NCBI RefSeq assembly: GCF_900188485.1
Contig: NZ_FZPH01000002.1
Span: 186,001-250,000, forward strand
Origin: Asanoa hainanensis
GTDB lineage: Bacteria > Actinomycetota > Actinomycetes > Mycobacteriales > Micromonosporaceae
Direction of reading: 5' to 3'
Length of the DNA: 64,000 bases
The notes beneath the pieces are model-generated. The model had not been told where the DNA came from, did not search any database, and worked only from the letters and a program-made list of their open reading frames with translations. A program made the position numbers and the translations under genes. Below, in pieces: positions 1 through 64,000 of the stretch (positions within the stretch are counted from its first letter, which is position 1; each line of letters begins with the position of its first letter).

Positions 1-140
1 GCCACGCGGGCGCGATCATCTCGGGTTCGGCCGGCACGGCCGACGCGAAGAAGGTGGCGCTGGAGGCGGCCGGGGTCAAGGTCGGCAAGACGCCGAGCGA
101 GACCGCCCGCCTGATGCGGGAGACCATCCAGGGCCGATAA
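1..140 (+). CDS. sucD: Succinyl-CoA ligase alpha subunit, C-terminal fragment
   Basis: The gene runs in from the left edge; only the last 45 codons are present (reading frame begins at base 3, TAA stop at 138-140). The tail contains HAGAIISGSAGTADAKK, the SucD block holding the catalytic His that is phosphorylated during succinyl-CoA synthesis, followed by the usual ending that includes VGKTPSETA. SucD works with SucC in the TCA cycle in the cytoplasm. DUF6350, purN and purH downstream is the normal actinobacterial neighbourhood. The start lies outside the window. Confidence 0.93.
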   Translation, partial: HAGAIISGSAGTADAKKVALEAAGVKVGKTPSETARLMRETIQGR

Positions 141-153
141 GGCTGCAGGCGGT

Positions 154-190
154 ACGGGGGACGGCGTTCGCGCCGTCCCCCGTTCTGTTT
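154..190 (+). terminator. Rho-independent terminator after sucD
   Basis: A perfect 13-bp stem (154-166 with 171-183) closed by a TTCG tetraloop is followed by TCTGTTT. It starts 14 nt after the sucD stop and 3 nt before the end of the convergent DUF4190 gene, so it probably insulates both. Confidence 0.9.
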
Positions 191-192
191 GC

Positions 193-882
193 CTAGTGGT
201 AGTAGACGCCCGGGTACTGCCGGGTGAAGTTGAGCACCAGGCTGGCCACGATGTTGATCACGCTGAGCGCGATCGCGAGCCAGCCGAGGAGCTGTGACTG
301 GCCGAACCGGCGCGCGTCGCGCAGCGACAGGACGCCGAAGATGATGCCGAGGACGCCGCAGCAGATCAGGCCGATGACGATGCCGAGGATGCCCCAGAAC
401 TTGGAGTGGTCCTGCGCGCCCCAGCCCGAGCCGCGGCCCATCGGGAAGCGCCCGCCGGGTCCACCCGGGCCGCCCGGCCCACCCGGACCGCCGCCGCCTC
501 CGTACGGGGGCGGTGGGTAACCGGGTTCCTGCCCGGGCGGCGGGTAGCCGACCGGCGGACCCTGGCCCGGCGGCGGGTAACCGCCCGGCGGCGGCTCCTG
601 CCCCGGCGGCGGGGGATAGGACGGATAGCCCGCGTCCTGGCCCGGATAGCCCGGGTAGCCCGACGGCGCCCCGGAGGGCGGTGGGTACGCGCCCGGCGGA
701 TCCGGGTTGGCCCCGGGCGTCACCGGTCCACCCGGCGGATAGGACGGGCCGGTCGGTGTGCCGGGCGGTCCCCAGGCCGGATCGGCAGGGCCCGACGAGC
801 CGGCGCCGCCTGGACTTGGCGGGCCGGCGGATCGGTGCGGCTCGTCCGGCTCCTGCCCGCGGGGCGGATACTCGGCGGTCAT
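193..882 (-). CDS. Pro/Gly-rich DUF4190 membrane protein
   Basis: A 229-residue protein. Residues 1-150 are low-complexity Pro/Gly/Tyr repeats (PPPGQ, GYPPP), and the last 70 residues hold two hydrophobic helices (about 163-186 and 199-218) with the DUF4190 pattern, including an ICCGVLGIIFG segment. The ATG at 880-882 is preceded by a good GGGAGG. This architecture is common in actinomycetes; the function is unknown and membrane anchoring is inferred. A small paralogue lies at 2519-2827. The repetitive Pro/Gly DNA gives long spurious frames on the other strand. Confidence 0.85.
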   Translation of the reverse strand: MTAEYPPRGQEPDEPHRSAGPPSPGGAGSSGPADPAWGPPGTPTGPSYPPGGPVTPGANPDPPGAYPPPSGAPSGYPGYPGQDAGYPSYPPPPGQEPPPGGYPPPGQGPPVGYPPPGQEPGYPPPPYGGGGGPGGPGGPGGPGGRFPMGRGSGWGAQDHSKFWGILGIVIGLICCGVLGIIFGVLSLRDARRFGQSQLLGWLAIALSVINIVASLVLNFTRQYPGVYYH

Positions 883-1025
883 GCGTCGCCTCCCGGTCGT
901 TCGGGTGTTCGCCGTATGTTATCCCCTACTTTACGAAGCTTGTCCGCTTTCGCCGGTTGACGCGATGATCGAGGCCCGTGGTGTCGCGCCTAACCAGTGG
1001 GGCAGGCGTGAAAAAGTAGGCGGCG

Positions 1026-2492
1026 ATGCGCAGTCCGACGCCCGACGGCCAAACCCCGGCCGCCGACGACCGACGGGACCCGGCGACGGGCCCCATCCCC
1101 GGCATGGGCACGGACGCGGAGGCGATCGGCCTGGACCTGCCGCGCCACGACGACCCACCGCTGACCCGCCAGCAGGTGGCGGAGCCGACCGACGAGCCGG
1201 ATCCCGAGCCGGAGCCCGACGACGCCGAGCTCCGCAACCGCCCGACGGAGCGGCTCGACGTGGGCAACCGCCCGACCGTCCGGCTGCCCCGCCAGCGCAC
1301 GGCACCGCCACCCGGCCGCGCGCCGCTGCTGGTCGCCGGCCCGGTCGCGGCCCTGTTCGCCGCCACGTTCTCGTTCCTGCCGGTCGCCGTCGTGCTGACG
1401 CTCGCTCAGCTCAGCGAAGGGGTCAACGCGCTCGGTGGGGCGACCCGCGCCGGGCTCGCCGGCTGGCTGCTCGCGCACGGCGTGCCGCTGGGCACCTCGC
1501 TAGGCCCGCTCGGCCTGCCGCCCCTGGCCGTCGCCGTGTTCGCCGCCTGGCGGGTCAGCCGCGCCGGCGTGCACACCAGTCGGGCGTACGGCATCGCGCA
1601 CCGCGGCTCACCGCTGCAGGCCGCCGCGGTGGCGGGCACCGTCGCGCTCGGCTACGGGGTGGTCGGCACGGCCGCCGCCCTGCTGGTCGACCGGCCCGGG
1701 CTCGAAGTTTCCGCCCTGCGGGCCTTCCTGCACTTCGTCGTCTTCGGCTTCTTCGCCGCGCTGGTCGGCGCGCTGCGGGTGACCGGGGCGCTGCGGGTCA
1801 TGGCGGTGCGGATGAACCCGGTGCTGCGCGACGGCATCCGCACCGGCGTGGTCGGCGCGGTCCTGGTGCTCGGCACGGGCGCCGCGATGGCCGGCCTCTC
1901 GGTCGCGCTCAGCGGCGGCGACGCGGCGGACGTGCTCGGCGCCTATCGCACCGGCGTCGCCGGGCAGGTGGGCATCACGCTGATCTGCCTCGCGTACGCG
2001 CCGAACGCCGCGATCTGGGCCGCCGCGTACCTGCTGGGTCCGGGGTTCGCCGTCGGGGTGGACACGGTCGTGCGGACCACCGAGGTCGACGTCGGCACGT
2101 TGCTGCCGCTGCCGCTGGCCGCGGGCATCCCTAAAGGACCGGTCGGCGGGATGGGCGCGCTGTTGCTGGCCGTGCCGGTGCTGGCGGGAATGGTCGCCGG
2201 CTGGCTGCTGGCCCGCCGGGTGCTCCGGCTGCGCGCGGGCGACGTGGCCGCTGGATACGTCGGCGGCCGGCGAGGCTCGTGGGGTTCCCTGGTCGGTGCC
2301 GCCGCATTGGGCGGGCCGATCGCCGGCCTGCTGCTCGGGGCGGCCGCGCTGGTCTCCCGCGGGCCGGTCGGCGGGCCGCGGCTGGCCGAGATGGGCCCGG
2401 TGCCCTGGCAGGTCGCCGTGGCCGGCGCGGTCGTGGTGACGATCGGCGCCACGGTCGGCGCGGCGGCGACGCGAGCCCTCGCCGGCCCGTAA
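1026..2492 (+). CDS. DUF6350 multi-pass membrane protein (PerM-like annotation)
   Basis: A 488-residue integral membrane protein: about 95 charged, Pro-rich residues at the N-terminus, then some ten hydrophobic segments. DUF6350 proteins are often labelled cell division protein PerM and sit between sucCD and purNH in actinobacteria, as here. The biochemical role is not established. ATG at 1026; no strong Shine-Dalgarno is visible. It converges on the DUF4190 gene at 2519, with a shared hairpin around its stop codon. Confidence 0.85.
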   Translation: MRSPTPDGQTPAADDRRDPATGPIPGMGTDAEAIGLDLPRHDDPPLTRQQVAEPTDEPDPEPEPDDAELRNRPTERLDVGNRPTVRLPRQRTAPPPGRAPLLVAGPVAALFAATFSFLPVAVVLTLAQLSEGVNALGGATRAGLAGWLLAHGVPLGTSLGPLGLPPLAVAVFAAWRVSRAGVHTSRAYGIAHRGSPLQAAAVAGTVALGYGVVGTAAALLVDRPGLEVSALRAFLHFVVFGFFAALVGALRVTGALRVMAVRMNPVLRDGIRTGVVGAVLVLGTGAAMAGLSVALSGGDAADVLGAYRTGVAGQVGITLICLAYAPNAAIWAAAYLLGPGFAVGVDTVVRTTEVDVGTLLPLPLAAGIPKGPVGGMGALLLAVPVLAGMVAGWLLARRVLRLRAGDVAAGYVGGRRGSWGSLVGAAALGGPIAGLLLGAAALVSRGPVGGPRLAEMGPVPWQVAVAGAVVVTIGATVGAAATRALAGP

Positions 2493-2510
2493 CAAGCAGG
2501 CCGGCGAGGG
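2476..2510. terminator. Bidirectional hairpin at the DUF6350 stop
   Basis: A perfect 12-bp stem (2476-2487 with 2499-2510) has an 11-nt loop that contains the TAA stop of the DUF6350 gene. It lies between two convergent genes and is followed by TCGGTCTGTC on the plus strand. There is no run of T, so an intrinsic terminator or mRNA-stabilising hairpin is inferred. Confidence 0.7.
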
Positions 2511-2518
2511 TCGGTCTG

Positions 2519-2827
2519 TCAGATGCCGGGCGAGTTGAAGACGTTCAGCAGGCCGAGAATGATCGACAGCACGGCCAGGCCGGCGCCGACGAGACCACAG
2601 ATGAAGCCGGCCTTGGCCTGGCCGAGGTTGTTGGCCAGCCCCTGCGCCACCTTCTGCTTGCCCAGGTGGCCGAGCACGGCGGCGGCGATGCCGGCCGCGA
2701 GGCCGAGCGGCGCGCAGCACACGAGCGGGATCGACGCGATGCCGAGGATCAGCGACACGAGGCCCATCGTGTTGTTCTGCGGTTGGGCCGGCGGGCCATA
2801 GCCCTGCGGCGGGTACGGGTTGGTCAC
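2519..2827 (-). CDS. Small DUF4190 membrane protein
   Basis: 102 residues starting with a short Pro/Gln-rich head, then two hydrophobic stretches (about 22-54 and 75-96) with the DUF4190 arrangement, including CCAPLGLAAGIAAAVLG. The GTG at 2825-2827 has GGAAGG 8-13 nt upstream. It is probably a small two-helix membrane protein of unknown function, and a shorter paralogue of the 229-residue protein at the left end of the window. Confidence 0.85.
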   Translation of the reverse strand: MTNPYPPQGYGPPAQPQNNTMGLVSLILGIASIPLVCCAPLGLAAGIAAAVLGHLGKQKVAQGLANNLGQAKAGFICGLVGAGLAVLSIILGLLNVFNSPGI

Positions 2828-2933
2828 GAAGTGTCCTTCCGGGGTGGTTGACCTGCAAATATTCCTGGAAGATCATCACTGCGTCAAGGCCGGTCGCAAG
2901 GGCTGACCTGCGGGGCCGGTATCGTCTACCTAC

Positions 2934-3545
2934 GTGCCGACGTCCGCTCGCATCGTGGTTCTGATCTCCGGTTCCGGCAGCAACCTGGCCGCCCTGCTCG
3001 ATGCCTGCGCCGATCCCGGCTATGGCGCGACCGTGGTGGCGGTCGGTGCCGACCGCGACGGCATCGCCGGCCTCGACCGGGCGGTCGCCGCCGGTCTGCC
3101 GACGTTCGTCGAGCGGGTGAAAGACCACGCGTCCCGGGAGGCCTGGGACGCCGCGCTGACGCAGCGCGTCGCCGAACACCAGCCCGATCTCGTTGTCTCC
3201 GCCGGCTTCCTCAAGCTGGTCGGCGCGCACTTCCTGACCGCCTTCGGCGACCGCTACCTCAACACGCACAACGCGCTGCTGCCGGCGTTTCCCGGCATCC
3301 ACGGGCCGCGCGACGCGTTGGACTACGGGGTCAAGCTCGCCGGCGCGACGCTGTTCTTCGTCGACGCGGGTGTCGACACCGGACCGATCGTGGCCCAGAC
3401 CGCGGTGCCGGTCCTGCCCGACGACACCGAGGAGACGCTCACCGAGCGGATCAAGGTCGCCGAGCGCAAGCAACTCGTCGACAACGTCGGCCGCCTGGTC
3501 CGCGAGGGCTGGACCATCACCGGAAGGAAGGTCACCATCCCATGA
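2934..3545 (+). CDS. purN: Phosphoribosylglycinamide formyltransferase
   Basis: 203 residues, normal for GAR transformylase, which transfers formyl from 10-formyl-THF to GAR in purine synthesis. The substrate loop GSGSNL is at 13-18. The catalytic trio is present as N110 and H112 (LNTHNALLP) and D148 (VDTGP). The GTG start follows a TATCGT hexamer by 8 nt and has no obvious ribosome binding site, so translation could be leaderless. The stop overlaps the purH start as ATGA, which points to translational coupling. Confidence 0.96.
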
Positions 3546-5098
3546 ACGACGACGCACGGCGGCCGCTGCGACGCGCCCTGGTCAGCGTGTACGACAAGAC
3601 CGGGCTGACCGAGCTGGCCACCGCCCTGCACGCCGGCGGTGTGGAGATCGTGTCGACCGGGTCGACCGCCGCGGCCATCGCCGCCGCGGGCGTGCCCGTC
3701 ACCAAGGTGGAGGACCTGACCGGCTTCCCGGAGGTGCTCGACGGCCGGGTCAAGACGCTGCACCCGCGGGTGCACGCCGGCCTCCTGGCCGACACCCGCC
3801 TGCCGGCGCACCTCGAACAGCTCACCGACCTCGGCATCGCGCCGTTCGAGCTGCTGGTGTCCAACCTGTACCCGTTCCAGGAGACCGTCGCCTCCGGTGC
3901 CTCGGTGGACGAGTCCATCGAGCAGATCGACATCGGCGGCCCGGCGATGGTCCGCGCCGCCGCGAAGAACCACGCGTCCGTCGCGGTCGTGACCTCGCCG
4001 GCGGCGTACCCGATGGTGCTCAACGCTGTTTCCGGTGGTGGGTTCACGCTCGCGGAGCGCCGCGCGCTGGCGGCCAAGGCGTTCGCCGACATCGCGGACT
4101 ACGACGTCGCGGTGGCCGACTTCTTCGCGACCACGGTGGCGCCCGCGGAGTGGCCGACCTTCGCGGGGCTCACGCTGCGGGTCGAGACGCCGCTGCGGTA
4201 CGGCGAGAACCCGCACCAGCAGGCGGCGCTCTACACGAACCCGTCGTCGCCGGCCGGGCTGGCGCAGGCCGAGCAGCTGCACGGCAAGGAGATGTCCTAC
4301 AACAACTACGTGGACGCGGACGCGGCCTGGCGCTCGGCACACGACTTCGACGCGCCGGCCGTCGCGATCATCAAGCACGCGAACCCGTGCGGCATCGCGG
4401 TCGGCGACGACGTGGCCGAGGCCCACCGCAAGGCGCACGCCTGCGACCCGGTGTCGGCGTTCGGCGGCGTGATCGCGGTCAACCGCGAGGTCACCGTCGA
4501 GATGGCCGAGCAGGTCGCCGAGGTCTTCACCGAGGTGCTGGTGGCGCCGTCCTTCGCCGACGGCGCGCTGGACATCCTGAGCCGCAAGAAGAGCATCCGC
4601 CTGCTGAAGGCGCCGGCGTTCGCGCCGCTGCCGGCCGAGTGGAAGCCGATCACCGGCGGCGTCCTGGTGCAGATGCGCGACGCGATCGACGCACCCGGCG
4701 ACGACCCGGCGGCCTGGCGCCTGGCGGTCGGCACCCCGGTGTCCGACGACGTGCTGGCCGACCTGGCCTTCGCCTGGCGCGCGGTCCGCTCGGTGAAGTC
4801 CAACGCGATCCTGCTGGCCCGCGACGGCGCCTCGGTCGGCGTCGGCATGGGCCAGGTCAACCGTGTGGACTCCGCGAAGCTGGCGGTCTCCCGGGCGGGC
4901 GCCGAGCGCGCTGCCGGCGCGGTCGCCGCATCGGACGCCTTCTTCCCGTTCGCGGACGGCTTCGAGATCCTCGCGGAGGCGGGGGTGCGGGCGGTGGTCC
5001 AGCCGGGCGGCTCGATGCGCGACGAAGAGGTGATCGCGGCAGCCGAGGCGGCCGGGGTAACCATGTACTTCACCGGGGCCCGGCACTTCTTCCACTAG
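3542..5098 (+). CDS. purH: Bifunctional AICAR formyltransferase/IMP cyclohydrolase
   Basis: 518 residues, full length for PurH, which performs the last two steps of IMP synthesis. The N-terminal cyclohydrolase (MGS-like) domain carries SVYDKTGL and GRVKTLHP. The C-terminal AICAR transformylase domain (from about residue 200) carries [24 protein letters not shown] and the terminal FTGARHFFH. It overlaps purN by 4 nt. Its TAG stop sits inside the left end of an inverted-repeat element (5097-5260). Confidence 0.97.
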
Positions 5099-5260
5099 GC
5101 CCTGTTTCGCATCTGGGGTCGAGGCGAGGCGGAGTCCAGGGGTCGTCTGGGTGTGCGGCGGCTTTGCCCGGATACCGGTGTTGTATCCGGGTGAAGGTGC
5201 CGTGCGGCCAGGCGGCGCCTGGGCCCGCCGCAGCCCGGCCTCAGATGCGAAACAGGGCCT
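5097..5260. repeat. 164-bp element with perfect 19-bp terminal inverted repeats
   Basis: Left end 5097-5115 (AGGCCCTGTTTCGCATCTG) is the exact reverse complement of right end 5242-5260. Inside, 5162-5175 and 5183-5196 form a hairpin with nine consecutive Watson-Crick pairs (CCCGGATAC/GTATCCGGG) extended by further A-T, G-C and G-T pairs. No coding potential is seen. The element fills the space between the purH stop and the stop of the convergent lipoprotein gene. A related sequence follows the ABC permease stop at 50507-50529. It could be a MITE/REP-like repeat, a bidirectional terminator, or both. Confidence 0.85.
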
Positions 5261-5265
5261 GGGGC

Positions 5266-5706
5266 CTAGGCGACGGTCAACCGAAGCTCACCGCGCTCGC
5301 CGCTGGCCCGCTCGGCGGTGATCGTCCAGCAGCCGGCGGTGGGAAAGACAAACCCGGTGCCGTACTCACTGCCGGGGCGTTCCCACGTGCTGCCGCCGTG
5401 CCCTGTCGGCCCCCAGGCCAACTTCCCCTGGGCGCCGTCGGGGCCCGCGGCGGAGACGGTGAAGTCGCCCTCACCACCGATCTTCCACACGATCTTCGTC
5501 TCGGTGCCGGCCAGCACGGGTGCGGGCTGGCCCGGCTTGGGGAAGAACAGCGCCCACAGCGAACCGGTCCCCTGCATCTCGCTGTTTACCGGCGAGCCAC
5601 AGGGGGCCGGCGGGGGTGCGGCTTCCCGGTCCCCCGAACAGCCCGCCGCCAGCACCATCATCAGACCGGCCAGCACCACACCGAGACGCCGCACACCCAT
5701 GACCAT
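5266..5706 (-). CDS. Secreted lipoprotein, probable beta-sandwich
   Basis: 146 residues from the ATG at 5706 (an in-frame ATG at 5700 is equally possible). A lipoprotein signal ends in LAAGC with the lipidated Cys near residue 23. The mature part has conserved-looking aromatic and Gly positions (GSLWALFFPKPG, KIVWKI, GTGFVFPTAGCW) resembling small Ig-like lipoproteins of Gram-positive bacteria. No enzymatic motif is visible. The upstream gene is divergent, and only 54 nt separate the two starts. Confidence 0.75.
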   Translation of the reverse strand: MVMGVRRLGVVLAGLMMVLAAGCSGDREAAPPPAPCGSPVNSEMQGTGSLWALFFPKPGQPAPVLAGTETKIVWKIGGEGDFTVSAAGPDGAQGKLAWGPTGHGGSTWERPGSEYGTGFVFPTAGCWTITAERASGERGELRLTVA

Positions 5707-5747
5707 GCCTAGGCAGAGCCACGGCACGGCTCCGGGGTTCCCGTCGC

Positions 5748-5760
5748 TACTGTTGTGCCG
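5748..5760 (+). promoter_or_regulatory. Leaderless promoter -10 for the HD gene
   Basis: TACTGT (5748-5753) matches TANNNT and lies exactly 7 nt before the ATG at 5761. With no ribosome binding site in that space, this indicates a leaderless mRNA and favours ATG 5761 over the in-frame GTG at 5755. Confidence 0.6.
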
Positions 5761-6297
5761 ATGCAGCCGCTGCCGGACGACGTCCACGAACTGTTGACGG
5801 CGCTCGACGCGCCGCCGCGACTGGTCGCGCACCTGCGGGCCGTACACGATGTCGCTTGTGTACTGACCGAGGTCCTGGCGGACCGCTACCCGGCGCTGGG
5901 TTTCGATCGCGCGGCCGTCCGCTACGGCGCGGCCACCCACGACATCGGCAAGGTCGTCCACCGCGACGAGTTGACGGGTCCGGGATCCCGGCACGAGCCC
6001 GCCGGTGAGGCGCTGCTCGTCGCCCGTGGCATCGCACCGGGGCTCGCCCGTTTCGCCGGCACGCACGGCAGTTGGACGGCGCCGCACACGACCATCGACG
6101 ACCACCTGGTCAGCCTCGCCGACAAGATCTGGAAGGCGAAGCGGGTCGAGGACCTCGAAGACCTGGTCACGGCGCGGATCGCCGTCGACTGCGGCATCGC
6201 GCGGTGGGAGGCGTTCAGCGGGCTCGACGACATCCTCGACGCCATCGCGGCGGGCGCCGACGAGCGGCTGGCCTACCAGGCGCGTCATCCCGCCTAG
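5761..6297 (+). CDS. HD-domain phosphohydrolase
   Basis: About 178 residues. The metal ligands of an HD domain are in order: HDVACVL near 29-35, the HD pair in ATHDIGK near 60-61, and the distal Asp in SLADKIWK near 121. The family hydrolyses phosphate esters such as nucleotides or cyclic nucleotides; the substrate cannot be read from sequence. The start was chosen because of the TACTGT box 7 nt upstream. The stop overlaps the end of a convergent small gene. Confidence 0.8.
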   Translation: MQPLPDDVHELLTALDAPPRLVAHLRAVHDVACVLTEVLADRYPALGFDRAAVRYGAATHDIGKVVHRDELTGPGSRHEPAGEALLVARGIAPGLARFAGTHGSWTAPHTTIDDHLVSLADKIWKAKRVEDLEDLVTARIAVDCGIARWEAFSGLDDILDAIAAGADERLAYQARHPA

Positions 6298-6533
6298 AGC
6301 AGCCGGAGCAGGAGGTCGCGGGTCGAGCCCATGCCGTAGCGGTCCTCGGTGCTCGACAGCTCCGCCACCTCGGCCACGATCGGGGCGAGGTCGACGCCGG
6401 CGGTGCGGGCCTGCTCGACCAGGTCGCGGAGGCGCAGGAGCTCGTCGCGAGTGTCGTTGCCCTGGTCCCGTGCCGCCCAGCGGATCAGTTCCGCGCGGAA
6501 CTCGGCCGCGGGGTCAGCCGGAGCGGGCGACAC
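6294..6533 (-). CDS. Small uncharacterised protein, last gene of the SUMF1 operon
   Basis: 79 residues, charged and probably helical (DELLRLRDLVEQAR), with no recognised domain. The GTG start at 6533 lies 20 nt inside the end of the SUMF1 gene, continuing the overlap pattern of this operon, which is the main reason to accept it. Its stop overlaps the stop of the HD gene. The compartment is probably cytoplasmic. Confidence 0.55.
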   Translation of the reverse strand: MSPAPADPAAEFRAELIRWAARDQGNDTRDELLRLRDLVEQARTAGVDLAPIVAEVAELSSTEDRYGMGSTRDLLLRLL

Positions 6534-7155
6534 GGAAACCTACGTCGTCGACGCGGAAGGTGGGGTGGCTGCGGCGGCGGACCGAGGCGCGGCAGCTCCA
6601 CTGCTCGTCGAACCAGCCGCCTCCGCGTAGGACGCGGTACGTGCCGTAGACCTCCGCGTCGTAGACGTCCCAGCACCAGTCCCAGGCGTTGCCGAGCAGG
6701 TCGTAAAGGCCCCAGGCGTTGGGCTCGCGGGTGCCGACCTCGTGGATCCGGTCGCCGGAGTTGCCGCGGTACCAGGCGATCTCGTCCAGCGGGCCGTAGC
6801 GCGGGCCGGTCGTGCCGGCGCGGCACGCGTGCTCCCACTCGGCCTCCGTCGGCAGCCGGTAGCCGTCGGTCGACCGGTCCCAGGAGACCTCTTCACCGGC
6901 GATCGCGTACGCGGGCGTCAGGTCCTCGGCCAGCGAACGGGCATTGCAATAGGCGACCGCGTCCCACCACGAGACCGTCTCGACCGGCAGCCGGTCGCCG
7001 GTCGACGCGCTCGGGCGGGCGCCGGTGACCGCCAGATACAAAGCCTGCGTCACCGGGAACGCGCCCAGCTCGAAGGCGTCGACGGCGACCGACCAGCGGC
7101 GTTGGGTGCGCCGGTCGGACAGCGTCACCTCCCCGGCCGGCACCGGGACCATCAC
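6514..7155 (-). CDS. SUMF1/formylglycine-generating-enzyme-like protein lacking the Cys pair
   Basis: 213 residues spanning a complete FGE-sulfatase fold: VPAGEV, PVTQALYLAVTG, PVETVSWWDAVAYCNAR, RLPTEAEWEHACRAG, NAWGLYDLLGNAWDWCWD and the C-terminal RGGGWF...GFRVA. In true formylglycine-generating enzymes two Cys five residues apart bind copper near the C-terminus; here the first aligns with D183 and only C188 remains, so sulfatase activation is unlikely. GTG 7155 or ATG 7152 overlaps the stop of the pentapeptide gene. Binding or another oxidase-like role is possible. Confidence 0.82.
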   Translation of the reverse strand: MMVPVPAGEVTLSDRRTQRRWSVAVDAFELGAFPVTQALYLAVTGARPSASTGDRLPVETVSWWDAVAYCNARSLAEDLTPAYAIAGEEVSWDRSTDGYRLPTEAEWEHACRAGTTGPRYGPLDEIAWYRGNSGDRIHEVGTREPNAWGLYDLLGNAWDWCWDVYDAEVYGTYRVLRGGGWFDEQWSCRASVRRRSHPTFRVDDVGFRVARSG

Positions 7156-7757
7156 GGTTCGACGATCGCGCCGTAGCTCATCGCCACCAGGGCCGCCTGC
7201 GCGAGATCCAGGCGTACGCCGGTCAGGTCGAGCTCGTTCAGCGCCACGTTGGACAGGTCCGCTCCGCGCAGGTCGGCGCCCTTCAGCGCGGCCTGCCGCA
7301 GCTGCGCACCGGCCAGGTCGGCGCCGCGCAGGTCGCAGCGGGTCAGGTCGGCGTCGCTCAGGTCGGCGTCGCGCAGCTTGACCCCGGCCAGGCTGACCCC
7401 GCCGAGCTTCGCGCCCCGGGCCACGACGAACGACCAGTCGCCGCCGGTGACGGTCAGCGGGCGCAGGTCACAGTCGTCGAAGGTGGTGCCGGTCAGCTTG
7501 CAGTCGTCGAGCTGGGCGTTGAAGAAGACGGACTTGCGAATCGTGCAGCGCAGCAGGGCGCACCGGGTCAGCACCGCGCTGGACAGCTTGACCCGCGACA
7601 GGTCGCACTCGTCGAACCGGCAGCCGGTCAGCACGGCCTCGGTCAAGTCGACCTCGTCGAACGCGCAGCGCTCGAAGGTGACCCGGTCGAGCTCGTCCAG
7701 GGCCCAGTCCTCGACCGAGAACCGCTCGGAAACATAGGAACCTCCCGCTGCGATCAC
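7152..7757 (-). CDS. Pentapeptide-repeat protein
   Basis: 201 residues with about 25 A(D/N)LXX-type repeats from residue 20 to the end (for example DLTEAVLTGCRF, DLRGADLAGAQL, DLRGADLSNVAL). These form a right-handed quadrilateral beta-helix; some members mimic DNA and bind gyrase, but most have no known role. The GTG at 7757 overlaps the methyltransferase stop (GTGA) and its own stop overlaps the SUMF1 start, so the genes are translationally coupled. No signal peptide is present. Confidence 0.9.
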   Translation of the reverse strand: MIAAGGSYVSERFSVEDWALDELDRVTFERCAFDEVDLTEAVLTGCRFDECDLSRVKLSSAVLTRCALLRCTIRKSVFFNAQLDDCKLTGTTFDDCDLRPLTVTGGDWSFVVARGAKLGGVSLAGVKLRDADLSDADLTRCDLRGADLAGAQLRQAALKGADLRGADLSNVALNELDLTGVRLDLAQAALVAMSYGAIVEP

Positions 7758-8566
7758 CCTGACAGCATGCCAACCGGGCCGCCGGCCCGCGCGCCCGGCA
7801 GGGCCCGGGCGGTGACCAACTGGACCTCGATGGGTGCCGCGACCGCGCCGGTCGGGGAGACGAAGGGCGCCAGCGCAGTGCGACAGTCAAGAACGATCCG
7901 ATCGTGTACGTCGGGTTCGAGCGCACCGAACGGCAGGAGCTCGACGGCGAGGAAGGTGTCCAGCGAGTCGAGCCGGGTCGCACTGGTCCAGGTCTCGAAA
8001 CTGTCCACCAGCAGGCCGGCCCGGGTCAGCAGCTCCGACAGCAGCGCCGGCGATCCCGCGCTGAAGTACACCGACAGCAGGTCAGCGGTCGCCGGGCCGG
8101 CGTGCCGGGCGACCACCTCGACCAGGGCGCGATAGCCGGCGCTCTCGGAGAGCCGCCCGGGCACCTGGACCACGACCCGGCCGGCCACCCGGCCCAGCTC
8201 CCGCAACGCCGCCACCTGGTCGTCGAAGAACATCAGCCCGGCCTGCGAGACGGCGACGTCGAAGGCGCCCGCGGCGAACGGCAGAGCGCAGGCGTCGCCT
8301 TCGAGAAAGCGGAGGTCCAGCCGCAGCCGACGCGCCACCGCCAACATGGCCGGATTCAGGTCGACCCCCACCACCGTGCCGGTCGGCCCCACCACCGCGG
8401 ACGCCGCCCGGGCCACCGCGCCCGTTCCGCAGGCCACGTCCAGCACCGAACGACCGGGCGTCAACCCGGCGGCCGCGACCGCCCGGCGTGCCCAGGAGCC
8501 GAACAGCGCCGGCACGAACGTCGACTCGTAGAACTCCGCCGCCTCGGCGGACAGCGCGTAGGACAT
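7754..8566 (-). CDS. Class I SAM-dependent methyltransferase
   Basis: 270 residues. Motif I VLDVACGTG at 41-49, the acidic loop VVGVDLNPAML, and FDVAVSQAGLMFF mark a Methyltransf_11 fold of the UbiE/type-11 group. The substrate is unknown. It heads an overlapping operon with the pentapeptide, SUMF1 and 79-residue genes. A degenerate HxlR-type regulator gene starts 86 nt away in the opposite direction and may once have controlled the operon. Confidence 0.88.
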   Translation of the reverse strand: MSYALSAEAAEFYESTFVPALFGSWARRAVAAAGLTPGRSVLDVACGTGAVARAASAVVGPTGTVVGVDLNPAMLAVARRLRLDLRFLEGDACALPFAAGAFDVAVSQAGLMFFDDQVAALRELGRVAGRVVVQVPGRLSESAGYRALVEVVARHAGPATADLLSVYFSAGSPALLSELLTRAGLLVDSFETWTSATRLDSLDTFLAVELLPFGALEPDVHDRIVLDCRTALAPFVSPTGAVAAPIEVQLVTARALPGARAGGPVGMLSG

Positions 8567-8597
8567 GCGTCAAGGACACCGCGCCAGCGGCCATCCA

Positions 8598-8620
8598 GGA
8601 AGTGCGAATTCTGGACTTCC
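8598..8620. promoter_or_regulatory. Inverted repeat in the methyltransferase/HxlR divergent promoter
   Basis: GGAAGT (8598-8603) and ACTTCC (8615-8620) form 6-bp arms with an 11-bp spacer, between the methyltransferase start and the HxlR remnant. The position suits an operator of that regulator family. Functional status is an inference, particularly as the regulator gene is broken. Confidence 0.4.
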
Positions 8621-8651
8621 GCGCGGGCGCGGCGCCGAGGATGGTGGGCGT

Positions 8652-8887
8652 ATGCGCAGCTACGGCCAGTACTGCCCGATCGCGCTGGCGGCCGAGGTGC
8701 TCGCCGAGCGCTGGATCGAGGTGGACGGGCTCGTCACCACCGACACCGCGACCCTGGTCCGCTGGTACGCCGGCGAGGCCACCCTGGACCCGGCGAGGTG
8801 GCCGGCCCGCGCTGGCTGCGTCAGCAGTTGCGGGGTTGGGGGCGGCTGAACCCGTACACGCGAGAGCCCGCCCACGCCGAAGCGTGA
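8652..8887 (+). pseudogene. HxlR-family regulator, internally deleted and frameshifted
   Basis: The first 21 codons (MRSYGQYCPIALAAEVLAERW) are the typical HxlR N-terminus. The wing-helix core is missing: the frame jumps directly to a C-terminal tail like that of longer HxlR proteins (VDGLVTTDTATLVRWYAGEATL). The remaining homology (EVAGPRWLRQQLRGWGRL) is in another frame from about 8795. About 100 codons are lost and there is at least one frameshift. The tail overlaps the terminator of icd. A functional regulator is very unlikely. Confidence 0.72.
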
Positions 8888-8895
8888 GCGGGCTC
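8864..8895 (-). terminator. Hairpin terminator of icd
   Basis: A 14-bp stem with one C-A mismatch (8864-8877 with 8882-8895) and a CGAA loop lies 11 nt beyond the icd stop. There is no strong U-tract. It overlaps the end of the HxlR remnant. Confidence 0.65.
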
Positions 8896-8905
8896 CGAGG
8901 AAGAA

Positions 8906-10120
8906 CTAGCCGACCTTGCGGGCCAGGTTCTCGTCGAGCGCGTTCATGAACTCGTCGGTGGTCAGCCACGGGGCGTCGCGGGAGATCAGCAGCGCCAGGT
9001 CCTTGGTCATCTGACCGCCCTCGACGGTCTCGATGCAGACCTGCTCGAGCTTGTTGGCGAAGTCCGTGACCGCCGGGGTGTTGTCGACCTTGCCCCGGTG
9101 GGCCAGGCCGCGGGTCCAGGCGAAGATCGACGCGATCGGGTTCGTCGACGTCTTCTCGCCCTTCTGCCACTGGCGGTAGTGCCGGGTGACGGTGCCGTGC
9201 GCGGCCTCGGCCTCGACGGTCTTGCCGTCCGGCGTCATCAGCACCGAGGTCATCAGGCCCAGCGAGCCGAAGCCCTGCGCCACGGTGTCCGACTGCACGT
9301 CGCCGTCGTAGTTCTTGGCGGCCCAGACGAAGCCGCCCTCCCACTTGAGCGCCGCCGCGACCATGTCGTCGATCAGGCGGTGCTCGTAGGTGATGCCGGC
9401 CGCCGCGAACTGGTCCTTGAACTCGGCGTCGAAGACCTCCTGGAACAGGTCCTTGAAGCGACCGTCGTACGCCTTGAGGATCGTGTTCTTGGTCGACAGG
9501 TAAACCGGGTAGTGGCGCTCGAGGCCGTACCGGAACGACGCCCGCGCGAAGTCGCGGATCGAGTCGTCGTAGTTGTACATGCCCATCGCGACGCCGCCGC
9601 CGGGGAAGTCGGCGATCTCGAACTCCATCGGCTCGGAGCCGTCGGCCGGGGTGTAGGTGATGGTGACGCGACCCGGGCCGGGGACCACGAAGTCGGTCGC
9701 CTTGTACTGGTCGCCGTGGGCGTGACGGCCGATGACGATCGGCTTGGTCCAGCCGGGCACCAGGCGGGGGACGTTGGACATGACGATCGGCTCACGGAAC
9801 ACGACGCCGCCGAGGATGTTGCGGATCGTGCCGTTCGGCGAGCGCCACATCTTCTTGAGGCCGAACTCTTCGACGCGGGCCTCGTCGGGGGTGATGGTCG
9901 CGCACTTGACGCCGACGCCGTGCCGCTTGATGGCGTTGGCCGCGTCGACGGTGACCTGGTCGTCGGTCGCGTCGCGGTGCTGGATCGACAGGTCGTAGTA
10001 CTCGAGGTCGACATCGAGGTACGGCTGGACCAGCTGCTCGCGGATCTGCTTCCAGATGATCCGGGTCATCTCGTCGCCGTCGAGCTCGACGACCGGATTC
10101 GCTACCTTGATCTTGGCCAT
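8906..10120 (-). CDS. icd: NADP-dependent isocitrate dehydrogenase
   Basis: 404 residues, the dimeric eukaryote-like class of IDH. Recognisable blocks are [12 protein letters not shown] near the N-terminus, [10 protein letters not shown] (isocitrate-binding Ser/Asn loop), [25 protein letters not shown] and [19 protein letters not shown] (metal-binding Asp), and [12 protein letters not shown] for the nucleotide. It oxidatively decarboxylates isocitrate to 2-oxoglutarate in the TCA cycle. The ATG is preceded by GAGGAG. An 18-bp palindrome lies 31 bp upstream. Confidence 0.96.
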
Positions 10121-10150
10121 TCGCCGGCGCTCCTCTCGGACTTCTCGTTA

Positions 10151-10168
10151 GCAGTACGAGCGTACTGC
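10151..10168. promoter_or_regulatory. Perfect 18-bp palindrome in the icd/MBL promoter region
   Basis: GCAGTACGAGCGTACTGC has perfect 8-bp arms around a 2-bp centre. It lies in the 97-bp space between the divergent icd and MBL-hydrolase starts. The symmetry and size fit a dimeric repressor operator; the cognate regulator is not identifiable. Confidence 0.55.
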
Positions 10169-10217
10169 AGCCGATCGGGGGGCCTCCTGCGGCCCCTCAT
10201 CGTGGGAGCATCGGGCG

Positions 10218-11012
10218 ATGCCCCTCCAGCACCAGGTCGGCGAAGCCACGATCATCGTCCTGCCTGACGGTGAAGGTCCCTTTTTCGAACCCCGCACAAA
10301 GGCGTTTCCCACCGCAACTGCGGATGATTGGCGCAAAGCCGACGAGACCGACCCCGCCTCCGTGACCGCGGGCGGCGACTGGCTGCTGCGCTTCCGCTGC
10401 TTCGCGATCCGCCTCGGCGGCCGCACCGTGATCGTCGACGCGGGCATCGGCCCGGCCGACTCGCCCGCCGCGGCCTGGGCGCCGGTGCCCGGCCGGCTGC
10501 CCGCCTCGCTCACCGAGGCCGGCATCGACCCCGCCGAGGTCGACACGGTCGTCCTGACCCACCTGCACACCGACCACATCGGCTGGGCGATGTCGGCCGG
10601 CAAGCCGTTCTTCCCCAACGCGCGCTACGTCATGCAGCGCACCGAGCTCGATGCCATCAAGGAGCACGCGGCGCCGGCCGGCCCGTACGCGATGGACCCG
10701 CTGCTGGCCGCCGGTCAGCTCGACGCGGTCGACGGCGAGCACCGGCTGGCCCCGGGCCTGCGGGTGGTCCACACACCGGGCCACACCCCGGGCCACCAGT
10801 GCGTGCTGCTCGAAGACGGCGGCGACACGGTGGTGGTGACCGGCGACCTGTTCGTGCACGCCGTGCAGGTGGTCGCGCCGGAGACGGCGTACACCCACGA
10901 GATGGATCCCGAGCTGGCCCGCACGAGCCGCGTCGCGCTGCTGCGCCAAGCGCGCGAAAAAGGGGCCACCCTGGCGGTTTCCCACCTGGGTGACCCCTTT
11001 ATCAAGATCTAG
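10218..11012 (+). CDS. MBL-fold metallo-hydrolase
   Basis: 264 residues with the metallo-beta-lactamase metal motif HLHTDH at 115-120, the second His in VHTPGHTPGHQ and the bridging Asp in VVTGDLFVHA. No signal peptide. This group includes lactonases and other soluble hydrolases; the substrate is not evident. The ATG has GGGAG about 8-12 nt upstream. Its stop overlaps that of mdh by 4 nt in convergent orientation. Confidence 0.88.
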   Translation: MPLQHQVGEATIIVLPDGEGPFFEPRTKAFPTATADDWRKADETDPASVTAGGDWLLRFRCFAIRLGGRTVIVDAGIGPADSPAAAWAPVPGRLPASLTEAGIDPAEVDTVVLTHLHTDHIGWAMSAGKPFFPNARYVMQRTELDAIKEHAAPAGPYAMDPLLAAGQLDAVDGEHRLAPGLRVVHTPGHTPGHQCVLLEDGGDTVVVTGDLFVHAVQVVAPETAYTHEMDPELARTSRVALLRQAREKGATLAVSHLGDPFIKI

Positions 11013-11959
11013 AGGTTCGCGACGTCGCCCTGCTTGGCGCGGACGGCCTCGGCGGCCTCGCTCAGGGCGGCCCGCTCCGACTCGGTGAGGTCGGTCTCGA
11101 CGACGCGCTTCACGCCGCCGGCGCCGATCTCGGCCTCGACGCCCAGGTAGACGCCGGAGATGCCGTACTCACCGTCGACCCAGGCGCAGACCGGCAGCAC
11201 CGTGCCGCTGTCCTCGGCTACCGCGCGCGCCATCCGGGCCGCGGCGGCCGACGGGGCGTAGTAGGCCGAGCCCGTCTTGAGCAGCGCGACCACCTCGGCG
11301 CCACCGTTGCGGGTGCGGACCACCAGCTCGTCGATCTTCTCGGCGGGCAGGAGCTCGGAGAGCGGCTTGCCGTTGACCGTGCACTGCGACGGCACCGGCA
11401 CCATGGTGTCACCGTGCGAGCCCAGGGTCAGCGTCTTCACCGTGCCGACCGGCACGGCCAGCGTCTCGGCGACGAAGTTGCTGAACCGGGCGGTGTCGAG
11501 CATGCCCGCCTGGCCGAGCACCTGGTTCTTCGGGAAGCCGGTGGCGATCTGGGCCAGCGCGGTCATCTCGTCGAGCGGGTTCGACACGACGATCACGACG
11601 GCGTCCGGCGCGTGCCGGGCCACCTGCTCCGAGACGCCCCGGACGATCTTGGCGTTGGTCTCCAGCAGGTCCATCCGGCTCATGCCCGGCTTGCGCGGGA
11701 GGCCGGCGGTGATCACGACGATGTCGGAGCCGGCGATCTTCTCGTAGCCGGAGCCGTCGGTGCCCGTCGTGACACCGACGACCTCCGTCTCGAAGCCCTC
11801 GATCGGCCGGGACTGGTTCATGTCGAGGGCGAGACCCTCGGGCTTGCCGTCGATGATGTCGGTCAGCACGACGGTCTCGAAGACGTCGTACTCGGCCAGC
11901 CGCTGCGCCGTCGTCGAGCCGTAGAAACCGGCACCGACGACGGTGACCTTCTTGCCCAT
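11009..11959 (-). CDS. mdh: Malate dehydrogenase (LDH-like)
   Basis: 316 residues. The NAD-binding glycine motif is GAGFYGS at 9-15. Substrate-binding Arg residues lie in LPRKPGMSRMDLL, and the catalytic His in LTLGSHGDTMVP. The Arg-Lys-Pro-Gly loop is typical for malate rather than lactate specificity. It completes the TCA-cycle genes of this end of the window (sucD, icd, mdh). ATG at 11959 with GGGAG and GAGG upstream. Confidence 0.95.
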   Translation of the reverse strand: MGKKVTVVGAGFYGSTTAQRLAEYDVFETVVLTDIIDGKPEGLALDMNQSRPIEGFETEVVGVTTGTDGSGYEKIAGSDIVVITAGLPRKPGMSRMDLLETNAKIVRGVSEQVARHAPDAVVIVVSNPLDEMTALAQIATGFPKNQVLGQAGMLDTARFSNFVAETLAVPVGTVKTLTLGSHGDTMVPVPSQCTVNGKPLSELLPAEKIDELVVRTRNGGAEVVALLKTGSAYYAPSAAAARMARAVAEDSGTVLPVCAWVDGEYGISGVYLGVEAEIGAGGVKRVVETDLTESERAALSEAAEAVRAKQGDVANL

Positions 11960-12028
11960 GGTCGCCTCAACTCCCTGTTACCGGCAGATTTCCCGCGACC
12001 GTATCAGCGCCGGTCAGGGCGGCCGGCC

Positions 12029-13192
12029 CTAGGGGCACCAGCCGTTCACCGGGTCACTCCGGCCGGTCCACAGGAACGCGTCGCTGATGTAGCTGCCGTC
12101 CCGCAGCTTGCTCCACAGGTTCGTGGTGAACCCGTTCCGCCCGACGTGCAGCGTCCCCCGCTTGGAGCAGACGATGTCGATCGTCTCGCCGTCGGGCGTC
12201 TCGCCGACCTGGGCGTAGCCCGTTCCTGGCCCCGAGCGGTGGATGGTGGCGCCGCCACCGTTGGTGTCGACGATGCCCTGGCGGAAGCCGAGCCGGCCGT
12301 AGTTGAAGAGCTCGTTGCCGACCTCGGCGCGGGTCGAGCCGTGCAGCGCGTACCCGTCGTAGAGGGCCTTGTTCTCCTCGATCACCCACTTGCCGATCGC
12401 GGTGCCGTCGATCGCCACGTACTTGTTGTTGAAGCGCAGCGAGAAGTGCACGTGCGCGCCGGTCGAGGAGCCGCCGCAGGAGACGTCGTTGCCGATGTCG
12501 CCGAGGAACTCGCCGTCGGCGACCTTCTTGCCGCTCGCCTTGATGTTGCCGGAGAGGTGGTAGTAGTCCGTCGCCCAGCCGCGGTCGTGGATGACCCGGA
12601 GCCAACCCTTGCCCGACGAGCACATCGTGTACGCGAGCCCGGCGCGGGCCGCGAGCACCCGGCCGTCGCCGCCGGACAGGTCGATCGAGCTGCGGACGGT
12701 GTTGCTCATGCGGTGCGGACCGCCGGTCAGCAACCAGGCCTGCCCGTTGGCGTACGGGAGGCGGAGGCCGGTGCGCTTGTCGACCGACTTCTCGGCCCGG
12801 CGGTCGACTCCGAGCACCTGGCGCTCCGCGGAGCTCAGGATCGGGGACTTGCCGGCGAGGCTGGCGAACGCGGGCTCGCCTTCGAGCGCGGCGGTCCAGC
12901 CCTTCTTGTCGCGGTGGGCGATGAAGAGCCAACCCTCCGGGTACGCTCCGGCGGCCTTCTTGGCGACCAGCACCGCGGTGCCGAAGCCCCAGGTGTTGGT
13001 GGTGCGCGAGGCGATGTTCACCTGCGGCTCGGGTGCGGCGACGATCGACGTCTTGCTGCGGGAGATCAACAGTTGCCGCACTGCGGCGGTGAGGTCGGCT
13101 TTCGGGCCGGCGTGCGCGCTGGTGGCGACCCCGGCGAATCCGATCAGTGCGGTTAGGACGGCAGATGCGGCTATTGCGATACGGAGTCGCAT
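12029..13192 (-). CDS. Secreted M23 (LasA/beta-lytic type) peptidase
   Basis: 387 residues. A cleavable signal peptide covers about 1-29 (MRLRIAIAASAVLTALIGFA, then an AHA-type end), which fixes the start at ATG 13192. The peptidase has GGPHRMSNTVRSSID, giving the His and Asp zinc ligands as in LasA and beta-lytic protease, then YYHLSG and GAHVHFSL with the last His ligands. The C-terminal 90 residues resemble an SH3-like module (TIHRSGPGTGYAQVG, GTLHVGRNGFTTNLW). It probably cuts peptidoglycan cross-bridges or glycine-rich proteins outside the cell. Confidence 0.85.
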   Translation of the reverse strand: MRLRIAIAASAVLTALIGFAGVATSAHAGPKADLTAAVRQLLISRSKTSIVAAPEPQVNIASRTTNTWGFGTAVLVAKKAAGAYPEGWLFIAHRDKKGWTAALEGEPAFASLAGKSPILSSAERQVLGVDRRAEKSVDKRTGLRLPYANGQAWLLTGGPHRMSNTVRSSIDLSGGDGRVLAARAGLAYTMCSSGKGWLRVIHDRGWATDYYHLSGNIKASGKKVADGEFLGDIGNDVSCGGSSTGAHVHFSLRFNNKYVAIDGTAIGKWVIEENKALYDGYALHGSTRAEVGNELFNYGRLGFRQGIVDTNGGGATIHRSGPGTGYAQVGETPDGETIDIVCSKRGTLHVGRNGFTTNLWSKLRDGSYISDAFLWTGRSDPVNGWCP

Positions 13193-13701
13193 AATACGAT
13201 GATCGGAAATTAGGGCATCTCGGTCACGCCGCCACGCCGCCGACGATCCGGGCTCAACGGTTTTCGGGCCGATCGGCCACATTGGCCGAGGCGGCGATCC
13301 GACCCCGGCGCGACCCGACGCGGCGGCCCGCCTCGCCGGATGGCCGGCCCGTCCGCAGGTGGGGCGCACCCGATGGCGCATCGGTCACAATGGGTAGTCG
13401 CACGCTCGCCGCGATCCGCGCTCCGTGTCCGACATGTCGGTCTTAGGGACGGGCCGTTTTGCCCTGAGACCTGAGGCATAATTTCCCCCGGCCCACTCGT
13501 GGACCTTGCGCTGTGTGGCCGTTCCACAACAGACGAAGAGCTTGACCCGCAACACGTGGCGGACCGGCGTCGTGACCTCGTCGTGATCCGCCGGTTTGGC
13601 TGAGGGAGTCCGTTGACTTACCTTTGCCGACGTTGCACTGCGTCACCCGACCGGTGGCGCGTCGACCCGCGCGCGCGAGCAAGTGCCACCAAGGAGGCTC
13701 C
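13193..13701. other. 509-bp gene-free promoter region
   Basis: This gap separates the divergent M23 peptidase and the peptide-importer operon. No credible gene is seen; frames here have poor codon statistics and no matching start signals. It holds a perfect 12-bp palindrome CCGACATGTCGG at 13429-13440 and a GCATAATTT stretch (about 13475) that could supply a -10 element. A ribosome binding site AAGGAGG (13691-13697) defines the start of the next gene. Confidence 0.6.
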
Positions 13702-15339
13702 ATGCAGGTTCGCAGGCTGATCGCCGGAACCCTCGTTCCCCTGGCCGTCACCGCCGGCCTGGTCGGATGCAACAGTGGCGATTCGGCGAAGGTCGATCCG
13801 ACGGGTGTGGTCAGCATCCAGATCGCCGAACCGCAGCACCTCCTGCCTTCCAACACCAATGACGCGAGCGGCATCCAGGTGCTGTCCGCGCTCTACGCGG
13901 GGCTGGTCAGCTACGACCAGAGCTTCAAGCCGGTGCCCGACACCGCCCAGTCGATCGAGTCGTCCGCCGACCACCGGGTCTGGACCATCAAGCTCAAGGA
14001 CGGCTACACCTTCCACAACGGGGAGAAGGTCCGGGCCGACAACTACATCAACGCCTGGAACTACGCCGCGTACGGACCGAACGCGCAGAACAACGGCTAC
14101 TTCTTCAGCCGGATCCAGGGCTTCGGGGAGACCCAGCTCGGTCCGGACCCGGACGGCGCCGACGGCCCGGAGAAGCCCGCGCCGCCGAAGGCCAAGACGA
14201 TGAGCGGCCTCAAGAAGATCGACGACCTGACCTTCCAGGTCACGCTGTCCGAGCCGTTCACGGAGTTCGAGACGGTGATCGGCTACAGCGCGTTCTACCC
14301 GCTGCCGGACGCCGCCTTCACCGCTCCCGGTGTGATCAACGAAGACTTCGAGGCCGCGCCGATCGGCAACGGCGCGTTCCAGATGAACGGCAAGTGGGAG
14401 CACGACGCCAAGGTCGAGGTGGCCAAGTACGACGGCTACCCGGGCACGAAGCCCAAGGTCGGCGGCGTCGAGTTCCGGATCTACCTGCAGCCCAGCGCCG
14501 CGTACGCGGACGTGCTCTCCGACAACCTCGACGTGATCCCGCAGATCCCGACCGAGAGCATCGTGACCGCGCCGGACGACCTCGGTGACCGGTTCCAGCG
14601 CAGCTCGGCGTCGCAGTTCCAGTTCCTCGCGTTCCCGACCTTCGAGACGGAGTTCTCGAAGCCAGAGGTGCGCAAGGCGATCTCGATGGCGATCGACCGC
14701 GACGAGATCGTCCGGTCGGTCTTCAAGGGCTCGCAGCAGTCCGCCCGCTCGTTCGTCTCCCCGGTGGTCGCGGGCTACCGCGAGAACACCTGCGGCGAGG
14801 CCTGCGAGTTCGACCCGGGCAAGGCCAAGGCGCTCTACGAGCAGAACGACGGCCCCAAGAAGCTCAACCTGGCCTACAACTCGGACGGTCCGCACAAGGA
14901 CTGGATCGACGCGACCTGCAACCAGCTCAACGCCAACCTCGGTGTCGAGTGCGTGGCCACGCCGGAACCGAAGATCGCGGACCTGCTGACCAAGGTCGAG
15001 GAGAAGCAGGACGTCGGCATCTTCCGGCTCGGCTGGACCATGGACTACCCGTCCATGGAGAGCTACCTCGGCCCGCTCTACACGACCAAGGGCTCGTCGA
15101 ACTACTACGGCTTCTCCAACGCCGACTTCGACCGGCTGGTCAGCGAGGGCGCCGCGGCGAAGACCCCGGAAGAGTCGATCGCGAAGTACCAGGACGCCGA
15201 GAACATCCTCGCCCAGCAGCTCCCGGTGATCCCGCTGCGCTTCGCGCAGAACAACTACGGGTTCTCGACCCGAGTGCAGAACGTGGTCGTCGACCTGTTC
15301 AGCCGGATCGACCTCTCGCAGATCGAGGTGCTGGGCTGA
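13702..15339 (+). CDS. Oligopeptide/dipeptide ABC transporter substrate-binding lipoprotein
   Basis: 545 residues. AAGGAGG 5 nt upstream fixes the ATG at 13702. The lipoprotein signal ends at VGC (C23). The rest is a family-5 solute-binding protein (SBP_bac_5): VWTIKLKDGYTFHNGEKV, the region around VRKAISMAIDRDEIV, and a DYPSMESYL segment near the C-terminus. It would capture peptides outside the membrane for the four following genes. A hairpin 18 nt after its stop suggests higher expression than the permeases. Confidence 0.94.
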   Translation: MQVRRLIAGTLVPLAVTAGLVGCNSGDSAKVDPTGVVSIQIAEPQHLLPSNTNDASGIQVLSALYAGLVSYDQSFKPVPDTAQSIESSADHRVWTIKLKDGYTFHNGEKVRADNYINAWNYAAYGPNAQNNGYFFSRIQGFGETQLGPDPDGADGPEKPAPPKAKTMSGLKKIDDLTFQVTLSEPFTEFETVIGYSAFYPLPDAAFTAPGVINEDFEAAPIGNGAFQMNGKWEHDAKVEVAKYDGYPGTKPKVGGVEFRIYLQPSAAYADVLSDNLDVIPQIPTESIVTAPDDLGDRFQRSSASQFQFLAFPTFETEFSKPEVRKAISMAIDRDEIVRSVFKGSQQSARSFVSPVVAGYRENTCGEACEFDPGKAKALYEQNDGPKKLNLAYNSDGPHKDWIDATCNQLNANLGVECVATPEPKIADLLTKVEEKQDVGIFRLGWTMDYPSMESYLGPLYTTKGSSNYYGFSNADFDRLVSEGAAAKTPEESIAKYQDAENILAQQLPVIPLRFAQNNYGFSTRVQNVVVDLFSRIDLSQIEVLG

Positions 15340-15356
15340 CCTGACGCACCGCGCGG

Positions 15357-15382
15357 CCGCCGGTTCTCTTCGGGACCGGCGG
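15357..15382 (+). promoter_or_regulatory. Intercistronic hairpin between binding protein and permeases
   Basis: 15357-15367 pairs with 15372-15382 (11 bp including two G-T pairs) around a CTTC loop, in the 112-bp gap of the importer operon. Such hairpins usually protect the upstream message or attenuate readthrough, which would make the binding protein the most abundant component. Confidence 0.6.
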
Positions 15383-15451
15383 TCGTCGGCCGTCAGGGGA
15401 CGCGAGGTAAGTTCATCACCCCCGCACCCGGCGCACAGAGACTGGCACCGC

Positions 15452-16378
15452 ATGGCTCGCTACATCATCAGGCGTCTCCTCCAGATGGTCGTCACCTTCG
15501 TCGGGGCGACCTTCGTGGTGTACGCGCTGATGTTCGCGAACCAGAACGACCCGATCCAGGCGCTCGCCGGTGACCGGCCCGTCAGTGACAACGTCCGGCA
15601 GGTGCTGACCGAGCAGTACCACCTGAACGACCCGTTCCTGGTGCAGTACGGCTACTACATGCGGGGCCTGCTGACCGGTGACTTCGGCAAGACGCTCACC
15701 GGCCGGCCGATCGGTGACGTGATGTCCGACGCCTGGCCCAACACGATCAAGCTCGCGCTGCTCGCGCTGTTCTTCGCCACGCTGTTCGGCATCGCCGCTG
15801 GCCTGGTCGCGGGCCTGCGGCGCGGGAGCGTCTTCGACAACACCACGCTCGCGCTCACCCTGGTCGTGGTCGGGCTGCCGATCATCGTGCTTGCCCCGAT
15901 CGCCCAGCTCGTCTTCGGCGTCAAGCTGGGCTGGTTCCCGACCACGGCCGGCGCCAGACCCAGCCTCTACGGGCTGATCCTGCCCGCGCTCGTGCTCGGC
16001 GCGGCCTCGACCGCGACGATCCTGCGGCTGACCCGCGCCTCGGTGGCCGAGAACGTCCGTGCCGACTACGTGCGCACCGCCCGCGCGAAGGGGCTCTCCG
16101 CGCGCCGGGTGGTCGCCGTGCACGTGCTGCGCAACTCGATGATCCCGGTGATCACCCTGATCGGCGTCGACCTCGGCACCCTGATGGCCGGCGCGATCAT
16201 CACCGAGGGCGTGTTCAACATTCCGGGTGTCGGCTCCAAGCTGCTCCTGGGCATCCAGACCGAGGACGGCCCGCTGGTGGTCGGCTTCGTCAGCGTGCTG
16301 GTCGTCGTCTTCCTGGTCACGAACCTGCTCGTCGACCTGCTCTACGCCGTACTCGACCCGAGGATCCGGTATGAGTGA
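15452..16378 (+). CDS. Peptide ABC transporter permease (DppB/OppB type)
   Basis: 308 residues with six predicted transmembrane helices and the binding-protein-dependent transport signature (EAA-like loop YVRTARAKGLSARRVVAVHVLRNSMIPVI, read as residues about 207-236). The N-terminal MARYIIRRLLQMVVTFVGAT is typical of DppB. It forms the inner-membrane channel with the next gene. Its stop overlaps the start of that gene by 8 nt. Confidence 0.95.
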   Translation: MARYIIRRLLQMVVTFVGATFVVYALMFANQNDPIQALAGDRPVSDNVRQVLTEQYHLNDPFLVQYGYYMRGLLTGDFGKTLTGRPIGDVMSDAWPNTIKLALLALFFATLFGIAAGLVAGLRRGSVFDNTTLALTLVVVGLPIIVLAPIAQLVFGVKLGWFPTTAGARPSLYGLILPALVLGAASTATILRLTRASVAENVRADYVRTARAKGLSARRVVAVHVLRNSMIPVITLIGVDLGTLMAGAIITEGVFNIPGVGSKLLLGIQTEDGPLVVGFVSVLVVVFLVTNLLVDLLYAVLDPRIRYE

Positions 16379-17312
16379 CCTGGAGATGGCGGCGACCACC
16401 GAGCTCGGCGTCCGCCCGTCCGGCGACCCGGCCGCCGGGCCTGCCGCGACCGCGAAGACCCGCAGCCTGTACGCCGACGCCTGGTACGACCTGCGCCGCA
16501 ACTGGATCTTCTGGGTGGCGTCGGCCCTGGTCGTGCTGATCGTGCTGATGGCGGTCTGGCCCGGGCTGTTCAGCTCCGCCGACCCGACCGCCTGCAACAC
16601 CCGCCGGCAGTTCGCCGGGCCGTCCGGCGGTGCGATCCTCGGCTACGACTTCCAGGGCTGTGACGTCTTCTCCCGCACCGTGCACGGCGCCCGCGCATCC
16701 GTGCTGGTCGGCGTCTTCGCCGTACTCATGACCGGGGTGATCGGCCTGGTCTTCGGCATGCTGGCCGGCTACTTCGGCGGTTGGCTCGACGCCATCCTGT
16801 CCCGGGTGGTCGACGTCGTGCTCGGCATCCCGCTGCTGCTGGCCGCCATCGTGCTGAGCAAGCGGCTCTCCGCCGACCGGCAGGGCTCCGGCATCGCGAC
16901 CGTCGTCATCGTGCTGGGCATCCTCGGTTGGACCACTGCGGCCCGGGTGATGCGCGGTTCGGTGATCGCCGCCCGCAGCCAGGACTACGTCGCCGCGGCC
17001 CGGATGCTCGGCGCCGGCCCGCTGCGGATCATGTGGCGGCACATCCTGCCGAACGCGCTCGCGCCGTTCATCGTGGTGCTGACCATCGCGCTCGGCACGT
17101 TCATCGCCACCGAGGCGACCCTGTCGTTCCTCAACATCGGCCTGCGATCACCGGCGATCTCGTGGGGGATCGACATCGCCACCGCTGGCAAGCACGTCCG
17201 AGAGTCGGCCACGCCCCTCGTCGCGCCCTCGGTATTCCTCACCCTGACGGTGCTCGCGTTCATCATGCTCGGCGACGCCATCCGGGACGCCTTCGACCCG
17301 AAGCTGCGCTGA
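16371..17312 (+). CDS. Peptide ABC transporter permease (DppC/OppC type)
   Basis: 313 residues. The ATG at 16371 lies inside the end of the preceding permease. About 45 cytoplasmic residues precede the first helix; the DppC-specific external segment FQGCDVFSRTVHGARASVLVG follows, then the EAA loop (YVAAARMLGAGPLRIMWRHI) and the C-terminal DAIRDAFDPKLR typical of OppC/DppC. Its TGA overlaps the next ATG (TGATG), so the pair is translationally coupled. Confidence 0.94.
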   Translation: MSDLEMAATTELGVRPSGDPAAGPAATAKTRSLYADAWYDLRRNWIFWVASALVVLIVLMAVWPGLFSSADPTACNTRRQFAGPSGGAILGYDFQGCDVFSRTVHGARASVLVGVFAVLMTGVIGLVFGMLAGYFGGWLDAILSRVVDVVLGIPLLLAAIVLSKRLSADRQGSGIATVVIVLGILGWTTAARVMRGSVIAARSQDYVAAARMLGAGPLRIMWRHILPNALAPFIVVLTIALGTFIATEATLSFLNIGLRSPAISWGIDIATAGKHVRESATPLVAPSVFLTLTVLAFIMLGDAIRDAFDPKLR

Positions 17313-18473
17313 TGACCCAACCGAACCCGTACCAGCAGCAATGGCCAGGCCAGCCGGCTGCACAGCAATGGCCGGAACAGCCGGCTCCCGCCCCGGTCGT
17401 CGCCGGCTGGGACGACCCGAACCGGGGTGGCTGGGACACGCCGACCGCGGCCTGGTCGACGCCGCCGAGCCGCGCCCGGGTCACCCAGCCGCGCTCCGGT
17501 GAGCACCTGCTCGACGTGCGCGACCTGCGGGTCGAGTTCGACACCCGGGACGGCGTCGCGCGGGTGGTCAACGGGGTGTCGTTCCACGTCGACCCCGGTG
17601 AGACGCTGGCCATCCTCGGCGAGTCCGGCTCCGGCAAGTCGGTCACCGCGCAGGCCGTGATGGGCATCCTGGACACCCCACCGGCGGTGGTACGCGGCGG
17701 CCAGGTGCTCTTCGGCGGCGAGGACCTGCTGACGGTCTCGCCCGACCGCCGCCGTCAGGTGCGCGGCCAGGAGATCGCGATGGTCTTCCAGGACGCGCTG
17801 TCCGCGCTCAACCCGGTCTTCCCGGTCGGCTGGCAGATCTCCGAGGCGCTCCGGTCGCGCCGCGGGATCGGCAAGGCCGACGCGCGGCGCCGGGCGATCG
17901 AGCTGATGGACATGGTGCAGATCCCGGCCTCGGCGGACCGCGTCGACGACTACCCGCACGAGTTCTCCGGCGGCATGCGGCAACGCGTCATGATCGCGAT
18001 GGCGCTGGCCATGCGGCCGAAGGTCCTGATCGCCGACGAGCCGACCACCGCCCTGGACGTGACCGTGCAGGCCCAGATCATGGACCTGCTGGCGACCCTG
18101 CGGGCCGAGCTCGAGATGGCGCTCATCCTGATCACGCACGACCTGGGCGTCGTCGCCGACGTCGCGGACCGGATCACCGTGATGTACGCGGGCCGGGTCG
18201 TCGAGCAGGCCGACGTGCACACGTTGTACGCGTCGCCCGCACACCCGTACACCCGCGGTCTGCTGGCCTCCGTCCCTCGCCTGGATCACCGTGGCCACGG
18301 CCTCCACTCGATCAGCGGCACCCCGCCGAACCCGACGGCGATCCCCGACGGTTGCGCCTTCCACCCGCGGTGCCCGTGGGCGCAGCAGATGTGCCGGATG
18401 ACCTCTCCGGCGCTGACGCGGATCGGCCGGCTCGACCGGGCCAGCGCCTGCCACTTCCCGCCGGAGGCACTCG

Positions 18474-18490
<17 letters not shown>
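17312..18490 (+). CDS. Peptide ABC transporter ATP-binding protein (DppD/OppD type)
   Basis: 392 residues from ATG 17312. A Gln/Pro-rich N-terminal extension of about 60 residues precedes the ATPase: Walker A GESGSGKS, Q-loop VFQDALSALNP, signature FSGGMRQRV, Walker B VLIADEPTTALD, and the oligopeptide C-terminal domain with its Cys-containing cluster (GCAFHPRCPWAQQMC), which can hold an Fe-S centre. The extension is unusual compared with the roughly 330-residue family norm. The next gene overlaps by 17 nt. Confidence 0.94.
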
Positions 18491-19484
<994 letters not shown>

Positions 19485-19530
19485 GGTGTCATTGCCCTAA
19501 TTGGTGGGTTCCTCCTGGAATGATCCCCGG

Positions 19531-20991
19531 GTGGAACGTCGGTCGATAGCGCGGTTCGCGGTCGCGGTCAGCGTGGTGTTGGTGGCGGCGCTCGTTTCCG
19601 GGCCGGCGCCCGCCGCGCGGCCGGATGCCGGGCAGGACGGTGGCTACGGTCCGCAGGATCCGCCGCGGATGGGCTGGGCCTGGACGCAGTTGACGCCGGG
19701 CGGCACCCAGGTCCGGTACGCCACCCCGGAGGATTCCTGCCCGTCGCTGGTGCTCACGGTCGGCGGGCAGTCGTCGACGCGGCAGATGGCGCTCGAGTCC
19801 CGGGTGGGTCGCTATCCGACGACCGCGACGCTTTGCGCCCTCCGGGTCGACCGGGCCGTCACCGCCGCGCGGATCGACACCAGCGGCGTCGGCGTACCCG
19901 TGCATCCCGATCCGTTCGGTGTCGTGCCGTTGCCCGACTGGACGCAACCCGGCGCGGCCAAGCGGCGGCCCGGGAACATCGCCGTCATCGGCGACACCGG
20001 GTGCCGCATTCCGGCCGCCGGACCGATGCAGGACTGCACGCCGCCGGGCTGGCCGCTGATCACGGTGACGGACAGCGCCGCCGTCCGGCCGGTGCCGCCG
20101 GACCTGGCCGTGCACGTCGGCGACTACCTCTACCGCACCAGGCCGAGCCGGCAGCCGACGCCGCTGTGCGGTGCCGCCGGGCTCGGCAACAACGCGCACA
20201 CCTGGGGCTGCCTGGTCACCGACTTCTTCCTGCCGGCGGAGAACCTGCTCGGCCAGGCGCCGTTCGTGTTCGTGCGCGGCAACCACGAGAACTGTGGGCG
20301 CAGTGGCGAGGTGTGGTTCCGCTATCTCGCGACCACGCCGAGCACGACCGCGTGTGCCGGGTCCAGCCCCGAGGACTTCACGCCGCCGGAGCGGATCGAC
20401 GCCGGGACGCTCGGGTTGATCGTGATGGACACGTCGTGCGCGTCCGACGAGGGGTCGACGTGTGACCACGGGCCTCGGCTGGCGCGGTACACGGCGCAGT
20501 TCAACGAGATCAACAACAACCTGGTGCGGGGCGGCGACAACCTTCTGCTCAGCCACACGCCGCTGTGGGCCGTGCACGGGCGCACGGCGAACAACAACCC
20601 GGAGTGGATCGACGAGCTGCTCGACGACGCGGTGCGGGCGTCGGCGGCACACCAGCTCGATCCCCGCGTGACCACGGTGCTGTCTGGGCATGTCCACCTT
20701 TATCAGGCGCTCGCCTTCGGCACGGCGACCTCGGCCCGCCGGCCGCCGCAGCTCACTGTCGGCGCGTCCGGCACGACGCTGGACCCGCAGGACTGGGTCG
20801 ACGGCGACATGGTGGGCAAGGACGTCGACGGTGAGCCGCTGGGCCAGCTGATCACCCGGCGGGAGTTCGGCTACGCGGTCCTGCGCGACCTGTCGCCCGG
20901 CTGGAACGTGCGCTTCTTCGACCAGACGGGCGCGGTGGTGGCGGGGACGGACTGCGACCTGGGACCGGCGCAGTTCGTCGGGTGCTCTTAG
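19531..20991 (+). CDS. Secreted calcineurin-like metallophosphoesterase
   Basis: About 486 residues from GTG 19531 (an upstream in-frame TTG at 19501 is possible). An N-terminal hydrophobic signal (RFAVAVSVVLVAALVSG) is followed by a fibronectin-like region and a metallophosphoesterase domain with all metal motifs: GDTGCR, HVGDYLY, RGNHEN, LLLSHTPL and SGHVHLYQ. The likely role is extracellular hydrolysis of phosphate mono- or diesters. Several Cys pairs suggest disulfides. It ends 3 nt before the convergent aldo/keto reductase. Confidence 0.86.
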   Translation: MERRSIARFAVAVSVVLVAALVSGPAPAARPDAGQDGGYGPQDPPRMGWAWTQLTPGGTQVRYATPEDSCPSLVLTVGGQSSTRQMALESRVGRYPTTATLCALRVDRAVTAARIDTSGVGVPVHPDPFGVVPLPDWTQPGAAKRRPGNIAVIGDTGCRIPAAGPMQDCTPPGWPLITVTDSAAVRPVPPDLAVHVGDYLYRTRPSRQPTPLCGAAGLGNNAHTWGCLVTDFFLPAENLLGQAPFVFVRGNHENCGRSGEVWFRYLATTPSTTACAGSSPEDFTPPERIDAGTLGLIVMDTSCASDEGSTCDHGPRLARYTAQFNEINNNLVRGGDNLLLSHTPLWAVHGRTANNNPEWIDELLDDAVRASAAHQLDPRVTTVLSGHVHLYQALAFGTATSARRPPQLTVGASGTTLDPQDWVDGDMVGKDVDGEPLGQLITRREFGYAVLRDLSPGWNVRFFDQTGAVVAGTDCDLGPAQFVGCS

Positions 20992-20994
20992 GCC

Positions 20995-22017
20995 TTAGGG
21001 CAGCTTGCGGGCCTGCTGGCCGACGCCGGCCGGGCCGTAGGGGTAGTCCGCCACGCGCGGGGCGCTGGCCTCGTCGAGGCGGGCGCGCTCGGTGGCGTCG
21101 AGCACCAGGTCGCCGGCGGTCAGGTTGTCGTCGAGCTGCTCGGTCGTGCGGGCGCCGAGGATCACCGAGGTGACCGCGGGCGCGTCGGCCAGCCAGGCCA
21201 GTGCGACCGCCGCCATCGAGGCTCCGCGTGCATCGGCGACCTCGCGCACGGCGTCGACGACGTCCCAGGTCTGCTCGGCGGCGTTGCGGCCGGCGTAGGC
21301 CTCGACGCCCCGGTTCGGGTTCTCTCCCAGCCGGGTCGCGCCGGTCGGCAGCTCGTCACGGCGGTACTTGCCGGTCAGCCAGCCGCCGCCGAGCGGCGAC
21401 CAGGGCAGGATGCCGATGCCCTCGTTGAGGCAGACCGGGACGACCTCGTGCTCGATGTCGCGGGCCAGCAGGTTGTATTGCGGCTGCACCGTCACGATCG
21501 GCGCCAGGCCGCCGAACCGGGCCAGCAGCGTCGCCTTCTGCAACTGCCAGCCGACGAAGTTGCTGACACCGACATAACGGATCTTGCCCGCGCGTACGGC
21601 GTCGTCGAAGAAGCGCAGCGTCTCTTCGATCGGGGTCTGCGGGTCCCAGGCGTGCGCCTGGTAGAGGTCGATCGTCTCGACGCCGAGCCGGGCCAGGCTC
21701 GCGTCCAGCGCCCGCGACAGGTGCACCCGGGACAGGCCGGCGTCGTTGCCGCCGTCGCCCATCGGGAAGCGGCCCTTGGTGGCGATCACCAGCCGGTCGC
21801 GTACGTCGGGCCGGTCGCGCAGCCAGCGGCCGATGATCTGCTCGGAGGTGCCCCGCGAGTAGACGTTCGCGGTGTCCAGGAACGTGCCGCCGGCCTCGAC
21901 GAAACGGTCGAGCTGGGCGTGGGAGCCGGCCTCGTCGGTCTCGTTGCCGAACGTCATCGTGCCGAGGCACAGCGTCGACACGACGGTCCCCGTGGACCCG
22001 AGTTTGCGGTAGCGCAT
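20995..22017 (-). CDS. Aldo/keto reductase
   Basis: 340 residues. The catalytic tetrad can be read as Asp in FLDTANVY, Tyr in the same motif, Lys in VIATKGRF and His in YQAHAWD. C-terminal NADP-binding elements include VILGARTTEQLDDNL. The start at ATG 22017 has GGAGG at the right distance, so longer upstream readings are rejected. Substrate unknown. A TetR regulator gene starts further along the same strand and may be co-regulated. Confidence 0.92.
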   Translation of the reverse strand: MRYRKLGSTGTVVSTLCLGTMTFGNETDEAGSHAQLDRFVEAGGTFLDTANVYSRGTSEQIIGRWLRDRPDVRDRLVIATKGRFPMGDGGNDAGLSRVHLSRALDASLARLGVETIDLYQAHAWDPQTPIEETLRFFDDAVRAGKIRYVGVSNFVGWQLQKATLLARFGGLAPIVTVQPQYNLLARDIEHEVVPVCLNEGIGILPWSPLGGGWLTGKYRRDELPTGATRLGENPNRGVEAYAGRNAAEQTWDVVDAVREVADARGASMAAVALAWLADAPAVTSVILGARTTEQLDDNLTAGDLVLDATERARLDEASAPRVADYPYGPAGVGQQARKLP

Positions 22018-22051
22018 GCCGACCTCCGTGCTGATCTTTGGCCGGCCCAAT

Positions 22052-22621
22052 CTAACCCGAGGTCGCCTCACCTGCTCGAGTGGGCCGCAGGGCGTCCAGC
22101 ACCATGCCCGCGTAGCGGCGCCAGACCCGCTCGTCCCACTGGTCCAGGACGATCAGTTGGCGGATCGGTCCACAAAGGATGACGCGGAGGTCGAGCTCGG
22201 TCAGGTCCGGGCGGATCCGGCCGGACGGCTTCGCGTACTCGACCAGCCGGGTGAGCTGGTGCAGCAGGTCTGCCGCCGGCGCGATCTGGCCGGCGAAGAA
22301 CGCCTCGGCCAGGCCGCGGTCCTGGGCGAGCGTGGTGAACAGGTCGGGCACGAACGCGCACAACGCCGCGTACGGGTCGGGGTCCGTCAGCGCGGCGATG
22401 GTGCGGTCGTCGAGCCGCTGGAACCGCTCCTGTGCGATCGCCAGGACCAGGTCGTCCTTGGCGGGGTAGCTGCGGTAGACGGTGGCCCGGCCGACCCCGG
22501 CCAGCTCGGCGACCTGGGGCACGGTGACGCTCAGGCCGTGCCGGGCGAACAGCTCACGCGCCGCGGCCAGGACCCGCTCGTGGTTGCGCCGGGCGTCCGC
22601 GCGACTCGGTGTGCCGACCAT
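22052..22621 (-). CDS. TetR/AcrR-family transcriptional regulator
   Basis: 189 residues. The N-terminal helix-turn-helix is ARRNHERVLAAARELF with VPQVAELAGVGRATVYRSYPAKDDLV, followed by a variable ligand domain. The ATG at 22621 shares a base with the stop of the SnoaL-like gene (TGATG), indicating one transcript. It probably controls that gene and perhaps the aldo/keto reductase downstream. Confidence 0.92.
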   Translation of the reverse strand: MVGTPSRADARRNHERVLAAARELFARHGLSVTVPQVAELAGVGRATVYRSYPAKDDLVLAIAQERFQRLDDRTIAALTDPDPYAALCAFVPDLFTTLAQDRGLAEAFFAGQIAPAADLLHQLTRLVEYAKPSGRIRPDLTELDLRVILCGPIRQLIVLDQWDERVWRRYAGMVLDALRPTRAGEATSG

Positions 22622-22977
22622 CAGGGCACGTCGATGCCGGTCTCGTGGACCGACCGGAAGCGGCCGTCGGGCGCGTACTCGGCGAAGAAGTAGATCTCCC
22701 GGTGCAGCTCCGTGCCGTCGGTCATGGTGACGTCGTACACGTGCCGTTCGGCGTACGTGGAGCCGTCCCGGAGCTCGTCGAGCACGGTGACCGTGCCGCG
22801 GGCGATGCGCGCGCGCATGCCGGCCACCATCTCGGCGAAGGCCGCCCGGTCGAGCACGTTGCCGTCGGCGCGGTGGGTGTAGTCGGGCGCGTAGTACTTG
22901 TCGAGCGCTTCGTCCGGCGGGAGCGTGGGCTCGAAGGCCAGCTCCCGGACGGCGTCGCTGATGCGGGCGAACTCCAT
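22621..22977 (-). CDS. SnoaL-like/NTF2-fold protein
   Basis: 118 residues with the cone-shaped NTF2-like pattern: DKYYAPDYTHRADGNVLDRAAFAEMV, a central YAERHVYDVTMTDG strand pair and RFRSVHETG at the end. Such proteins include small isomerases and hydrolases as well as carriers; no catalytic residues can be assigned. It is cotranscribed with the TetR gene through a 1-nt overlap. Confidence 0.82.
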   Translation of the reverse strand: MEFARISDAVRELAFEPTLPPDEALDKYYAPDYTHRADGNVLDRAAFAEMVAGMRARIARGTVTVLDELRDGSTYAERHVYDVTMTDGTELHREIYFFAEYAPDGRFRSVHETGIDVP

Positions 22978-23033
22978 GGCCCCGACTGTAGCGGACTCGT
23001 GAGTCCGGTTGCCCTTCCTCGTGAGCGCGGTCT

Positions 23034-23738
23034 CTATTTCAGGACGAGCCTGATGAGGAGCGCGGTGAAGAAGATCGATTGGGAGGAGTGGATCAGGATG
23101 CCGAGCCAGGCGCTGCGGAACCGCTTCGTCGGGTAGGCGAACAGCAGGCCGGACAGGGTCGCCGTGGGGATCGACCAGGGTTGGTGGAGGTGGTACGCGC
23201 CGAACAGCACCGCGTTGGCGATCCAGTCGGCCCGGCCGAACGCCGTGCGCATCCGCGGTAGCAGGAGGCCTCAGCATCACGACGATGGCGGCGAAGAGTG
23301 GCCGTTGTCGCGCAGTGCGGCCTGGCCGTCGGTGCCGCCGAGGAAGGCGCCGAAGTCGTGGTCGGCGATCGGTGGCAGGTTGATCGGGAGGAACTCGAGT
23401 GCCGCGAAGCCGAGGGCGAACGGGATCGCCCAGAGCCAGAGCCGGCCGCCGCGTCGGGTTTCGGTGGTCGGTTCCGTCAGCCAGAGGGCGTCGCGGAGCT
23501 TGATCGGGCGGGTCTCGCGGGCCAGCAGGATCCAGACCAGGACGAACTGCCAGACCAGGCCGGCGGTGAGCGCGCCGATCAGGGCCTCGGCGAACTGGCG
23601 CGGGTTCGGGTCCGGGCCGGCCAGCGCGGGCGCGACGACCCAGGCCAGCGCGGCCATCGGGAGTGCGGCCGCGGCCCAGACGGCCAGCGTGCCGGTGCGG
23701 GTGTACTGGGTTCTCTGCTCGGTGGTGGTGGCGGTCAT
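23034..23738 (-). pseudogene. CPBP (CAAX/Abi) intramembrane protease, catalytic motif deleted
   Basis: The N-terminal part (23738 to about 23300) encodes four hydrophobic segments and the C-terminal part (from about 23270) encodes GLLLPRMRTAFGRADW, FGAYHLHQPW (His motif) and GILIHSSQS (second His motif), typical of CPBP proteases. Between them the frame shifts (FAAIVVML is in another frame), two TGA stops appear in the main frame, and the EExxxR motif expected just before GLLLPRM is absent. Despite intact ends it cannot make an active protease. Confidence 0.75.
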
Positions 23739-23771
23739 GGTCGGCTCCTGGTCAGCTCCTGGTCAGCTCCT
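23739..23771 (-). repeat. Triplicated 11-bp repeat carrying the ribosome binding site
   Basis: Three tandem 11-bp units (GGTCGGCTCCT, then GGTCAGCTCCT twice, plus-strand sense) directly precede the CPBP pseudogene. On the coding strand each unit gives AGGAGC, so the Shine-Dalgarno is present three times, the last about 5 nt before the ATG. Slippage could change its number. Confidence 0.8.
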
Positions 23772-23867
23772 GGTCACGGGGTGCGGGCACTGTCCATCGT
23801 GGTCACCGGGGTGGTTCCGGTCGATCCGGGCAGCCGCCTTACGTTGGCGGGGGCTGGCCCTACTCGC

Positions 23868-23896
23868 TTGCAAACCGTACGTACGTATTGTTAAAT
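23868..23896 (+). promoter_or_regulatory. Leaderless promoter of the MFS gene with embedded palindrome
   Basis: TTGCAA (23868-23873) and TTAAAT (23891-23896) are separated by 17 bp, and the ATG starts 6 nt after the -10, so the transcript should be leaderless. The spacer holds the palindrome TACGTACGTA (23878-23887), well placed for a repressor. Confidence 0.7.
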
Positions 23897-23902
23897 CAGG
23901 TC

Positions 23903-25147
23903 ATGATCGGGAAGCTGCTGCCGGCGCCGGGTACGCCCCGGGTGCTGATGTTCGCCACGCTGGTGAACACGGTCGGCAACGGCGCCTATCTGGCGACCGG
24001 GGCCTTGTTCCTCACCCGCTCGGTCGGGCTGACGCCGGGTCAGGTCGCGCTTGGGCTGAGTTTCGCCGCGTTCGCCGGGATCGGGTTGAGCACGCCGATG
24101 GGCGCGTTGGTCGACCGGTGGGGGCCTCGGCACGTGCAGGTCGCGGCGCTCTTGGCGCTGGCCGGGTGTTTCGCGGGGCTGACCCGGGTGCACCACCTGT
24201 GGTCGTACGCGCTGCTCGCCTGCGTGATCGCGGTCGGCGACGCGACGGTGAAGGCGGCGACCGGCGCGATGATCGCGGGTGCGGTGCCGCCCGCGGAGCG
24301 GGTCCGCACCCGCGCGTTCATCCGCTCGACCAACAACGCGGGCATCGCCCTGGGCACGGCCGCGGCAGCGGTGCCGCTGTTGCTGGACAGCCGCGCGGGC
24401 TACCTGGCGGTGCTGATCGGCAACACGGCCAGCTATCTGCTCGCGGCGGTGGTAGCGTCGCGCGCCGGTCAGGTCACCCGGGTGTTGCGGCCGGCCGGAG
24501 GCCCGCGGCTGGCCGCGTTGCGGGACCGCCCGTTCGTGGCCTTCGCGTTGGTGGACGGCGTGGTCGCGTCGCTGTACAACGGGCTGCTGGCGCTGGCCCT
24601 GCCGCTGTGGCTGGTCACCCGCACGCACGCGCCGGCGGCGCTGGTCTCGGCCGTCCTGCTCGTCAACACGATCGGCTGCGTCACGCTCCAGGTCTGGGCG
24701 TCCCGTGGCGTATCCACCGCGTCCGACGCGGTGCCGGTCAGCCGCCGCGGCGCGCTCGTGGTGGCCGCCTCGTGCGTCCTCTTCGGGCTGACCGCCGGCC
24801 GCTCGGCCCGACTGGCGGGCGCGCTGATCCTGACGGCCGCGGCGGTGCACGTCCTGGGCGAGCTATGGCTGTCGAGCGCGACCTTCGCGGTGGCCTTCGA
24901 CCTGGCGCCGGACTGGGCGCAGGGCCAGTACCAGGGCGCGCTGCAAACGGGCCGCCAGATCGGCAACATGCTGGCGCCACCGCTGCTGACGGGCTTGGTA
25001 ATAGGCTGGGGCGGCCCGGGCTGGATCGCGCTGGCCGTTTTGTTCGCCGTGGCCGGCCTGGCCTATCCGCCGATCGTGCGCTGGGGCCTGCGCCAGCGGG
25101 TGCCGACCCTCATACAACGGAAAGCGGTAAACGGTGCCCTTCCTTAA
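23903..25147 (+). CDS. MFS transporter
   Basis: 414 residues with about 12 hydrophobic segments. The loop 2-3 signature appears as GALVDRWGPRHVQ, and LDLAPDW-like cytoplasmic residues near the C-terminus fit the drug-efflux MFS group. The start is fixed by a promoter 6 nt upstream; longer upstream readings run through that promoter. The substrate is unknown. A RraA-like gene overlaps its 3' end by 14 nt. Confidence 0.9.
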   Translation: MIGKLLPAPGTPRVLMFATLVNTVGNGAYLATGALFLTRSVGLTPGQVALGLSFAAFAGIGLSTPMGALVDRWGPRHVQVAALLALAGCFAGLTRVHHLWSYALLACVIAVGDATVKAATGAMIAGAVPPAERVRTRAFIRSTNNAGIALGTAAAAVPLLLDSRAGYLAVLIGNTASYLLAAVVASRAGQVTRVLRPAGGPRLAALRDRPFVAFALVDGVVASLYNGLLALALPLWLVTRTHAPAALVSAVLLVNTIGCVTLQVWASRGVSTASDAVPVSRRGALVVAASCVLFGLTAGRSARLAGALILTAAAVHVLGELWLSSATFAVAFDLAPDWAQGQYQGALQTGRQIGNMLAPPLLTGLVIGWGGPGWIALAVLFAVAGLAYPPIVRWGLRQRVPTLIQRKAVNGALP

Positions 25148-25760
25148 CGACTTCGCATACGTGCCCACGACGACCTACGCGGACCTGCTGGACCGCGGCC
25201 AGGTGATGGACTTCGGCATCCACCCACTGTGGACGCCGGTGCCACGGATCGCGGGCCCGGCGTACCCGGTGCGCTGCCCACCGGGCGACAACCTGATGCT
25301 GCACGCGGCGATCCACCGCGCGCCGGCAGGCTCGGTGGTGGTGGTCGAGAGCGGCGACGTCGACTACGCGCTGGCCGGCGGGAACGTCTGCGCCGTCGCG
25401 CACCGGAGGGGAATCGCGGGCTTCGTCATGGACGGCGTGATCCGCGACCTGGCCGAAGTGCGCGAGCTGGGCTTCCCGGTCTTCGCCCGGGGAATCATCC
25501 CGAAGCCAGGCACGAAGGCAGCGGTAACCCCGTTGGGCGAGCCCGCCAGCTGCGGCGGCGTGCTGGTCCACCCGGGCGACATCGTCGTGGCCGACGAGGA
25601 AGGCGCCGTGGCGATCCCACACGCCCACCGCACCGCCATCTTGGAGAAGGCCCGCGCGAAACTGGCCGCGGAGGCGGAGCAAACCCTCGACGAGTGGGAA
25701 GCGGACCACCGCGCCCGCATCGACAAAATCCTGCGCGAGAACGGCTTCACCGAGCAGTAG
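25134..25760 (+). CDS. RraA-like/HMG aldolase family protein
   Basis: About 208 residues from GTG 25134, which lies inside the end of the MFS gene. The RraA fold motifs are present: GDNLMLHAAI, VVVVESGDVDYALAGGN, and AHRRGIAGFVMDGVIRD, whose RD pair coordinates the divalent metal and pyruvate-like substrate in 4-hydroxy-4-methyl-2-oxoglutarate aldolases. A role in aromatic or keto-acid breakdown is therefore plausible, but regulators of RNase E share the fold. Confidence 0.85.
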   Translation: MPFLNDFAYVPTTTYADLLDRGQVMDFGIHPLWTPVPRIAGPAYPVRCPPGDNLMLHAAIHRAPAGSVVVVESGDVDYALAGGNVCAVAHRRGIAGFVMDGVIRDLAEVRELGFPVFARGIIPKPGTKAAVTPLGEPASCGGVLVHPGDIVVADEEGAVAIPHAHRTAILEKARAKLAAEAEQTLDEWEADHRARIDKILRENGFTEQ

Positions 25761-25781
25761 CCGCCCCGCGGTCCGGTCTGT

Positions 25782-25886
25782 GCGGGGCCGAGGTGGGCCA
25801 CGCGGATGGGACGGCGGCCGCGCGGCGATGTGCTCCCGATTGGCGCGGGGCCGATCTGGGCCAAGCGGATCAGACGGCGGCCGCGC
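25782..25886. repeat. Two degenerate 42-bp direct repeats, 63-bp period
   Basis: 25782-25823 and 25845-25886 match at 37 of 42 positions (both begin GCGGGGCCGA and end ACGGCGGCCGCGC). They fill part of the 287-bp gap between two convergent genes. The gap also has a hairpin at 26001-26023 (GGAAGGCCCG and CGGGCTTCC). No gene is supported there. Confidence 0.65.
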
Positions 25887-26047
25887 CTACGCGGGGGCGC
25901 CGCGGCGAACCGATCGGTGCGGCCGACGCGCAGCCAGGCGGGTGAGACGGTGCCCGCCTCCAAGCAAGGACTCCGAACGGCGGAGCCAGCCGCGGTCTGC
26001 GGAAGGCCCGGCTGCGGGCTTCCCCGAACGTCCGTGCGGGACAGTTG

Positions 26048-27274
26048 CTATTCGGTTGTCAGGTGCCAGGTCGGGCCTTCGGGGGTGTCGCGTAGTTCTA
26101 CTCCTGCCGCGGTTAGGCGGTCGCGGACCGCGTCGGAGGTGGGGTAGTCGCGGTTGGCTCGGGCTCGGGTGCGTAGCTCGATCAGGGCCTCGACGAACGG
26201 GGCTACCGTCCGCGCTGGGTCGGTCGCGCCTCGTCGGGCCAGTTCGCCAAAGCGGACCACCATGCCGCGTAGCACTGACCGGGGGTGGTCGGCGCCGTCG
26301 CTCGTCTCCGTGTCGCCTGCCCAGTCGACGATGGCCTGCTCTAGCTCCAGCATCACCGCCACGCAGGTGTCGACGTCGAGGGCCGCCAGGGCCGCGGTGA
26401 AACGGGCGTCGAGGGCGTCGGCCGTGCCGCGCAGCGACGGCTGGTCGGCCGGCTCAGGGGCCACAGCGGGCGCGGCGACCGCGACCGGGGCGGCCGACGG
26501 GCCCGCCGAAAGGTCCGCGAACGACAGCACCGAGCCCGCCGGGAAGACCGCGCTCGCGCCAGCCCGGCGCAGCGTCAGGACGCCGTTGCCCGACACCGTC
26601 GCCGTCTGGGCGTCCAGGTCGAAGACGACCGCCGTGTGCTCGTCGACGCCGATGATCAGGTGGCCTGCTGGTAGCTCGGCCTCCAGGAACGCCAGGCGGT
26701 CCGCGCCCAGGTAGCAGTAGCGGGTGTCGTGGTTGCCGCCCTCGGCGTTGTCGTAGTGCGGGATGACCACCGCCGGGAAGCCCAGCACCGCCTCGATCAG
26801 GTTGAGGCCCGTTGCCCAGTGCGGGTCGATGCCGGCCTTGTAGATCTCGTAGACCGGGACTGTGTGCGTGCCCAACGTCAGGGCCGCCGCGCTCGCGAAG
26901 AGCACCACGCCCGAGCGGGTCAGCTTGTCGACCAGCAGCGCGGGGATCGCCGTCTCCCGCCACTGGCGCAGCGTGTAGGTCGGGCTGCCCGGGCCGGCGA
27001 ACACCCACCCGGCCGAACGCAGGGCGGCCAACGCCCGCTCAGTGGCCAGAGCGTCGGGCGGCCGGCGCCAGGAGACCAACGAGACCGCGCGCCCGACGCT
27101 CTGGTCGAAGTAGCGGATCGCGCGCGCCGAGATGTCGTCGGCGTTGGACTGGAAACCGTAGGGCGTGTCGAGCAGCACGCCCGGCCCGGTCACCCGTTCG
27201 AACACCGCGCGGTGTGGCTTGACCATCGTCGGCGCCGTCTCGCCGGAGCCCATCACCACCAGCAGCCGGCTCAT
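26048..27274 (-). CDS. Peptidase S51-like protein fused to CysS-like C-terminal domain
   Basis: 408 residues in two parts. Residues 1-230 resemble the cyanophycinase/S51 class I glutaminase-like fold (LLVVMGSGETAPTM, WVFAGPGSPTYTLRQW, VVLFASAAALTLG with the expected nucleophile Ser, VIPHYDNAEGGNHDTRYC). After an Ala/Pro linker, residues 280-408 are like the C-terminal helical domain of cysteinyl-tRNA synthetase (ELRTRARANRDYPTSDAVRDRL). The catalytic ASAA differs from the usual SAG. It starts with an ATGA overlap on the hydrolase stop. Confidence 0.78.
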   Translation of the reverse strand: MSRLLVVMGSGETAPTMVKPHRAVFERVTGPGVLLDTPYGFQSNADDISARAIRYFDQSVGRAVSLVSWRRPPDALATERALAALRSAGWVFAGPGSPTYTLRQWRETAIPALLVDKLTRSGVVLFASAAALTLGTHTVPVYEIYKAGIDPHWATGLNLIEAVLGFPAVVIPHYDNAEGGNHDTRYCYLGADRLAFLEAELPAGHLIIGVDEHTAVVFDLDAQTATVSGNGVLTLRRAGASAVFPAGSVLSFADLSAGPSAAPVAVAAPAVAPEPADQPSLRGTADALDARFTAALAALDVDTCVAVMLELEQAIVDWAGDTETSDGADHPRSVLRGMVVRFGELARRGATDPARTVAPFVEALIELRTRARANRDYPTSDAVRDRLTAAGVELRDTPEGPTWHLTTE

Positions 27275-28071
27275 GACCGCACCAGGGAAAGCAGGTCGGC
27301 TGCCACCGACGCGGGCTGCTGAGCGTGCAGGTCGTGGTCGCCACCGGGATAAGGGCTAACACGCGAAGAAGGGATCAAGGCGACCGACGGCGACGGAACA
27401 CCCCGGCCGGCCGGCATCAGCAGGACGGGCATGGTCAGCGCGGGATAGAACCGCGCCGGGGGCTCGTCGTACATGCTGCGCAGGATCTCCATGTGGCGCG
27501 GGATCGGCAACCGCCGCGACAGCCGACCGTCGGGGCCGACCCGCAGGTTGGCCAGCGTCGCCTCGACGGCCTCCGCGGACCAGTCCGGATGCCCGGACCG
27601 CAGCCGGGCGCGGAAATCGGAGGCGAGGAGCCCGTCGAGCGAAGGCGGCCGCAACGCGGCCGCGCACGCCGACCACGAACCGAACACCGAGGGCAGGTCG
27701 ATCCACCCACCGTCGACCAGGGCCAGCGCGCCGACCAACCCAGGGTGCGTGGCCGCGAGCCGGACCACCACGTTGCCGCCCCACGACTGCCCGGCCACCA
27801 CGGGCTGCCGCAGACCCAGGGAGGAGATCACCGAGGCCAGGTCGGCCGCCGCGGCCGCGGTAGAGAACCCCGTAGCGGGCAGGTCGGACTCGCCGTGCCC
27901 GCGCAGGTCGACCGCATAGGACGGATAGCCCGCGGCGGCCAGCTCCGCGGCCACCGACGACCACAGCCGGGCGTTGGACGCCAAGCCGTGGACGAGCACG
28001 AACGCGGGCGCCGACGGGCCCGCCGTGTGGAGCACGTTGAGCCCGACGCCGTCGGCGACAGTCACCTTCAC
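27271..28071 (-). CDS. Alpha/beta hydrolase
   Basis: 266 residues. Oxyanion motif VLVHGLASNARLW, nucleophile GQSWGG (S96), acid in the VVVAGQS-distal strand region, and catalytic His in GGDHDLH near the C-terminus. No signal peptide. GTG start at 28071. It is translationally coupled to the S51-like gene, so a shared pathway is likely, but its substrate is unknown. Confidence 0.87.
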   Translation of the reverse strand: MKVTVADGVGLNVLHTAGPSAPAFVLVHGLASNARLWSSVAAELAAAGYPSYAVDLRGHGESDLPATGFSTAAAAADLASVISSLGLRQPVVAGQSWGGNVVVRLAATHPGLVGALALVDGGWIDLPSVFGSWSACAAALRPPSLDGLLASDFRARLRSGHPDWSAEAVEATLANLRVGPDGRLSRRLPIPRHMEILRSMYDEPPARFYPALTMPVLLMPAGRGVPSPSVALIPSSRVSPYPGGDHDLHAQQPASVAADLLSLVRS

Positions 28072-28102
28072 GGCGTGAATGTAGCCCCGCCCAGCGACAG
28101 TT

Positions 28103-29020
28103 TCAGATCCCGCGGCCGTACCGGTGCAGGGTCGAGAGCACGTTCTCGACCTTGACGGCGCCGGTCAGCGCGGCCATGGCGATCGCCGTGCGCGGCTCGC
28201 GCCAGTTGGCCCGGACAGCCTGCCGGGTCCATTTCCACGCTTCGGCGCGGTTGCCGGAGGCCGCGTTCCAGCAGGCGAGCTGGCCGTAGACCCGGGCCGC
28301 CCCCGGTGCGCACCCACGGATCTCCGGATGCCGCTCCATCATCCAGCGCAGCGACGAGATCTTCGTCTGGTACTCGTACGCGTAATGCGAACTGCGCCCC
28401 CAGAGCACCTGCACCAGCGGCTCGTCGACGTGCACGATCGGATGCCGGCGGGCGGCCCGCAGCAGCAGGTCCCAGTCCTCGTTCTGCGAGCCCGGCGCGT
28501 CCTCCGCGACCAGCCCGATCCGGTCGGACTCGACCAGCGCGGTCCGCGCCATCAGGAACGTCGACGAGTGCAGCATCGCCATCCGGGACCGGGCGAGCTC
28601 CGCCACGCCGACCGACGCCATGCCGGCCAGCCGGGGAGTGACCTTCCCCTGGTACGACACCGCGATGGCGCACGTCGCGAACTCGGCCGAGGAGGCGTTC
28701 AGCGCGGGCACCTGGACCCGCAGCTTGTCCGGCGCCCACTCGTCGTCGTCGTCGCAGAACGCGACCAGATCGGTGTCCAGGGCGAGGATCCCGCTGTTGC
28801 GGGTGCCGGCCAGGCCAGGTGCGCGCCAGTTCGAGATGACCATCACGGGTACGCCGTCCGTGGTGGCCAGCAACAGGTCCGGCTCGGTCTGGTCGAACGC
28901 GACGACGACCCGCAACTGCCCCGGGTAGTCCTGCCGGCGCACCGCCGCCAACGCCCGCCGCAGCAGCTCCGGCCGGTTCCGGGTCGGGATGACCACACCG
29001 ACCGACGGCCACGGCGTCAC
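28103..29020 (-). CDS. Family 2 glycosyltransferase
   Basis: 305 residues. N-terminal GT-A fold: VGVVIPTRNRPELLRRAL, GLAGTRNSGI, and the metal-binding FCDDDDEW (DxD-like). The catalytic region includes SQNEDWDLLLRA. The C-terminal tail (SLRWMMERHP...) is hydrophilic, suggesting a peripheral membrane enzyme. GTG 29020 overlaps the sulfotransferase stop as GTGA, so they are coupled; it adds a sugar in the polysaccharide locus. Confidence 0.9.
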   Translation of the reverse strand: MTPWPSVGVVIPTRNRPELLRRALAAVRRQDYPGQLRVVVAFDQTEPDLLLATTDGVPVMVISNWRAPGLAGTRNSGILALDTDLVAFCDDDDEWAPDKLRVQVPALNASSAEFATCAIAVSYQGKVTPRLAGMASVGVAELARSRMAMLHSSTFLMARTALVESDRIGLVAEDAPGSQNEDWDLLLRAARRHPIVHVDEPLVQVLWGRSSHYAYEYQTKISSLRWMMERHPEIRGCAPGAARVYGQLACWNAASGNRAEAWKWTRQAVRANWREPRTAIAMAALTGAVKVENVLSTLHRYGRGI

Positions 29021-29964
29021 CGGGTGCCCCCGCGCGAGACCATGACCGGGTAGCCGTACGCGCGCAGCAGCGGGGCGCACACCGCGCCGACCAGCCGCCG
29101 GTCGGTGCTCGGCAGCCCACGCACCCACCCGTCGTCGCGGCGCAGCGGTATCCGGCCGACCGAGAACCGCATGGGGTTGCCGGCGGCGCTGTGCCCGACG
29201 GTCAGGTCGGCGTGGGACTCGGTCAGGAAGTCCAGATCGGACTCGCCGAGGGTGAGGCCCGCGAACGCGGCCAGCGCCTCCAGGCCCGCGCGCGGGTCGG
29301 CGACGAACTGCTCGTAGCGGACCCGCAGCAGCGGCACGCCGAGGCGGGCCAGCAGGCCGAACGCGGCGTTGTGCGCGTTCCAGAGCATGGCGGAGCGGCC
29401 GGGGGAGTAGCGCGTCATCTCGCTCTCGCCGTCGGCCTCGGGCCGGGCCACCACTTTGGTCCAGCTGTGCGCGACGCCGCGCGGGTCGCGTACGACGTGC
29501 GCCACCCGCAGGTCGAGCTCGGCGGACCAGCGCAGGCAGTGCGCCAGCGCGCTGTGCTTGGACGAGTCGACGAGCACGGACGCCCCGGTCACCTCGGCCG
29601 CCGCGCGGTAGACGGCGGTGTAGTAGCCGGCGTATTCCCGCACCCGCACCCGGTACTCCTCGGGCAACCGGGTCCCGGCGAGCCGCGGGATGTGCCGGGT
29701 CCGTTCCACCGCCGCCTGGAGCGCGAGCACGCGGTAGACGTCGACGTTGGCCCAACCGCCGAACGCGAGCTCGCCGACCCGGGTCCAGAACTCGCACGTG
29801 GAGAAGTGCTCGCCGCACCCGCAGCGTTCGTCGCCGCGGATGTCGCGTTTCCAGAGGTGCACGACCTCCCCGAGCGCGCAGACCCCGGGCAGCTCACCGA
29901 GCAGCCGTTCGACCAGCGTGGTGCCGCTGCGACCCAGCCCGCCGACGAAGAGTAGCCGTGCCAC
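29017..29964 (-). CDS. Sulfotransferase 1
   Basis: 315 residues. The 5'-phosphosulfate binding loop is GGLGRSGTTLVERLL (11-16 GRSGTT), and the 3'-phosphate binding motif is HVVRDPRGVAHSW. CGCGEHFSTCEFW adds several Cys. It should use PAPS to sulfate an acceptor, here probably a carbohydrate given the GT2, flippase and ligase around it. GTG 29964 has AAGGTGGG upstream. It shares a divergent promoter with the WecG-like gene. Confidence 0.88.
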   Translation of the reverse strand: MARLLFVGGLGRSGTTLVERLLGELPGVCALGEVVHLWKRDIRGDERCGCGEHFSTCEFWTRVGELAFGGWANVDVYRVLALQAAVERTRHIPRLAGTRLPEEYRVRVREYAGYYTAVYRAAAEVTGASVLVDSSKHSALAHCLRWSAELDLRVAHVVRDPRGVAHSWTKVVARPEADGESEMTRYSPGRSAMLWNAHNAAFGLLARLGVPLLRVRYEQFVADPRAGLEALAAFAGLTLGESDLDFLTESHADLTVGHSAAGNPMRFSVGRIPLRRDDGWVRGLPSTDRRLVGAVCAPLLRAYGYPVMVSRGGTR

Positions 29965-29977
29965 TTTTACCCACCTT

Positions 29978-30003
29978 CGCTCGTTTCAAACACATAACGA
30001 GCG
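29978..30003. promoter_or_regulatory. Inverted repeat in the sulfotransferase/WecG promoter
   Basis: CGCTCGTT (29978-29985) and AACGAGCG (29996-30003) are perfect 8-bp arms with a 10-bp spacer. They occupy most of the 50-bp space between two divergent starts, so one regulator could control both sides. Confidence 0.55.
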
Positions 30004-30014
30004 GGAGAGCCGAA

Positions 30015-30782
30015 GTGTCGCTTCATTACGGATTTGCCCGAGTTCACCTGGACGGTTCGCGGCTCCACATGATCACCGAACGCCGGGTGGTCACCGTGGT
30101 GCGGCAGGCGCTGGCGCGCGGGCACGGCGGGCGCATCCTCACGCCCAACGTCGACATCGTCCGGCAGGCCAGGCTCGACCCGGAGGTGCGGTCCTTCCTG
30201 GACGACGCCACGCTGGTCGTCGCCGACGGGATGCCGCTGGTCTGGGCCAGCCGGCTGGCCAACAACCCGCTGCCGGAGCGGGTCACCGGGTCCAGCCTGA
30301 TCTGGACGCTGTCCGCCGGGCTGGCCGCCGACGCCCGCTCGGTGTTCGTCCTCGGCGGGGACACCCCGGAGATCGCCGAGCGGGCCGCCGACCGCCTGGC
30401 CGAACGCTGTCCGGGCCTGCGAGTGGCCGGCCACCTGTCGCCGCCGTTCGGGTTCGACGCCGACCCGGCCGCGACAGACGCGGCGGCCGCGACCGTGGTG
30501 AAAGCGAACCCGGACCTCGTCTTCGTCGGCATCGGCTTCCCGAGGCAGGAGCGGCTGATCGGCCGGCTGCGTGCCGAGCTCCCCGACACCTGGTTCCTCG
30601 GCTGCGGCATGGCGGTCAACTTCGTTGCCGGCCTGCAGCACCGCGCGCCGGTGTGGATGCAGCGGGCCGGCCTGGAGTGGGCGCACCGGCTCAAGACCGA
30701 ACCCAGGAGACTGGCCCGCCGCTACCTACGCCACGACGCCCCATATGCGTTGCGCCTGCTGGCCACCGCCACGAGACGCTAG
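30015..30782 (+). CDS. WecG/TagA/CpsF-family glycosyltransferase
   Basis: About 255 residues from GTG 30015 (GGGAG 8-12 nt upstream); a longer reading would enter the promoter. GT26 markers are RILTPNVDIVRQARLDP, VVADGMPLVWASRL, SVFVLGGDTPE and VGIGFPRQERLIGRL. These enzymes add N-acetyl-mannosaminuronate or related sugars to lipid-linked intermediates. The C-terminal RRLARRYLRHDA is basic and could bind the membrane. Confidence 0.9.
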   Translation: MSLHYGFARVHLDGSRLHMITERRVVTVVRQALARGHGGRILTPNVDIVRQARLDPEVRSFLDDATLVVADGMPLVWASRLANNPLPERVTGSSLIWTLSAGLAADARSVFVLGGDTPEIAERAADRLAERCPGLRVAGHLSPPFGFDADPAATDAAAATVVKANPDLVFVGIGFPRQERLIGRLRAELPDTWFLGCGMAVNFVAGLQHRAPVWMQRAGLEWAHRLKTEPRRLARRYLRHDAPYALRLLATATRR

Positions 30783-31777
30783 CGAGCACCGGCCAACGCA
30801 CCCACCAGTTCGCGGAAGGCCGCGAACGCCTGCTCGTCGTCCGAGATCTTGAAGTGCAGGGTCGACGGGTTGTCGTCCGGATCCGAGTCGAAGTAGGCGA
30901 CAGCACGGATCTGGGGGTTCGCCTGGAACACCCGCGTCGCGTCCCGCATCCATTCCGCGCGTCGCTCCGGCCCCCACTCCCGGGCCACCCCGAACTCGCC
31001 GACGATGATCGGCTTCGGCCGTTCGCCCGCCCACTTCAGGAAGTTGCCCATCAACTCGTCGAGCGGCCGGTACGAACTGCTCGCGTAGACGTCGACACAG
31101 GTCCAGTCGACCTGGTCGTCGCCCGGGTAGAACAGCGGCGCGTCACCCCGGTCGAAGCCCTCGGCGGTCGGGCACCACACCCACGACGCGTTGGTCGCGC
31201 CCTCCTCCTGGAAGATCCGCCGCACGTACTTCCACGCCGCGATGTAGTCCTCCGGCGACCACATCGTCGCCCGCAGGTTGGGCCGGTCCATCTCCCAGCG
31301 GAACCGCATCATCACCGGCCGCTTCGCCTTCGCGACCCGCTTCGCCTGCTCCCGGATCATCTCGTCGTGCTGACCATCCATCATGGACCGGGTGTCGCCG
31401 GACGCCCAACTGACCATCACGATGCTGCCGCGCTTCACGTACTCCTTGTCGGTCTCGGTCCAGAACTTCTCGTCGAAGGTCCGGTAGGTGTTGATGACGT
31501 CGAACTGACGCCCGAGCTTCTTCTCGACGCCGAGGACCGCCGACCGGCGCCCGGCCTGCCCCCACACCGCCGGCTTGACCCACGCGCCGACCCAGACCTT
31601 GTCCGTGGGTGGCTTGACCGGTCCGCTCTCGAACGGTCCGGTCTTCGTGGCCACCCCGGCCGGCTGCCGGCCGAAATCGGCCGAGGGCGCCGGCGACGGG
31701 TCGGTCGCCGTGCAGCCGGCCAGTGCGGCGGCGAGGACGATGACGGACACAACGGCGGCGGGGATACGCGCGACCAC
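30779..31777 (-). CDS. GH26-like (mannanase-fold) lipoprotein
   Basis: 332 residues. Lipobox ALAGC gives a lipidated Cys at 22. The TIM-barrel catalytic acids are E162 in MRFRWEMD and E261 in IIVGEFG, as in GH26 beta-mannanases. It probably trims or releases the polysaccharide made by this locus at the cell surface. GTG start with GAGGAG. A second GH26-like enzyme closes the locus at the other end. Confidence 0.83.
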   Translation of the reverse strand: MVARIPAAVVSVIVLAAALAGCTATDPSPAPSADFGRQPAGVATKTGPFESGPVKPPTDKVWVGAWVKPAVWGQAGRRSAVLGVEKKLGRQFDVINTYRTFDEKFWTETDKEYVKRGSIVMVSWASGDTRSMMDGQHDEMIREQAKRVAKAKRPVMMRFRWEMDRPNLRATMWSPEDYIAAWKYVRRIFQEEGATNASWVWCPTAEGFDRGDAPLFYPGDDQVDWTCVDVYASSSYRPLDELMGNFLKWAGERPKPIIVGEFGVAREWGPERRAEWMRDATRVFQANPQIRAVAYFDSDPDDNPSTLHFKISDDEQAFAAFRELVGALAGAR

Positions 31778-31819
31778 GTTTCTCCTCTTTCGTCGGACGG
31801 ACCGTAAACCCGGCGTGGG

Positions 31820-33427
31820 TCACCGCTTCTTGCGGCGACCAGGGCGCAGCGCCTTCAAGGCGTCCAACGCGAGCGGCCCGCGCAGGAGGCGGACGCCCGC
31901 CAGATACGTGGTGACCGCTACACCCAGGGCGGTCACCGTGGCGACGGCTCCGGTGCCGAGGGCGAACCCCACGATCCGGGGCGCGACGCCGAAGCTGAGC
32001 ACCGTGACACCGGCCGCGGACAGCCAGCCGGCGCCGAACGGGTGCAGGCCCAGCCCGAACCCGACCTGGGCGAGCGGCAGCACGTTGTTGGCCACCACCG
32101 CGGCGGCCAGCCCGATCGCGGCGCCGAGCGCGCCGAGCTTGGGTATCAGGGCGAGGTCGAGCGCGATCGTCAGGCCGAGCGCGACCAGCACGTTGCCCAG
32201 GTTCCAGGCGGTCCGCCCGGCCATGGACAGCACGATGTCGACCATTCCGCAGCCGGTCGCCACGAGCATCGCGGCCGCCAGCACCACGACGATCGTGGCC
32301 GCGTCGCGGTAGGCGGAGCCGAAGATGCCCAGGTACGCGGGTGCGTACGTCATCACCAGCAGGTAGAGCGGCCAGGTGAGCAGCACGAGCCAGCCGGTCG
32401 CGGTCTGGTAGAGGGTGTTCGCGGCCGTGCGGTCCTTGAGGGCGAGCGCTTCGGCCAGCCGGGGCTGCACGGCCTGCGAGATGCCCTGGTTGGCGAACTG
32501 GCCCAGCACGACGAACCGCCCGGCGACCGCGTACAGGCCGGCGGCACCGAGCCCGGCCAACGCCGCGACGAGCAGCACGTCGACCCGTTGCAGGGCGAGC
32601 TGCGCGACGGAGGCGATCGAGCGCGGCCCGGTGAACCGCCAGAACGCCCGCCGCATGCTGGCCCGGTGCGAGCGCTTCACCCGGGTCGGCACGATGTCGG
32701 CCATCGTCTTGGTGTGCGCGCGATGCAGCGCGTAGCCGGCGAGCAGCGCGGTCGGGACGTACGGCAGCGCCCAGGCGAGCGCGAACAGGCTCGGGCTCGC
32801 TGCCCCGCTGACCGCCACCGCCGCGACGCCGACCGTCTGGAGCCCGGGCCGGACCAGCTTGTCGAGCAGCACGGTCGGCCGGATCAGCCGGTAGCCGCGG
32901 GTGGCCGCGAGCAGCGTGTCGGACAGCACGGCCAACGGCACGAACACGGCCAGCAGGCGGAGCTGGGTGACCAGCTCGGCGTGTACCGCCGGTGCGGCGT
33001 CCCCGGCGGTCAGCCGGGCCAGGTCGGGCGCGGCCACGAACAGCAGCACGCCGACCGCCAGCGCCGCGCAGACCACGGGGGCGAACGCGCTGCGCAGGCA
33101 GGCGCCCAGCAGGAAACCGTGTCCACGGGCGCGCAGCCGGGCCGGCCAGTACACCAGCCCGGTCTGGGTGCCGAGCTTGGCCAGTGTCGAGGTGAGCACG
33201 AACGCGGCCGTGGCGGCGAAGAACGCGCCCGCGTGCTCCGGACCGAGCCGGTGCGCGACCAGCCAGGTGACCGCGAGTCCGGCCAACCCGGCCACGCCCG
33301 CACCGAGGATCCCCGCCACCCCGCCCCGGGCGACACCGCCGATCGCCTTCTTCGTCGCCGCCGCTGCGGTTTCAGGCGGGTCGGCGGGCGATTCGGCGAA
33401 CGCGGGGAGCGCCGGGGGCGCGGTCAT
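31820..33427 (-). CDS. MOP-family polysaccharide flippase
   Basis: 535 residues with about 14 hydrophobic helices and the MATE/Wzx-type sequence pattern (VARGGVAGILGAGVAGLAGL near the start; QGISQAVQPRLAEAL mid-protein). It would move lipid-linked oligosaccharide across the membrane, the Wzx-like step. Its ATG overlaps the sulfotransferase stop (ATGA). No catalytic residues are expected. Confidence 0.86.
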   Translation of the reverse strand: MTAPPALPAFAESPADPPETAAAATKKAIGGVARGGVAGILGAGVAGLAGLAVTWLVAHRLGPEHAGAFFAATAAFVLTSTLAKLGTQTGLVYWPARLRARGHGFLLGACLRSAFAPVVCAALAVGVLLFVAAPDLARLTAGDAAPAVHAELVTQLRLLAVFVPLAVLSDTLLAATRGYRLIRPTVLLDKLVRPGLQTVGVAAVAVSGAASPSLFALAWALPYVPTALLAGYALHRAHTKTMADIVPTRVKRSHRASMRRAFWRFTGPRSIASVAQLALQRVDVLLVAALAGLGAAGLYAVAGRFVVLGQFANQGISQAVQPRLAEALALKDRTAANTLYQTATGWLVLLTWPLYLLVMTYAPAYLGIFGSAYRDAATIVVVLAAAMLVATGCGMVDIVLSMAGRTAWNLGNVLVALGLTIALDLALIPKLGALGAAIGLAAAVVANNVLPLAQVGFGLGLHPFGAGWLSAAGVTVLSFGVAPRIVGFALGTGAVATVTALGVAVTTYLAGVRLLRGPLALDALKALRPGRRKKR

Positions 33428-34296
33428 CGGCGCCAGACCGGCGGGTGGCCGAGCCATTCGGTCAGGCGGTCGTCGTACGCCGCGAAATGTCCGGTCAGGT
33501 CCCGGCGGGTCCGTTCGTCCATACCGGACTCGCGGGGCCGGGCGTTGTGCCGCTCGAAGGCCGGGTAGCCCATGTTCGGCAGCCCCAGGAACGCCAGCAC
33601 CTCGTCGTAGACGTCTTCCGGCGTGGCGAAGAACCGCTCGCTCTCCACCACCAGCACGCGGTCGCGGCCGATCCGCCCGGCGATCGCCGACAGGTACGTG
33701 GCGTACTCGCCGCGGGCCCGGTAGGCGTGGTGCTGGTGGGCGAAGCTGTAGTACGTCGGGTCGTCGGCGAGCCGCTCCTCCTGGCCGTGCAGCCGGCCCG
33801 GCTCGAGCGCGAGCGCCCGGGCGAACGACGGCTCCGCCTCGAACCCACGGGCGAGCTCGTGCGCGTGCTGCGAGTAGGCACGCTCGACCGGGTCGCGGAC
33901 CAGCGTGACCAGCTTGACGCCTGGCAGGTCGCGGGCGATCCGGGCGACCGCGTGGGGGTGGTACATGTAGTACGGGCTCGACTCGAAGGTCTGCGCCGGC
34001 ACCCCGAACCGCTCCGCCACCTTGTCGGCCGTGCGCTGCAACGGAAAGTGGCCGCGATACCACGACAGCCCGTGCTGATAAGAGGTGTCGAAGTAGTGCA
34101 CGCCCTTGTGCAGCACGGCCTTGAGCACCACCGGGTGGGCGGCCAGCGCGCGGTACAGCGAGGTCGTGCCGCAGCGCTGGCCGCCGCAGATCAGGAACGA
34201 CGGCAGCATCCGGGCCGGAGCGGTGATCCGCCCGTACGACCGGGATCCGAAGTGGACGACCCGCTTCACCGGGGTCGGGACATGCGAGGACTTCAC
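33424..34296 (-). CDS. Sulfotransferase 2
   Basis: 290 residues. The 5'-PAPS loop is CGGQRCGTTSLYRAL, the 3'-phosphate site is TLVRDPVERAYSQ, and HKGVHYFDTSY and YYMYHPHAVAR match the carbohydrate-type (heparan-like) sulfotransferase fold. GTG 34296 overlaps the preceding stop as GTGA and its own stop overlaps the flippase start, so it is translated within a compact operon with ligase and flippase. Confidence 0.9.
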   Translation of the reverse strand: MKSSHVPTPVKRVVHFGSRSYGRITAPARMLPSFLICGGQRCGTTSLYRALAAHPVVLKAVLHKGVHYFDTSYQHGLSWYRGHFPLQRTADKVAERFGVPAQTFESSPYYMYHPHAVARIARDLPGVKLVTLVRDPVERAYSQHAHELARGFEAEPSFARALALEPGRLHGQEERLADDPTYYSFAHQHHAYRARGEYATYLSAIAGRIGRDRVLVVESERFFATPEDVYDEVLAFLGLPNMGYPAFERHNARPRESGMDERTRRDLTGHFAAYDDRLTEWLGHPPVWRR

Positions 34297-35552
34297 CGGA
34301 ACGCCTCCACACGGCGGACGAGTACGGGCAGCAGCCAGGTGCCGAGCACGCCGAGCCGGGCACCGGCCTCGGCCTGCCGGTCGGCGAGATATCGGGCGGC
34401 CAGGTCGATCAGGTAGAGCAGGGCGGTGAGCTCGGCCGCCGCCCGGGGCACCTCGAACGGCGCGAGCAGCCGTGGCGCCCGGGTGACGGTGCGCTCGACG
34501 GCGGCGGCCGCGTCGGGGTCGGTCTGGATCCGGCGCTGGAGCTCGTAGTGCAGCGCGTCGAAACCCATCGGCACGCCCAGGGTGAACCGTTCCCAGTCCC
34601 AGACCAGCAGCGATCCGGCCAGCGCGGCCATGTTCCACGGCGCCCAGTCGCCGTGCCAGGAGCCGAAGCGCAGGTCGGTGTCGCCGGCCCGGGCGGCCAG
34701 GTCGCGGGCGGCCGCGGCCAGCGCGGCACCGTCCGGCCGGTCGGCCACCCCGGCCAGCCGCTCGCGCAGCTCCGACCAGTACGGGCTCGTCGACAGCCAG
34801 CCCTTCGAGGTGCCGCAGCACAGCGCGACCGCCCGCTGGGCGGCGGCCAGCCGTTCGGCGCTCAGCGGCGCCCGCGGTTGCCAGACCGGCAGCGCGCTCT
34901 GGATCAGCACCTGGTGGCCCCGCCACTCGCCGCTGTGCAGCACGCTCGGGATCGTGACGTCGTCGACCACGGCATGCGAGAGCGCCTGCAGTGCCGAGGT
35001 CTCGGCCCGCACCAGCCGGCGGGTCAGCGGTCCGGTGCCCATCTTGCCGAAGCCGACGGTACGACCGTCCCGGGCGATGAGCTGGAGCACGGGTTTGCGG
35101 TTGGCCCGCGCCGGTCCGATGTGGATGCTCAGCGCGACGTCGGCGCCGAGCACGCGCCGCAGGTAGCCGTCGATGGTCTCGGCATCCGGCCCGTACACCC
35201 GGATCCGGTCGCGCAACAGCAGCCCGCTCGCCCCGCTGCGCAGCGCGGTGACCACCGCGTCCCGCTTGAGCTTGGCGATGCGGCTCTGCGGCTCGGCGTA
35301 GCGGCGGACCGCGGCGGCGGCGATCCGCCTGGACCGGGCCGGCACCAGCAGCCGGGGCCGCCGCGCGTCCGGCACCACCAGGTAGTCGGCCACCGCGGTG
35401 CCGGCGACCCGGCCGTCGGTGTCGTCGCCCGGAGCCCCGTCGGTGAAGCAGGGCGCCGGATACAGCAGGTCCAGCACTTCGCGCAGGTAGGCCGCACGTA
35501 GCTGGGCGTCCCGCGCGCGCAGGTGGGCCGGCGCCGTGGCGACAGGGCTCAA
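34293..35552 (-). CDS. APH-fold phosphotransferase-like protein
   Basis: 419 residues from TTG 35552, chosen because TTGA overlaps the ligase stop like the other junctions. The C-terminal half carries the aminoglycoside-phosphotransferase catalytic loop HGDWAPWN and the metal site VWDWERF. The N-terminal half has a variable head with VPARSRRIAAAAVRRYAEP. In a polysaccharide operon it may phosphorylate a sugar or act as a scaffold; substrate unknown. Confidence 0.72.
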   Translation of the reverse strand: MSPVATAPAHLRARDAQLRAAYLREVLDLLYPAPCFTDGAPGDDTDGRVAGTAVADYLVVPDARRPRLLVPARSRRIAAAAVRRYAEPQSRIAKLKRDAVVTALRSGASGLLLRDRIRVYGPDAETIDGYLRRVLGADVALSIHIGPARANRKPVLQLIARDGRTVGFGKMGTGPLTRRLVRAETSALQALSHAVVDDVTIPSVLHSGEWRGHQVLIQSALPVWQPRAPLSAERLAAAQRAVALCCGTSKGWLSTSPYWSELRERLAGVADRPDGAALAAAARDLAARAGDTDLRFGSWHGDWAPWNMAALAGSLLVWDWERFTLGVPMGFDALHYELQRRIQTDPDAAAAVERTVTRAPRLLAPFEVPRAAAELTALLYLIDLAARYLADRQAEAGARLGVLGTWLLPVLVRRVEAFR

Positions 35553-36940
35553 GGGGTCACTCCGCTCTTCTCCCGGGGCTGATGCGCGTTGCGCCAGAGC
35601 AGCGCGTACGCGAGGAACATGAACGCCAGCGGGGTGACCAGCGTGTTGTACCAGAACATCGCGACGAACGAGCCGACCAGCGCGCAGCCGCCGGCGATGC
35701 CGACCGGGCTGCGGTCCCGCCGGAACCGCCAGAGTCCGTAGCCGAAGAAGCCCAGGTAGCCCAGCGTGCCGATCGCGCCGTGGGCGAAGATGAGCTGCCA
35801 GAACTGGCCGTTGCCACCGATGGTGAAGTTGCCGCACCGCTCGCAGTCGTGGCTCTCGCCCACGGTGATCGAGTTGCGCCCACCGATCGTGGTCCGGGTC
35901 GACCCGAAGCCGATCAGCGGCGACTCGACCGCGCCGGTCACCGCCCGCTCGACCAGGTACGAGCGGACGCCGTTGGACTTGCCGTTGTCGAGCCGGGCGT
36001 TGACGACGTCGCCCAGCGGGGTGACCGCCAGGGCGGCGCCGACCGCGGCGATTGCGGCGACCAGCACGCCGATCACCCAGATCCGCCCGGCGAGGGCGAG
36101 GCGGACGGCCGCGTAGATGGCCGCGACGCCGAGGCCGATCCACAGCCCCCGGTTCAGCGAGATCACCACGGGGATGACGGAGACCGCGATGCAGGCGACG
36201 GCGAGCACCTTGGTCCGGCGACGGCTGACCGAGCCGAACACGGCCGCGCAGAACCAGACCATCAGCAGGCAGAAGTTGTTGCCCCAGGTGTTCGTGTAGC
36301 CCCACGGCGCCGCCGGGCGCGGCCGGTCGTCGCCGAGGATGTCGTGGATCTGGGCCGCGTACGGGTGGACCAGGCTCCGGATGAAGCCCTTGTCGCGGAT
36401 GTGCTCCGGCAGCAGCAGCTCGATCGGCGAGGTGAACTCGAACGTGCCCGCGAAGACGCCGAGCAGGCCGCCGGCCACCGTGACGACGAACAGCCAGGCG
36501 AGCTGCCGGACCAGCTTGGCGATCGGCAGCTCGCGCTCGGTCAGGTTGCCGGCGTAGAGCAGCAGCACGGTCAGCGCCGCGTACTCGCCGAGCCGGAACA
36601 GCACGCCGGGGATGCGTTCGATCCCGCGCTCGGGCACCGTGCCGGTCGGGTCGGCGCCGAGCACGGCCACGCCGATCACCAGCACGGCCAGGAACACGAC
36701 CCAGAACGCGAAACCGGGAGGCAGGCGTACGGCCCGCCCGGCGGTATGGACCTTGACCAGGTACCAGGCCATCGGCACGGCGGCCAGCGGGAAGATCAGG
36801 ACGCCGAGGCCGAGCGCCCACCACAGTGGATAGAGCAGCAGGATTCCGGTGAGCGGCCAGGCGGGAAGCCAGACGTCCGGTGCCAGCGGCCGCCGCGCCG
36901 TAGCGGGGCGGCCGCGGTCACGAAGCGGTGTGCTGACCAT
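35549..36940 (-). CDS. O-antigen ligase-like polymerase (Wzy/WaaL fold)
   Basis: 463 residues, about 12 membrane helices with a large periplasmic loop near the C-terminal half, the Wzy_C/O-antigen ligase arrangement. Loop residues include SLNRGLWIG and an RTTIGGRNS-HDCERCGNF segment. It would join or polymerise exported oligosaccharide units. The ATG at 36940 overlaps the Wzz-like stop by 23 nt; the TGA overlaps the next gene. Confidence 0.84.
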   Translation of the reverse strand: MVSTPLRDRGRPATARRPLAPDVWLPAWPLTGILLLYPLWWALGLGVLIFPLAAVPMAWYLVKVHTAGRAVRLPPGFAFWVVFLAVLVIGVAVLGADPTGTVPERGIERIPGVLFRLGEYAALTVLLLYAGNLTERELPIAKLVRQLAWLFVVTVAGGLLGVFAGTFEFTSPIELLLPEHIRDKGFIRSLVHPYAAQIHDILGDDRPRPAAPWGYTNTWGNNFCLLMVWFCAAVFGSVSRRRTKVLAVACIAVSVIPVVISLNRGLWIGLGVAAIYAAVRLALAGRIWVIGVLVAAIAAVGAALAVTPLGDVVNARLDNGKSNGVRSYLVERAVTGAVESPLIGFGSTRTTIGGRNSITVGESHDCERCGNFTIGGNGQFWQLIFAHGAIGTLGYLGFFGYGLWRFRRDRSPVGIAGGCALVGSFVAMFWYNTLVTPLAFMFLAYALLWRNAHQPREKSGVTP

Positions 36941-38894
36941 TGTTGGCGGCGCGGTCCATGTCGCGGAGGGTCTCGCCGTCGAGCCGGCGCAGCACCGCGG
37001 TGTCGGGGTCCTCGGGCTTGGCGCGGCCCGGGCGCCGGGGAGGCGTGGGCCGGTTGCGCAGCCTGGGCTGGCCGCCGGGGAGGGTGACACCCGCGATGCT
37101 CAGGTCGCCGGAGTCGTCCTCGGCACCGGCGGGCCGGGTACGCGGCACGTCGCGGCCCTTGTCGCCACGCTCGCCGCGCTGGTCTCGCTGGTCCCTTTGG
37201 TCGCGCTGGTCCCGCAGGACGTCGCCCGAGGGGTCGAGGTCGCGCAGGTCGTCGAAGTCCGGGGTGTCCTCGTCGTGGCTGAAGTCGGCGTCGTCGTCAC
37301 CGAGGCCGGACTGGGTCTCGGCCGCGGCCACCAGCCGGGGAATGACCACGGTGCCGAGCAGCGGAGTGCCGACCCGGGTGAGCTGGGCGACCGCGTCGAC
37401 GACCTCCGGCCGGCGGGTGCGCCGCAGCTCGACGGTCAGGATCGCCGCGTCGGCCAGGCGGGCCAGGCTCTGCGCGTCGGCGCTGCTGGCGGTGGAGGGC
37501 GCGTCGATCACCACGTACCAGTCGCGGCGGCGGAGCTGGCCGAGCGCCTGCCGCAGCGCCTGCGACTGGAGCAGCCCGCCGGCGCTGCCGGTGCCGCCAG
37601 TGGTGATCACCCGCAGCGACGGCACGCGGGGTGCCCGCTGCACCGCCGCCCGGAGCGGGACCTTGCCGGTCAGCACGTCGCCGAGGCCCGGCGTCGCTCC
37701 GACCCCGAACAGCCGGGCCAGCGGCGCGGCGTCCACCAGGCTGTCCGGCAGGTGGGCGCCGAGCAGCAGCACCTCGCTGCCGCTGCGGGCCATCGCGGCG
37801 GCCAGGTTCGCGGCGACCAGGGTGGACGCCACGCCCCGGCTGGCGCCCGCGACGACCACGACCCGGTCCTCGGGACGCAGGCTGGCCAGCACCTCGTTGC
37901 GCAGGCGGTTGAAGGTGCGGCCGCCGGTGGCGTACGGCTGGAAGACCTCGTCGAGCTGTGGCCCACTGGCCAGCGTGAGCTCGGCGAGCACGGGCACCCG
38001 GGCCACCCGCTCCACGTCGGCGGCCGCGCGCACCCGGCGGTCGAGGCGCTCCCGGACCACGGCGACGGACAGCCCGAGCAGCAGGCCGAGCATCGCGCCG
38101 GTGGCCAGGTTGAGCTTGCCGTTGGGCTTGCTCGGCGACGTCGGCAGCTGCGCGTCACTAATGATCTTGCCAGCGCTGACCGTCTCGGTGGTCAGGTCGT
38201 TGAGCTTGCCGCTGATCGAGTTGAGCTGGCTCTGGTTGGTGCTCCGCTGGCTCTCCAGGCTCGGCCGCGACGCGCTGTCCCGCGGCAGGTCGGCCAGCTT
38301 GGAGTTGATCTGAGTGAGGCTGGTGTTGAGCTGCTTGACCTTGCTGTTCAGCGCGGAGATCTGCGCGTCGATGCCGGCCTGGGCGCTGGCCTCGCGGTTG
38401 CGCAGGTACGCCTCGGCGAAGGCGTGCGACCCGGTTTGGGCCCGGGCCGGGTCCGGCGCCTTGTAGGTGATCTCCAGGACCGCGGTGTTCGGCGGGACGG
38501 TGACCGAGACGCCCTTGGCCAGCACGTCCGGCGCGTCGCCGGAGCGCAGCAGGTCGGCCGCGCCGACCGCGATCTGGGTCGAGCCGACCAGTTGCGCCTC
38601 GGTGTCGAGGTTGATGTCGCCCTTGGTCCGGCCGCCGGCGACGTTCGTGTCCTGGCCGGCGGGCTGGACGAGCACCGAGGTGACCGACTCGTAGGTCTTC
38701 GGCATGACCTGGGTGGCGCCGAAGCCGGCGCCGACGCCGAGAACGCAGCCGAGCACCACCAGCCACCACTGCCGGCGGAGCAGGCCGAGGTAGTCGGACA
38801 GGTCGGGCGCGGTGGGGCCGGTGGTTTCCACGGGAGGTTCAACGGGCGGGCCGGGTATCGCGTAACTCGCCCGTGGGGGGACGAAATAGTACAT
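36918..38894 (-). CDS. Wzz/CpsCD-like chain-length protein with degenerate P-loop
   Basis: 658 residues. Two membrane helices (about 44-61 and 262-280) flank an extracellular part with a coiled coil (about 175-240), the Wzz domain. The cytoplasmic part follows the BY-kinase order, but the P-loop reads GASRGVAST (350-358) without its Lys, the Walker A' Asp is replaced by GAHLPDS and only Walker B VVIDAPS remains. A (RDQ)n run follows near 558. Tyrosine kinase activity is therefore doubtful. It heads the five-gene operon running to the flippase. Confidence 0.85.
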   Translation of the reverse strand: MYYFVPPRASYAIPGPPVEPPVETTGPTAPDLSDYLGLLRRQWWLVVLGCVLGVGAGFGATQVMPKTYESVTSVLVQPAGQDTNVAGGRTKGDINLDTEAQLVGSTQIAVGAADLLRSGDAPDVLAKGVSVTVPPNTAVLEITYKAPDPARAQTGSHAFAEAYLRNREASAQAGIDAQISALNSKVKQLNTSLTQINSKLADLPRDSASRPSLESQRSTNQSQLNSISGKLNDLTTETVSAGKIISDAQLPTSPSKPNGKLNLATGAMLGLLLGLSVAVVRERLDRRVRAAADVERVARVPVLAELTLASGPQLDEVFQPYATGGRTFNRLRNEVLASLRPEDRVVVVAGASRGVASTLVAANLAAAMARSGSEVLLLGAHLPDSLVDAAPLARLFGVGATPGLGDVLTGKVPLRAAVQRAPRVPSLRVITTGGTGSAGGLLQSQALRQALGQLRRRDWYVVIDAPSTASSADAQSLARLADAAILTVELRRTRRPEVVDAVAQLTRVGTPLLGTVVIPRLVAAAETQSGLGDDDADFSHDEDTPDFDDLRDLDPSGDVLRDQRDQRDQRDQRGERGDKGRDVPRTRPAGAEDDSGDLSIAGVTLPGGQPRLRNRPTPPRRPGRAKPEDPDTAVLRRLDGETLRDMDRAANNGQHTAS

Positions 38895-39017
38895 AGGGCG
38901 TACTAGTCAGTCACCCATAAAAACCGCTAATGCTCCCAAGTAGCTGATTTTGGATAAAGTCGGACGTGAGCACCATCAGCCACGCCGGTGCACAGGCGTC
39001 ACGATGGAGGGAACCTG

Positions 39018-40994
39018 ATGGTCAGACCACTCGGCGTCCGGACCGCGATCGCGGCCGGCCTCACCGGCTTCGCCATCCTGCTGGGCGTCGTCGGTGGCGC
39101 CCTCGGGTCCAATCCCGACCTCCAACTGCCGGCCAGCGCCGACGGCTACACCACCACCGTCGCCGACGGGCCCAACAGCGGCCGCCTCCAGTTGGTCGCC
39201 GGTGGCATCGGTGGCGGTGCCGCGGTCACGTACCTCAAGTTCGACGTGACCAGCCAGCGGGCGGCGCGCAAGCCGGCCGGCGCCGAGATCACGCTGACCC
39301 GGCGGGCGGGCGCGCTGCCGCCGCTGATCGAGCTCAGCCAGGTGCCGGGGACCTCGTGGCTGGAGGACCGGCTGGACCGGCGCAGCGCACCCCGGCTGGG
39401 TTCCGTGATCGCCGCGGCCCGGCCCGGGCGCTCCGACCGGTCCGTGAAGTTCGACGTCTCCAAGGCGATCAAGGGCCGGGGGACGTACGCGTTCGCCGTG
39501 ACCGCGCCCGGCGGCGGGCTGGCCGATTTCTTCGACGCCGACGGCGTGCGCCCGGCGCAGGGGCGGATCGAGCCGACGCTGCGGGTGTCCTGGCAGGACG
39601 CGGTGCTGCCGTGGCTGGGCGGTGGCGGCGGGGTGCCGGGGATTCCCGGTGGTGGCGGCGCGCCCGGCATTCCGGACCCGGACGACGTGCCCGGCGTGCC
39701 CGACCTCGACGACGTGCCCGGCGTGCCCTCGTTCCCGCGGCCGAGCCTGCCTCCGCTGCCGGACCTGCCCGACCTCCCCGGCCTGCCGGATCCTGACCCG
39801 ACGGACGACCCGACGACGCCGGCGCCGACTCCGACGACTCCCACTCCGACGACTCCCGCTCCGACACCGACGACCGATCCGACCACGCCCGCTCCAACTC
39901 CGACCACCAACCCGACCCCGACGACTGGACCGACTCCGACCACCAACCCGACTCCGACCACGCCGGCTCCGACCACCAGCCCGACCGTGTCGCCGACCGC
40001 TGGGCCGACCACGCCCACCCCGACCCCGACCACCACGCCGGGTGATCCGCGCTGCACGTTGGGGGCGAAGCTCGTACCCACGTGTGGGGTGCTCTGGGGT
40101 GTGGCACCTGGTGCGCACACCGACCAGCCGCGCGACGAGGCGCTCGCCGACTTCGAGGAGGACACCGGCCGGACGCAGGCGATCTACCACGCGTACCACC
40201 GGGGCACCGAGATCTTCCCGACCTCGATGGAAATGCGGATCGCCCGCGACCCTGCCAAGCCCCGGCTGCTCTTCCTCAACTGGAAGCCGACCGGTGCGAG
40301 CTGGGCCGAGATCGCCCGCGGCGACGAGGACACCGACGACTACCTGGACCGGCTGGCCGAGCACATCCGCGACAACTTCAACGAGCCGTTCTTCTTCACC
40401 GTGCACCACGAGCCGGAGAACGACGTGCGGGCGAGCAGCGGCTCCGGCTACACGGCGACCGACTACCGGAACATGTTCCGGTACGTCGTCAACCGCATCC
40501 GGGCGCAGGGCGTGACCAACCTGGTGTCGGTGATGGTGCACATGGCGTACATCCCTTGGCTGACGCAGTCGTGGTGGGAGGACCTGTATCCCGGTGACGA
40601 CGTGGTCGACTGGCTGGCCTGGGACGTCTACGCGCACAGCGTGCCCGGTGAGTACGGGTACGGGGACTTCAGCGAGCTGATGAACCGCACGTCCAGCAGC
40701 GCGCCGAACTGGCCGGGCTTCTACAACTACGCGGCCCAACGGCATCCCAACAAGCCGTTCATGCTGGCCGAGTGGGGCGTCTGGTACTCGTCGCAGGACC
40801 GCGACCACCAGGCCGAGGTGTTCGACTCGGTGGCCAAGCAGCTCTCGCTGTTCCCGCGCCTGAAGGCGATGGTCTACTTCGACACGCCGGCCGACCAGAG
40901 TGGCAAGGACTCGCGGGTGACCCGTACCGCTGACGGCCTGGCCGCGTACCGCCGGCTCGGTCTCGACCAGAACTTCCAGGTGGACCTGAAGTGA
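39018..40994 (+). CDS. Secreted DNRLRE-GH26 glycoside hydrolase
   Basis: 658 residues; ATG 39018 with GGAGGG upstream. Order: signal peptide (1-29), a DNRLRE-like beta-sandwich (about 32-190), Gly/Pro-rich VPGIP repeats, a Thr/Pro linker (about 256-335) and a GH26-like TIM barrel (340-658) with E465 in HHEPEND and E585 in LAEWGVWY as the catalytic pair. It likely acts on the exopolysaccharide or host mannan. It is divergent from the Wzz-like gene. Confidence 0.86.
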   Translation: MVRPLGVRTAIAAGLTGFAILLGVVGGALGSNPDLQLPASADGYTTTVADGPNSGRLQLVAGGIGGGAAVTYLKFDVTSQRAARKPAGAEITLTRRAGALPPLIELSQVPGTSWLEDRLDRRSAPRLGSVIAAARPGRSDRSVKFDVSKAIKGRGTYAFAVTAPGGGLADFFDADGVRPAQGRIEPTLRVSWQDAVLPWLGGGGGVPGIPGGGGAPGIPDPDDVPGVPDLDDVPGVPSFPRPSLPPLPDLPDLPGLPDPDPTDDPTTPAPTPTTPTPTTPAPTPTTDPTTPAPTPTTNPTPTTGPTPTTNPTPTTPAPTTSPTVSPTAGPTTPTPTPTTTPGDPRCTLGAKLVPTCGVLWGVAPGAHTDQPRDEALADFEEDTGRTQAIYHAYHRGTEIFPTSMEMRIARDPAKPRLLFLNWKPTGASWAEIARGDEDTDDYLDRLAEHIRDNFNEPFFFTVHHEPENDVRASSGSGYTATDYRNMFRYVVNRIRAQGVTNLVSVMVHMAYIPWLTQSWWEDLYPGDDVVDWLAWDVYAHSVPGEYGYGDFSELMNRTSSSAPNWPGFYNYAAQRHPNKPFMLAEWGVWYSSQDRDHQAEVFDSVAKQLSLFPRLKAMVYFDTPADQSGKDSRVTRTADGLAAYRRLGLDQNFQVDLK

Positions 40995-40999
40995 CGGGT

Positions 41000-41028
41000 G
41001 CGGGTGCCCCTCGGTCGGGGGCACCCGC
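41000..41028. terminator. Hairpin terminator after the GH26 gene
   Basis: Perfect 11-bp stem (41000-41010 with 41018-41028), 7-nt loop, followed by CGTTGTCCC. It lies between the convergent GH26 and SRPBCC genes. Confidence 0.78.
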
Positions 41029-41036
41029 CGTTGTCC

Positions 41037-41501
41037 CTAGGACAGCTTCGCGAGGTACGCGGCCAGGGCGTCGTACGACTGACCCGCGCCCTCGGACATC
41101 CCGGACTCGATCATGCCGTCGCGCTCTTCCTTGGTGTTGAACCGCGTGACGCTGGTGACGGTGGTCTTGCCGGCGTCCTCGGTGAGCTCCAGCGTCTCGA
41201 CGCAGATCTGGCCGGGCATGCCCTCGAACTCGAAGGTCTGCACGATCCGGTTCGGCGCTTCGATCTCGCGGTACTCGCCGCGGAACGCCCAGTCGCCGTC
41301 GGGGGCGTGCTCGACGAAGCGCCAGGCGCCGCCGACCCGGAAGTCCATCTCGCAGTCGAGCGGATTGCCGCGCCCCCACCAGTGCTTGACGTGCTCGCAC
41401 GAGGAATGCGCGTCGAACACCAGCCCGAGCGGCGCGTCGAACACACGCACCATCTTGACTTCCAGATCGGACGGTGTGGTCACGGTCAGGTTCTGCGACA
41501 T
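41037..41501 (-). CDS. SRPBCC (AHSA1-type) protein
   Basis: 154 residues with the Bet v1-like fold: VRVFDAPLGLVFDAHSSCEHVKHWWG, FRVGGAWRFVEHAPDG, and FEFEGMPG. It likely binds a hydrophobic ligand or substrate. Its start is 1 nt after the ArsR stop; this ArsR-SRPBCC pair is a frequent regulated unit in actinobacteria. Confidence 0.88.
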   Translation of the reverse strand: MSQNLTVTTPSDLEVKMVRVFDAPLGLVFDAHSSCEHVKHWWGRGNPLDCEMDFRVGGAWRFVEHAPDGDWAFRGEYREIEAPNRIVQTFEFEGMPGQICVETLELTEDAGKTTVTSVTRFNTKEERDGMIESGMSEGAGQSYDALAAYLAKLS

Positions 41502-41502
41502 C

Positions 41503-41826
41503 TCAGTTCTCCTTCTGGATCTTCGTCAGATACGTGCCCAGTTCGTCATAGCGCTCCTCCCAGAAGCGCTGGTATTCCGTCACCCATTCGGCGACACCCC
41601 GCAACGGCGCGGCGTCGAGCCGACACGGCCGCCACTGCGCCTGTATGCCACGAGTGATCAGCCCGGCCCGCTCGAGCACCTTCAGGTGCTTGGAGACGGC
41701 CTGCAAGCTGATCGGAAACGGCTCCGCGATCTGGTTGACCGTCGCCTCACCCTCCGCGAGCCGAGCCAAAATCGCCCGCCGCGTGGGATCAGCGAGTGCG
41801 CTGAACACTTCGCTCAACCGATCCAC
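41503..41826 (-). CDS. ArsR-family transcriptional regulator
   Basis: 107 residues from GTG 41826, beginning MDRLSEVFSALADPTRRAIL, the usual N-terminus of this subgroup; a longer TTG start at 41844 would lie inside the operator. The winged helix is NQIAEPFPISLQAVSKHLKVLERAGLI. No metal-binding Cys pair is visible, so metal sensing is unlikely. It should repress itself and the SRPBCC gene. Confidence 0.9.
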   Translation of the reverse strand: MDRLSEVFSALADPTRRAILARLAEGEATVNQIAEPFPISLQAVSKHLKVLERAGLITRGIQAQWRPCRLDAAPLRGVAEWVTEYQRFWEERYDELGTYLTKIQKEN

Positions 41827-41840
41827 CAGGCCCGCCTTCC

Positions 41841-41872
41841 TCAACCACTTAGTTAATCAACCCATAGGTTGA
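41841..41872 (-). promoter_or_regulatory. Tandem ArsR operators
   Basis: Two abutting 16-bp boxes precede the ArsR gene: 41857-41872 is the perfect palindrome TCAACCCATAGGTTGA (6-4-6) and 41841-41856 is the imperfect TCAACCACTTAGTTAA. CAACC-N4-GGTTG boxes are typical upstream of ArsR-SRPBCC pairs; autoregulation is inferred. Confidence 0.7.
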
Positions 41873-41975
41873 ATATGCCCCGGACCGCTGGCGCTGTCAA
41901 GCGACTCGGGCAAGAAGTTGGGTGGTCCTGGCCAGATCGATAAGCTTTGCTGTCGGCCGCTCGAGCCAAATAGAA

Positions 41976-42020
41976 ACGGCCCCCTCGCGGGGGCCGTCGG
42001 GCCAGGGCGTAAACCCTGGC
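41976..42020 (-). terminator. Two hairpins and U-tract reading leftward (orphan terminator)
   Basis: Read on the minus strand, a 7-bp hairpin (42020-42014 with 42007-42001) is followed by a perfect 9-bp hairpin (41997-41989 with 41984-41976), then TTTCTATTT. This is one of the best intrinsic terminators in the window, yet no gene ends here on that strand. It may end a small RNA from the 42.0-42.1 kb gap or be a relic. The rest of this gap has a GGGTTCAATC stretch that is not part of a tRNA. Confidence 0.7.
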
Positions 42021-42154
42021 GGGGTAGGTCCACACTAGCAGTCGGGGCACTACGCAATCGCGCACGTGGATGGGTTCAATCTCCACCCAGCCTCCGGGAG
42101 CGCTTCGGGCGGCGGTGCCGTTGCCGACCCTGAGTCACTAAGGCGGCGGTTGAG

Positions 42155-42462
42155 ATGGTCGCCGGGCAGACGCTGACGCAGGGCGCCTCTTTGGTCGTCG
42201 ACCACCGGTTGGTCTGGTTCCGGGTCCGCACGACCAACTGTCACCGCTGTGGGGCGCAGCGGCAGTCGTATGAAGAGAAGGGGAGCGACGTCAACCTGGC
42301 CGTGGGCATGTTGCGTGACGCCGACGCCGATCGAACGTTCTTCGCCGACCCGTGGACGGCGCCCTCACGATCGGAGATGCCAAGATCCGGCAGGTACAAC
42401 TGCCGAACAAGGTCGCCTGTGTGGCTGGAACGGCGCTGGAGCGACCCGCGTACTGGGCCTGA
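42155..42462 (+). pseudogene. NYN-domain (PIN-like RNase) remnant
   Basis: The first frame encodes CHRCG and then SYEEKGSDVNLAVGMLRDA, the conserved centre of NYN/LabA-type RNases. It breaks after about 42335. A second frame from 42352 gives GALTIGDAKIRQVQLPNKV and RPAYWA*, the usual C-terminal end of the family. The stretch with the third catalytic Asp region is deleted and the N-terminus is missing. The terminator at 42477-42513 follows the remnant. Confidence 0.62.
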
Positions 42463-42476
42463 TCCTGCTTCTCGCG

Positions 42477-42513
42477 CCGATGTGCCCGGTCCCCTCGGGC
42501 CCGGGCACATCGG
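42477..42513. terminator. Hairpin between NYN remnant and DUF4386 gene
   Basis: Perfect 13-bp stem (42477-42489 with 42501-42513), 11-nt loop, followed by TGGTTTGTC on the plus strand. It probably terminates the DUF4386-like gene (minus strand) and once ended the NYN gene. Confidence 0.75.
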
Positions 42514-42524
42514 TGGTTTGTCGG

Positions 42525-43214
42525 TCAGGCGTAGGACGGGACCTTCGGGCCGTTCGGGTGTTGCTCCGCCGCCTCCGCTCGGCGGGCGCTGCGGAGTGTG
42601 GAGATGCCGACCGCGAGCGTCCACAGGCTCCACAGGGCGCCCATGCTCGCCGTGGTTCCCCAGCCCTGGGCGCTGTAGAAGTCGGCGGCGTTGTCACCGA
42701 AGTACAGCGCGGGTACGAAGGCCAGGTTGATCGCCGCCAGGACGTACGCGGAGCGGCCCACCCAGGTCGGCAGGAAGCGCAGCCGGCCCACCGCGATGCC
42801 CAGTGCGATGAGCAGCAGCGCCATCAGCAGGCGGGAGATCCCGCCCTGCATCAGGTACTGGGCCGCGGCGAACGGGCCCTCGGTGGTGGTGTCGATGTCG
42901 CGGTCGACGGAGATCGCCGCGCCGGCCTCCATGGACTGGGTCACGAAGACCATGACCACCCAGAGCGCGCCCGCGACCTGGACGAGGCTCGCCAGCCATT
43001 CCGAGCGGGGGTCGACCGTGCGGATGAGCTGACGCAGGCCGGAGAAGAAGACGAGGTAGAGCGTGCATCCGGTGATCCCGACCAGGCTGCGGGTCAGGAT
43101 GTCCCAGTCGGGCGGCGTCTCGTAGAGGAAGTAGAGCGGCACCTGCACGACGATGAACAGGCTGGCCAGGATGCCGAAGGTGCCGGCGGTGCGGCGGGTC
43201 GCTGCCTCGCTCAT
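42525..43214 (-). CDS. DUF4386-like membrane protein
   Basis: 229 residues, six to seven hydrophobic helices, beginning TAGTFGILASLFIVVQVPLYF; the pattern and length match DUF4386. ATG 43214 with AAAGGA upstream. Its promoter carries an operator identical in form to the one at the adjacent TetR gene, so it is probably that regulator's target. Function unknown. Confidence 0.8.
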   Translation of the reverse strand: MSEAATRRTAGTFGILASLFIVVQVPLYFLYETPPDWDILTRSLVGITGCTLYLVFFSGLRQLIRTVDPRSEWLASLVQVAGALWVVMVFVTQSMEAGAAISVDRDIDTTTEGPFAAAQYLMQGGISRLLMALLLIALGIAVGRLRFLPTWVGRSAYVLAAINLAFVPALYFGDNAADFYSAQGWGTTASMGALWSLWTLAVGISTLRSARRAEAAEQHPNGPKVPSYA

Positions 43215-43304
43215 GGCGAGTCCTTTCGTTCGGACGGCGTCGGCCCGCAGTGGTGGCGAGCCGGCGCCGCGGATGGCGTCGGCGCGCACGACGGCGAGCC
43301 GCGA

Positions 43305-43321
43305 CGAGACGTATCGTCTCG
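43305..43321 (-). promoter_or_regulatory. TetR operator copy 1 (DUF4386 promoter)
   Basis: CGAGACGTATCGTCTCG: perfect 7-bp arms with a 3-bp centre, 91 bp upstream of the DUF4386 start. It matches the copy at 43359-43375 at 14 of 17 positions. Confidence 0.7.
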
Positions 43322-43358
43322 CACACTTTCGACGCTAGGCTCCGGTTCACCCATCCGT

Positions 43359-43375
43359 CAAGACGGACCGTCTCG
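43359..43375 (+). promoter_or_regulatory. TetR operator copy 2 (TetR promoter)
   Basis: CAAGACGGACCGTCTCG has the same arms as copy 1 and covers the expected -35 region of the TetR gene, whose -10 TAAACT (43385-43390) is 7 nt before its ATG. Autorepression is inferred. Confidence 0.68.
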
Positions 43376-43397
43376 TCTCCTTGCTAAACTTCGGCGC

Positions 43398-43976
43398 ATG
43401 AGCCCGAACCTGGACCGCCGCAGCGAGCGGTCGCGCCAAGCGATCATCGAGGCGGCCATGGCCCTCTGCCGGGAGCAGGGCCTGGCCCGCACGACGGTCG
43501 AGGAGATCGCGAAGCGGGCGGGCGTGGGCAAGCAGACGATCTACCGCTGGTGGCCGTCGAAGACGGCGGTGGTCGAGGAGGGCATCAACGAGCTGGCCGG
43601 CACGGCGACCGACTTCCCGGACACGGGCGACCTCCTGGCCGACCTCCGCACCCAGATGGCCGGCGTGGCGTCGATCCTGTCGAGCCCGCTCTTCGCGCCG
43701 TACCTGAGCCTGATCGGCGCCGCCCAGGACGACCCGGAGCTCGCCAAGTCGTTCCTGGACGGCCTGGTCAAGCCCCGGGTGAACGCGGCCCGCGACCGCC
43801 TGAAAGTGGCACAGGACCAGGGCCAACTACGCGCCGACGCGGACCTCGACGACGTGGTGGAGCTGCTCTACGGCCCGATCTACTACCGCGCGCTGCTGCG
43901 CACCCGCCCCCCGTCGCCGGCCCAGGTCGACGAGCTCCTCCGCCTCGCTTTCGCCGGCCTGACCCCGATCCGATGA
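43398..43976 (+). CDS. TetR/AcrR-family regulator
   Basis: 192 residues. N-terminal HTH: RSRQAIIEAAMALCREQGLARTTVEEIAKRAGVGKQTIYRWWPSK (read in two blocks around residue 20-55). ATG 43398 lies 7 nt after TAAACT, so the transcript is probably leaderless. Two matching operators flank its promoter. Its stop overlaps the next hydrolase start (ATGA). Confidence 0.92.
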   Translation: MSPNLDRRSERSRQAIIEAAMALCREQGLARTTVEEIAKRAGVGKQTIYRWWPSKTAVVEEGINELAGTATDFPDTGDLLADLRTQMAGVASILSSPLFAPYLSLIGAAQDDPELAKSFLDGLVKPRVNAARDRLKVAQDQGQLRADADLDDVVELLYGPIYYRALLRTRPPSPAQVDELLRLAFAGLTPIR

Positions 43977-44590
43977 GCACGGTCGTCCTGATCCACGGCG
44001 GGCTGTGGGACGACGACATGGACGCGGACCGCTTCTGGCGCCGACCCGGCATCGTGACCGGCCTGGAACGGCGCGGCATCGAGGTGCTGGCGCCCGATCG
44101 CCCGCCCCGGGCACCGAGCTGGGCGGCCGAGGCCGACCAACTCGCAACGGTGCTGCCCGACCGCATGGTCACGCTGGTCGCGGGGTCCAACGGCTGCTCG
44201 ACCGCCGTGCGCCTGGCCCTGATGCGGCCGGACCGGGTGGCGCGGCTGCTGCTGGCCTGGCCGGCGACTGCCGGCGACCCGGACGTGGACGCGCGCACCC
44301 GCCAGGGCCTCACCGACTGCGGCGCCGCACCGCGGGTCATCGACGCGCTACTGGCAGGCCAGACGCTGCGCGGCCAGACCGACGAGGAGCTGGCGACCGT
44401 AAGCGCATTCGTCGGCGTGCTCCCCTCGGTCCCGGAGAACGCGACGCACCAACGACGGACGGTCGACGCCCTGCTCGGCATCCTGCCCGGCGCCGTCGAG
44501 CGGCCCGGCTGCCCCGAACCACCGCGCCCGGAGTTCCCGGCCGTGGCGGAGACCTTCATCGACGTGGTCGCCGAGTTCGCCAGGGCCTGA
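43973..44590 (+). CDS. Alpha/beta hydrolase, small
   Basis: 205 residues. VVLIHGGLWDDDMD and the nucleophile elbow AGSNGCS are visible; no clear C-terminal GHxP-type His loop is seen, so the catalytic triad is uncertain. Translationally coupled to the TetR gene, whose inducer or product it may process. Confidence 0.78.
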   Translation: MSTVVLIHGGLWDDDMDADRFWRRPGIVTGLERRGIEVLAPDRPPRAPSWAAEADQLATVLPDRMVTLVAGSNGCSTAVRLALMRPDRVARLLLAWPATAGDPDVDARTRQGLTDCGAAPRVIDALLAGQTLRGQTDEELATVSAFVGVLPSVPENATHQRRTVDALLGILPGAVERPGCPEPPRPEFPAVAETFIDVVAEFARA

Positions 44591-44641
44591 CTCCGCGCGC
44601 CTGGTCGGCTGAGGCACTGCCAACTAATCGATTGCGGCACG

Positions 44642-45427
44642 GTGACCCGGCGATCGATGATCACGGACGTGGACCAGATCGAGCGGGTCGTCCAGTTGGT
44701 CACTGAGGTCGTCCAGGGCGACCTGCTGGGTGCGTACCTGCATGGTTCGTCGGTCATGGGTGGGCTACGACCGGCCAGCGATGTCGACGTCCTCGCCGTC
44801 ACCCGGCGATCTCTGGATGCGGACCAGCGCGCGGCATTGGTCGCCGGCCTGCTGCCGATCTCCGGTGCGGCGGTCGGCGCCCGGCCGGTGGAGCTCACCG
44901 TCGTGGTCCAGGCCGCGGTGCGCCCATGGCGGTACCCGCCGGTCGGCGACTTCCTCTACGGCGAGTGGCTGCGTGCTGAGTATCGGGCCGGCCTGGTCCC
45001 CGCCCCGGCACCGATGCCGGGGCTGGTGCTGGAGATCGCGGTCGCCCTGGCCGGGGACCGTCCGCTGGTCGGACCCCCACCCGCAGCCCTGCTCGACCCG
45101 GCGCCCACGGATCTCCTAGAGCGCGCGAGCGTCGACGGTATCCCCGGGTTGGTCGCGGACCTGCGTCATGACACCCGCAACGTGCTGCTGACCTTCGCCC
45201 GCATCTGGACGACGCTGAGCACCGGCGCCGTGGTGCCCAAGGAGACCGCCGCCGACTACGTGCTCGCCCGCCTGGCTCCCAAGCATCGACCGGTCCTCAA
45301 GCACGCCCGGGACCTGTATCTGACCACCGCGTATGCGGACGAGACCTGGAGCGAGGAGCTGGCAGCGCAGGTCGGGCCGCACGTCGACGCAGTGCTGACC
45401 CAGATCCGAGCGTTGCGGGCAGGCTAG
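44642..45427 (+). CDS. AadA-like nucleotidyltransferase
   Basis: 261 residues, full AadA length. The nucleotidyltransferase motif is GSSVMGGLRPASDVDVL (G35-S36, with D47 and D49 as metal ligands). WRYP, GEW, and HDTRNVLLTFARIW with PKETAADYVL match the C-terminal domain of ANT(3'')-type enzymes. A chromosomal homologue of this type may adenylylate aminoglycosides or another substrate; resistance cannot be claimed. GTG 44642 chosen by length; ATG 44657 is possible. Confidence 0.86.
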   Translation: MTRRSMITDVDQIERVVQLVTEVVQGDLLGAYLHGSSVMGGLRPASDVDVLAVTRRSLDADQRAALVAGLLPISGAAVGARPVELTVVVQAAVRPWRYPPVGDFLYGEWLRAEYRAGLVPAPAPMPGLVLEIAVALAGDRPLVGPPPAALLDPAPTDLLERASVDGIPGLVADLRHDTRNVLLTFARIWTTLSTGAVVPKETAADYVLARLAPKHRPVLKHARDLYLTTAYADETWSEELAAQVGPHVDAVLTQIRALRAG

Positions 45428-46947
45428 TGCTTGGGTTCGACCCAACCCGTCTCGGTCAGGTAGTCCAGGACCGTGCCCACTGCCTCGTCGACGCTGAGGG
45501 TGCTCGTGTCGATCGTCAGCTCCGCGTCGCGGGGAGTCTCGTACGGGTCGTCGATTCCCGTCATGCCCTTGATCAAGCCGGCCCGGGCCTTCGCGTACAG
45601 GCCCTTGCGGTCCCGTATCTCGCAGACCTCCAGCGGCGTCGCCACGTGGACCAGCACGAAGCCTGCCCCCGCCAGCGTCGCCATCTCGCGGGCCGTGCGC
45701 CGGGCCTCCGCATACGGGGCGATCGGGCAGCAGATCGCCATTCCCCGATGCCTTGCCACCTCGGCCGCCACCCAGCCGATGCGGCGGATGTTGAGGTCGC
45801 GGTCTTCCTTGCTGAAGCCCAGGCCCGCCGACAGTTCCCGGCGCACGACGTCGCCGTCGAGCAGCGTCACCGTGCGGTCGCCCGTCTCGCGCAGGTGGTC
45901 CGCGATGCCCCGCGCGACCGTCGACTTGCCGGAACCCGACAACCCCGTCAGGAACACCACCAGGCCGCGTTGGCGGCGGGGCGGGCGGGCCCGCGCGAGC
46001 TCCTTGGCCACCGCCGGCGGCGTGTGCCACTCGGGCAGCGGGAAGCCCCGGTCGAGCAGGTCGTCGATCTCGTCGTTCGACAGCGCCAACCGGCGGTTGC
46101 GCGGCGGGATGTCGTCGCGCCAGCGCCACTGGCCGTCGCGGTTGTCGTAGGCCAGTTCGCGTGGCACCAGGACCCGCGGGCCGCCGCCGGAGAGCATCTC
46201 GCCGGTCGAGAGCAGGTGGGTGACGCCGTAAGCGGCGGCGACCCGGGCCCGCAGCAGCGCGTCGCGGATCTCGTCGCCGCGGCGGACCAGCGGCACCGCG
46301 ACCAGGGTCGCGGGCGGCATCCGGTCGCGCGCGGCGAACACCGTGCGGACCAGGACCTCCGGCGACAGGCCGCCGGGGCCGGCGTCGCCGACCGGGATCA
46401 AGATCAAGACATGGGCGGCCAGCGTACGCGCGGCGTGTGCGATCTGGGCCAGTTGCGGCCGGTGCAGTGGGCGGTCGGCGACCACCCCGAGCACCCGGCC
46501 GGGCGGGAGCAACTCGCGGACCTCGGCGGGCGTGCGGCGCAGCCGCTGGAAGGGGCCGTGCCGGCCGTCGCCGATCTGCCGGACCATGCCGCCGACGCCG
46601 AAGCGGCCCTCGCGGGTCGGCCAGGCGTCGTCGACCTCGATCGCCGCGATCGGGGCGCCCTCCTGGTCGGTGAGCACGATCGAGCGTTGGGCCGGGTCCT
46701 CCAGGACGAGGCCGAGGGCCAGCGACTCGGGGACCTCCAGGGTCACCGGCAGCGGCCAGGGAGTCCCGTCGGCGAGCCGCCCGCGCCGCTGGAGCGCGGT
46801 CAGGTCGGCTCGGCCGAGGAAACCGGTCAGCGGCGCGTAAGCACCGGTGAGCAGCAGCTCCAGGTCGGCGAGTTCGCCCGGCCGAGGGTTGTATGCCGGC
46901 GCGTCGCGCAGCATCTCGTCGGGCATCAGCCACCCGCGCTCGCTCAA
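45424..46947 (-). CDS. ATP-sulfurylase-like/APS kinase fusion
   Basis: About 507 residues from TTG 46947 (homologue-like start SERGWLMPDE). The C-terminal third is a complete APS kinase: GLSGSGKST near 335, DGDVVRRELSAGLGFSKEDRDLNIRR, PYAEARR, and KGLYAKARAG. The N-terminal part follows ATP sulfurylase (PLTGFLGRADL) but its site reads RPLHRPQ with one His of the usual HxxH and no GRDHAG motif. It can at least make PAPS from APS, as needed by the sulfotransferases at 29.0 and 33.4 kb. Confidence 0.82.
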   Translation of the reverse strand: MSERGWLMPDEMLRDAPAYNPRPGELADLELLLTGAYAPLTGFLGRADLTALQRRGRLADGTPWPLPVTLEVPESLALGLVLEDPAQRSIVLTDQEGAPIAAIEVDDAWPTREGRFGVGGMVRQIGDGRHGPFQRLRRTPAEVRELLPPGRVLGVVADRPLHRPQLAQIAHAARTLAAHVLILIPVGDAGPGGLSPEVLVRTVFAARDRMPPATLVAVPLVRRGDEIRDALLRARVAAAYGVTHLLSTGEMLSGGGPRVLVPRELAYDNRDGQWRWRDDIPPRNRRLALSNDEIDDLLDRGFPLPEWHTPPAVAKELARARPPRRQRGLVVFLTGLSGSGKSTVARGIADHLRETGDRTVTLLDGDVVRRELSAGLGFSKEDRDLNIRRIGWVAAEVARHRGMAICCPIAPYAEARRTAREMATLAGAGFVLVHVATPLEVCEIRDRKGLYAKARAGLIKGMTGIDDPYETPRDAELTIDTSTLSVDEAVGTVLDYLTETGWVEPKH

Positions 46948-47097
46948 ACCAACCCCCTCGGTCAATCCGCGCCCAAGTGTCTCAGCCCACCACCCGAGGG
47001 GTCGAGTCGGACCCACCTATCCCTTAGGACCGTTCTCAGGGAGAAGTCAGGCGGGACCTGAGGGGTGCGCCGGATCCACGAAGGTGACGCTGGGTCA

Positions 47098-47110
47098 TAC
47101 GCTGAGCCCC
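47098..47110 (+). promoter_or_regulatory. Leaderless -10 of the ABC exporter operon
   Basis: TACGCT (47098-47103) lies 7 nt before the GTG start. The pattern TANNNT-N7-start fits leaderless initiation. Confidence 0.5.
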
Positions 47111-48025
47111 GTGACACTCATCGCGACCGAGTCGCTCACCAAGACGTACGGCGGCCGGGTCACCGCGCTGTCCGACCTGACGGTCAGCGTCGAGCCGGGG
47201 ATCATCGGGCTGGTCGGCGCCAACGGCGCCGGCAAGTCGACCTTGATCAAGATCCTGCTCGGGCTGCTGCCACCGACGTCCGGCAAGGTGCAGGTGCTCG
47301 GGCTGGACCCGACCGTCGACCCGATGGGGGTCCGGGCGAAGGTCGGCTACATGCCCGAGAACGACTGCCTGCCGCCGGACCTCAGCGCCGCCGAACTGGT
47401 CACGCACCTCGGCCGGATCAGCGGGCTGCCGAAGACCACGGCGCGTGAGCGCGCCTCCGAGGCGCTGCGCCACGTCGGCCTCTACGAGGAGCGCTACCGC
47501 CAGGTCGGCGGCTACTCGACCGGCATGAAGCAGCGGGTGAAGCTGGCCCAGGCGCTCGTCCACGACCCCGACCTGCTGCTGCTCGACGAGCCGACCAACG
47601 GCCTCGACCCGGCCGGCCGCGACGCCATGCTGGCGCTCGTGCAGCGGATCGGCACCGAGTTCGGCATCTCCGTCGTGGTCTGCTCGCACCTGCTCGGCGA
47701 GGTCGAGCGGATCTGCGACCACCTGATCGCGATCGACGGCGGCAAGCTGCTGCGCTCCGACAACGTCTCCGCGATGACCACCTCGACCGACGTGCTGGTC
47801 GTCGAGGTGAGCGAGGGCGACCAGGAGCTCGAGCACCGGCTGCTGGAGATGCGGTTGCCGGTCTCCCGCGACGGCCACGCGCTGCTCGTACCCCTGGAAG
47901 ACGATCTGACCTATGACCGGATCCTGACCGCGGTGGCCGATCTCGACCTGCCGCTGCACCGCCTCGACCAGCGCCGCCACCGGGTGGCCGAGCTCTTCGC
48001 CGACCGGGAGGCCGCGCATGTCTAG
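47111..48025 (+). CDS. ABC exporter ATP-binding protein 1
   Basis: 304 residues. Walker A GANGAGKST, signature YSTGMKQRVKLAQAL, Walker B LLLLDEPTNGLDP and H-loop VCSHLLGEV. The C-terminal 70 residues are the extension seen in ABC-2 type exporter ATPases. It heads an operon of two ATPases and two permeases with overlaps throughout. Confidence 0.93.
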   Translation: MTLIATESLTKTYGGRVTALSDLTVSVEPGIIGLVGANGAGKSTLIKILLGLLPPTSGKVQVLGLDPTVDPMGVRAKVGYMPENDCLPPDLSAAELVTHLGRISGLPKTTARERASEALRHVGLYEERYRQVGGYSTGMKQRVKLAQALVHDPDLLLLDEPTNGLDPAGRDAMLALVQRIGTEFGISVVVCSHLLGEVERICDHLIAIDGGKLLRSDNVSAMTTSTDVLVVEVSEGDQELEHRLLEMRLPVSRDGHALLVPLEDDLTYDRILTAVADLDLPLHRLDQRRHRVAELFADREAAHV

Positions 48026-48887
48026 CCCCGCGGGTGTCATCCATGACATCGGATACCAGCGGTACGAGGGCGAGCGGCTCGGTCGCGGCGACGTGTTCCT
48101 GGCGCTCTACACGCAGAGCCTGCGTTCCGTGTTCGGGTTGGGTCGCAACTTCAAGGCGAAGATCTTCCCGTGGCTGGTCGTCAGCGTGGTCGCGATCGTC
48201 GGCATCGTCATCATGGCGATCCGGGCGCAGACCGGCGAGGTCGTCATCTCGTACTCGATGCTGCCGCAGGTCCTGGGCACCCTGATGGTGCTGTTCGTGG
48301 CGATCGCCGCACCGGAGCTGGTCTCCCGCGACCTGCACAGCGGCGTGCTTCCGCTCTATTTCTCGCGCCCGCTGCGCCCGGCCGACTACGCGCTGGCCAA
48401 GCTGGCGGCCCTGGTCTCCGCGATCGTCATGGTGTGGGGCGGCGGCCAGGTGCTGGTCTTCATCGGGGCCGCGTTCTCGGTCAAGGGTTTCACCAACGTG
48501 ATGAACGAGCTGGGCGACGCCGGCCTGGGCGTGATCTACACGGCGCTCTACGCGATCGTCTACGGCAGCATCGCGGTCCTGGTCGCGTCCCTGCTGAAGC
48601 GGCGCGCGGTGGCGGCGGCGGCGGTCGTCGGCACGTTCCTGATCACCGCGCCGATCGTGGGCGTGTTCTACATCCTGCCGTCCGAGACGGCGCACCAGCT
48701 CGCGCAGCTGTTCAACCCGGCGAGCCTGGTCGGCGGCGTCGGCGATTGGCTCTTCGAGCCGACGAGCTCCAGCGAAGAGCTTGGCATCGGTCCGTTCGGA
48801 CCGCTGTACGCCGCGGTCACGCTCGGCCTGATCGCGCTGTGCGTGACGCTCCTGATCGCCCGCTACCGGAAGGTGTCGCAGTCATGA
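48018..48887 (+). CDS. ABC-2 type permease 1
   Basis: 289 residues, about six membrane helices with cytoplasmic N-terminus (IHDIGYQRYEGERLGRGDVF). The ELVSRDLHSGVLPLYFSRPL loop is the coupling region of ABC-2 permeases. It starts 8 nt inside the first ATPase gene and ends in an ATGA overlap. Confidence 0.9.
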   Translation: MSSPAGVIHDIGYQRYEGERLGRGDVFLALYTQSLRSVFGLGRNFKAKIFPWLVVSVVAIVGIVIMAIRAQTGEVVISYSMLPQVLGTLMVLFVAIAAPELVSRDLHSGVLPLYFSRPLRPADYALAKLAALVSAIVMVWGGGQVLVFIGAAFSVKGFTNVMNELGDAGLGVIYTALYAIVYGSIAVLVASLLKRRAVAAAAVVGTFLITAPIVGVFYILPSETAHQLAQLFNPASLVGGVGDWLFEPTSSSEELGIGPFGPLYAAVTLGLIALCVTLLIARYRKVSQS

Positions 48888-49792
48888 CCCTCGACGTCAC
48901 GGGCGTGTCCCGCTGGTACGGCAACGTCGTCGCCGTCAACGACGTGACCATGACGCTCGGCTCCGGCGTCACGGGCCTGCTCGGCCCCAACGGCGCCGGC
49001 AAGACGACGCTGCTGCACATGATGGCCGGGTTCCTGCCGCCCTCGCGCGGCACGCTGACCGTCGACGGCGAGCCGACCTGGCGCAACCCGGCGGTCTACC
49101 GCAAGCTGGGCCTCGTCAGCGAGCGCGAGTCGGTGCACTCTTATCTGACCGCGCACGAGTTCGTGCTGGTCAGCGCCAAGCTGCACGGGCTGCCCGATCC
49201 GGCGGCGGCGGCCACCCGGGCGCTCAGCCTGGTCGAGATGGCCGAGTTCCAGGACCGCCGCATCGGCACCTACTCCAAGGGCATGCGGCAGCGCGCCCGG
49301 GTCGCGGCCGCGCTGGTGCACGAGCCCGACGTGCTGCTGCTGGACGAGCCGTTCAACGGCATGGACCCGCGGCAGCGGATGCACATGATGGATCTGCTGC
49401 ACCGGCTCGGCCAGGCCGGCCGGACGATTCTGTTCAGCTCGCACATCCTCGAAGAGGTCGAGCAGCTTTCCGGCACCGTGCAGGTGATGGTCTCCGGCCG
49501 GCTCGCGGCGTCCGGCGACTTCCGCACGATCCGCCGGCTGATGACCAACCGGCCGCACGTGTTCGCGGTGCAGTCGACCGACGACCGCCGGCTGGCCGTG
49601 GCCCTCATGCACCAGCCGTCGGTCAACGGCGTCGACCTCGGGCGGGACGGGCTGACGGTGCGGGCCGGCGACTACGGCAGTTTCACCCGGGCGCTGCCCC
49701 GGATCGCGCTCAAGGAAGGCATCCGGGTCCGCCGGCTGCTGCCCTCCGACGAGTCCCTCGAAAGCGTCTTCTCTTACCTGGTGGAGGCCTGA
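48884..49792 (+). CDS. ABC exporter ATP-binding protein 2
   Basis: 302 residues. Walker A GPNGAGKTT, signature YSKGMRQRARVAAAL, Walker B VLLLDEPFNGMDP, H-loop FSSHILEEV. It has the same C-terminal extension type as the first ATPase. The two ATPases could form a heterodimer or serve the two permeases separately. Confidence 0.93.
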   Translation: MTLDVTGVSRWYGNVVAVNDVTMTLGSGVTGLLGPNGAGKTTLLHMMAGFLPPSRGTLTVDGEPTWRNPAVYRKLGLVSERESVHSYLTAHEFVLVSAKLHGLPDPAAAATRALSLVEMAEFQDRRIGTYSKGMRQRARVAAALVHEPDVLLLDEPFNGMDPRQRMHMMDLLHRLGQAGRTILFSSHILEEVEQLSGTVQVMVSGRLAASGDFRTIRRLMTNRPHVFAVQSTDDRRLAVALMHQPSVNGVDLGRDGLTVRAGDYGSFTRALPRIALKEGIRVRRLLPSDESLESVFSYLVEA

Positions 49793-50502
49793 TGTCCACG
49801 GTCGCCTGGATCACCACGCGCGGCCTGCTCGGCCGGCGCCGGTTCCTGCTGCTCCTGCCCCTGCCGATCCTGATGATCGGGGTCGCGCTCATCCCGCGGT
49901 TCGAAGGGGTCAGCCCGCAGCAGTGGGCCCAGCCGGTGCTCGTCGCGATGGGCTTCATCACGCTGCTGCCGATCGTCTCCCTGATCGTCGGCACCGGCGT
50001 GCTCGGCGCCGAGATCGACGATGGCACGATCACGCACATCCTCTCGAAGCCGCTGGCGCGCTGGAAGATCGTCGTGCCGAAGCTGCTGGTGGCGATCGGG
50101 GTCACGGCGGCCAGCGCGGCGGTCCCGTTCTACATCGTGGGCGTACTGGCGTCCGGCCCGCGGCTGGGCGTCGGCCTGATCGTCGGCTCCACGGTCGGCG
50201 CCGTGCTCTATTCGACGATCTTCGTGGCGCTGAGCCTGATCTCGCGGCGCCCGGTGCTGCTGGGCCTGGTCTACGTGATCATCTGGGAGGGGCTGCTGTC
50301 GAACCTGGTCAGCGGCACCCGCGTGCTGTCGGTGCAGCAGTATGCCCTGACCATCGCCGACAAGGCCTCGGCATCGGACCTCCTGAGCGGCAACGTGTCG
50401 TTCCCGGTGGCGGTCGTGATGAGCATCGTGGTGACGGTCGGCTTCCTGGCGCTGGCCATCCGCAAGCTGAGCTCGTTCTCGGTGACCGGCGAGACCAGCT
50501 AA
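49792..50502 (+). CDS. ABC-2 type permease 2
   Basis: 236 residues with about six helices; the loop EIDDGTITHILSKPLARWKIVVPKL is the ABC-2 coupling motif. TGATG overlap with the previous gene. Its stop is followed at once by part of the dispersed repeat and a short hairpin. Confidence 0.9.
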   Translation: MSTVAWITTRGLLGRRRFLLLLPLPILMIGVALIPRFEGVSPQQWAQPVLVAMGFITLLPIVSLIVGTGVLGAEIDDGTITHILSKPLARWKIVVPKLLVAIGVTAASAAVPFYIVGVLASGPRLGVGLIVGSTVGAVLYSTIFVALSLISRRPVLLGLVYVIIWEGLLSNLVSGTRVLSVQQYALTIADKASASDLLSGNVSFPVAVVMSIVVTVGFLALAIRKLSSFSVTGETS

Positions 50503-50506
50503 GGCG

Positions 50507-50548
50507 TGTTTCGTGTCTGGGGTCGAGGCAGGGCTCCAGGAGAGCCCT
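50507..50548. repeat. Partial copy of the 5-kb repeat plus hairpin
   Basis: 50507-50529 matches 5103-5125 at 21 of 23 bases, again just after a stop codon. It continues into a hairpin (AGGGCTC at 50530-50536 with GAGCCCT at 50542-50548) whose right arm overlaps the TAG of the convergent gene. The inverted right end is not present. Confidence 0.75.
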
Positions 50549-51302
50549 AGGGTAGGGCGCTCGGCACCAGCCACTCGGGTAGCGAGCGCAGGAGCGCCAC
50601 CAGGATCGAGATCACGATCCCGGTGAGGATCATGAGACCGAGACCGGTCAGCCCGGTGTAACGCTTGGGCTGGCCGGTCTTCTTGTCGGGCGCCGGTGGC
50701 TCGGGCTCGGTCCAGGGGCGTTCGGCGCGGAGCCAGAGCAGCACCCCGAGCCCGAACGGCAGTCCGCCGAGGAAGAACCAGAACCACCGGGTGCCTAGCC
50801 CCGGTGCCGGCCCCTGGACCAGGATCGCCAGGCTCACGAGGGCGATCACCGTGGCCAGCACCGGCGCGAACGGGACGGTCGGTGTGCCCTCCTCAGGCCC
50901 GAGCGCCGCTGCCAGCCGCTCGACCTCGGCTGACGGGCGCCCGATCACGCCGCCGTTCTCGACCTCCAACCGCTGCACCTGGGCGTAGTGCACCCGCCCG
51001 AAACCGGTGCGCCAGACGAGGATGTCGCTGAGCACGCCCTCCTCTTGACCACCGGACGTGAGCCTGATCGACGTGAACCAGAGCGCCGCCCGGTTGGCGT
51101 CACCGAACGACTCGACGCTCTGGTGCGCCACGGTCCGGCCGGCCTCGGCGTCGGCGATCGCCTGTGAAAACGTGGACTGCCTGGGCGCCGTCCACCACGC
51201 GGCGGCGGCCCAGACCACCCACAACCCGAGGATCACGGAGCGCAACCACGGGCGTACCCGAGGCCACGCCCCCGCTCCCCGCAACGCATCAACCGCCGTC
51301 AT
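50547..51302 (-). CDS. Uncharacterised membrane protein
   Basis: 251 residues. One N-terminal helix (ILGLWVVWAAAAWW), a soluble region with short charged strands, then three helices (two near 147-182, the last near 220-240). PEPPAPDKKTGQPK lies between them. No known family recognised. A weak ribosome binding site precedes ATG 51302. It sits between the ABC exporter and ppc. Confidence 0.72.
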   Translation of the reverse strand: MTAVDALRGAGAWPRVRPWLRSVILGLWVVWAAAAWWTAPRQSTFSQAIADAEAGRTVAHQSVESFGDANRAALWFTSIRLTSGGQEEGVLSDILVWRTGFGRVHYAQVQRLEVENGGVIGRPSAEVERLAAALGPEEGTPTVPFAPVLATVIALVSLAILVQGPAPGLGTRWFWFFLGGLPFGLGVLLWLRAERPWTEPEPPAPDKKTGQPKRYTGLTGLGLMILTGIVISILVALLRSLPEWLVPSALP

Positions 51303-51339
51303 GACGATGATGGTGACAGGAGGGTGCGACAGGTTTCTA

Positions 51340-54132
<2,793 letters not shown>

Positions 54133-54263
54133 GGGTGCGCTCCTTACGGCGGTGCAGGGCGGACAGCGCTGTCCCGTGCATGATGATGCTACCTGCGCCA
54201 GCTGGACCGGCGGGCGGTGTGGCCGTTGCCTACTGGGTGGTTAATCCCGTTTGCGCCGCTGAC

Positions 54264-54275
54264 TAGCCTGCCTTC
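54264..54275 (+). promoter_or_regulatory. Leaderless -10 of the LD-carboxypeptidase gene
   Basis: TAGCCT (54264-54269) is 6 nt before ATG 54276, in a promoter region that also contains TTAATC near -35. Leaderless translation inferred. Confidence 0.48.
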
Positions 54276-55301
54276 ATGGAGTACGCACCCAAGCCCCGGC
54301 CCGGGTCGCGCATCGCGGTGATCTCCCCGTCGGCCGGCTTGCCAGCGATCTTCCCGGAGGTCTTCGAGCTCGGGCTCCGCCGCCTGCGCGAGGAGTTCAA
54401 GCTGGAGCCGGTGGAATTTTCCACGACGCGGGTGCTCGGGGCTTCGCCGGCGGACCGGGCCCGCGACGTCATGGCGGCGTTCGCCGACCCGACGATCGAC
54501 GCGGTGCTGGCGACCATCGGCGGCGACGACCAGCTCCGGATCCTGCGTCACCTGGACCCGGCGGTCCTGCGGGCCAACCCCAAGCCGTTCTTCGGCTACT
54601 CCGACAACACCACGTTGCTCAACTACCTCAGCGGCCTCGGCATCATCGGCTACCACGGCGGCTCGGTCCTGGGCGAGTTCGGTCGGGCGGGCTCGATGCA
54701 CCCGTCGACCCGCGAGTCGCTGGCCGAGGCGATGTTCCGCTCGGGCTGGTTCGACCTGACCGCGTCACCGGACTACAGCGACGAGCCGGTCGACTGGCGC
54801 ACCCCCGACTACGCGACCGTCGCGCAGCCCATGTTCCCCTCGTCCGGCTGGCGCTGGCACGGCGCGACGGCCTCGGTGAGCGGGCGCCTCTGGGGCGGCA
54901 ACATCGAGGTCCTGACCTGGCTGCTCGCCGCCGACGTGGTTGCCGCACCCCCGCCAGGAGCTGTCTTCTTCACGGAGACCTCGGAAGACATGCCGCCGGC
55001 GACCGAGGTCTACTACATGCTGCGCAACCTGGGCGAACGCGGCTGGCTGGCCGACGTCCCGGCGATCCTGGTCGGCCGGGCCAAGTGCTGGGACAGGCTC
55101 AACCAACAGACCCCGAACGCGAAGCGCGCGTACGCCGAAGACCAGCGGGCCGCGATCCTGCGAGCGACGAGCGAATACGCCCCGAACGCGGTGGTCGTCC
55201 TCGACCTGGACATCGGCCACACGGACCCGCAACAAATCCTCCCGTACGGCGGAGAAGCCCGCGTCGACGCGACCACGCGGCGGATCTCAATCAGATACTG
55301 A
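54276..55301 (+). CDS. S66-family LD-carboxypeptidase/MccF-like protein
   Basis: 341 residues. Nucleophile S109 in FFGYSDNTT, acid E211 in GGNIEV, His H315 in DIGHTDPQ, the S66 triad. Members trim murein tetrapeptides or inactivate microcin C-like acyl-nucleotides; without closer comparison both remain possible. No signal peptide, so cytosolic. Its 3' end overlaps the RelA-type gene by 15 nt. Confidence 0.9.
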   Translation: MEYAPKPRPGSRIAVISPSAGLPAIFPEVFELGLRRLREEFKLEPVEFSTTRVLGASPADRARDVMAAFADPTIDAVLATIGGDDQLRILRHLDPAVLRANPKPFFGYSDNTTLLNYLSGLGIIGYHGGSVLGEFGRAGSMHPSTRESLAEAMFRSGWFDLTASPDYSDEPVDWRTPDYATVAQPMFPSSGWRWHGATASVSGRLWGGNIEVLTWLLAADVVAAPPPGAVFFTETSEDMPPATEVYYMLRNLGERGWLADVPAILVGRAKCWDRLNQQTPNAKRAYAEDQRAAILRATSEYAPNAVVVLDLDIGHTDPQQILPYGGEARVDATTRRISIRY

Positions 55302-56552
55302 AGAGTCGCTTCGCTCTCGGGGCGGACGAATCTTGGCGATGATCTCTTTCAACGATTCGGTTGCTTTTGCGATAACGACGGGAGCCAGCCGCTCGTGCCG
55401 GTGAACCAGCCGGCTCCTGAAATCCCGCAACTCGTCCAGTTCGTTTGCCAACTCGCCGTCCAGCATTCCGAGCGCGACGAGCCTCCTCGGTGGCAGCATG
55501 GGCGACTTTCGAACCTCCGCGGGCGCGAGCCGACGGACGGTGTCCTCAAGAATGACCCACGTGGCAACGAATCGGCCTAGTTCCATGGTGCCGCGGCTTT
55601 CCTCGGGCGGATCCCAGGCCCGGGAGTTTTTCTGAATAGCCCTGTACACATCGTAACGAGAGCCATCTTCGGTGAGTAGCTCATCGACGACCTGCTCGGC
55701 CAGCGGTCGGAGTTCCACATTTCCGTGCAGGGCCTGAATGTACGGAGAGAGCTTTTCGGGTGTGTCGATTTCTAAGGTTGCGAGCATCTCGAAAAGCTGA
55801 TCAACGCGTCCGAGCCCAGAATCGCTCACCGGGCCGTTGAGTGTTGTCGAAGCCTGGCCCAGGAGGTACGCGGCAAGATCATAGTGGTTCATGAACCGTC
55901 GTCCGGAAGCCGAACTCCGCTCCTTGCCTGCCCTTTCGAGGCGTTCGAGCGCTATTTCGCCGGTCAGTACCAGGCCGTTGATCTCGTCGAGGATGGCCTC
56001 TTCCTCGTCGGAAAGACCGACCTCCAACGGCTTGTAGGCCAAGTCGTGCTCGACCTCCGCCCAGGCGTGCATCAGAACGGATGCGACCTGTATCTCGACT
56101 CGGGCGGCGGCGTAGCGCTTGGCCGAGTCCGGTAGAAGCTCCTCTTTCAAGCGGACTCTGTAATGCACAGCTGAATATCCTGTGAAACGCTTTCCTGCGC
56201 GCTGATTTCCCGCCTCCGGAAACTGTTTCGGCGGTTCGAGGCGGTCGAACAGATTTTCGACGGACTTTTCTACCTGCCCGCGCTCGCCGGGGAAGTAGAG
56301 CGCGATGCGTACACCAGCCAGATCAACGATGTCGTCATAAATATCGGAAATCGATCCATAGGGCGTTTTGTGCGCTCGTTTGCGACACTTCGCTTCGAGC
56401 CTGTGAGCGTCTTTTGCCCGGTGCGTCACGATCGCACGCACTCCGGCGGCATCCAATTCAGCCTTGAGCCACTCGGAGGCCATTCGAGCGGCCTCGGCGT
56501 AGAAGTCGTACTCGCGCACGTAGCGACTTACGAACTCCTCGATTGGATCCAT
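55287..56552 (-). CDS. RelA/SpoT-domain protein with C-terminal HEPN-like motif
   Basis: 421 residues from ATG 56552 (GGGGAC 5 nt upstream). Residues 40-175 follow the RelA/SpoT synthetase fold: D78 in VDLAGVRI, GYSAVHY at 125-131, E153 in VEIQV and HAWAEVEHDL at 162-171. No hydrolase domain. Residues 330-405 are helical with R379-SRLV-H384, an R-x4-H motif as in HEPN ribonucleases. Codon GC is visibly below the neighbours (about 55-57% by eye), suggesting transfer. It may be a toxic small alarmone synthetase (ToxSAS-like) rather than a housekeeping one. Confidence 0.72.
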   Translation of the reverse strand: MDPIEEFVSRYVREYDFYAEAARMASEWLKAELDAAGVRAIVTHRAKDAHRLEAKCRKRAHKTPYGSISDIYDDIVDLAGVRIALYFPGERGQVEKSVENLFDRLEPPKQFPEAGNQRAGKRFTGYSAVHYRVRLKEELLPDSAKRYAAARVEIQVASVLMHAWAEVEHDLAYKPLEVGLSDEEEAILDEINGLVLTGEIALERLERAGKERSSASGRRFMNHYDLAAYLLGQASTTLNGPVSDSGLGRVDQLFEMLATLEIDTPEKLSPYIQALHGNVELRPLAEQVVDELLTEDGSRYDVYRAIQKNSRAWDPPEESRGTMELGRFVATWVILEDTVRRLAPAEVRKSPMLPPRRLVALGMLDGELANELDELRDFRSRLVHRHERLAPVVIAKATESLKEIIAKIRPPRERSDSSVSD

Positions 56553-56793
56553 CGACCGTCCCCGCGTTCGCGCAACGGCCGACATCGAAGGCGAAGGGCC
56601 GGATCGTCGACATTAACAATCTCCAGCCGGGGCTGTATCCGCCGACCGGGCAACAGCCCGGCCAGGTCACAGCCCGGCTCCGGATAAACGCGCAGGCGGT
56701 CTGTCGTACCCGCGGCGTACCCTTGAGCCTGCACGTCGCACCCCCCGTCCTGGTCGGTCGGGGGGACGTTCTGCGTGCCCGAAAGGATCATCC

Positions 56794-59700
56794 ATGCTTC
56801 ATGGTCTGCTGGCCGCGGCCCTGGGTGACGCGGGGTTGGCCCGTGCGCGCGACCTTGCCCGGGCCGGGTTTCCCGACGCTGACGGGCTCGATCTCACCGC
56901 GCCCGCTGCCCTCCGCCCGTTCGTCGTCGCGGCCGTCGCCGCGACTACCGACGGCGCCGATCGGCCCGTGCTCGCCGTCACCGCGACTTCCCGCGAGGCC
57001 GACGATCTCGTCGCCGCGCTGGGCAGTCTGCTGCCCGAAGATCAGGTCGTCAGCTACCCGGCTTGGGAGACGTTGCCCCACGAGCGGCTTTCGCCCCGGT
57101 CCGACACCGTCGGGCGGCGGCTTGCTGTTCTGCGGCGGCTGGCCCACCCCGAGGGCAACCCGGTCAAGGTCGTCGTCGCCCCCGTGCGGAGCATGCTGCA
57201 ACCCCAGCTCAAGCGGCTCGGTGACCTCGAGCCGGTCACCCTCAGCGCGGGCAACGACGCCGACCTCGACGAGGTCGCGCATCGGCTCAACGACATGGCG
57301 TACGCCCGGGTCGACCTCGTCACCAAGCGCGGCGAGTTCGCCGTACGCGGTGGGATCCTCGACGTCTTTCCGCCCACCGACGAGCACCCCTCGCGCGTCG
57401 AGTTCTGGGGTGACCAGGTCGAGGAGATCCGCACCTTCGCCGTCGCCGACCAGCGGACCATCGACAAGGTCGAGACGATGTTCGCGCCGCCCTGTCGCGA
57501 GCTGTTGCTGACCGACGACGTCAAGCGGAAGGCCCGACAACTCAGCGAGCAGCACCCCGAGCTGCTCGAGATCCTCGACAAGCTGGCCGAGGGCATTCCG
57601 GTCGAGGGCATGGAGTCGCTGGCCCCCGCACTGGTCGGCCCGGACGAGCTCGAGCTGCTCGTCCACTGCATGCCAACCGACACCCACGTGCTGCTGTGCG
57701 ACCCCGAGCGGATCCGCACCCGGGCCCACGACCTCGTGCGCACCAGTGACGAGTTCCTGCAGGCCTCCTGGGCCGCGGCCGCCGTCGGTGGGCAGGCGCC
57801 GATCGACCTCGGTGCCGCCGCCTTCAAGACGCTGGCCGAGGTCCGGCACGCCGCTGCCGAGCTGCGCCAGCCGTGGTGGTCCGTGTCGCCGTTCGGGCTC
57901 GTGGAGAGCGTCGTCGAGGCCGAGCCCCAGCCGTGGGAGGACCCGGTCGAGGCCGTCACCGTCACGCCCGACACCGGTGACGCGATCGCGCTGTCCGCCC
58001 AGCCGACCACGCTCTACCACGGTGAGACCGCCCGGGTGGTCAAGGACGTCGAGGAGTGGCGGGCCGCCGGCTGGGCGGTCGCACTGGTCTTCGAAGGGCA
58101 CGGGCCGGCCCAGCGCGCCGTCGAGGTCATGCGCGACGCGGGTCTCGGCGCGATCCTCACCGAGGGCATCGACGAGCCACCAAGCCCAGGGGACGTGCTG
58201 GTCACCTGCGGCGGGCTCAACCACGGGTTCGTCGACGAGGCGTCCAAGCTCGTCGTGCTGACCGGCAACGACGTCACCGGCGGGCGTGGCGCGACGACCC
58301 GCGACATGCGCAAGATGCCCAGCCGGCGGCGCAACACGATCGACCCGCTGGAGTTGCGCAACGGCGACTTCGTCGTGCACGAGCAGCACGGCATCGGCAA
58401 GTACGTCGAGCTCGTGCAGCGGGTGGTCAACGGCGCGAGCCGCGAATACCTGGTCATCGAGTACGCGCCCAGCAAGAAGAACCAGCCCGGCGACCGGCTC
58501 TACGTGCCGACCGACCAGCTCGACCAGCTCTCCCGTTATGTCGGCGGGGAGACCCCGGCTCTGCACAAGATGGGCGGCACCGACTGGCAGAAGGCCAAGA
58601 CCCGGGCGCGCAAGGCCGTCCGGGAGATCGCGGCCCAACTGATCCAGTTGTACGCGGCCCGCAAGGCGTCCAAGGGGCACTCGTTCGGCCCCGACACGCC
58701 CTGGCAGCGGGAGCTGGAAGACGCCTTCCCGTGGACCGAGACGCCCGACCAGCTGTCGGCGATCGACGAGGTCAAGCACGACATGGAGCAGGCGATCCCG
58801 ATGGACCGGCTGATCTGTGGCGACGTGGGCTACGGCAAGACCGAGATCGCGGTACGCGCGGCGTTCAAGGCCGTGCAGGACGGCAAGCAGGTCGCCGTGC
58901 TCGTGCCGACCACCCTGCTGGCGCAGCAGCACTACAACACGTTCTCCGAGCGGATGAACCAGTTCCCGGTCGAGATCCGGCAGCTGTCGCGGTTCCAGAC
59001 GCCGAAGGAGGCCGAGCAGACGCTCGACATGGCCGCCTCCGGCACGGCCGACATCGTGATCGGCACGCACCGGCTGCTCCAGTCGGCGACCCGGTTCAAG
59101 AACCTCGGCATGATCGTGGTCGACGAGGAGCAGCGGTTCGGCGTCGAGCACAAGGAGCGGCTCAAGTCGCTGCGCACCTCGGTCGACGTGCTGACGATGT
59201 CGGCGACGCCGATCCCTCGTACCCTCGAAATGGCCATCACCGGCATCCGGGAGATGTCGACGATCGCCACCCCGCCCGAAGAGCGGCACCCGGTGTTGAC
59301 CTTCGTCGGCGCGCAGGACGACCGCCAGGTCGCCGCGACCATCCACCGTGAGCTGCTCCGCGACGGGCAGGTCTTCTACCTGCACAACCGCGTCGAGTCG
59401 ATCGACCGGGCGGCGCGCCGGCTGCGGGAGCTGGTGCCCGAGGCGCGCATCGCGGTCGCGCACGGCCAGATGGGCGAGGACGCCCTGGAAAAGGTCATGG
59501 TCGGCTTCTGGGAGAAGGAGTACGACGTCCTGGTCTGCACCACGATCGTCGAGTCCGGCATCGACATCCCGAACGCCAACACGCTGATCGTGGAGCGGGC
59601 CGACCTGCTCGGCCTGGCCCAGCTCCACCAGATCCGCGGCCGGGTCGGTCGGGGCCGGGAGCGGGCGTACGCGTACTTCCTCTACCCGCCGGACAAGCCG

Positions 59701-60372
59701 TTGACCGAGCACGCGCACGAGCGGCTGGCCACCATCGCCCAGCACACGGAGCTCGGCGCCGGCATGTACGTGGCGATGAAGGACCTCGAGATCCGCGGCG
59801 CCGGCAACCTGCTCGGTGGCGAGCAGTCCGGGCACATCGAGGGCGTCGGGTTCGACCTCTACGTGCGGATGGTCGGCGAGGCCGTGTCGGCGTTCAAGGG
59901 CGAGAAGCCCGAGGAGGAGTTCGATTTCAAGATCGATCTGCCGGTCGACGCGAACCTGCCGCACGACTACATCGCGGTCGAGCGGCTGCGCCTGGAGATG
60001 TACCGGAAGCTGGCCGAGGCCCGCACCACCGAGAAGCTCGACGAGATCGTCGCCGAGCTGACCGACCGCTACGGCGAGCCGCCGGAGCCGGTGCAAAACC
60101 TGGTGGCGATCGCCCGGTTCCGCCTGGTGATGCGCGCACGGGGGATCACCGACGTCTCGGTGCAGGGCCGCCACCTGCGGTTCTCGCCGATGCCGTTGCC
60201 GGACTCGCGCCAGCTGCGGCTCAAGCGCTACCACCCGGACGCGGTCTACAAGTCGGCGACCGACCAGGTCAGCGTCCCGCGCCCGACCACCCGCCGGATC
60301 GGCGGCGAGCCGCTGCGCGACCAGGCGCTGCTGCAATGGTGCGAGCAACTGGTCAAGGACGTCCTGGGGTGA
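56794..60372 (+). CDS. mfd: Transcription-repair coupling factor
   Basis: 1192 residues, full-length Mfd. N-terminal UvrB-like region with TATSREADDLVAALG; RNA-polymerase-interacting domain around NGDFVVHEQHGIGKYV; helicase Walker A GDVGYGKTE near 676, DEEQRFG near 780, GRVGRGRERAYAYF; the C-terminal TRCF domain ends the protein. It removes stalled polymerase and recruits UvrA. RBS AAAGGA. mazG neighbour as is usual. Confidence 0.96.
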   Translation: MLHGLLAAALGDAGLARARDLARAGFPDADGLDLTAPAALRPFVVAAVAATTDGADRPVLAVTATSREADDLVAALGSLLPEDQVVSYPAWETLPHERLSPRSDTVGRRLAVLRRLAHPEGNPVKVVVAPVRSMLQPQLKRLGDLEPVTLSAGNDADLDEVAHRLNDMAYARVDLVTKRGEFAVRGGILDVFPPTDEHPSRVEFWGDQVEEIRTFAVADQRTIDKVETMFAPPCRELLLTDDVKRKARQLSEQHPELLEILDKLAEGIPVEGMESLAPALVGPDELELLVHCMPTDTHVLLCDPERIRTRAHDLVRTSDEFLQASWAAAAVGGQAPIDLGAAAFKTLAEVRHAAAELRQPWWSVSPFGLVESVVEAEPQPWEDPVEAVTVTPDTGDAIALSAQPTTLYHGETARVVKDVEEWRAAGWAVALVFEGHGPAQRAVEVMRDAGLGAILTEGIDEPPSPGDVLVTCGGLNHGFVDEASKLVVLTGNDVTGGRGATTRDMRKMPSRRRNTIDPLELRNGDFVVHEQHGIGKYVELVQRVVNGASREYLVIEYAPSKKNQPGDRLYVPTDQLDQLSRYVGGETPALHKMGGTDWQKAKTRARKAVREIAAQLIQLYAARKASKGHSFGPDTPWQRELEDAFPWTETPDQLSAIDEVKHDMEQAIPMDRLICGDVGYGKTEIAVRAAFKAVQDGKQVAVLVPTTLLAQQHYNTFSERMNQFPVEIRQLSRFQTPKEAEQTLDMAASGTADIVIGTHRLLQSATRFKNLGMIVVDEEQRFGVEHKERLKSLRTSVDVLTMSATPIPRTLEMAITGIREMSTIATPPEERHPVLTFVGAQDDRQVAATIHRELLRDGQVFYLHNRVESIDRAARRLRELVPEARIAVAHGQMGEDALEKVMVGFWEKEYDVLVCTTIVESGIDIPNANTLIVERADLLGLAQLHQIRGRVGRGRERAYAYFLYPPDKPLTEHAHERLATIAQHTELGAGMYVAMKDLEIRGAGNLLGGEQSGHIEGVGFDLYVRMVGEAVSAFKGEKPEEEFDFKIDLPVDANLPHDYIAVERLRLEMYRKLAEARTTEKLDEIVAELTDRYGEPPEPVQNLVAIARFRLVMRARGITDVSVQGRHLRFSPMPLPDSRQLRLKRYHPDAVYKSATDQVSVPRPTTRRIGGEPLRDQALLQWCEQLVKDVLG

Positions 60373-60410
60373 CAACCAGGCGATCACGTAAGCGTGAGAG
60401 AGTGTCGACC

Positions 60411-61145
60411 ATGCTTCGTGCTCGCCGCATCGCGTCGATCGTGGTCGTCGCCGCCCTCGGTCTGGGTGGCCTCACGGCCTGCCGTTCCGAGCCGTCCGTC
60501 GCCGCCTACATCGGCGACCGGAAGGTCACCGAGGACCAGGTGACGCAGATCTTCAACGGTGCGGAGGCGGGCGCCTCGGCCACGCCGGCAGCGGAAGAGC
60601 AGCCGGCCGCCGAGCCGACCAAGGTGCCCGGCCCGGCGGTCAGCCGCCAGCAGGTCGTCGACCTGGAGGTCACCCTGGGCCTGGGCCGGCAGGTCGCGTC
60701 CGAGCAGGGCGTGCAGCCGGTCAACGCCGTCACCGCCGACCAGGTGGCCGGCGAGCTCGGCGTCCCGGCGACGAGCCAGTACGCGGTGGACTACACCGAG
60801 TGGGTCAACCTGTCGCAGGGCATCTTCGCCAAGATGGGCACCAGCGTGCCGCCCGTGACCGACGAGCAGCTCCAGGGCATCTACCAGGCGCTGGTCAAGG
60901 TCCAGGCGATCGAGGCGGGCTTCGACCTGGCGCAGATCAAGCAGGCCTTCGGCGGCGGCGAGTTCGTCTCGGCCGCGTACCAGCTCACCGGCATGCTGGA
61001 GAAGGCGGCATCGGCCAGCAAGACCACGGTCAACCCGCGCTACCTGCCGCTGTCCGCCCCGATGGTGGTCTCCTCGCAGGGCGGTGCCGTCTTCTACGAC
61101 CTGCCGTACCTCGTCGGCAGCGACACGGTCAGCGACCGCGCGTAA
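60411..61145 (+). CDS. SurA-N-like lipoprotein
   Basis: 244 residues. Lipoprotein signal with GLTAC (C24). VAAYIGDRKVTEDQVTQIF is the SurA-type N-terminal chaperone helix; the rest is helical, with no PPIase domain recognisable. Conserved between mfd and mazG in this lineage. Its role is unknown; a surface chaperone or assembly factor is possible. Confidence 0.8.
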   Translation: MLRARRIASIVVVAALGLGGLTACRSEPSVAAYIGDRKVTEDQVTQIFNGAEAGASATPAAEEQPAAEPTKVPGPAVSRQQVVDLEVTLGLGRQVASEQGVQPVNAVTADQVAGELGVPATSQYAVDYTEWVNLSQGIFAKMGTSVPPVTDEQLQGIYQALVKVQAIEAGFDLAQIKQAFGGGEFVSAAYQLTGMLEKAASASKTTVNPRYLPLSAPMVVSSQGGAVFYDLPYLVGSDTVSDRA

Positions 61146-61152
61146 GCCTGCA

Positions 61153-62094
61153 GTGCCCCGCATCCTCCTGCTGGTCACCTCGCCGCGCCTGCCCGCCGGC
61201 CTGTTGACCGCGGCCGCCTGGGACGCCGTCCGCGCGCTGCCCGTGCTGGCCGCCGCCGAGAGCCCGTTGACGTCGGCGGTGCGCGAGGCCGGCGGCGACG
61301 TGACCATCGTTCCGGCGACGGTCGACACGCTGCTTTCGCGCGCCCGAGACAGCGACGTGGTCTGGCTGGCCGGGCCGACCGGAGATCCAGATCTGGCCCG
61401 TGAGCTGGGCGTACGCCTGGCCCGGCAACCGGGTCTGGCCGAGCTCGAGGTGACCTACGGTTCCTGGGATCCGGCCGGCGCCCGGTTGCTCGACGCGGTC
61501 GCGGTGATGGACCGCCTCTACTCGCCCGGCGGCGACCCGTGGAAGCGGGCGCAGACCCACCGGTCGCTGGCCCAGTTCCTGCTCGAAGAGGCGTACGAGG
61601 CCTACGACGCGATCGAGGCCGAGGACCTCACCGGCCTGCGCGAGGAGCTCGGTGACGTGCTGCTCCAGGTGGTGCTGCACGCCCGGCTGGCCGAGGAGCT
61701 CCCCGAGGGGCGCCGCTGGACGGTCGACGACGTCGCGGCCGGCCTGGTGGACAAGATGATCCGGCGCAACCCGCACGTCTTCGCGGGCACCGAGGTCGGC
61801 TCGGTCGACGAGATCATCGACAACTGGGAGCAGATCAAGAAGGCCGAGAAGTCGCGCGACTCGGTGCTGGACGGGGTCGCGCTGGCCCAGCCCGCGCTGG
61901 CGCTGGCCGCCAAGTTCCTGCAGCGCGCGGAGCGGGCTGGCATCAGCGTCCCGCTCCCCGAGGGCGACGACCTCGGCGCCCGCCTGCTCCGGCTGGTCGC
62001 CGCGGCCCGGGCTGCGGGAGAGGACCCGGAGGCCGAGCTTCGTGCCGCCGCGCTCCGTTACGCCGAGACCGTCAGGGCCGCCGAGCGCTCCTGA
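61153..62094 (+). CDS. mazG: Nucleoside triphosphate pyrophosphohydrolase MazG
   Basis: 313 residues from GTG 61153. The all-alpha NTP-PPase metal motif is EEAYEAYDAIE followed by REELGDVLLQ near 145-170. The N-terminal 110 residues are an additional Rossmann-like region (WLAGPTGDPDLA). It hydrolyses NTPs to NMPs, clearing aberrant nucleotides. Its end overlaps the convergent EamA gene by 37 nt. Confidence 0.92.
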   Translation: MPRILLLVTSPRLPAGLLTAAAWDAVRALPVLAAAESPLTSAVREAGGDVTIVPATVDTLLSRARDSDVVWLAGPTGDPDLARELGVRLARQPGLAELEVTYGSWDPAGARLLDAVAVMDRLYSPGGDPWKRAQTHRSLAQFLLEEAYEAYDAIEAEDLTGLREELGDVLLQVVLHARLAEELPEGRRWTVDDVAAGLVDKMIRRNPHVFAGTEVGSVDEIIDNWEQIKKAEKSRDSVLDGVALAQPALALAAKFLQRAERAGISVPLPEGDDLGARLLRLVAAARAAGEDPEAELRAAALRYAETVRAAERS

Positions 62095-62990
62095 TCCCGC
62101 GGGCTCGAACGGGTGAGGCCGAACGCCAATCCCGCCGCGACAGTCAACACGCCCAGCGCCGGCCCCACCCCGGGCAATGCGGTCGCCATCACGGCGGCGG
62201 TCGCCAGGGTGGCGACCGGCATCAGGCCGACCAGGATGCCGGCCTGCTCGACGCCGAGGCGCTCCAGGCCGATGAACCAGACGACGAACGCCGCGACCGT
62301 CATCAACAGCGCCAGGTAGACCAGCGCGCCGGCCTCGGTCGGGGTGGGGAGCCGCCAGTCTTTGGTCTCGCCGGCCACCAGGGCACCGGCGAAGAGCAAC
62401 GGCACGGCCAGGGCGCAGCTGTACGCGGCCACCCGTACCGCGCCGAGCCGGGGCAGGACCACGGCGGCGAGCAGCGAGAACAGGATCTCGCCGACCAGCG
62501 CGCCGCCGGCGCCGAGCAGCCCGACCGGCGTCGCCTGGCCGGTGCCCTCGACGAGCGCGGTGCCGGCGACCACGACCACGGCGGCCGTGACGAGCCGCGC
62601 GCTGGGCCGGCCGCGCCGCCCGCCGACCAGCGGCCCGAGCAACGCCAACCCGAGCGGCGCGGCGCCGATGACGGTGCCGACCACGGCCGGCTCGGTGTCG
62701 TGGTGCAGGGCCAGCATGATGCACGCGTTGAAGCCGGCCATGCCGGTCGCCGCGACGACGAGCAGGATGCCGAGCTCACGGCCGGTCGGGCGGACGCCGG
62801 GCCGCGCGCCACCGAGCCGCGGGAACCGGTGGGCGATCAGGAAGAGCACGGCCGCGGCGGCGGTGTAGCGGACGGCCTGCGCGGTCAGCATCGGGTAGTC
62901 GAGCAGGAGCTCACTGACGGCCACCGAACTGCCGACGAGAGTCATGCCGAGCACGCAGAACGCCACAGCGGTGCCTTTGGAGATGGTCAC
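62058..62990 (-). CDS. EamA/DMT-superfamily transporter
   Basis: 310 residues, about ten membrane helices in two repeats of five (EamA). GTG 62990 lies 7 nt after TAGCGT (63003-62998, minus strand), a leaderless promoter. Substrate probably small metabolites. It is divergent from the MocR gene, its likely regulator. Confidence 0.88.
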   Translation of the reverse strand: MTISKGTAVAFCVLGMTLVGSSVAVSELLLDYPMLTAQAVRYTAAAAVLFLIAHRFPRLGGARPGVRPTGRELGILLVVAATGMAGFNACIMLALHHDTEPAVVGTVIGAAPLGLALLGPLVGGRRGRPSARLVTAAVVVVAGTALVEGTGQATPVGLLGAGGALVGEILFSLLAAVVLPRLGAVRVAAYSCALAVPLLFAGALVAGETKDWRLPTPTEAGALVYLALLMTVAAFVVWFIGLERLGVEQAGILVGLMPVATLATAAVMATALPGVGPALGVLTVAAGLAFGLTRSSPRDQERSAALTVSA

Positions 62991-63013
62991 GACCTCGACG
63001 CTAGGAGCACACT

Positions 63014-63031
63014 GGTCCGGTCAACAGGTCC
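63014..63031. promoter_or_regulatory. Direct-repeat box in the EamA/MocR promoter
   Basis: GGTCC occurs at 63014-63018 and 63027-63031, 13 bp apart, in the 67-bp divergent promoter. MocR proteins bind direct repeats of this kind. The pair overlaps the EamA promoter region. Confidence 0.38.
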
Positions 63032-63057
63032 ACTCGACGGGCATTTGAGGAGACCAC

Positions 63058-64000
63058 ATGGAAGCGTTGGTCCAGCTCGACCACTCGCGGCCGGCCCTCG
63101 GCGAGCAGCTCACGGCCGCGCTGCGGGAGGCGATCGCCGACGGCCGGCTGGCACCTGGCGCCCGTTTGCCGTCCACCCGCCAGCTTGCCGCCGATCTGCG
63201 GGTGTCCCGTGGGGTGGTCGTCACGGCGTACGAGCAGCTGGTCGCGGAAGGCCGCCTGAGCTCGCATAAAGGTTCAGGCACGACTGTCGCTTGCTCTGCA
63301 CCCATATACGCAACACCCGCGCCGAGGGGTGTTGCGTATATGGGTGCAGAGCAGAGCCTGCCGATAGACCTCCGCCCTGGCACGCCCGATTTGGCCGCTT
63401 TCCCGAGGGCCGCCTGGCGCCGCTCCTATGAGCGAGTGCTGGCCACGGCCACTGCGGCCGATCTTGGCTACGCCGACGCCACCGGTGCCCCGCAGGTGAA
63501 GCAGACGCTGGCCGACTACCTGGGAAGGGTGCGCGCCGCTCGGGTGACCGCCGACGACGTCGTCCTCACCACCGGCGCCGCGCAGGCCTTCGCGCTGGTC
63601 GCACACCACCTGCGCCTCGCGGGCGCCGTCCGGTTCGGCGTCGAGGACCCCGGCAGTCCGAGCATCCGGGACCACATGACCGCGCACGGGCTGCGGCTGG
63701 TGCCGATCCCGGTCGACGGGGACGGCCTCGACGTGGCGGCGTTGCGGGCCAGCGATGTGCAGGCCGTCATGGTCACGCCGGCGCACCAGTACCCGACCGG
63801 CGTCGTGCTGGCCCCGCACCGCCGGGCGGAGCTGATCGCCTGGGCCCGGGAGACGGGCGGCCTGATCGTCGAGGACGACTACGACGCCGAGTTCCGTTAC
63901 GACCGCGACCCGGTCGGCTGCCTGCAAGGGCTCGCCCCGGACGTCGTCGCGCACCTCGGTTCGGCCAGCAAGGCGCTCGCGCCGGCACTGCGGCTCGGCT
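63058..64000 (+). CDS. MocR-type GntR/aminotransferase regulator, 3' end missing
   Basis: 314 codons before the right edge. ATG 63058 with GAGGAG. A winged helix (1-75: RLPSTRQLAADLRVSRGVVVTAY) precedes a fold-type I aminotransferase domain: YADATGAPQVKQTLADYL, MVTPAHQYPTGVVL, EDDYDAEFRYD and SASKALAPALRLG, with K305 as the expected PLP lysine. Codons about 79-99 are made entirely of a perfect 27-bp inverted repeat, in the linker between domains. PLP-dependent control of the EamA gene is likely. Confidence 0.9.
   Translation, partial: MEALVQLDHSRPALGEQLTAALREAIADGRLAPGARLPSTRQLAADLRVSRGVVVTAYEQLVAEGRLSSHKGSGTTVACSAPIYATPAPRGVAYMGAEQSLPIDLRPGTPDLAAFPRAAWRRSYERVLATATAADLGYADATGAPQVKQTLADYLGRVRAARVTADDVVLTTGAAQAFALVAHHLRLAGAVRFGVEDPGSPSIRDHMTAHGLRLVPIPVDGDGLDVAALRASDVQAVMVTPAHQYPTGVVLAPHRRAELIAWARETGGLIVEDDYDAEFRYDRDPVGCLQGLAPDVVAHLGSASKALAPALRLG
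63292..63353. repeat. 62-bp palindromic element inside the MocR gene
   Basis: 63292-63318 is the exact reverse complement of 63327-63353 (27-bp arms) around an 8-nt centre. It is less GC-rich than its surroundings (ATATACG and CGTATAT in each arm) and keeps the frame open. Confidence 0.9.

Follow-up and report, generated by a model that had tools for sequence, protein, structure and literature searches.

An inverted repeat in the interdomain linker of an Asanoa MocR gene as a probable copy of a non-autonomous, REPIN-like dispersed hairpin element

The MocR locus and its inverted repeat

The window, by which we mean the whole 64-kb stretch of DNA analysed, ends inside an open reading frame for a regulator of the MocR type (Table 1). 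In this frame Pfam detects a GntR helix-turn-helix (HTH) domain (PF00392) at residues 15-77 and an aminotransferase-like domain (Aminotran_1_2, PF00155) starting at residue 122. Codons 79-99, in the linker between these two domains, are formed by an inverted repeat (63292-63353) that keeps the reading frame and encodes CSAPIYATPAPRGVAYMGAEQ. This agrees with a preliminary description of the locus, which had reported an in-frame insertion of about 20 residues in the interdomain linker.

Also in agreement with that description, the two arms of 27 bp are exact reverse complements of each other and are separated by a loop of 8 nt. No other perfect inverted repeat with arms of at least 14 bp and a loop of at most 20 nt is present in the window. 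When the 74 nt around the repeat were folded as single-stranded DNA, an energy of -37.3 kcal/mol was obtained, versus -11.7 +/- 2.2 kcal/mol for 200 shuffles (z -11.6), so that the claim that the repeat is far beyond chance holds; in this fold the stem extends by three further pairs beyond a one-nt bulge. The repeat had furthermore been described as AT-rich against a high-GC gene. This is correct only in relation to the MocR gene, since the repeat itself has a GC content of 60%, versus 73% for the remainder of the MocR frame inside the window.

Table 1. Features of the MocR locus in window coordinates.
Feature	Position	Strand	Basis or remark
MocR-type regulator, host gene, continues past window end	63058..64000	+	Open frame, Pfam matches, orthologues in 6/6 Asanoa genomes
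Whole hairpin element	63286..63360		Covariance model of the family; G000:C28:249286-249360
Outer end CTTGCTCTGC	63290..63299	+	Family form TTTGCTCTGC, one mismatch in the window copy
Left arm, 27 nt	63292..63318	+	Exact reverse complement of right arm
Loop, 8 nt	63319..63326	+	Between the arms
Right arm, 27 nt	63327..63353	+	Exact reverse complement of left arm
Outer end GCAGAGCAGA	63346..63355	+	Family form GCAGAGCAAA, one mismatch in the window copy

Copies, anatomy and distribution of the element

When this genome (G000) was searched with the DNA of the repeat and its short flanks, 54 strand-wise matches were returned. We built a covariance model, R1, from 23 BLAST-picked copies and scored 150 candidates per genome. 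The model scored 86.8 bits over the whole element in the window and likewise found 54 strand-wise matches, or about 27 sites, in this genome. For the other five Asanoa genomes 36 (G001), 39 (G002), 106 (G003), 58 (G004) and 32 (G005) strand-wise matches were obtained, so that the family is present in all six; the check proposed in the preliminary description, a search of the genome and its relatives for further copies, thus supports its reading as a mobile or replicating repeat. The exact decamer TTTGCTCTGC occurs 49 times in this genome and its reversed control once. Within the window itself a scan for either outer decamer, allowing one mismatch, did not reveal a second copy, and Rfam gave nothing above the gathering score over the element (sub-threshold matches only, to mir-504 and uup).

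The 23 BLAST-picked copies have the consensus ends CTTTGCTCTGC and GCAGAGCAAAG. A larger set of 97 copies was assembled from 96 fetched loci by allowing at most two mismatches per outer decamer and requiring symmetry at no fewer than 22 of 30 positions. Loci L040 and L081 are one place, and L040 was excluded from the copy counts; of the 106 strand-wise matches in G003, the set covers a minority. In 81 of the 97 copies the outer decamers are 66 nt apart, and in five 71 nt. Among the 194 arms, positions 4-7, 9, 10 and 14 are invariant, an invariance that at the outer ends stems partly from the selection of copies by their decamers; the conserved core of the 23 BLAST-picked copies agrees with that of the larger set. 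Coupling between the two arms exceeded that of all 500 within-genome shuffles at positions 11, 12, 15, 16, 17 and 24, and was absent at three of the nine variable positions tested (19, 26 and 28). This outcome did not change when the symmetry filter was removed (99 copies). The coupled arms point to a hairpin or a dyad. In the element two half-sites of ~30 nt form an inverted pair; the outer ends (TTTGCTCTGC and GCAGAGCAAA) are strongly conserved, the symmetric middle varies from species to species, and the loop is short. Variant forms exist in which the arms abut (L278, L282) or in which a half-arm stands alone (L277, L280).

Asanoa belongs to the Micromonosporaceae. When named genomes were scanned with a tight two-arm pattern, the 13 stretches that matched were all from Asanoa iriomotensis, A. 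siamensis and A. ishikariensis, and BLAST gave no match in any of 35 genomes taken from elsewhere in the family and order. The outer ends alone (TTTGCTCTGC...GCAGAGCAAA) matched in 110 of 300 Micromonosporaceae genomes (reversed control, 0), distributed over 16 of 44 genera with up to 34 matches per genome, and the exact ends gave no match in the other 190. Together these results indicate that genomes across the family have the outer ends in common, whereas the inner arms are specific to a lineage. In 15 copies from other genera the symmetry of the inner part ranges from 28 to 100% (ungapped) and is often poor. In a sample of 296 genomes of the class three matched the outer ends, namely two of the three Micromonosporaceae and one of the 293 others. 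Locus L253, of a genome (G388) from a different family within the class, has four matches with identical outer decamers around an unrelated, TGCACATGGGGTGCAGACC-like middle.

Plasmid and phage records contained no match to the element. Six IMG/VR contigs matching the bare outer pattern were rejected as carriers: three are tRNA-Asn genes, matched in the acceptor stem, and in the other three the middle is not palindromic. No such element was found, either by subject or by its end sequences, in the accessible parts of the open-access literature on Asanoa, on actinobacterial MITEs, or on palindromes of Micromonospora, Micromonosporaceae, Actinoplanes and Salinispora.

Placement of copies and filled and empty sites

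Most copies are intergenic, which corrects the emphasis of the preliminary description on coding regions. According to a simple gene caller of our own, based on codon scores, 84 of the 97 copies lie between genes (45 in tandem, 27 in convergent and 12 in divergent gaps), eight inside genes and five at locus edges; for comparison, among the gaps in the window that are 30 nt or longer, 12 are tandem, 12 divergent and 5 convergent. The caller fails to find the true start of the MocR gene in this genome, which keeps the MocR copy of this genome out of the eight; genic copies are undercounted.

In-frame copies were found in three gene families. Besides MocR these are a Gfo/Idh/MocA oxidoreductase, with copies in this genome and in G002, G004 and G005, and a SAM-dependent methyltransferase, with copies in this genome, in G004 and, as multiplied arms, in G003. 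In this genome the MocR copy is read in a different frame from the oxidoreductase and methyltransferase copies. The oxidoreductase copy has the 71-nt form in two species, read as ALLCRHMRITGS here and as ALL/PLLC...HxRITGS in G004, and the 66-nt form, in another reading frame, in two others. This would reflect either the replacement of one copy by another at its site or two insertions at one spot; in both cases the frame of the gene was kept. In the methyltransferase gene of G003 (L198; G003:C1 near 2729051-2729302) the multiplied arms take the form of a half-arm, TTGCTCTGCACCCGC(G/A)..., present several times head to tail and followed by a full palindrome. An apparent single half-arm, read GSASIYAS, lies in a thiamine monophosphate synthase gene (L032:1995-2027).

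Both the methyltransferase and the oxidoreductase gene have empty alleles in G001, which are 69 and 84 bp shorter, respectively, than the filled ones. An intergenic site (L026) is filled in this genome and empty in G001, G003, G004 and G005, the filled allele being a clean 72 bp longer than that of G001. In G002 this place is occupied by a palindrome-rich insertion of a different kind, made of GGAACGGTCCGTTCC units (L201, G002:C32). Conversely, a copy that is filled in G001 and G004 (L120, L132) is missing in this genome. These filled and empty alleles suggest that the element has moved, and some of the empty sites could represent losses. No clear target duplication was detected at L026, L029, L030 or L120, where the junctions have changed, and no constant junction could be read at the sites compared; L012, L019, L027, L013, L010, L033 and others did not give a clean junction when queried for empty sites.

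Flank homology identified 24 locus groups common to several species, two of which, MocR and the L016 group, occur in all six. We compared the similarity of orthologous copies with that of copies at different places. For the close species G000 and G001 (11 pairs) orthologues were the most alike (0.89, versus 0.81 and 0.83 for the other classes of copies). For the seven orthologous pairs of G004 and G005 similarity was 0.75, close to that of non-orthologous pairs (0.74), and was below that of within-genome copies (0.87) in all seven. The 55 other pairs gave averages of 0.79 for orthologues, 0.75 for between-genome copies and 0.82 for within-genome copies; orthologues were less alike than within-genome copies in 34 pairs and more alike than between-genome copies in 42. 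This indicates that some orthologous signal persists and that over longer times copies are replaced or converted. Many copies of G004 have an inner arm of their own, AGCCAAATACGCAACACC, even at places common to other species.

The insert in MocR is shared by the orthologues of all six Asanoa species (eroded in G004 and partly so in G002), and no allele with an uninterrupted linker was found among these six genomes. The preliminary description had looked to close relatives for such an allele; linkers without insert were encountered only in MocR homologues of six other genera, at 64-68% identity. The presence of the insert in all six Asanoa species and its absence in the six other genera indicate that the insertion predates the split of the sampled species. 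On these comparisons the MocR copy is best read as an old, tolerated insertion rather than a recent polymorphism, and it is probably a passenger rather than a regulator of mocR.

Possible explanations

The element, then, is multicopy, its places are filled in some species and empty in others, its copies lie mostly between genes and in a few cases in frame within them, and its arms co-vary. One explanation is that it is a classical REPIN whose mobility depends on a RAYT (Y1 HUH) transposase of the same genome. According to the accessible part of PMC3116915, REPINs are inverted doublets of a short motif with a predicted hairpin, and are dispersed, mostly extragenic, non-autonomous and lineage-specific; the Asanoa element matches this architecture, and Y1_Tnp domains are present in 84 of the 300 Micromonosporaceae genomes. 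However, whereas REPINs are associated with a RAYT, no Y1_Tnp was detected in five of the six Asanoa genomes, and in the sixth, G001, the match covers only positions 47-121 of 121 and has an internal stop. On the assumption that both surveys drew the identical 300 genomes, Y1_Tnp occurs in 28 of the 110 genomes that carry the element and in 56 of the 190 others (Fisher p 0.51), and the five copy-richest genomes lack it. REPINs also number hundreds of copies, the Asanoa element tens, some of them in frame inside genes. In large REP superfamilies one end carries a GTAG or CGTC tag (PMC3733652, in whose accessible part no mention of actinobacteria was found); neither tag is present at the consensus ends of the Asanoa element. 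Given the missing Y1 domain in five Asanoa genomes and the lack of association, we rejected RAYT as the mobiliser and regard a classical REPIN as very unlikely. A recurrent neighbour gene was rejected too: the largest protein cluster has eight members, four of them from one orthologous group, and the others inspected among the 12 largest clusters are orthologous neighbours or small. The arms could also be the terminal inverted repeats of a MITE derived from a DDE-type insertion sequence. Bacterial MITEs, as described in the accessible part of PMC10969869, are likewise short, non-coding, dispersed and non-autonomous with terminal inverted repeats, and the insertions of 69-84 bp would be in keeping with this. 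The stem of the Asanoa element, in contrast, spans nearly its whole length, exact arms were never paired at the spacing of an insertion sequence in this genome or G004, no parent insertion sequence was found in these two genomes, and no target duplication was read at the sites compared, where the junctions have changed; we regard a MITE as improbable. An inverted pair 676 bp apart in G004 (L276, G004:C1:2541575-2542250) consists of a complete palindrome and a lone arm.

Selection for a host function, as an RNA hairpin (terminator or stabiliser) or as a protein-binding dyad whose co-evolution with its partner mimics homogenisation, would account for the long retention at orthologous places (the 24 groups, two of them in all six species), for the constant length and coupled arms, and for the excess of convergent over divergent gaps (27 versus 12, compared with 5 versus 12 in the window). 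It fits poorly with filled and empty alleles beside identical genes, with in-frame genic copies and with the 190 family genomes in which the exact ends gave no match, and we consider it unlikely as the main explanation. Palindromes can be cut as hairpins or cruciforms, repaired from other copies and captured as fragments at breaks. Host repair of this kind, acting alone, would explain the perfect arms, the homogenisation within genomes, the tandem multiplication of arms in the methyltransferase gene of G003 and the failure to find a transposase. The constant length of the unit (81 of 97 copies) and the conservation of the outer ends in 16 of 44 genera suggest recognition by a protein instead, and we therefore give repair alone a minor but real chance. 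As for a native MocR linker that is palindromic by chance, the variability of linkers among MocR proteins is in its favour, but it is refuted by the copies elsewhere in the genome (about 27 similar sites, mostly outside genes), and homologues in other genera lack the insert; its probability is close to nil.

We conclude that the repeat in the window probably belongs to a family of dispersed, non-autonomous hairpins that resemble REPINs; the analyses above yielded no mobiliser. The inverted pair would spread as a folded unit, either a hairpin or a cruciform. A trans-acting factor other than a Y1/RAYT transposase may recognise its ends, and newer copies would overwrite older ones by gene conversion or replacement. 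The MocR copy would have entered the interdomain linker before the sampled Asanoa species split, and may have stayed because its length keeps the frame, it has no stop in frame and the linker tolerates extra residues. More tentatively, and as an idea we hold with less than even confidence, mobile hairpins might occur throughout the Micromonosporaceae, spreading without Y1/RAYT by means of an unrecognised end-recognising enzyme or of hairpin cleavage and end joining by the host, rewriting their copies in concert within each genome and donating in-frame linkers to regulators and enzymes.

In-frame palindromic DNA across many genes is best known from Rickettsia. The Asanoa element produces a comparable in-frame outcome in a large-genome, high-GC soil actinomycete by way of a different element, and selfish-looking DNA has here been turned into protein segments. 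With filled and empty alleles of one gene in sister species, the effect on the protein is directly testable, and the missing RAYT partner, expected of REPIN-like repeats, points to another route of spread. The resemblance to Rickettsia palindromic elements (RPEs) proposed in the preliminary description holds for the tolerated presence of a palindrome in frame in unrelated protein-coding genes, but the element is not an RPE. According to the accessible part of PMC10969869, RPEs are about 150 nt long and have an open frame for a conserved peptide, whereas the Asanoa element has 66 nt, is read in different frames in different genes, without a single peptide frame, is mostly intergenic and belongs to another phylum; by their description the sequences are unrelated.

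Two further observations concern the distribution of repeats in these genomes. A second dispersed repeat of ~75 bp (GGGCCTGGCAGCGGAACGAAGTGGAGCGGTCCCCGGCGGGAGC-like; L013:2117-2220) is present at about 30 places or more in this genome and at many in G001-G003, and adjoins the hairpin in L013, L017, L018, L277 and L282. In G004, 17 of the 24 sites among the matches listed fall at G004:C1:2439753-4627649, that is, between 2.44 and 4.63 Mb of a contig of 7.96 Mb.
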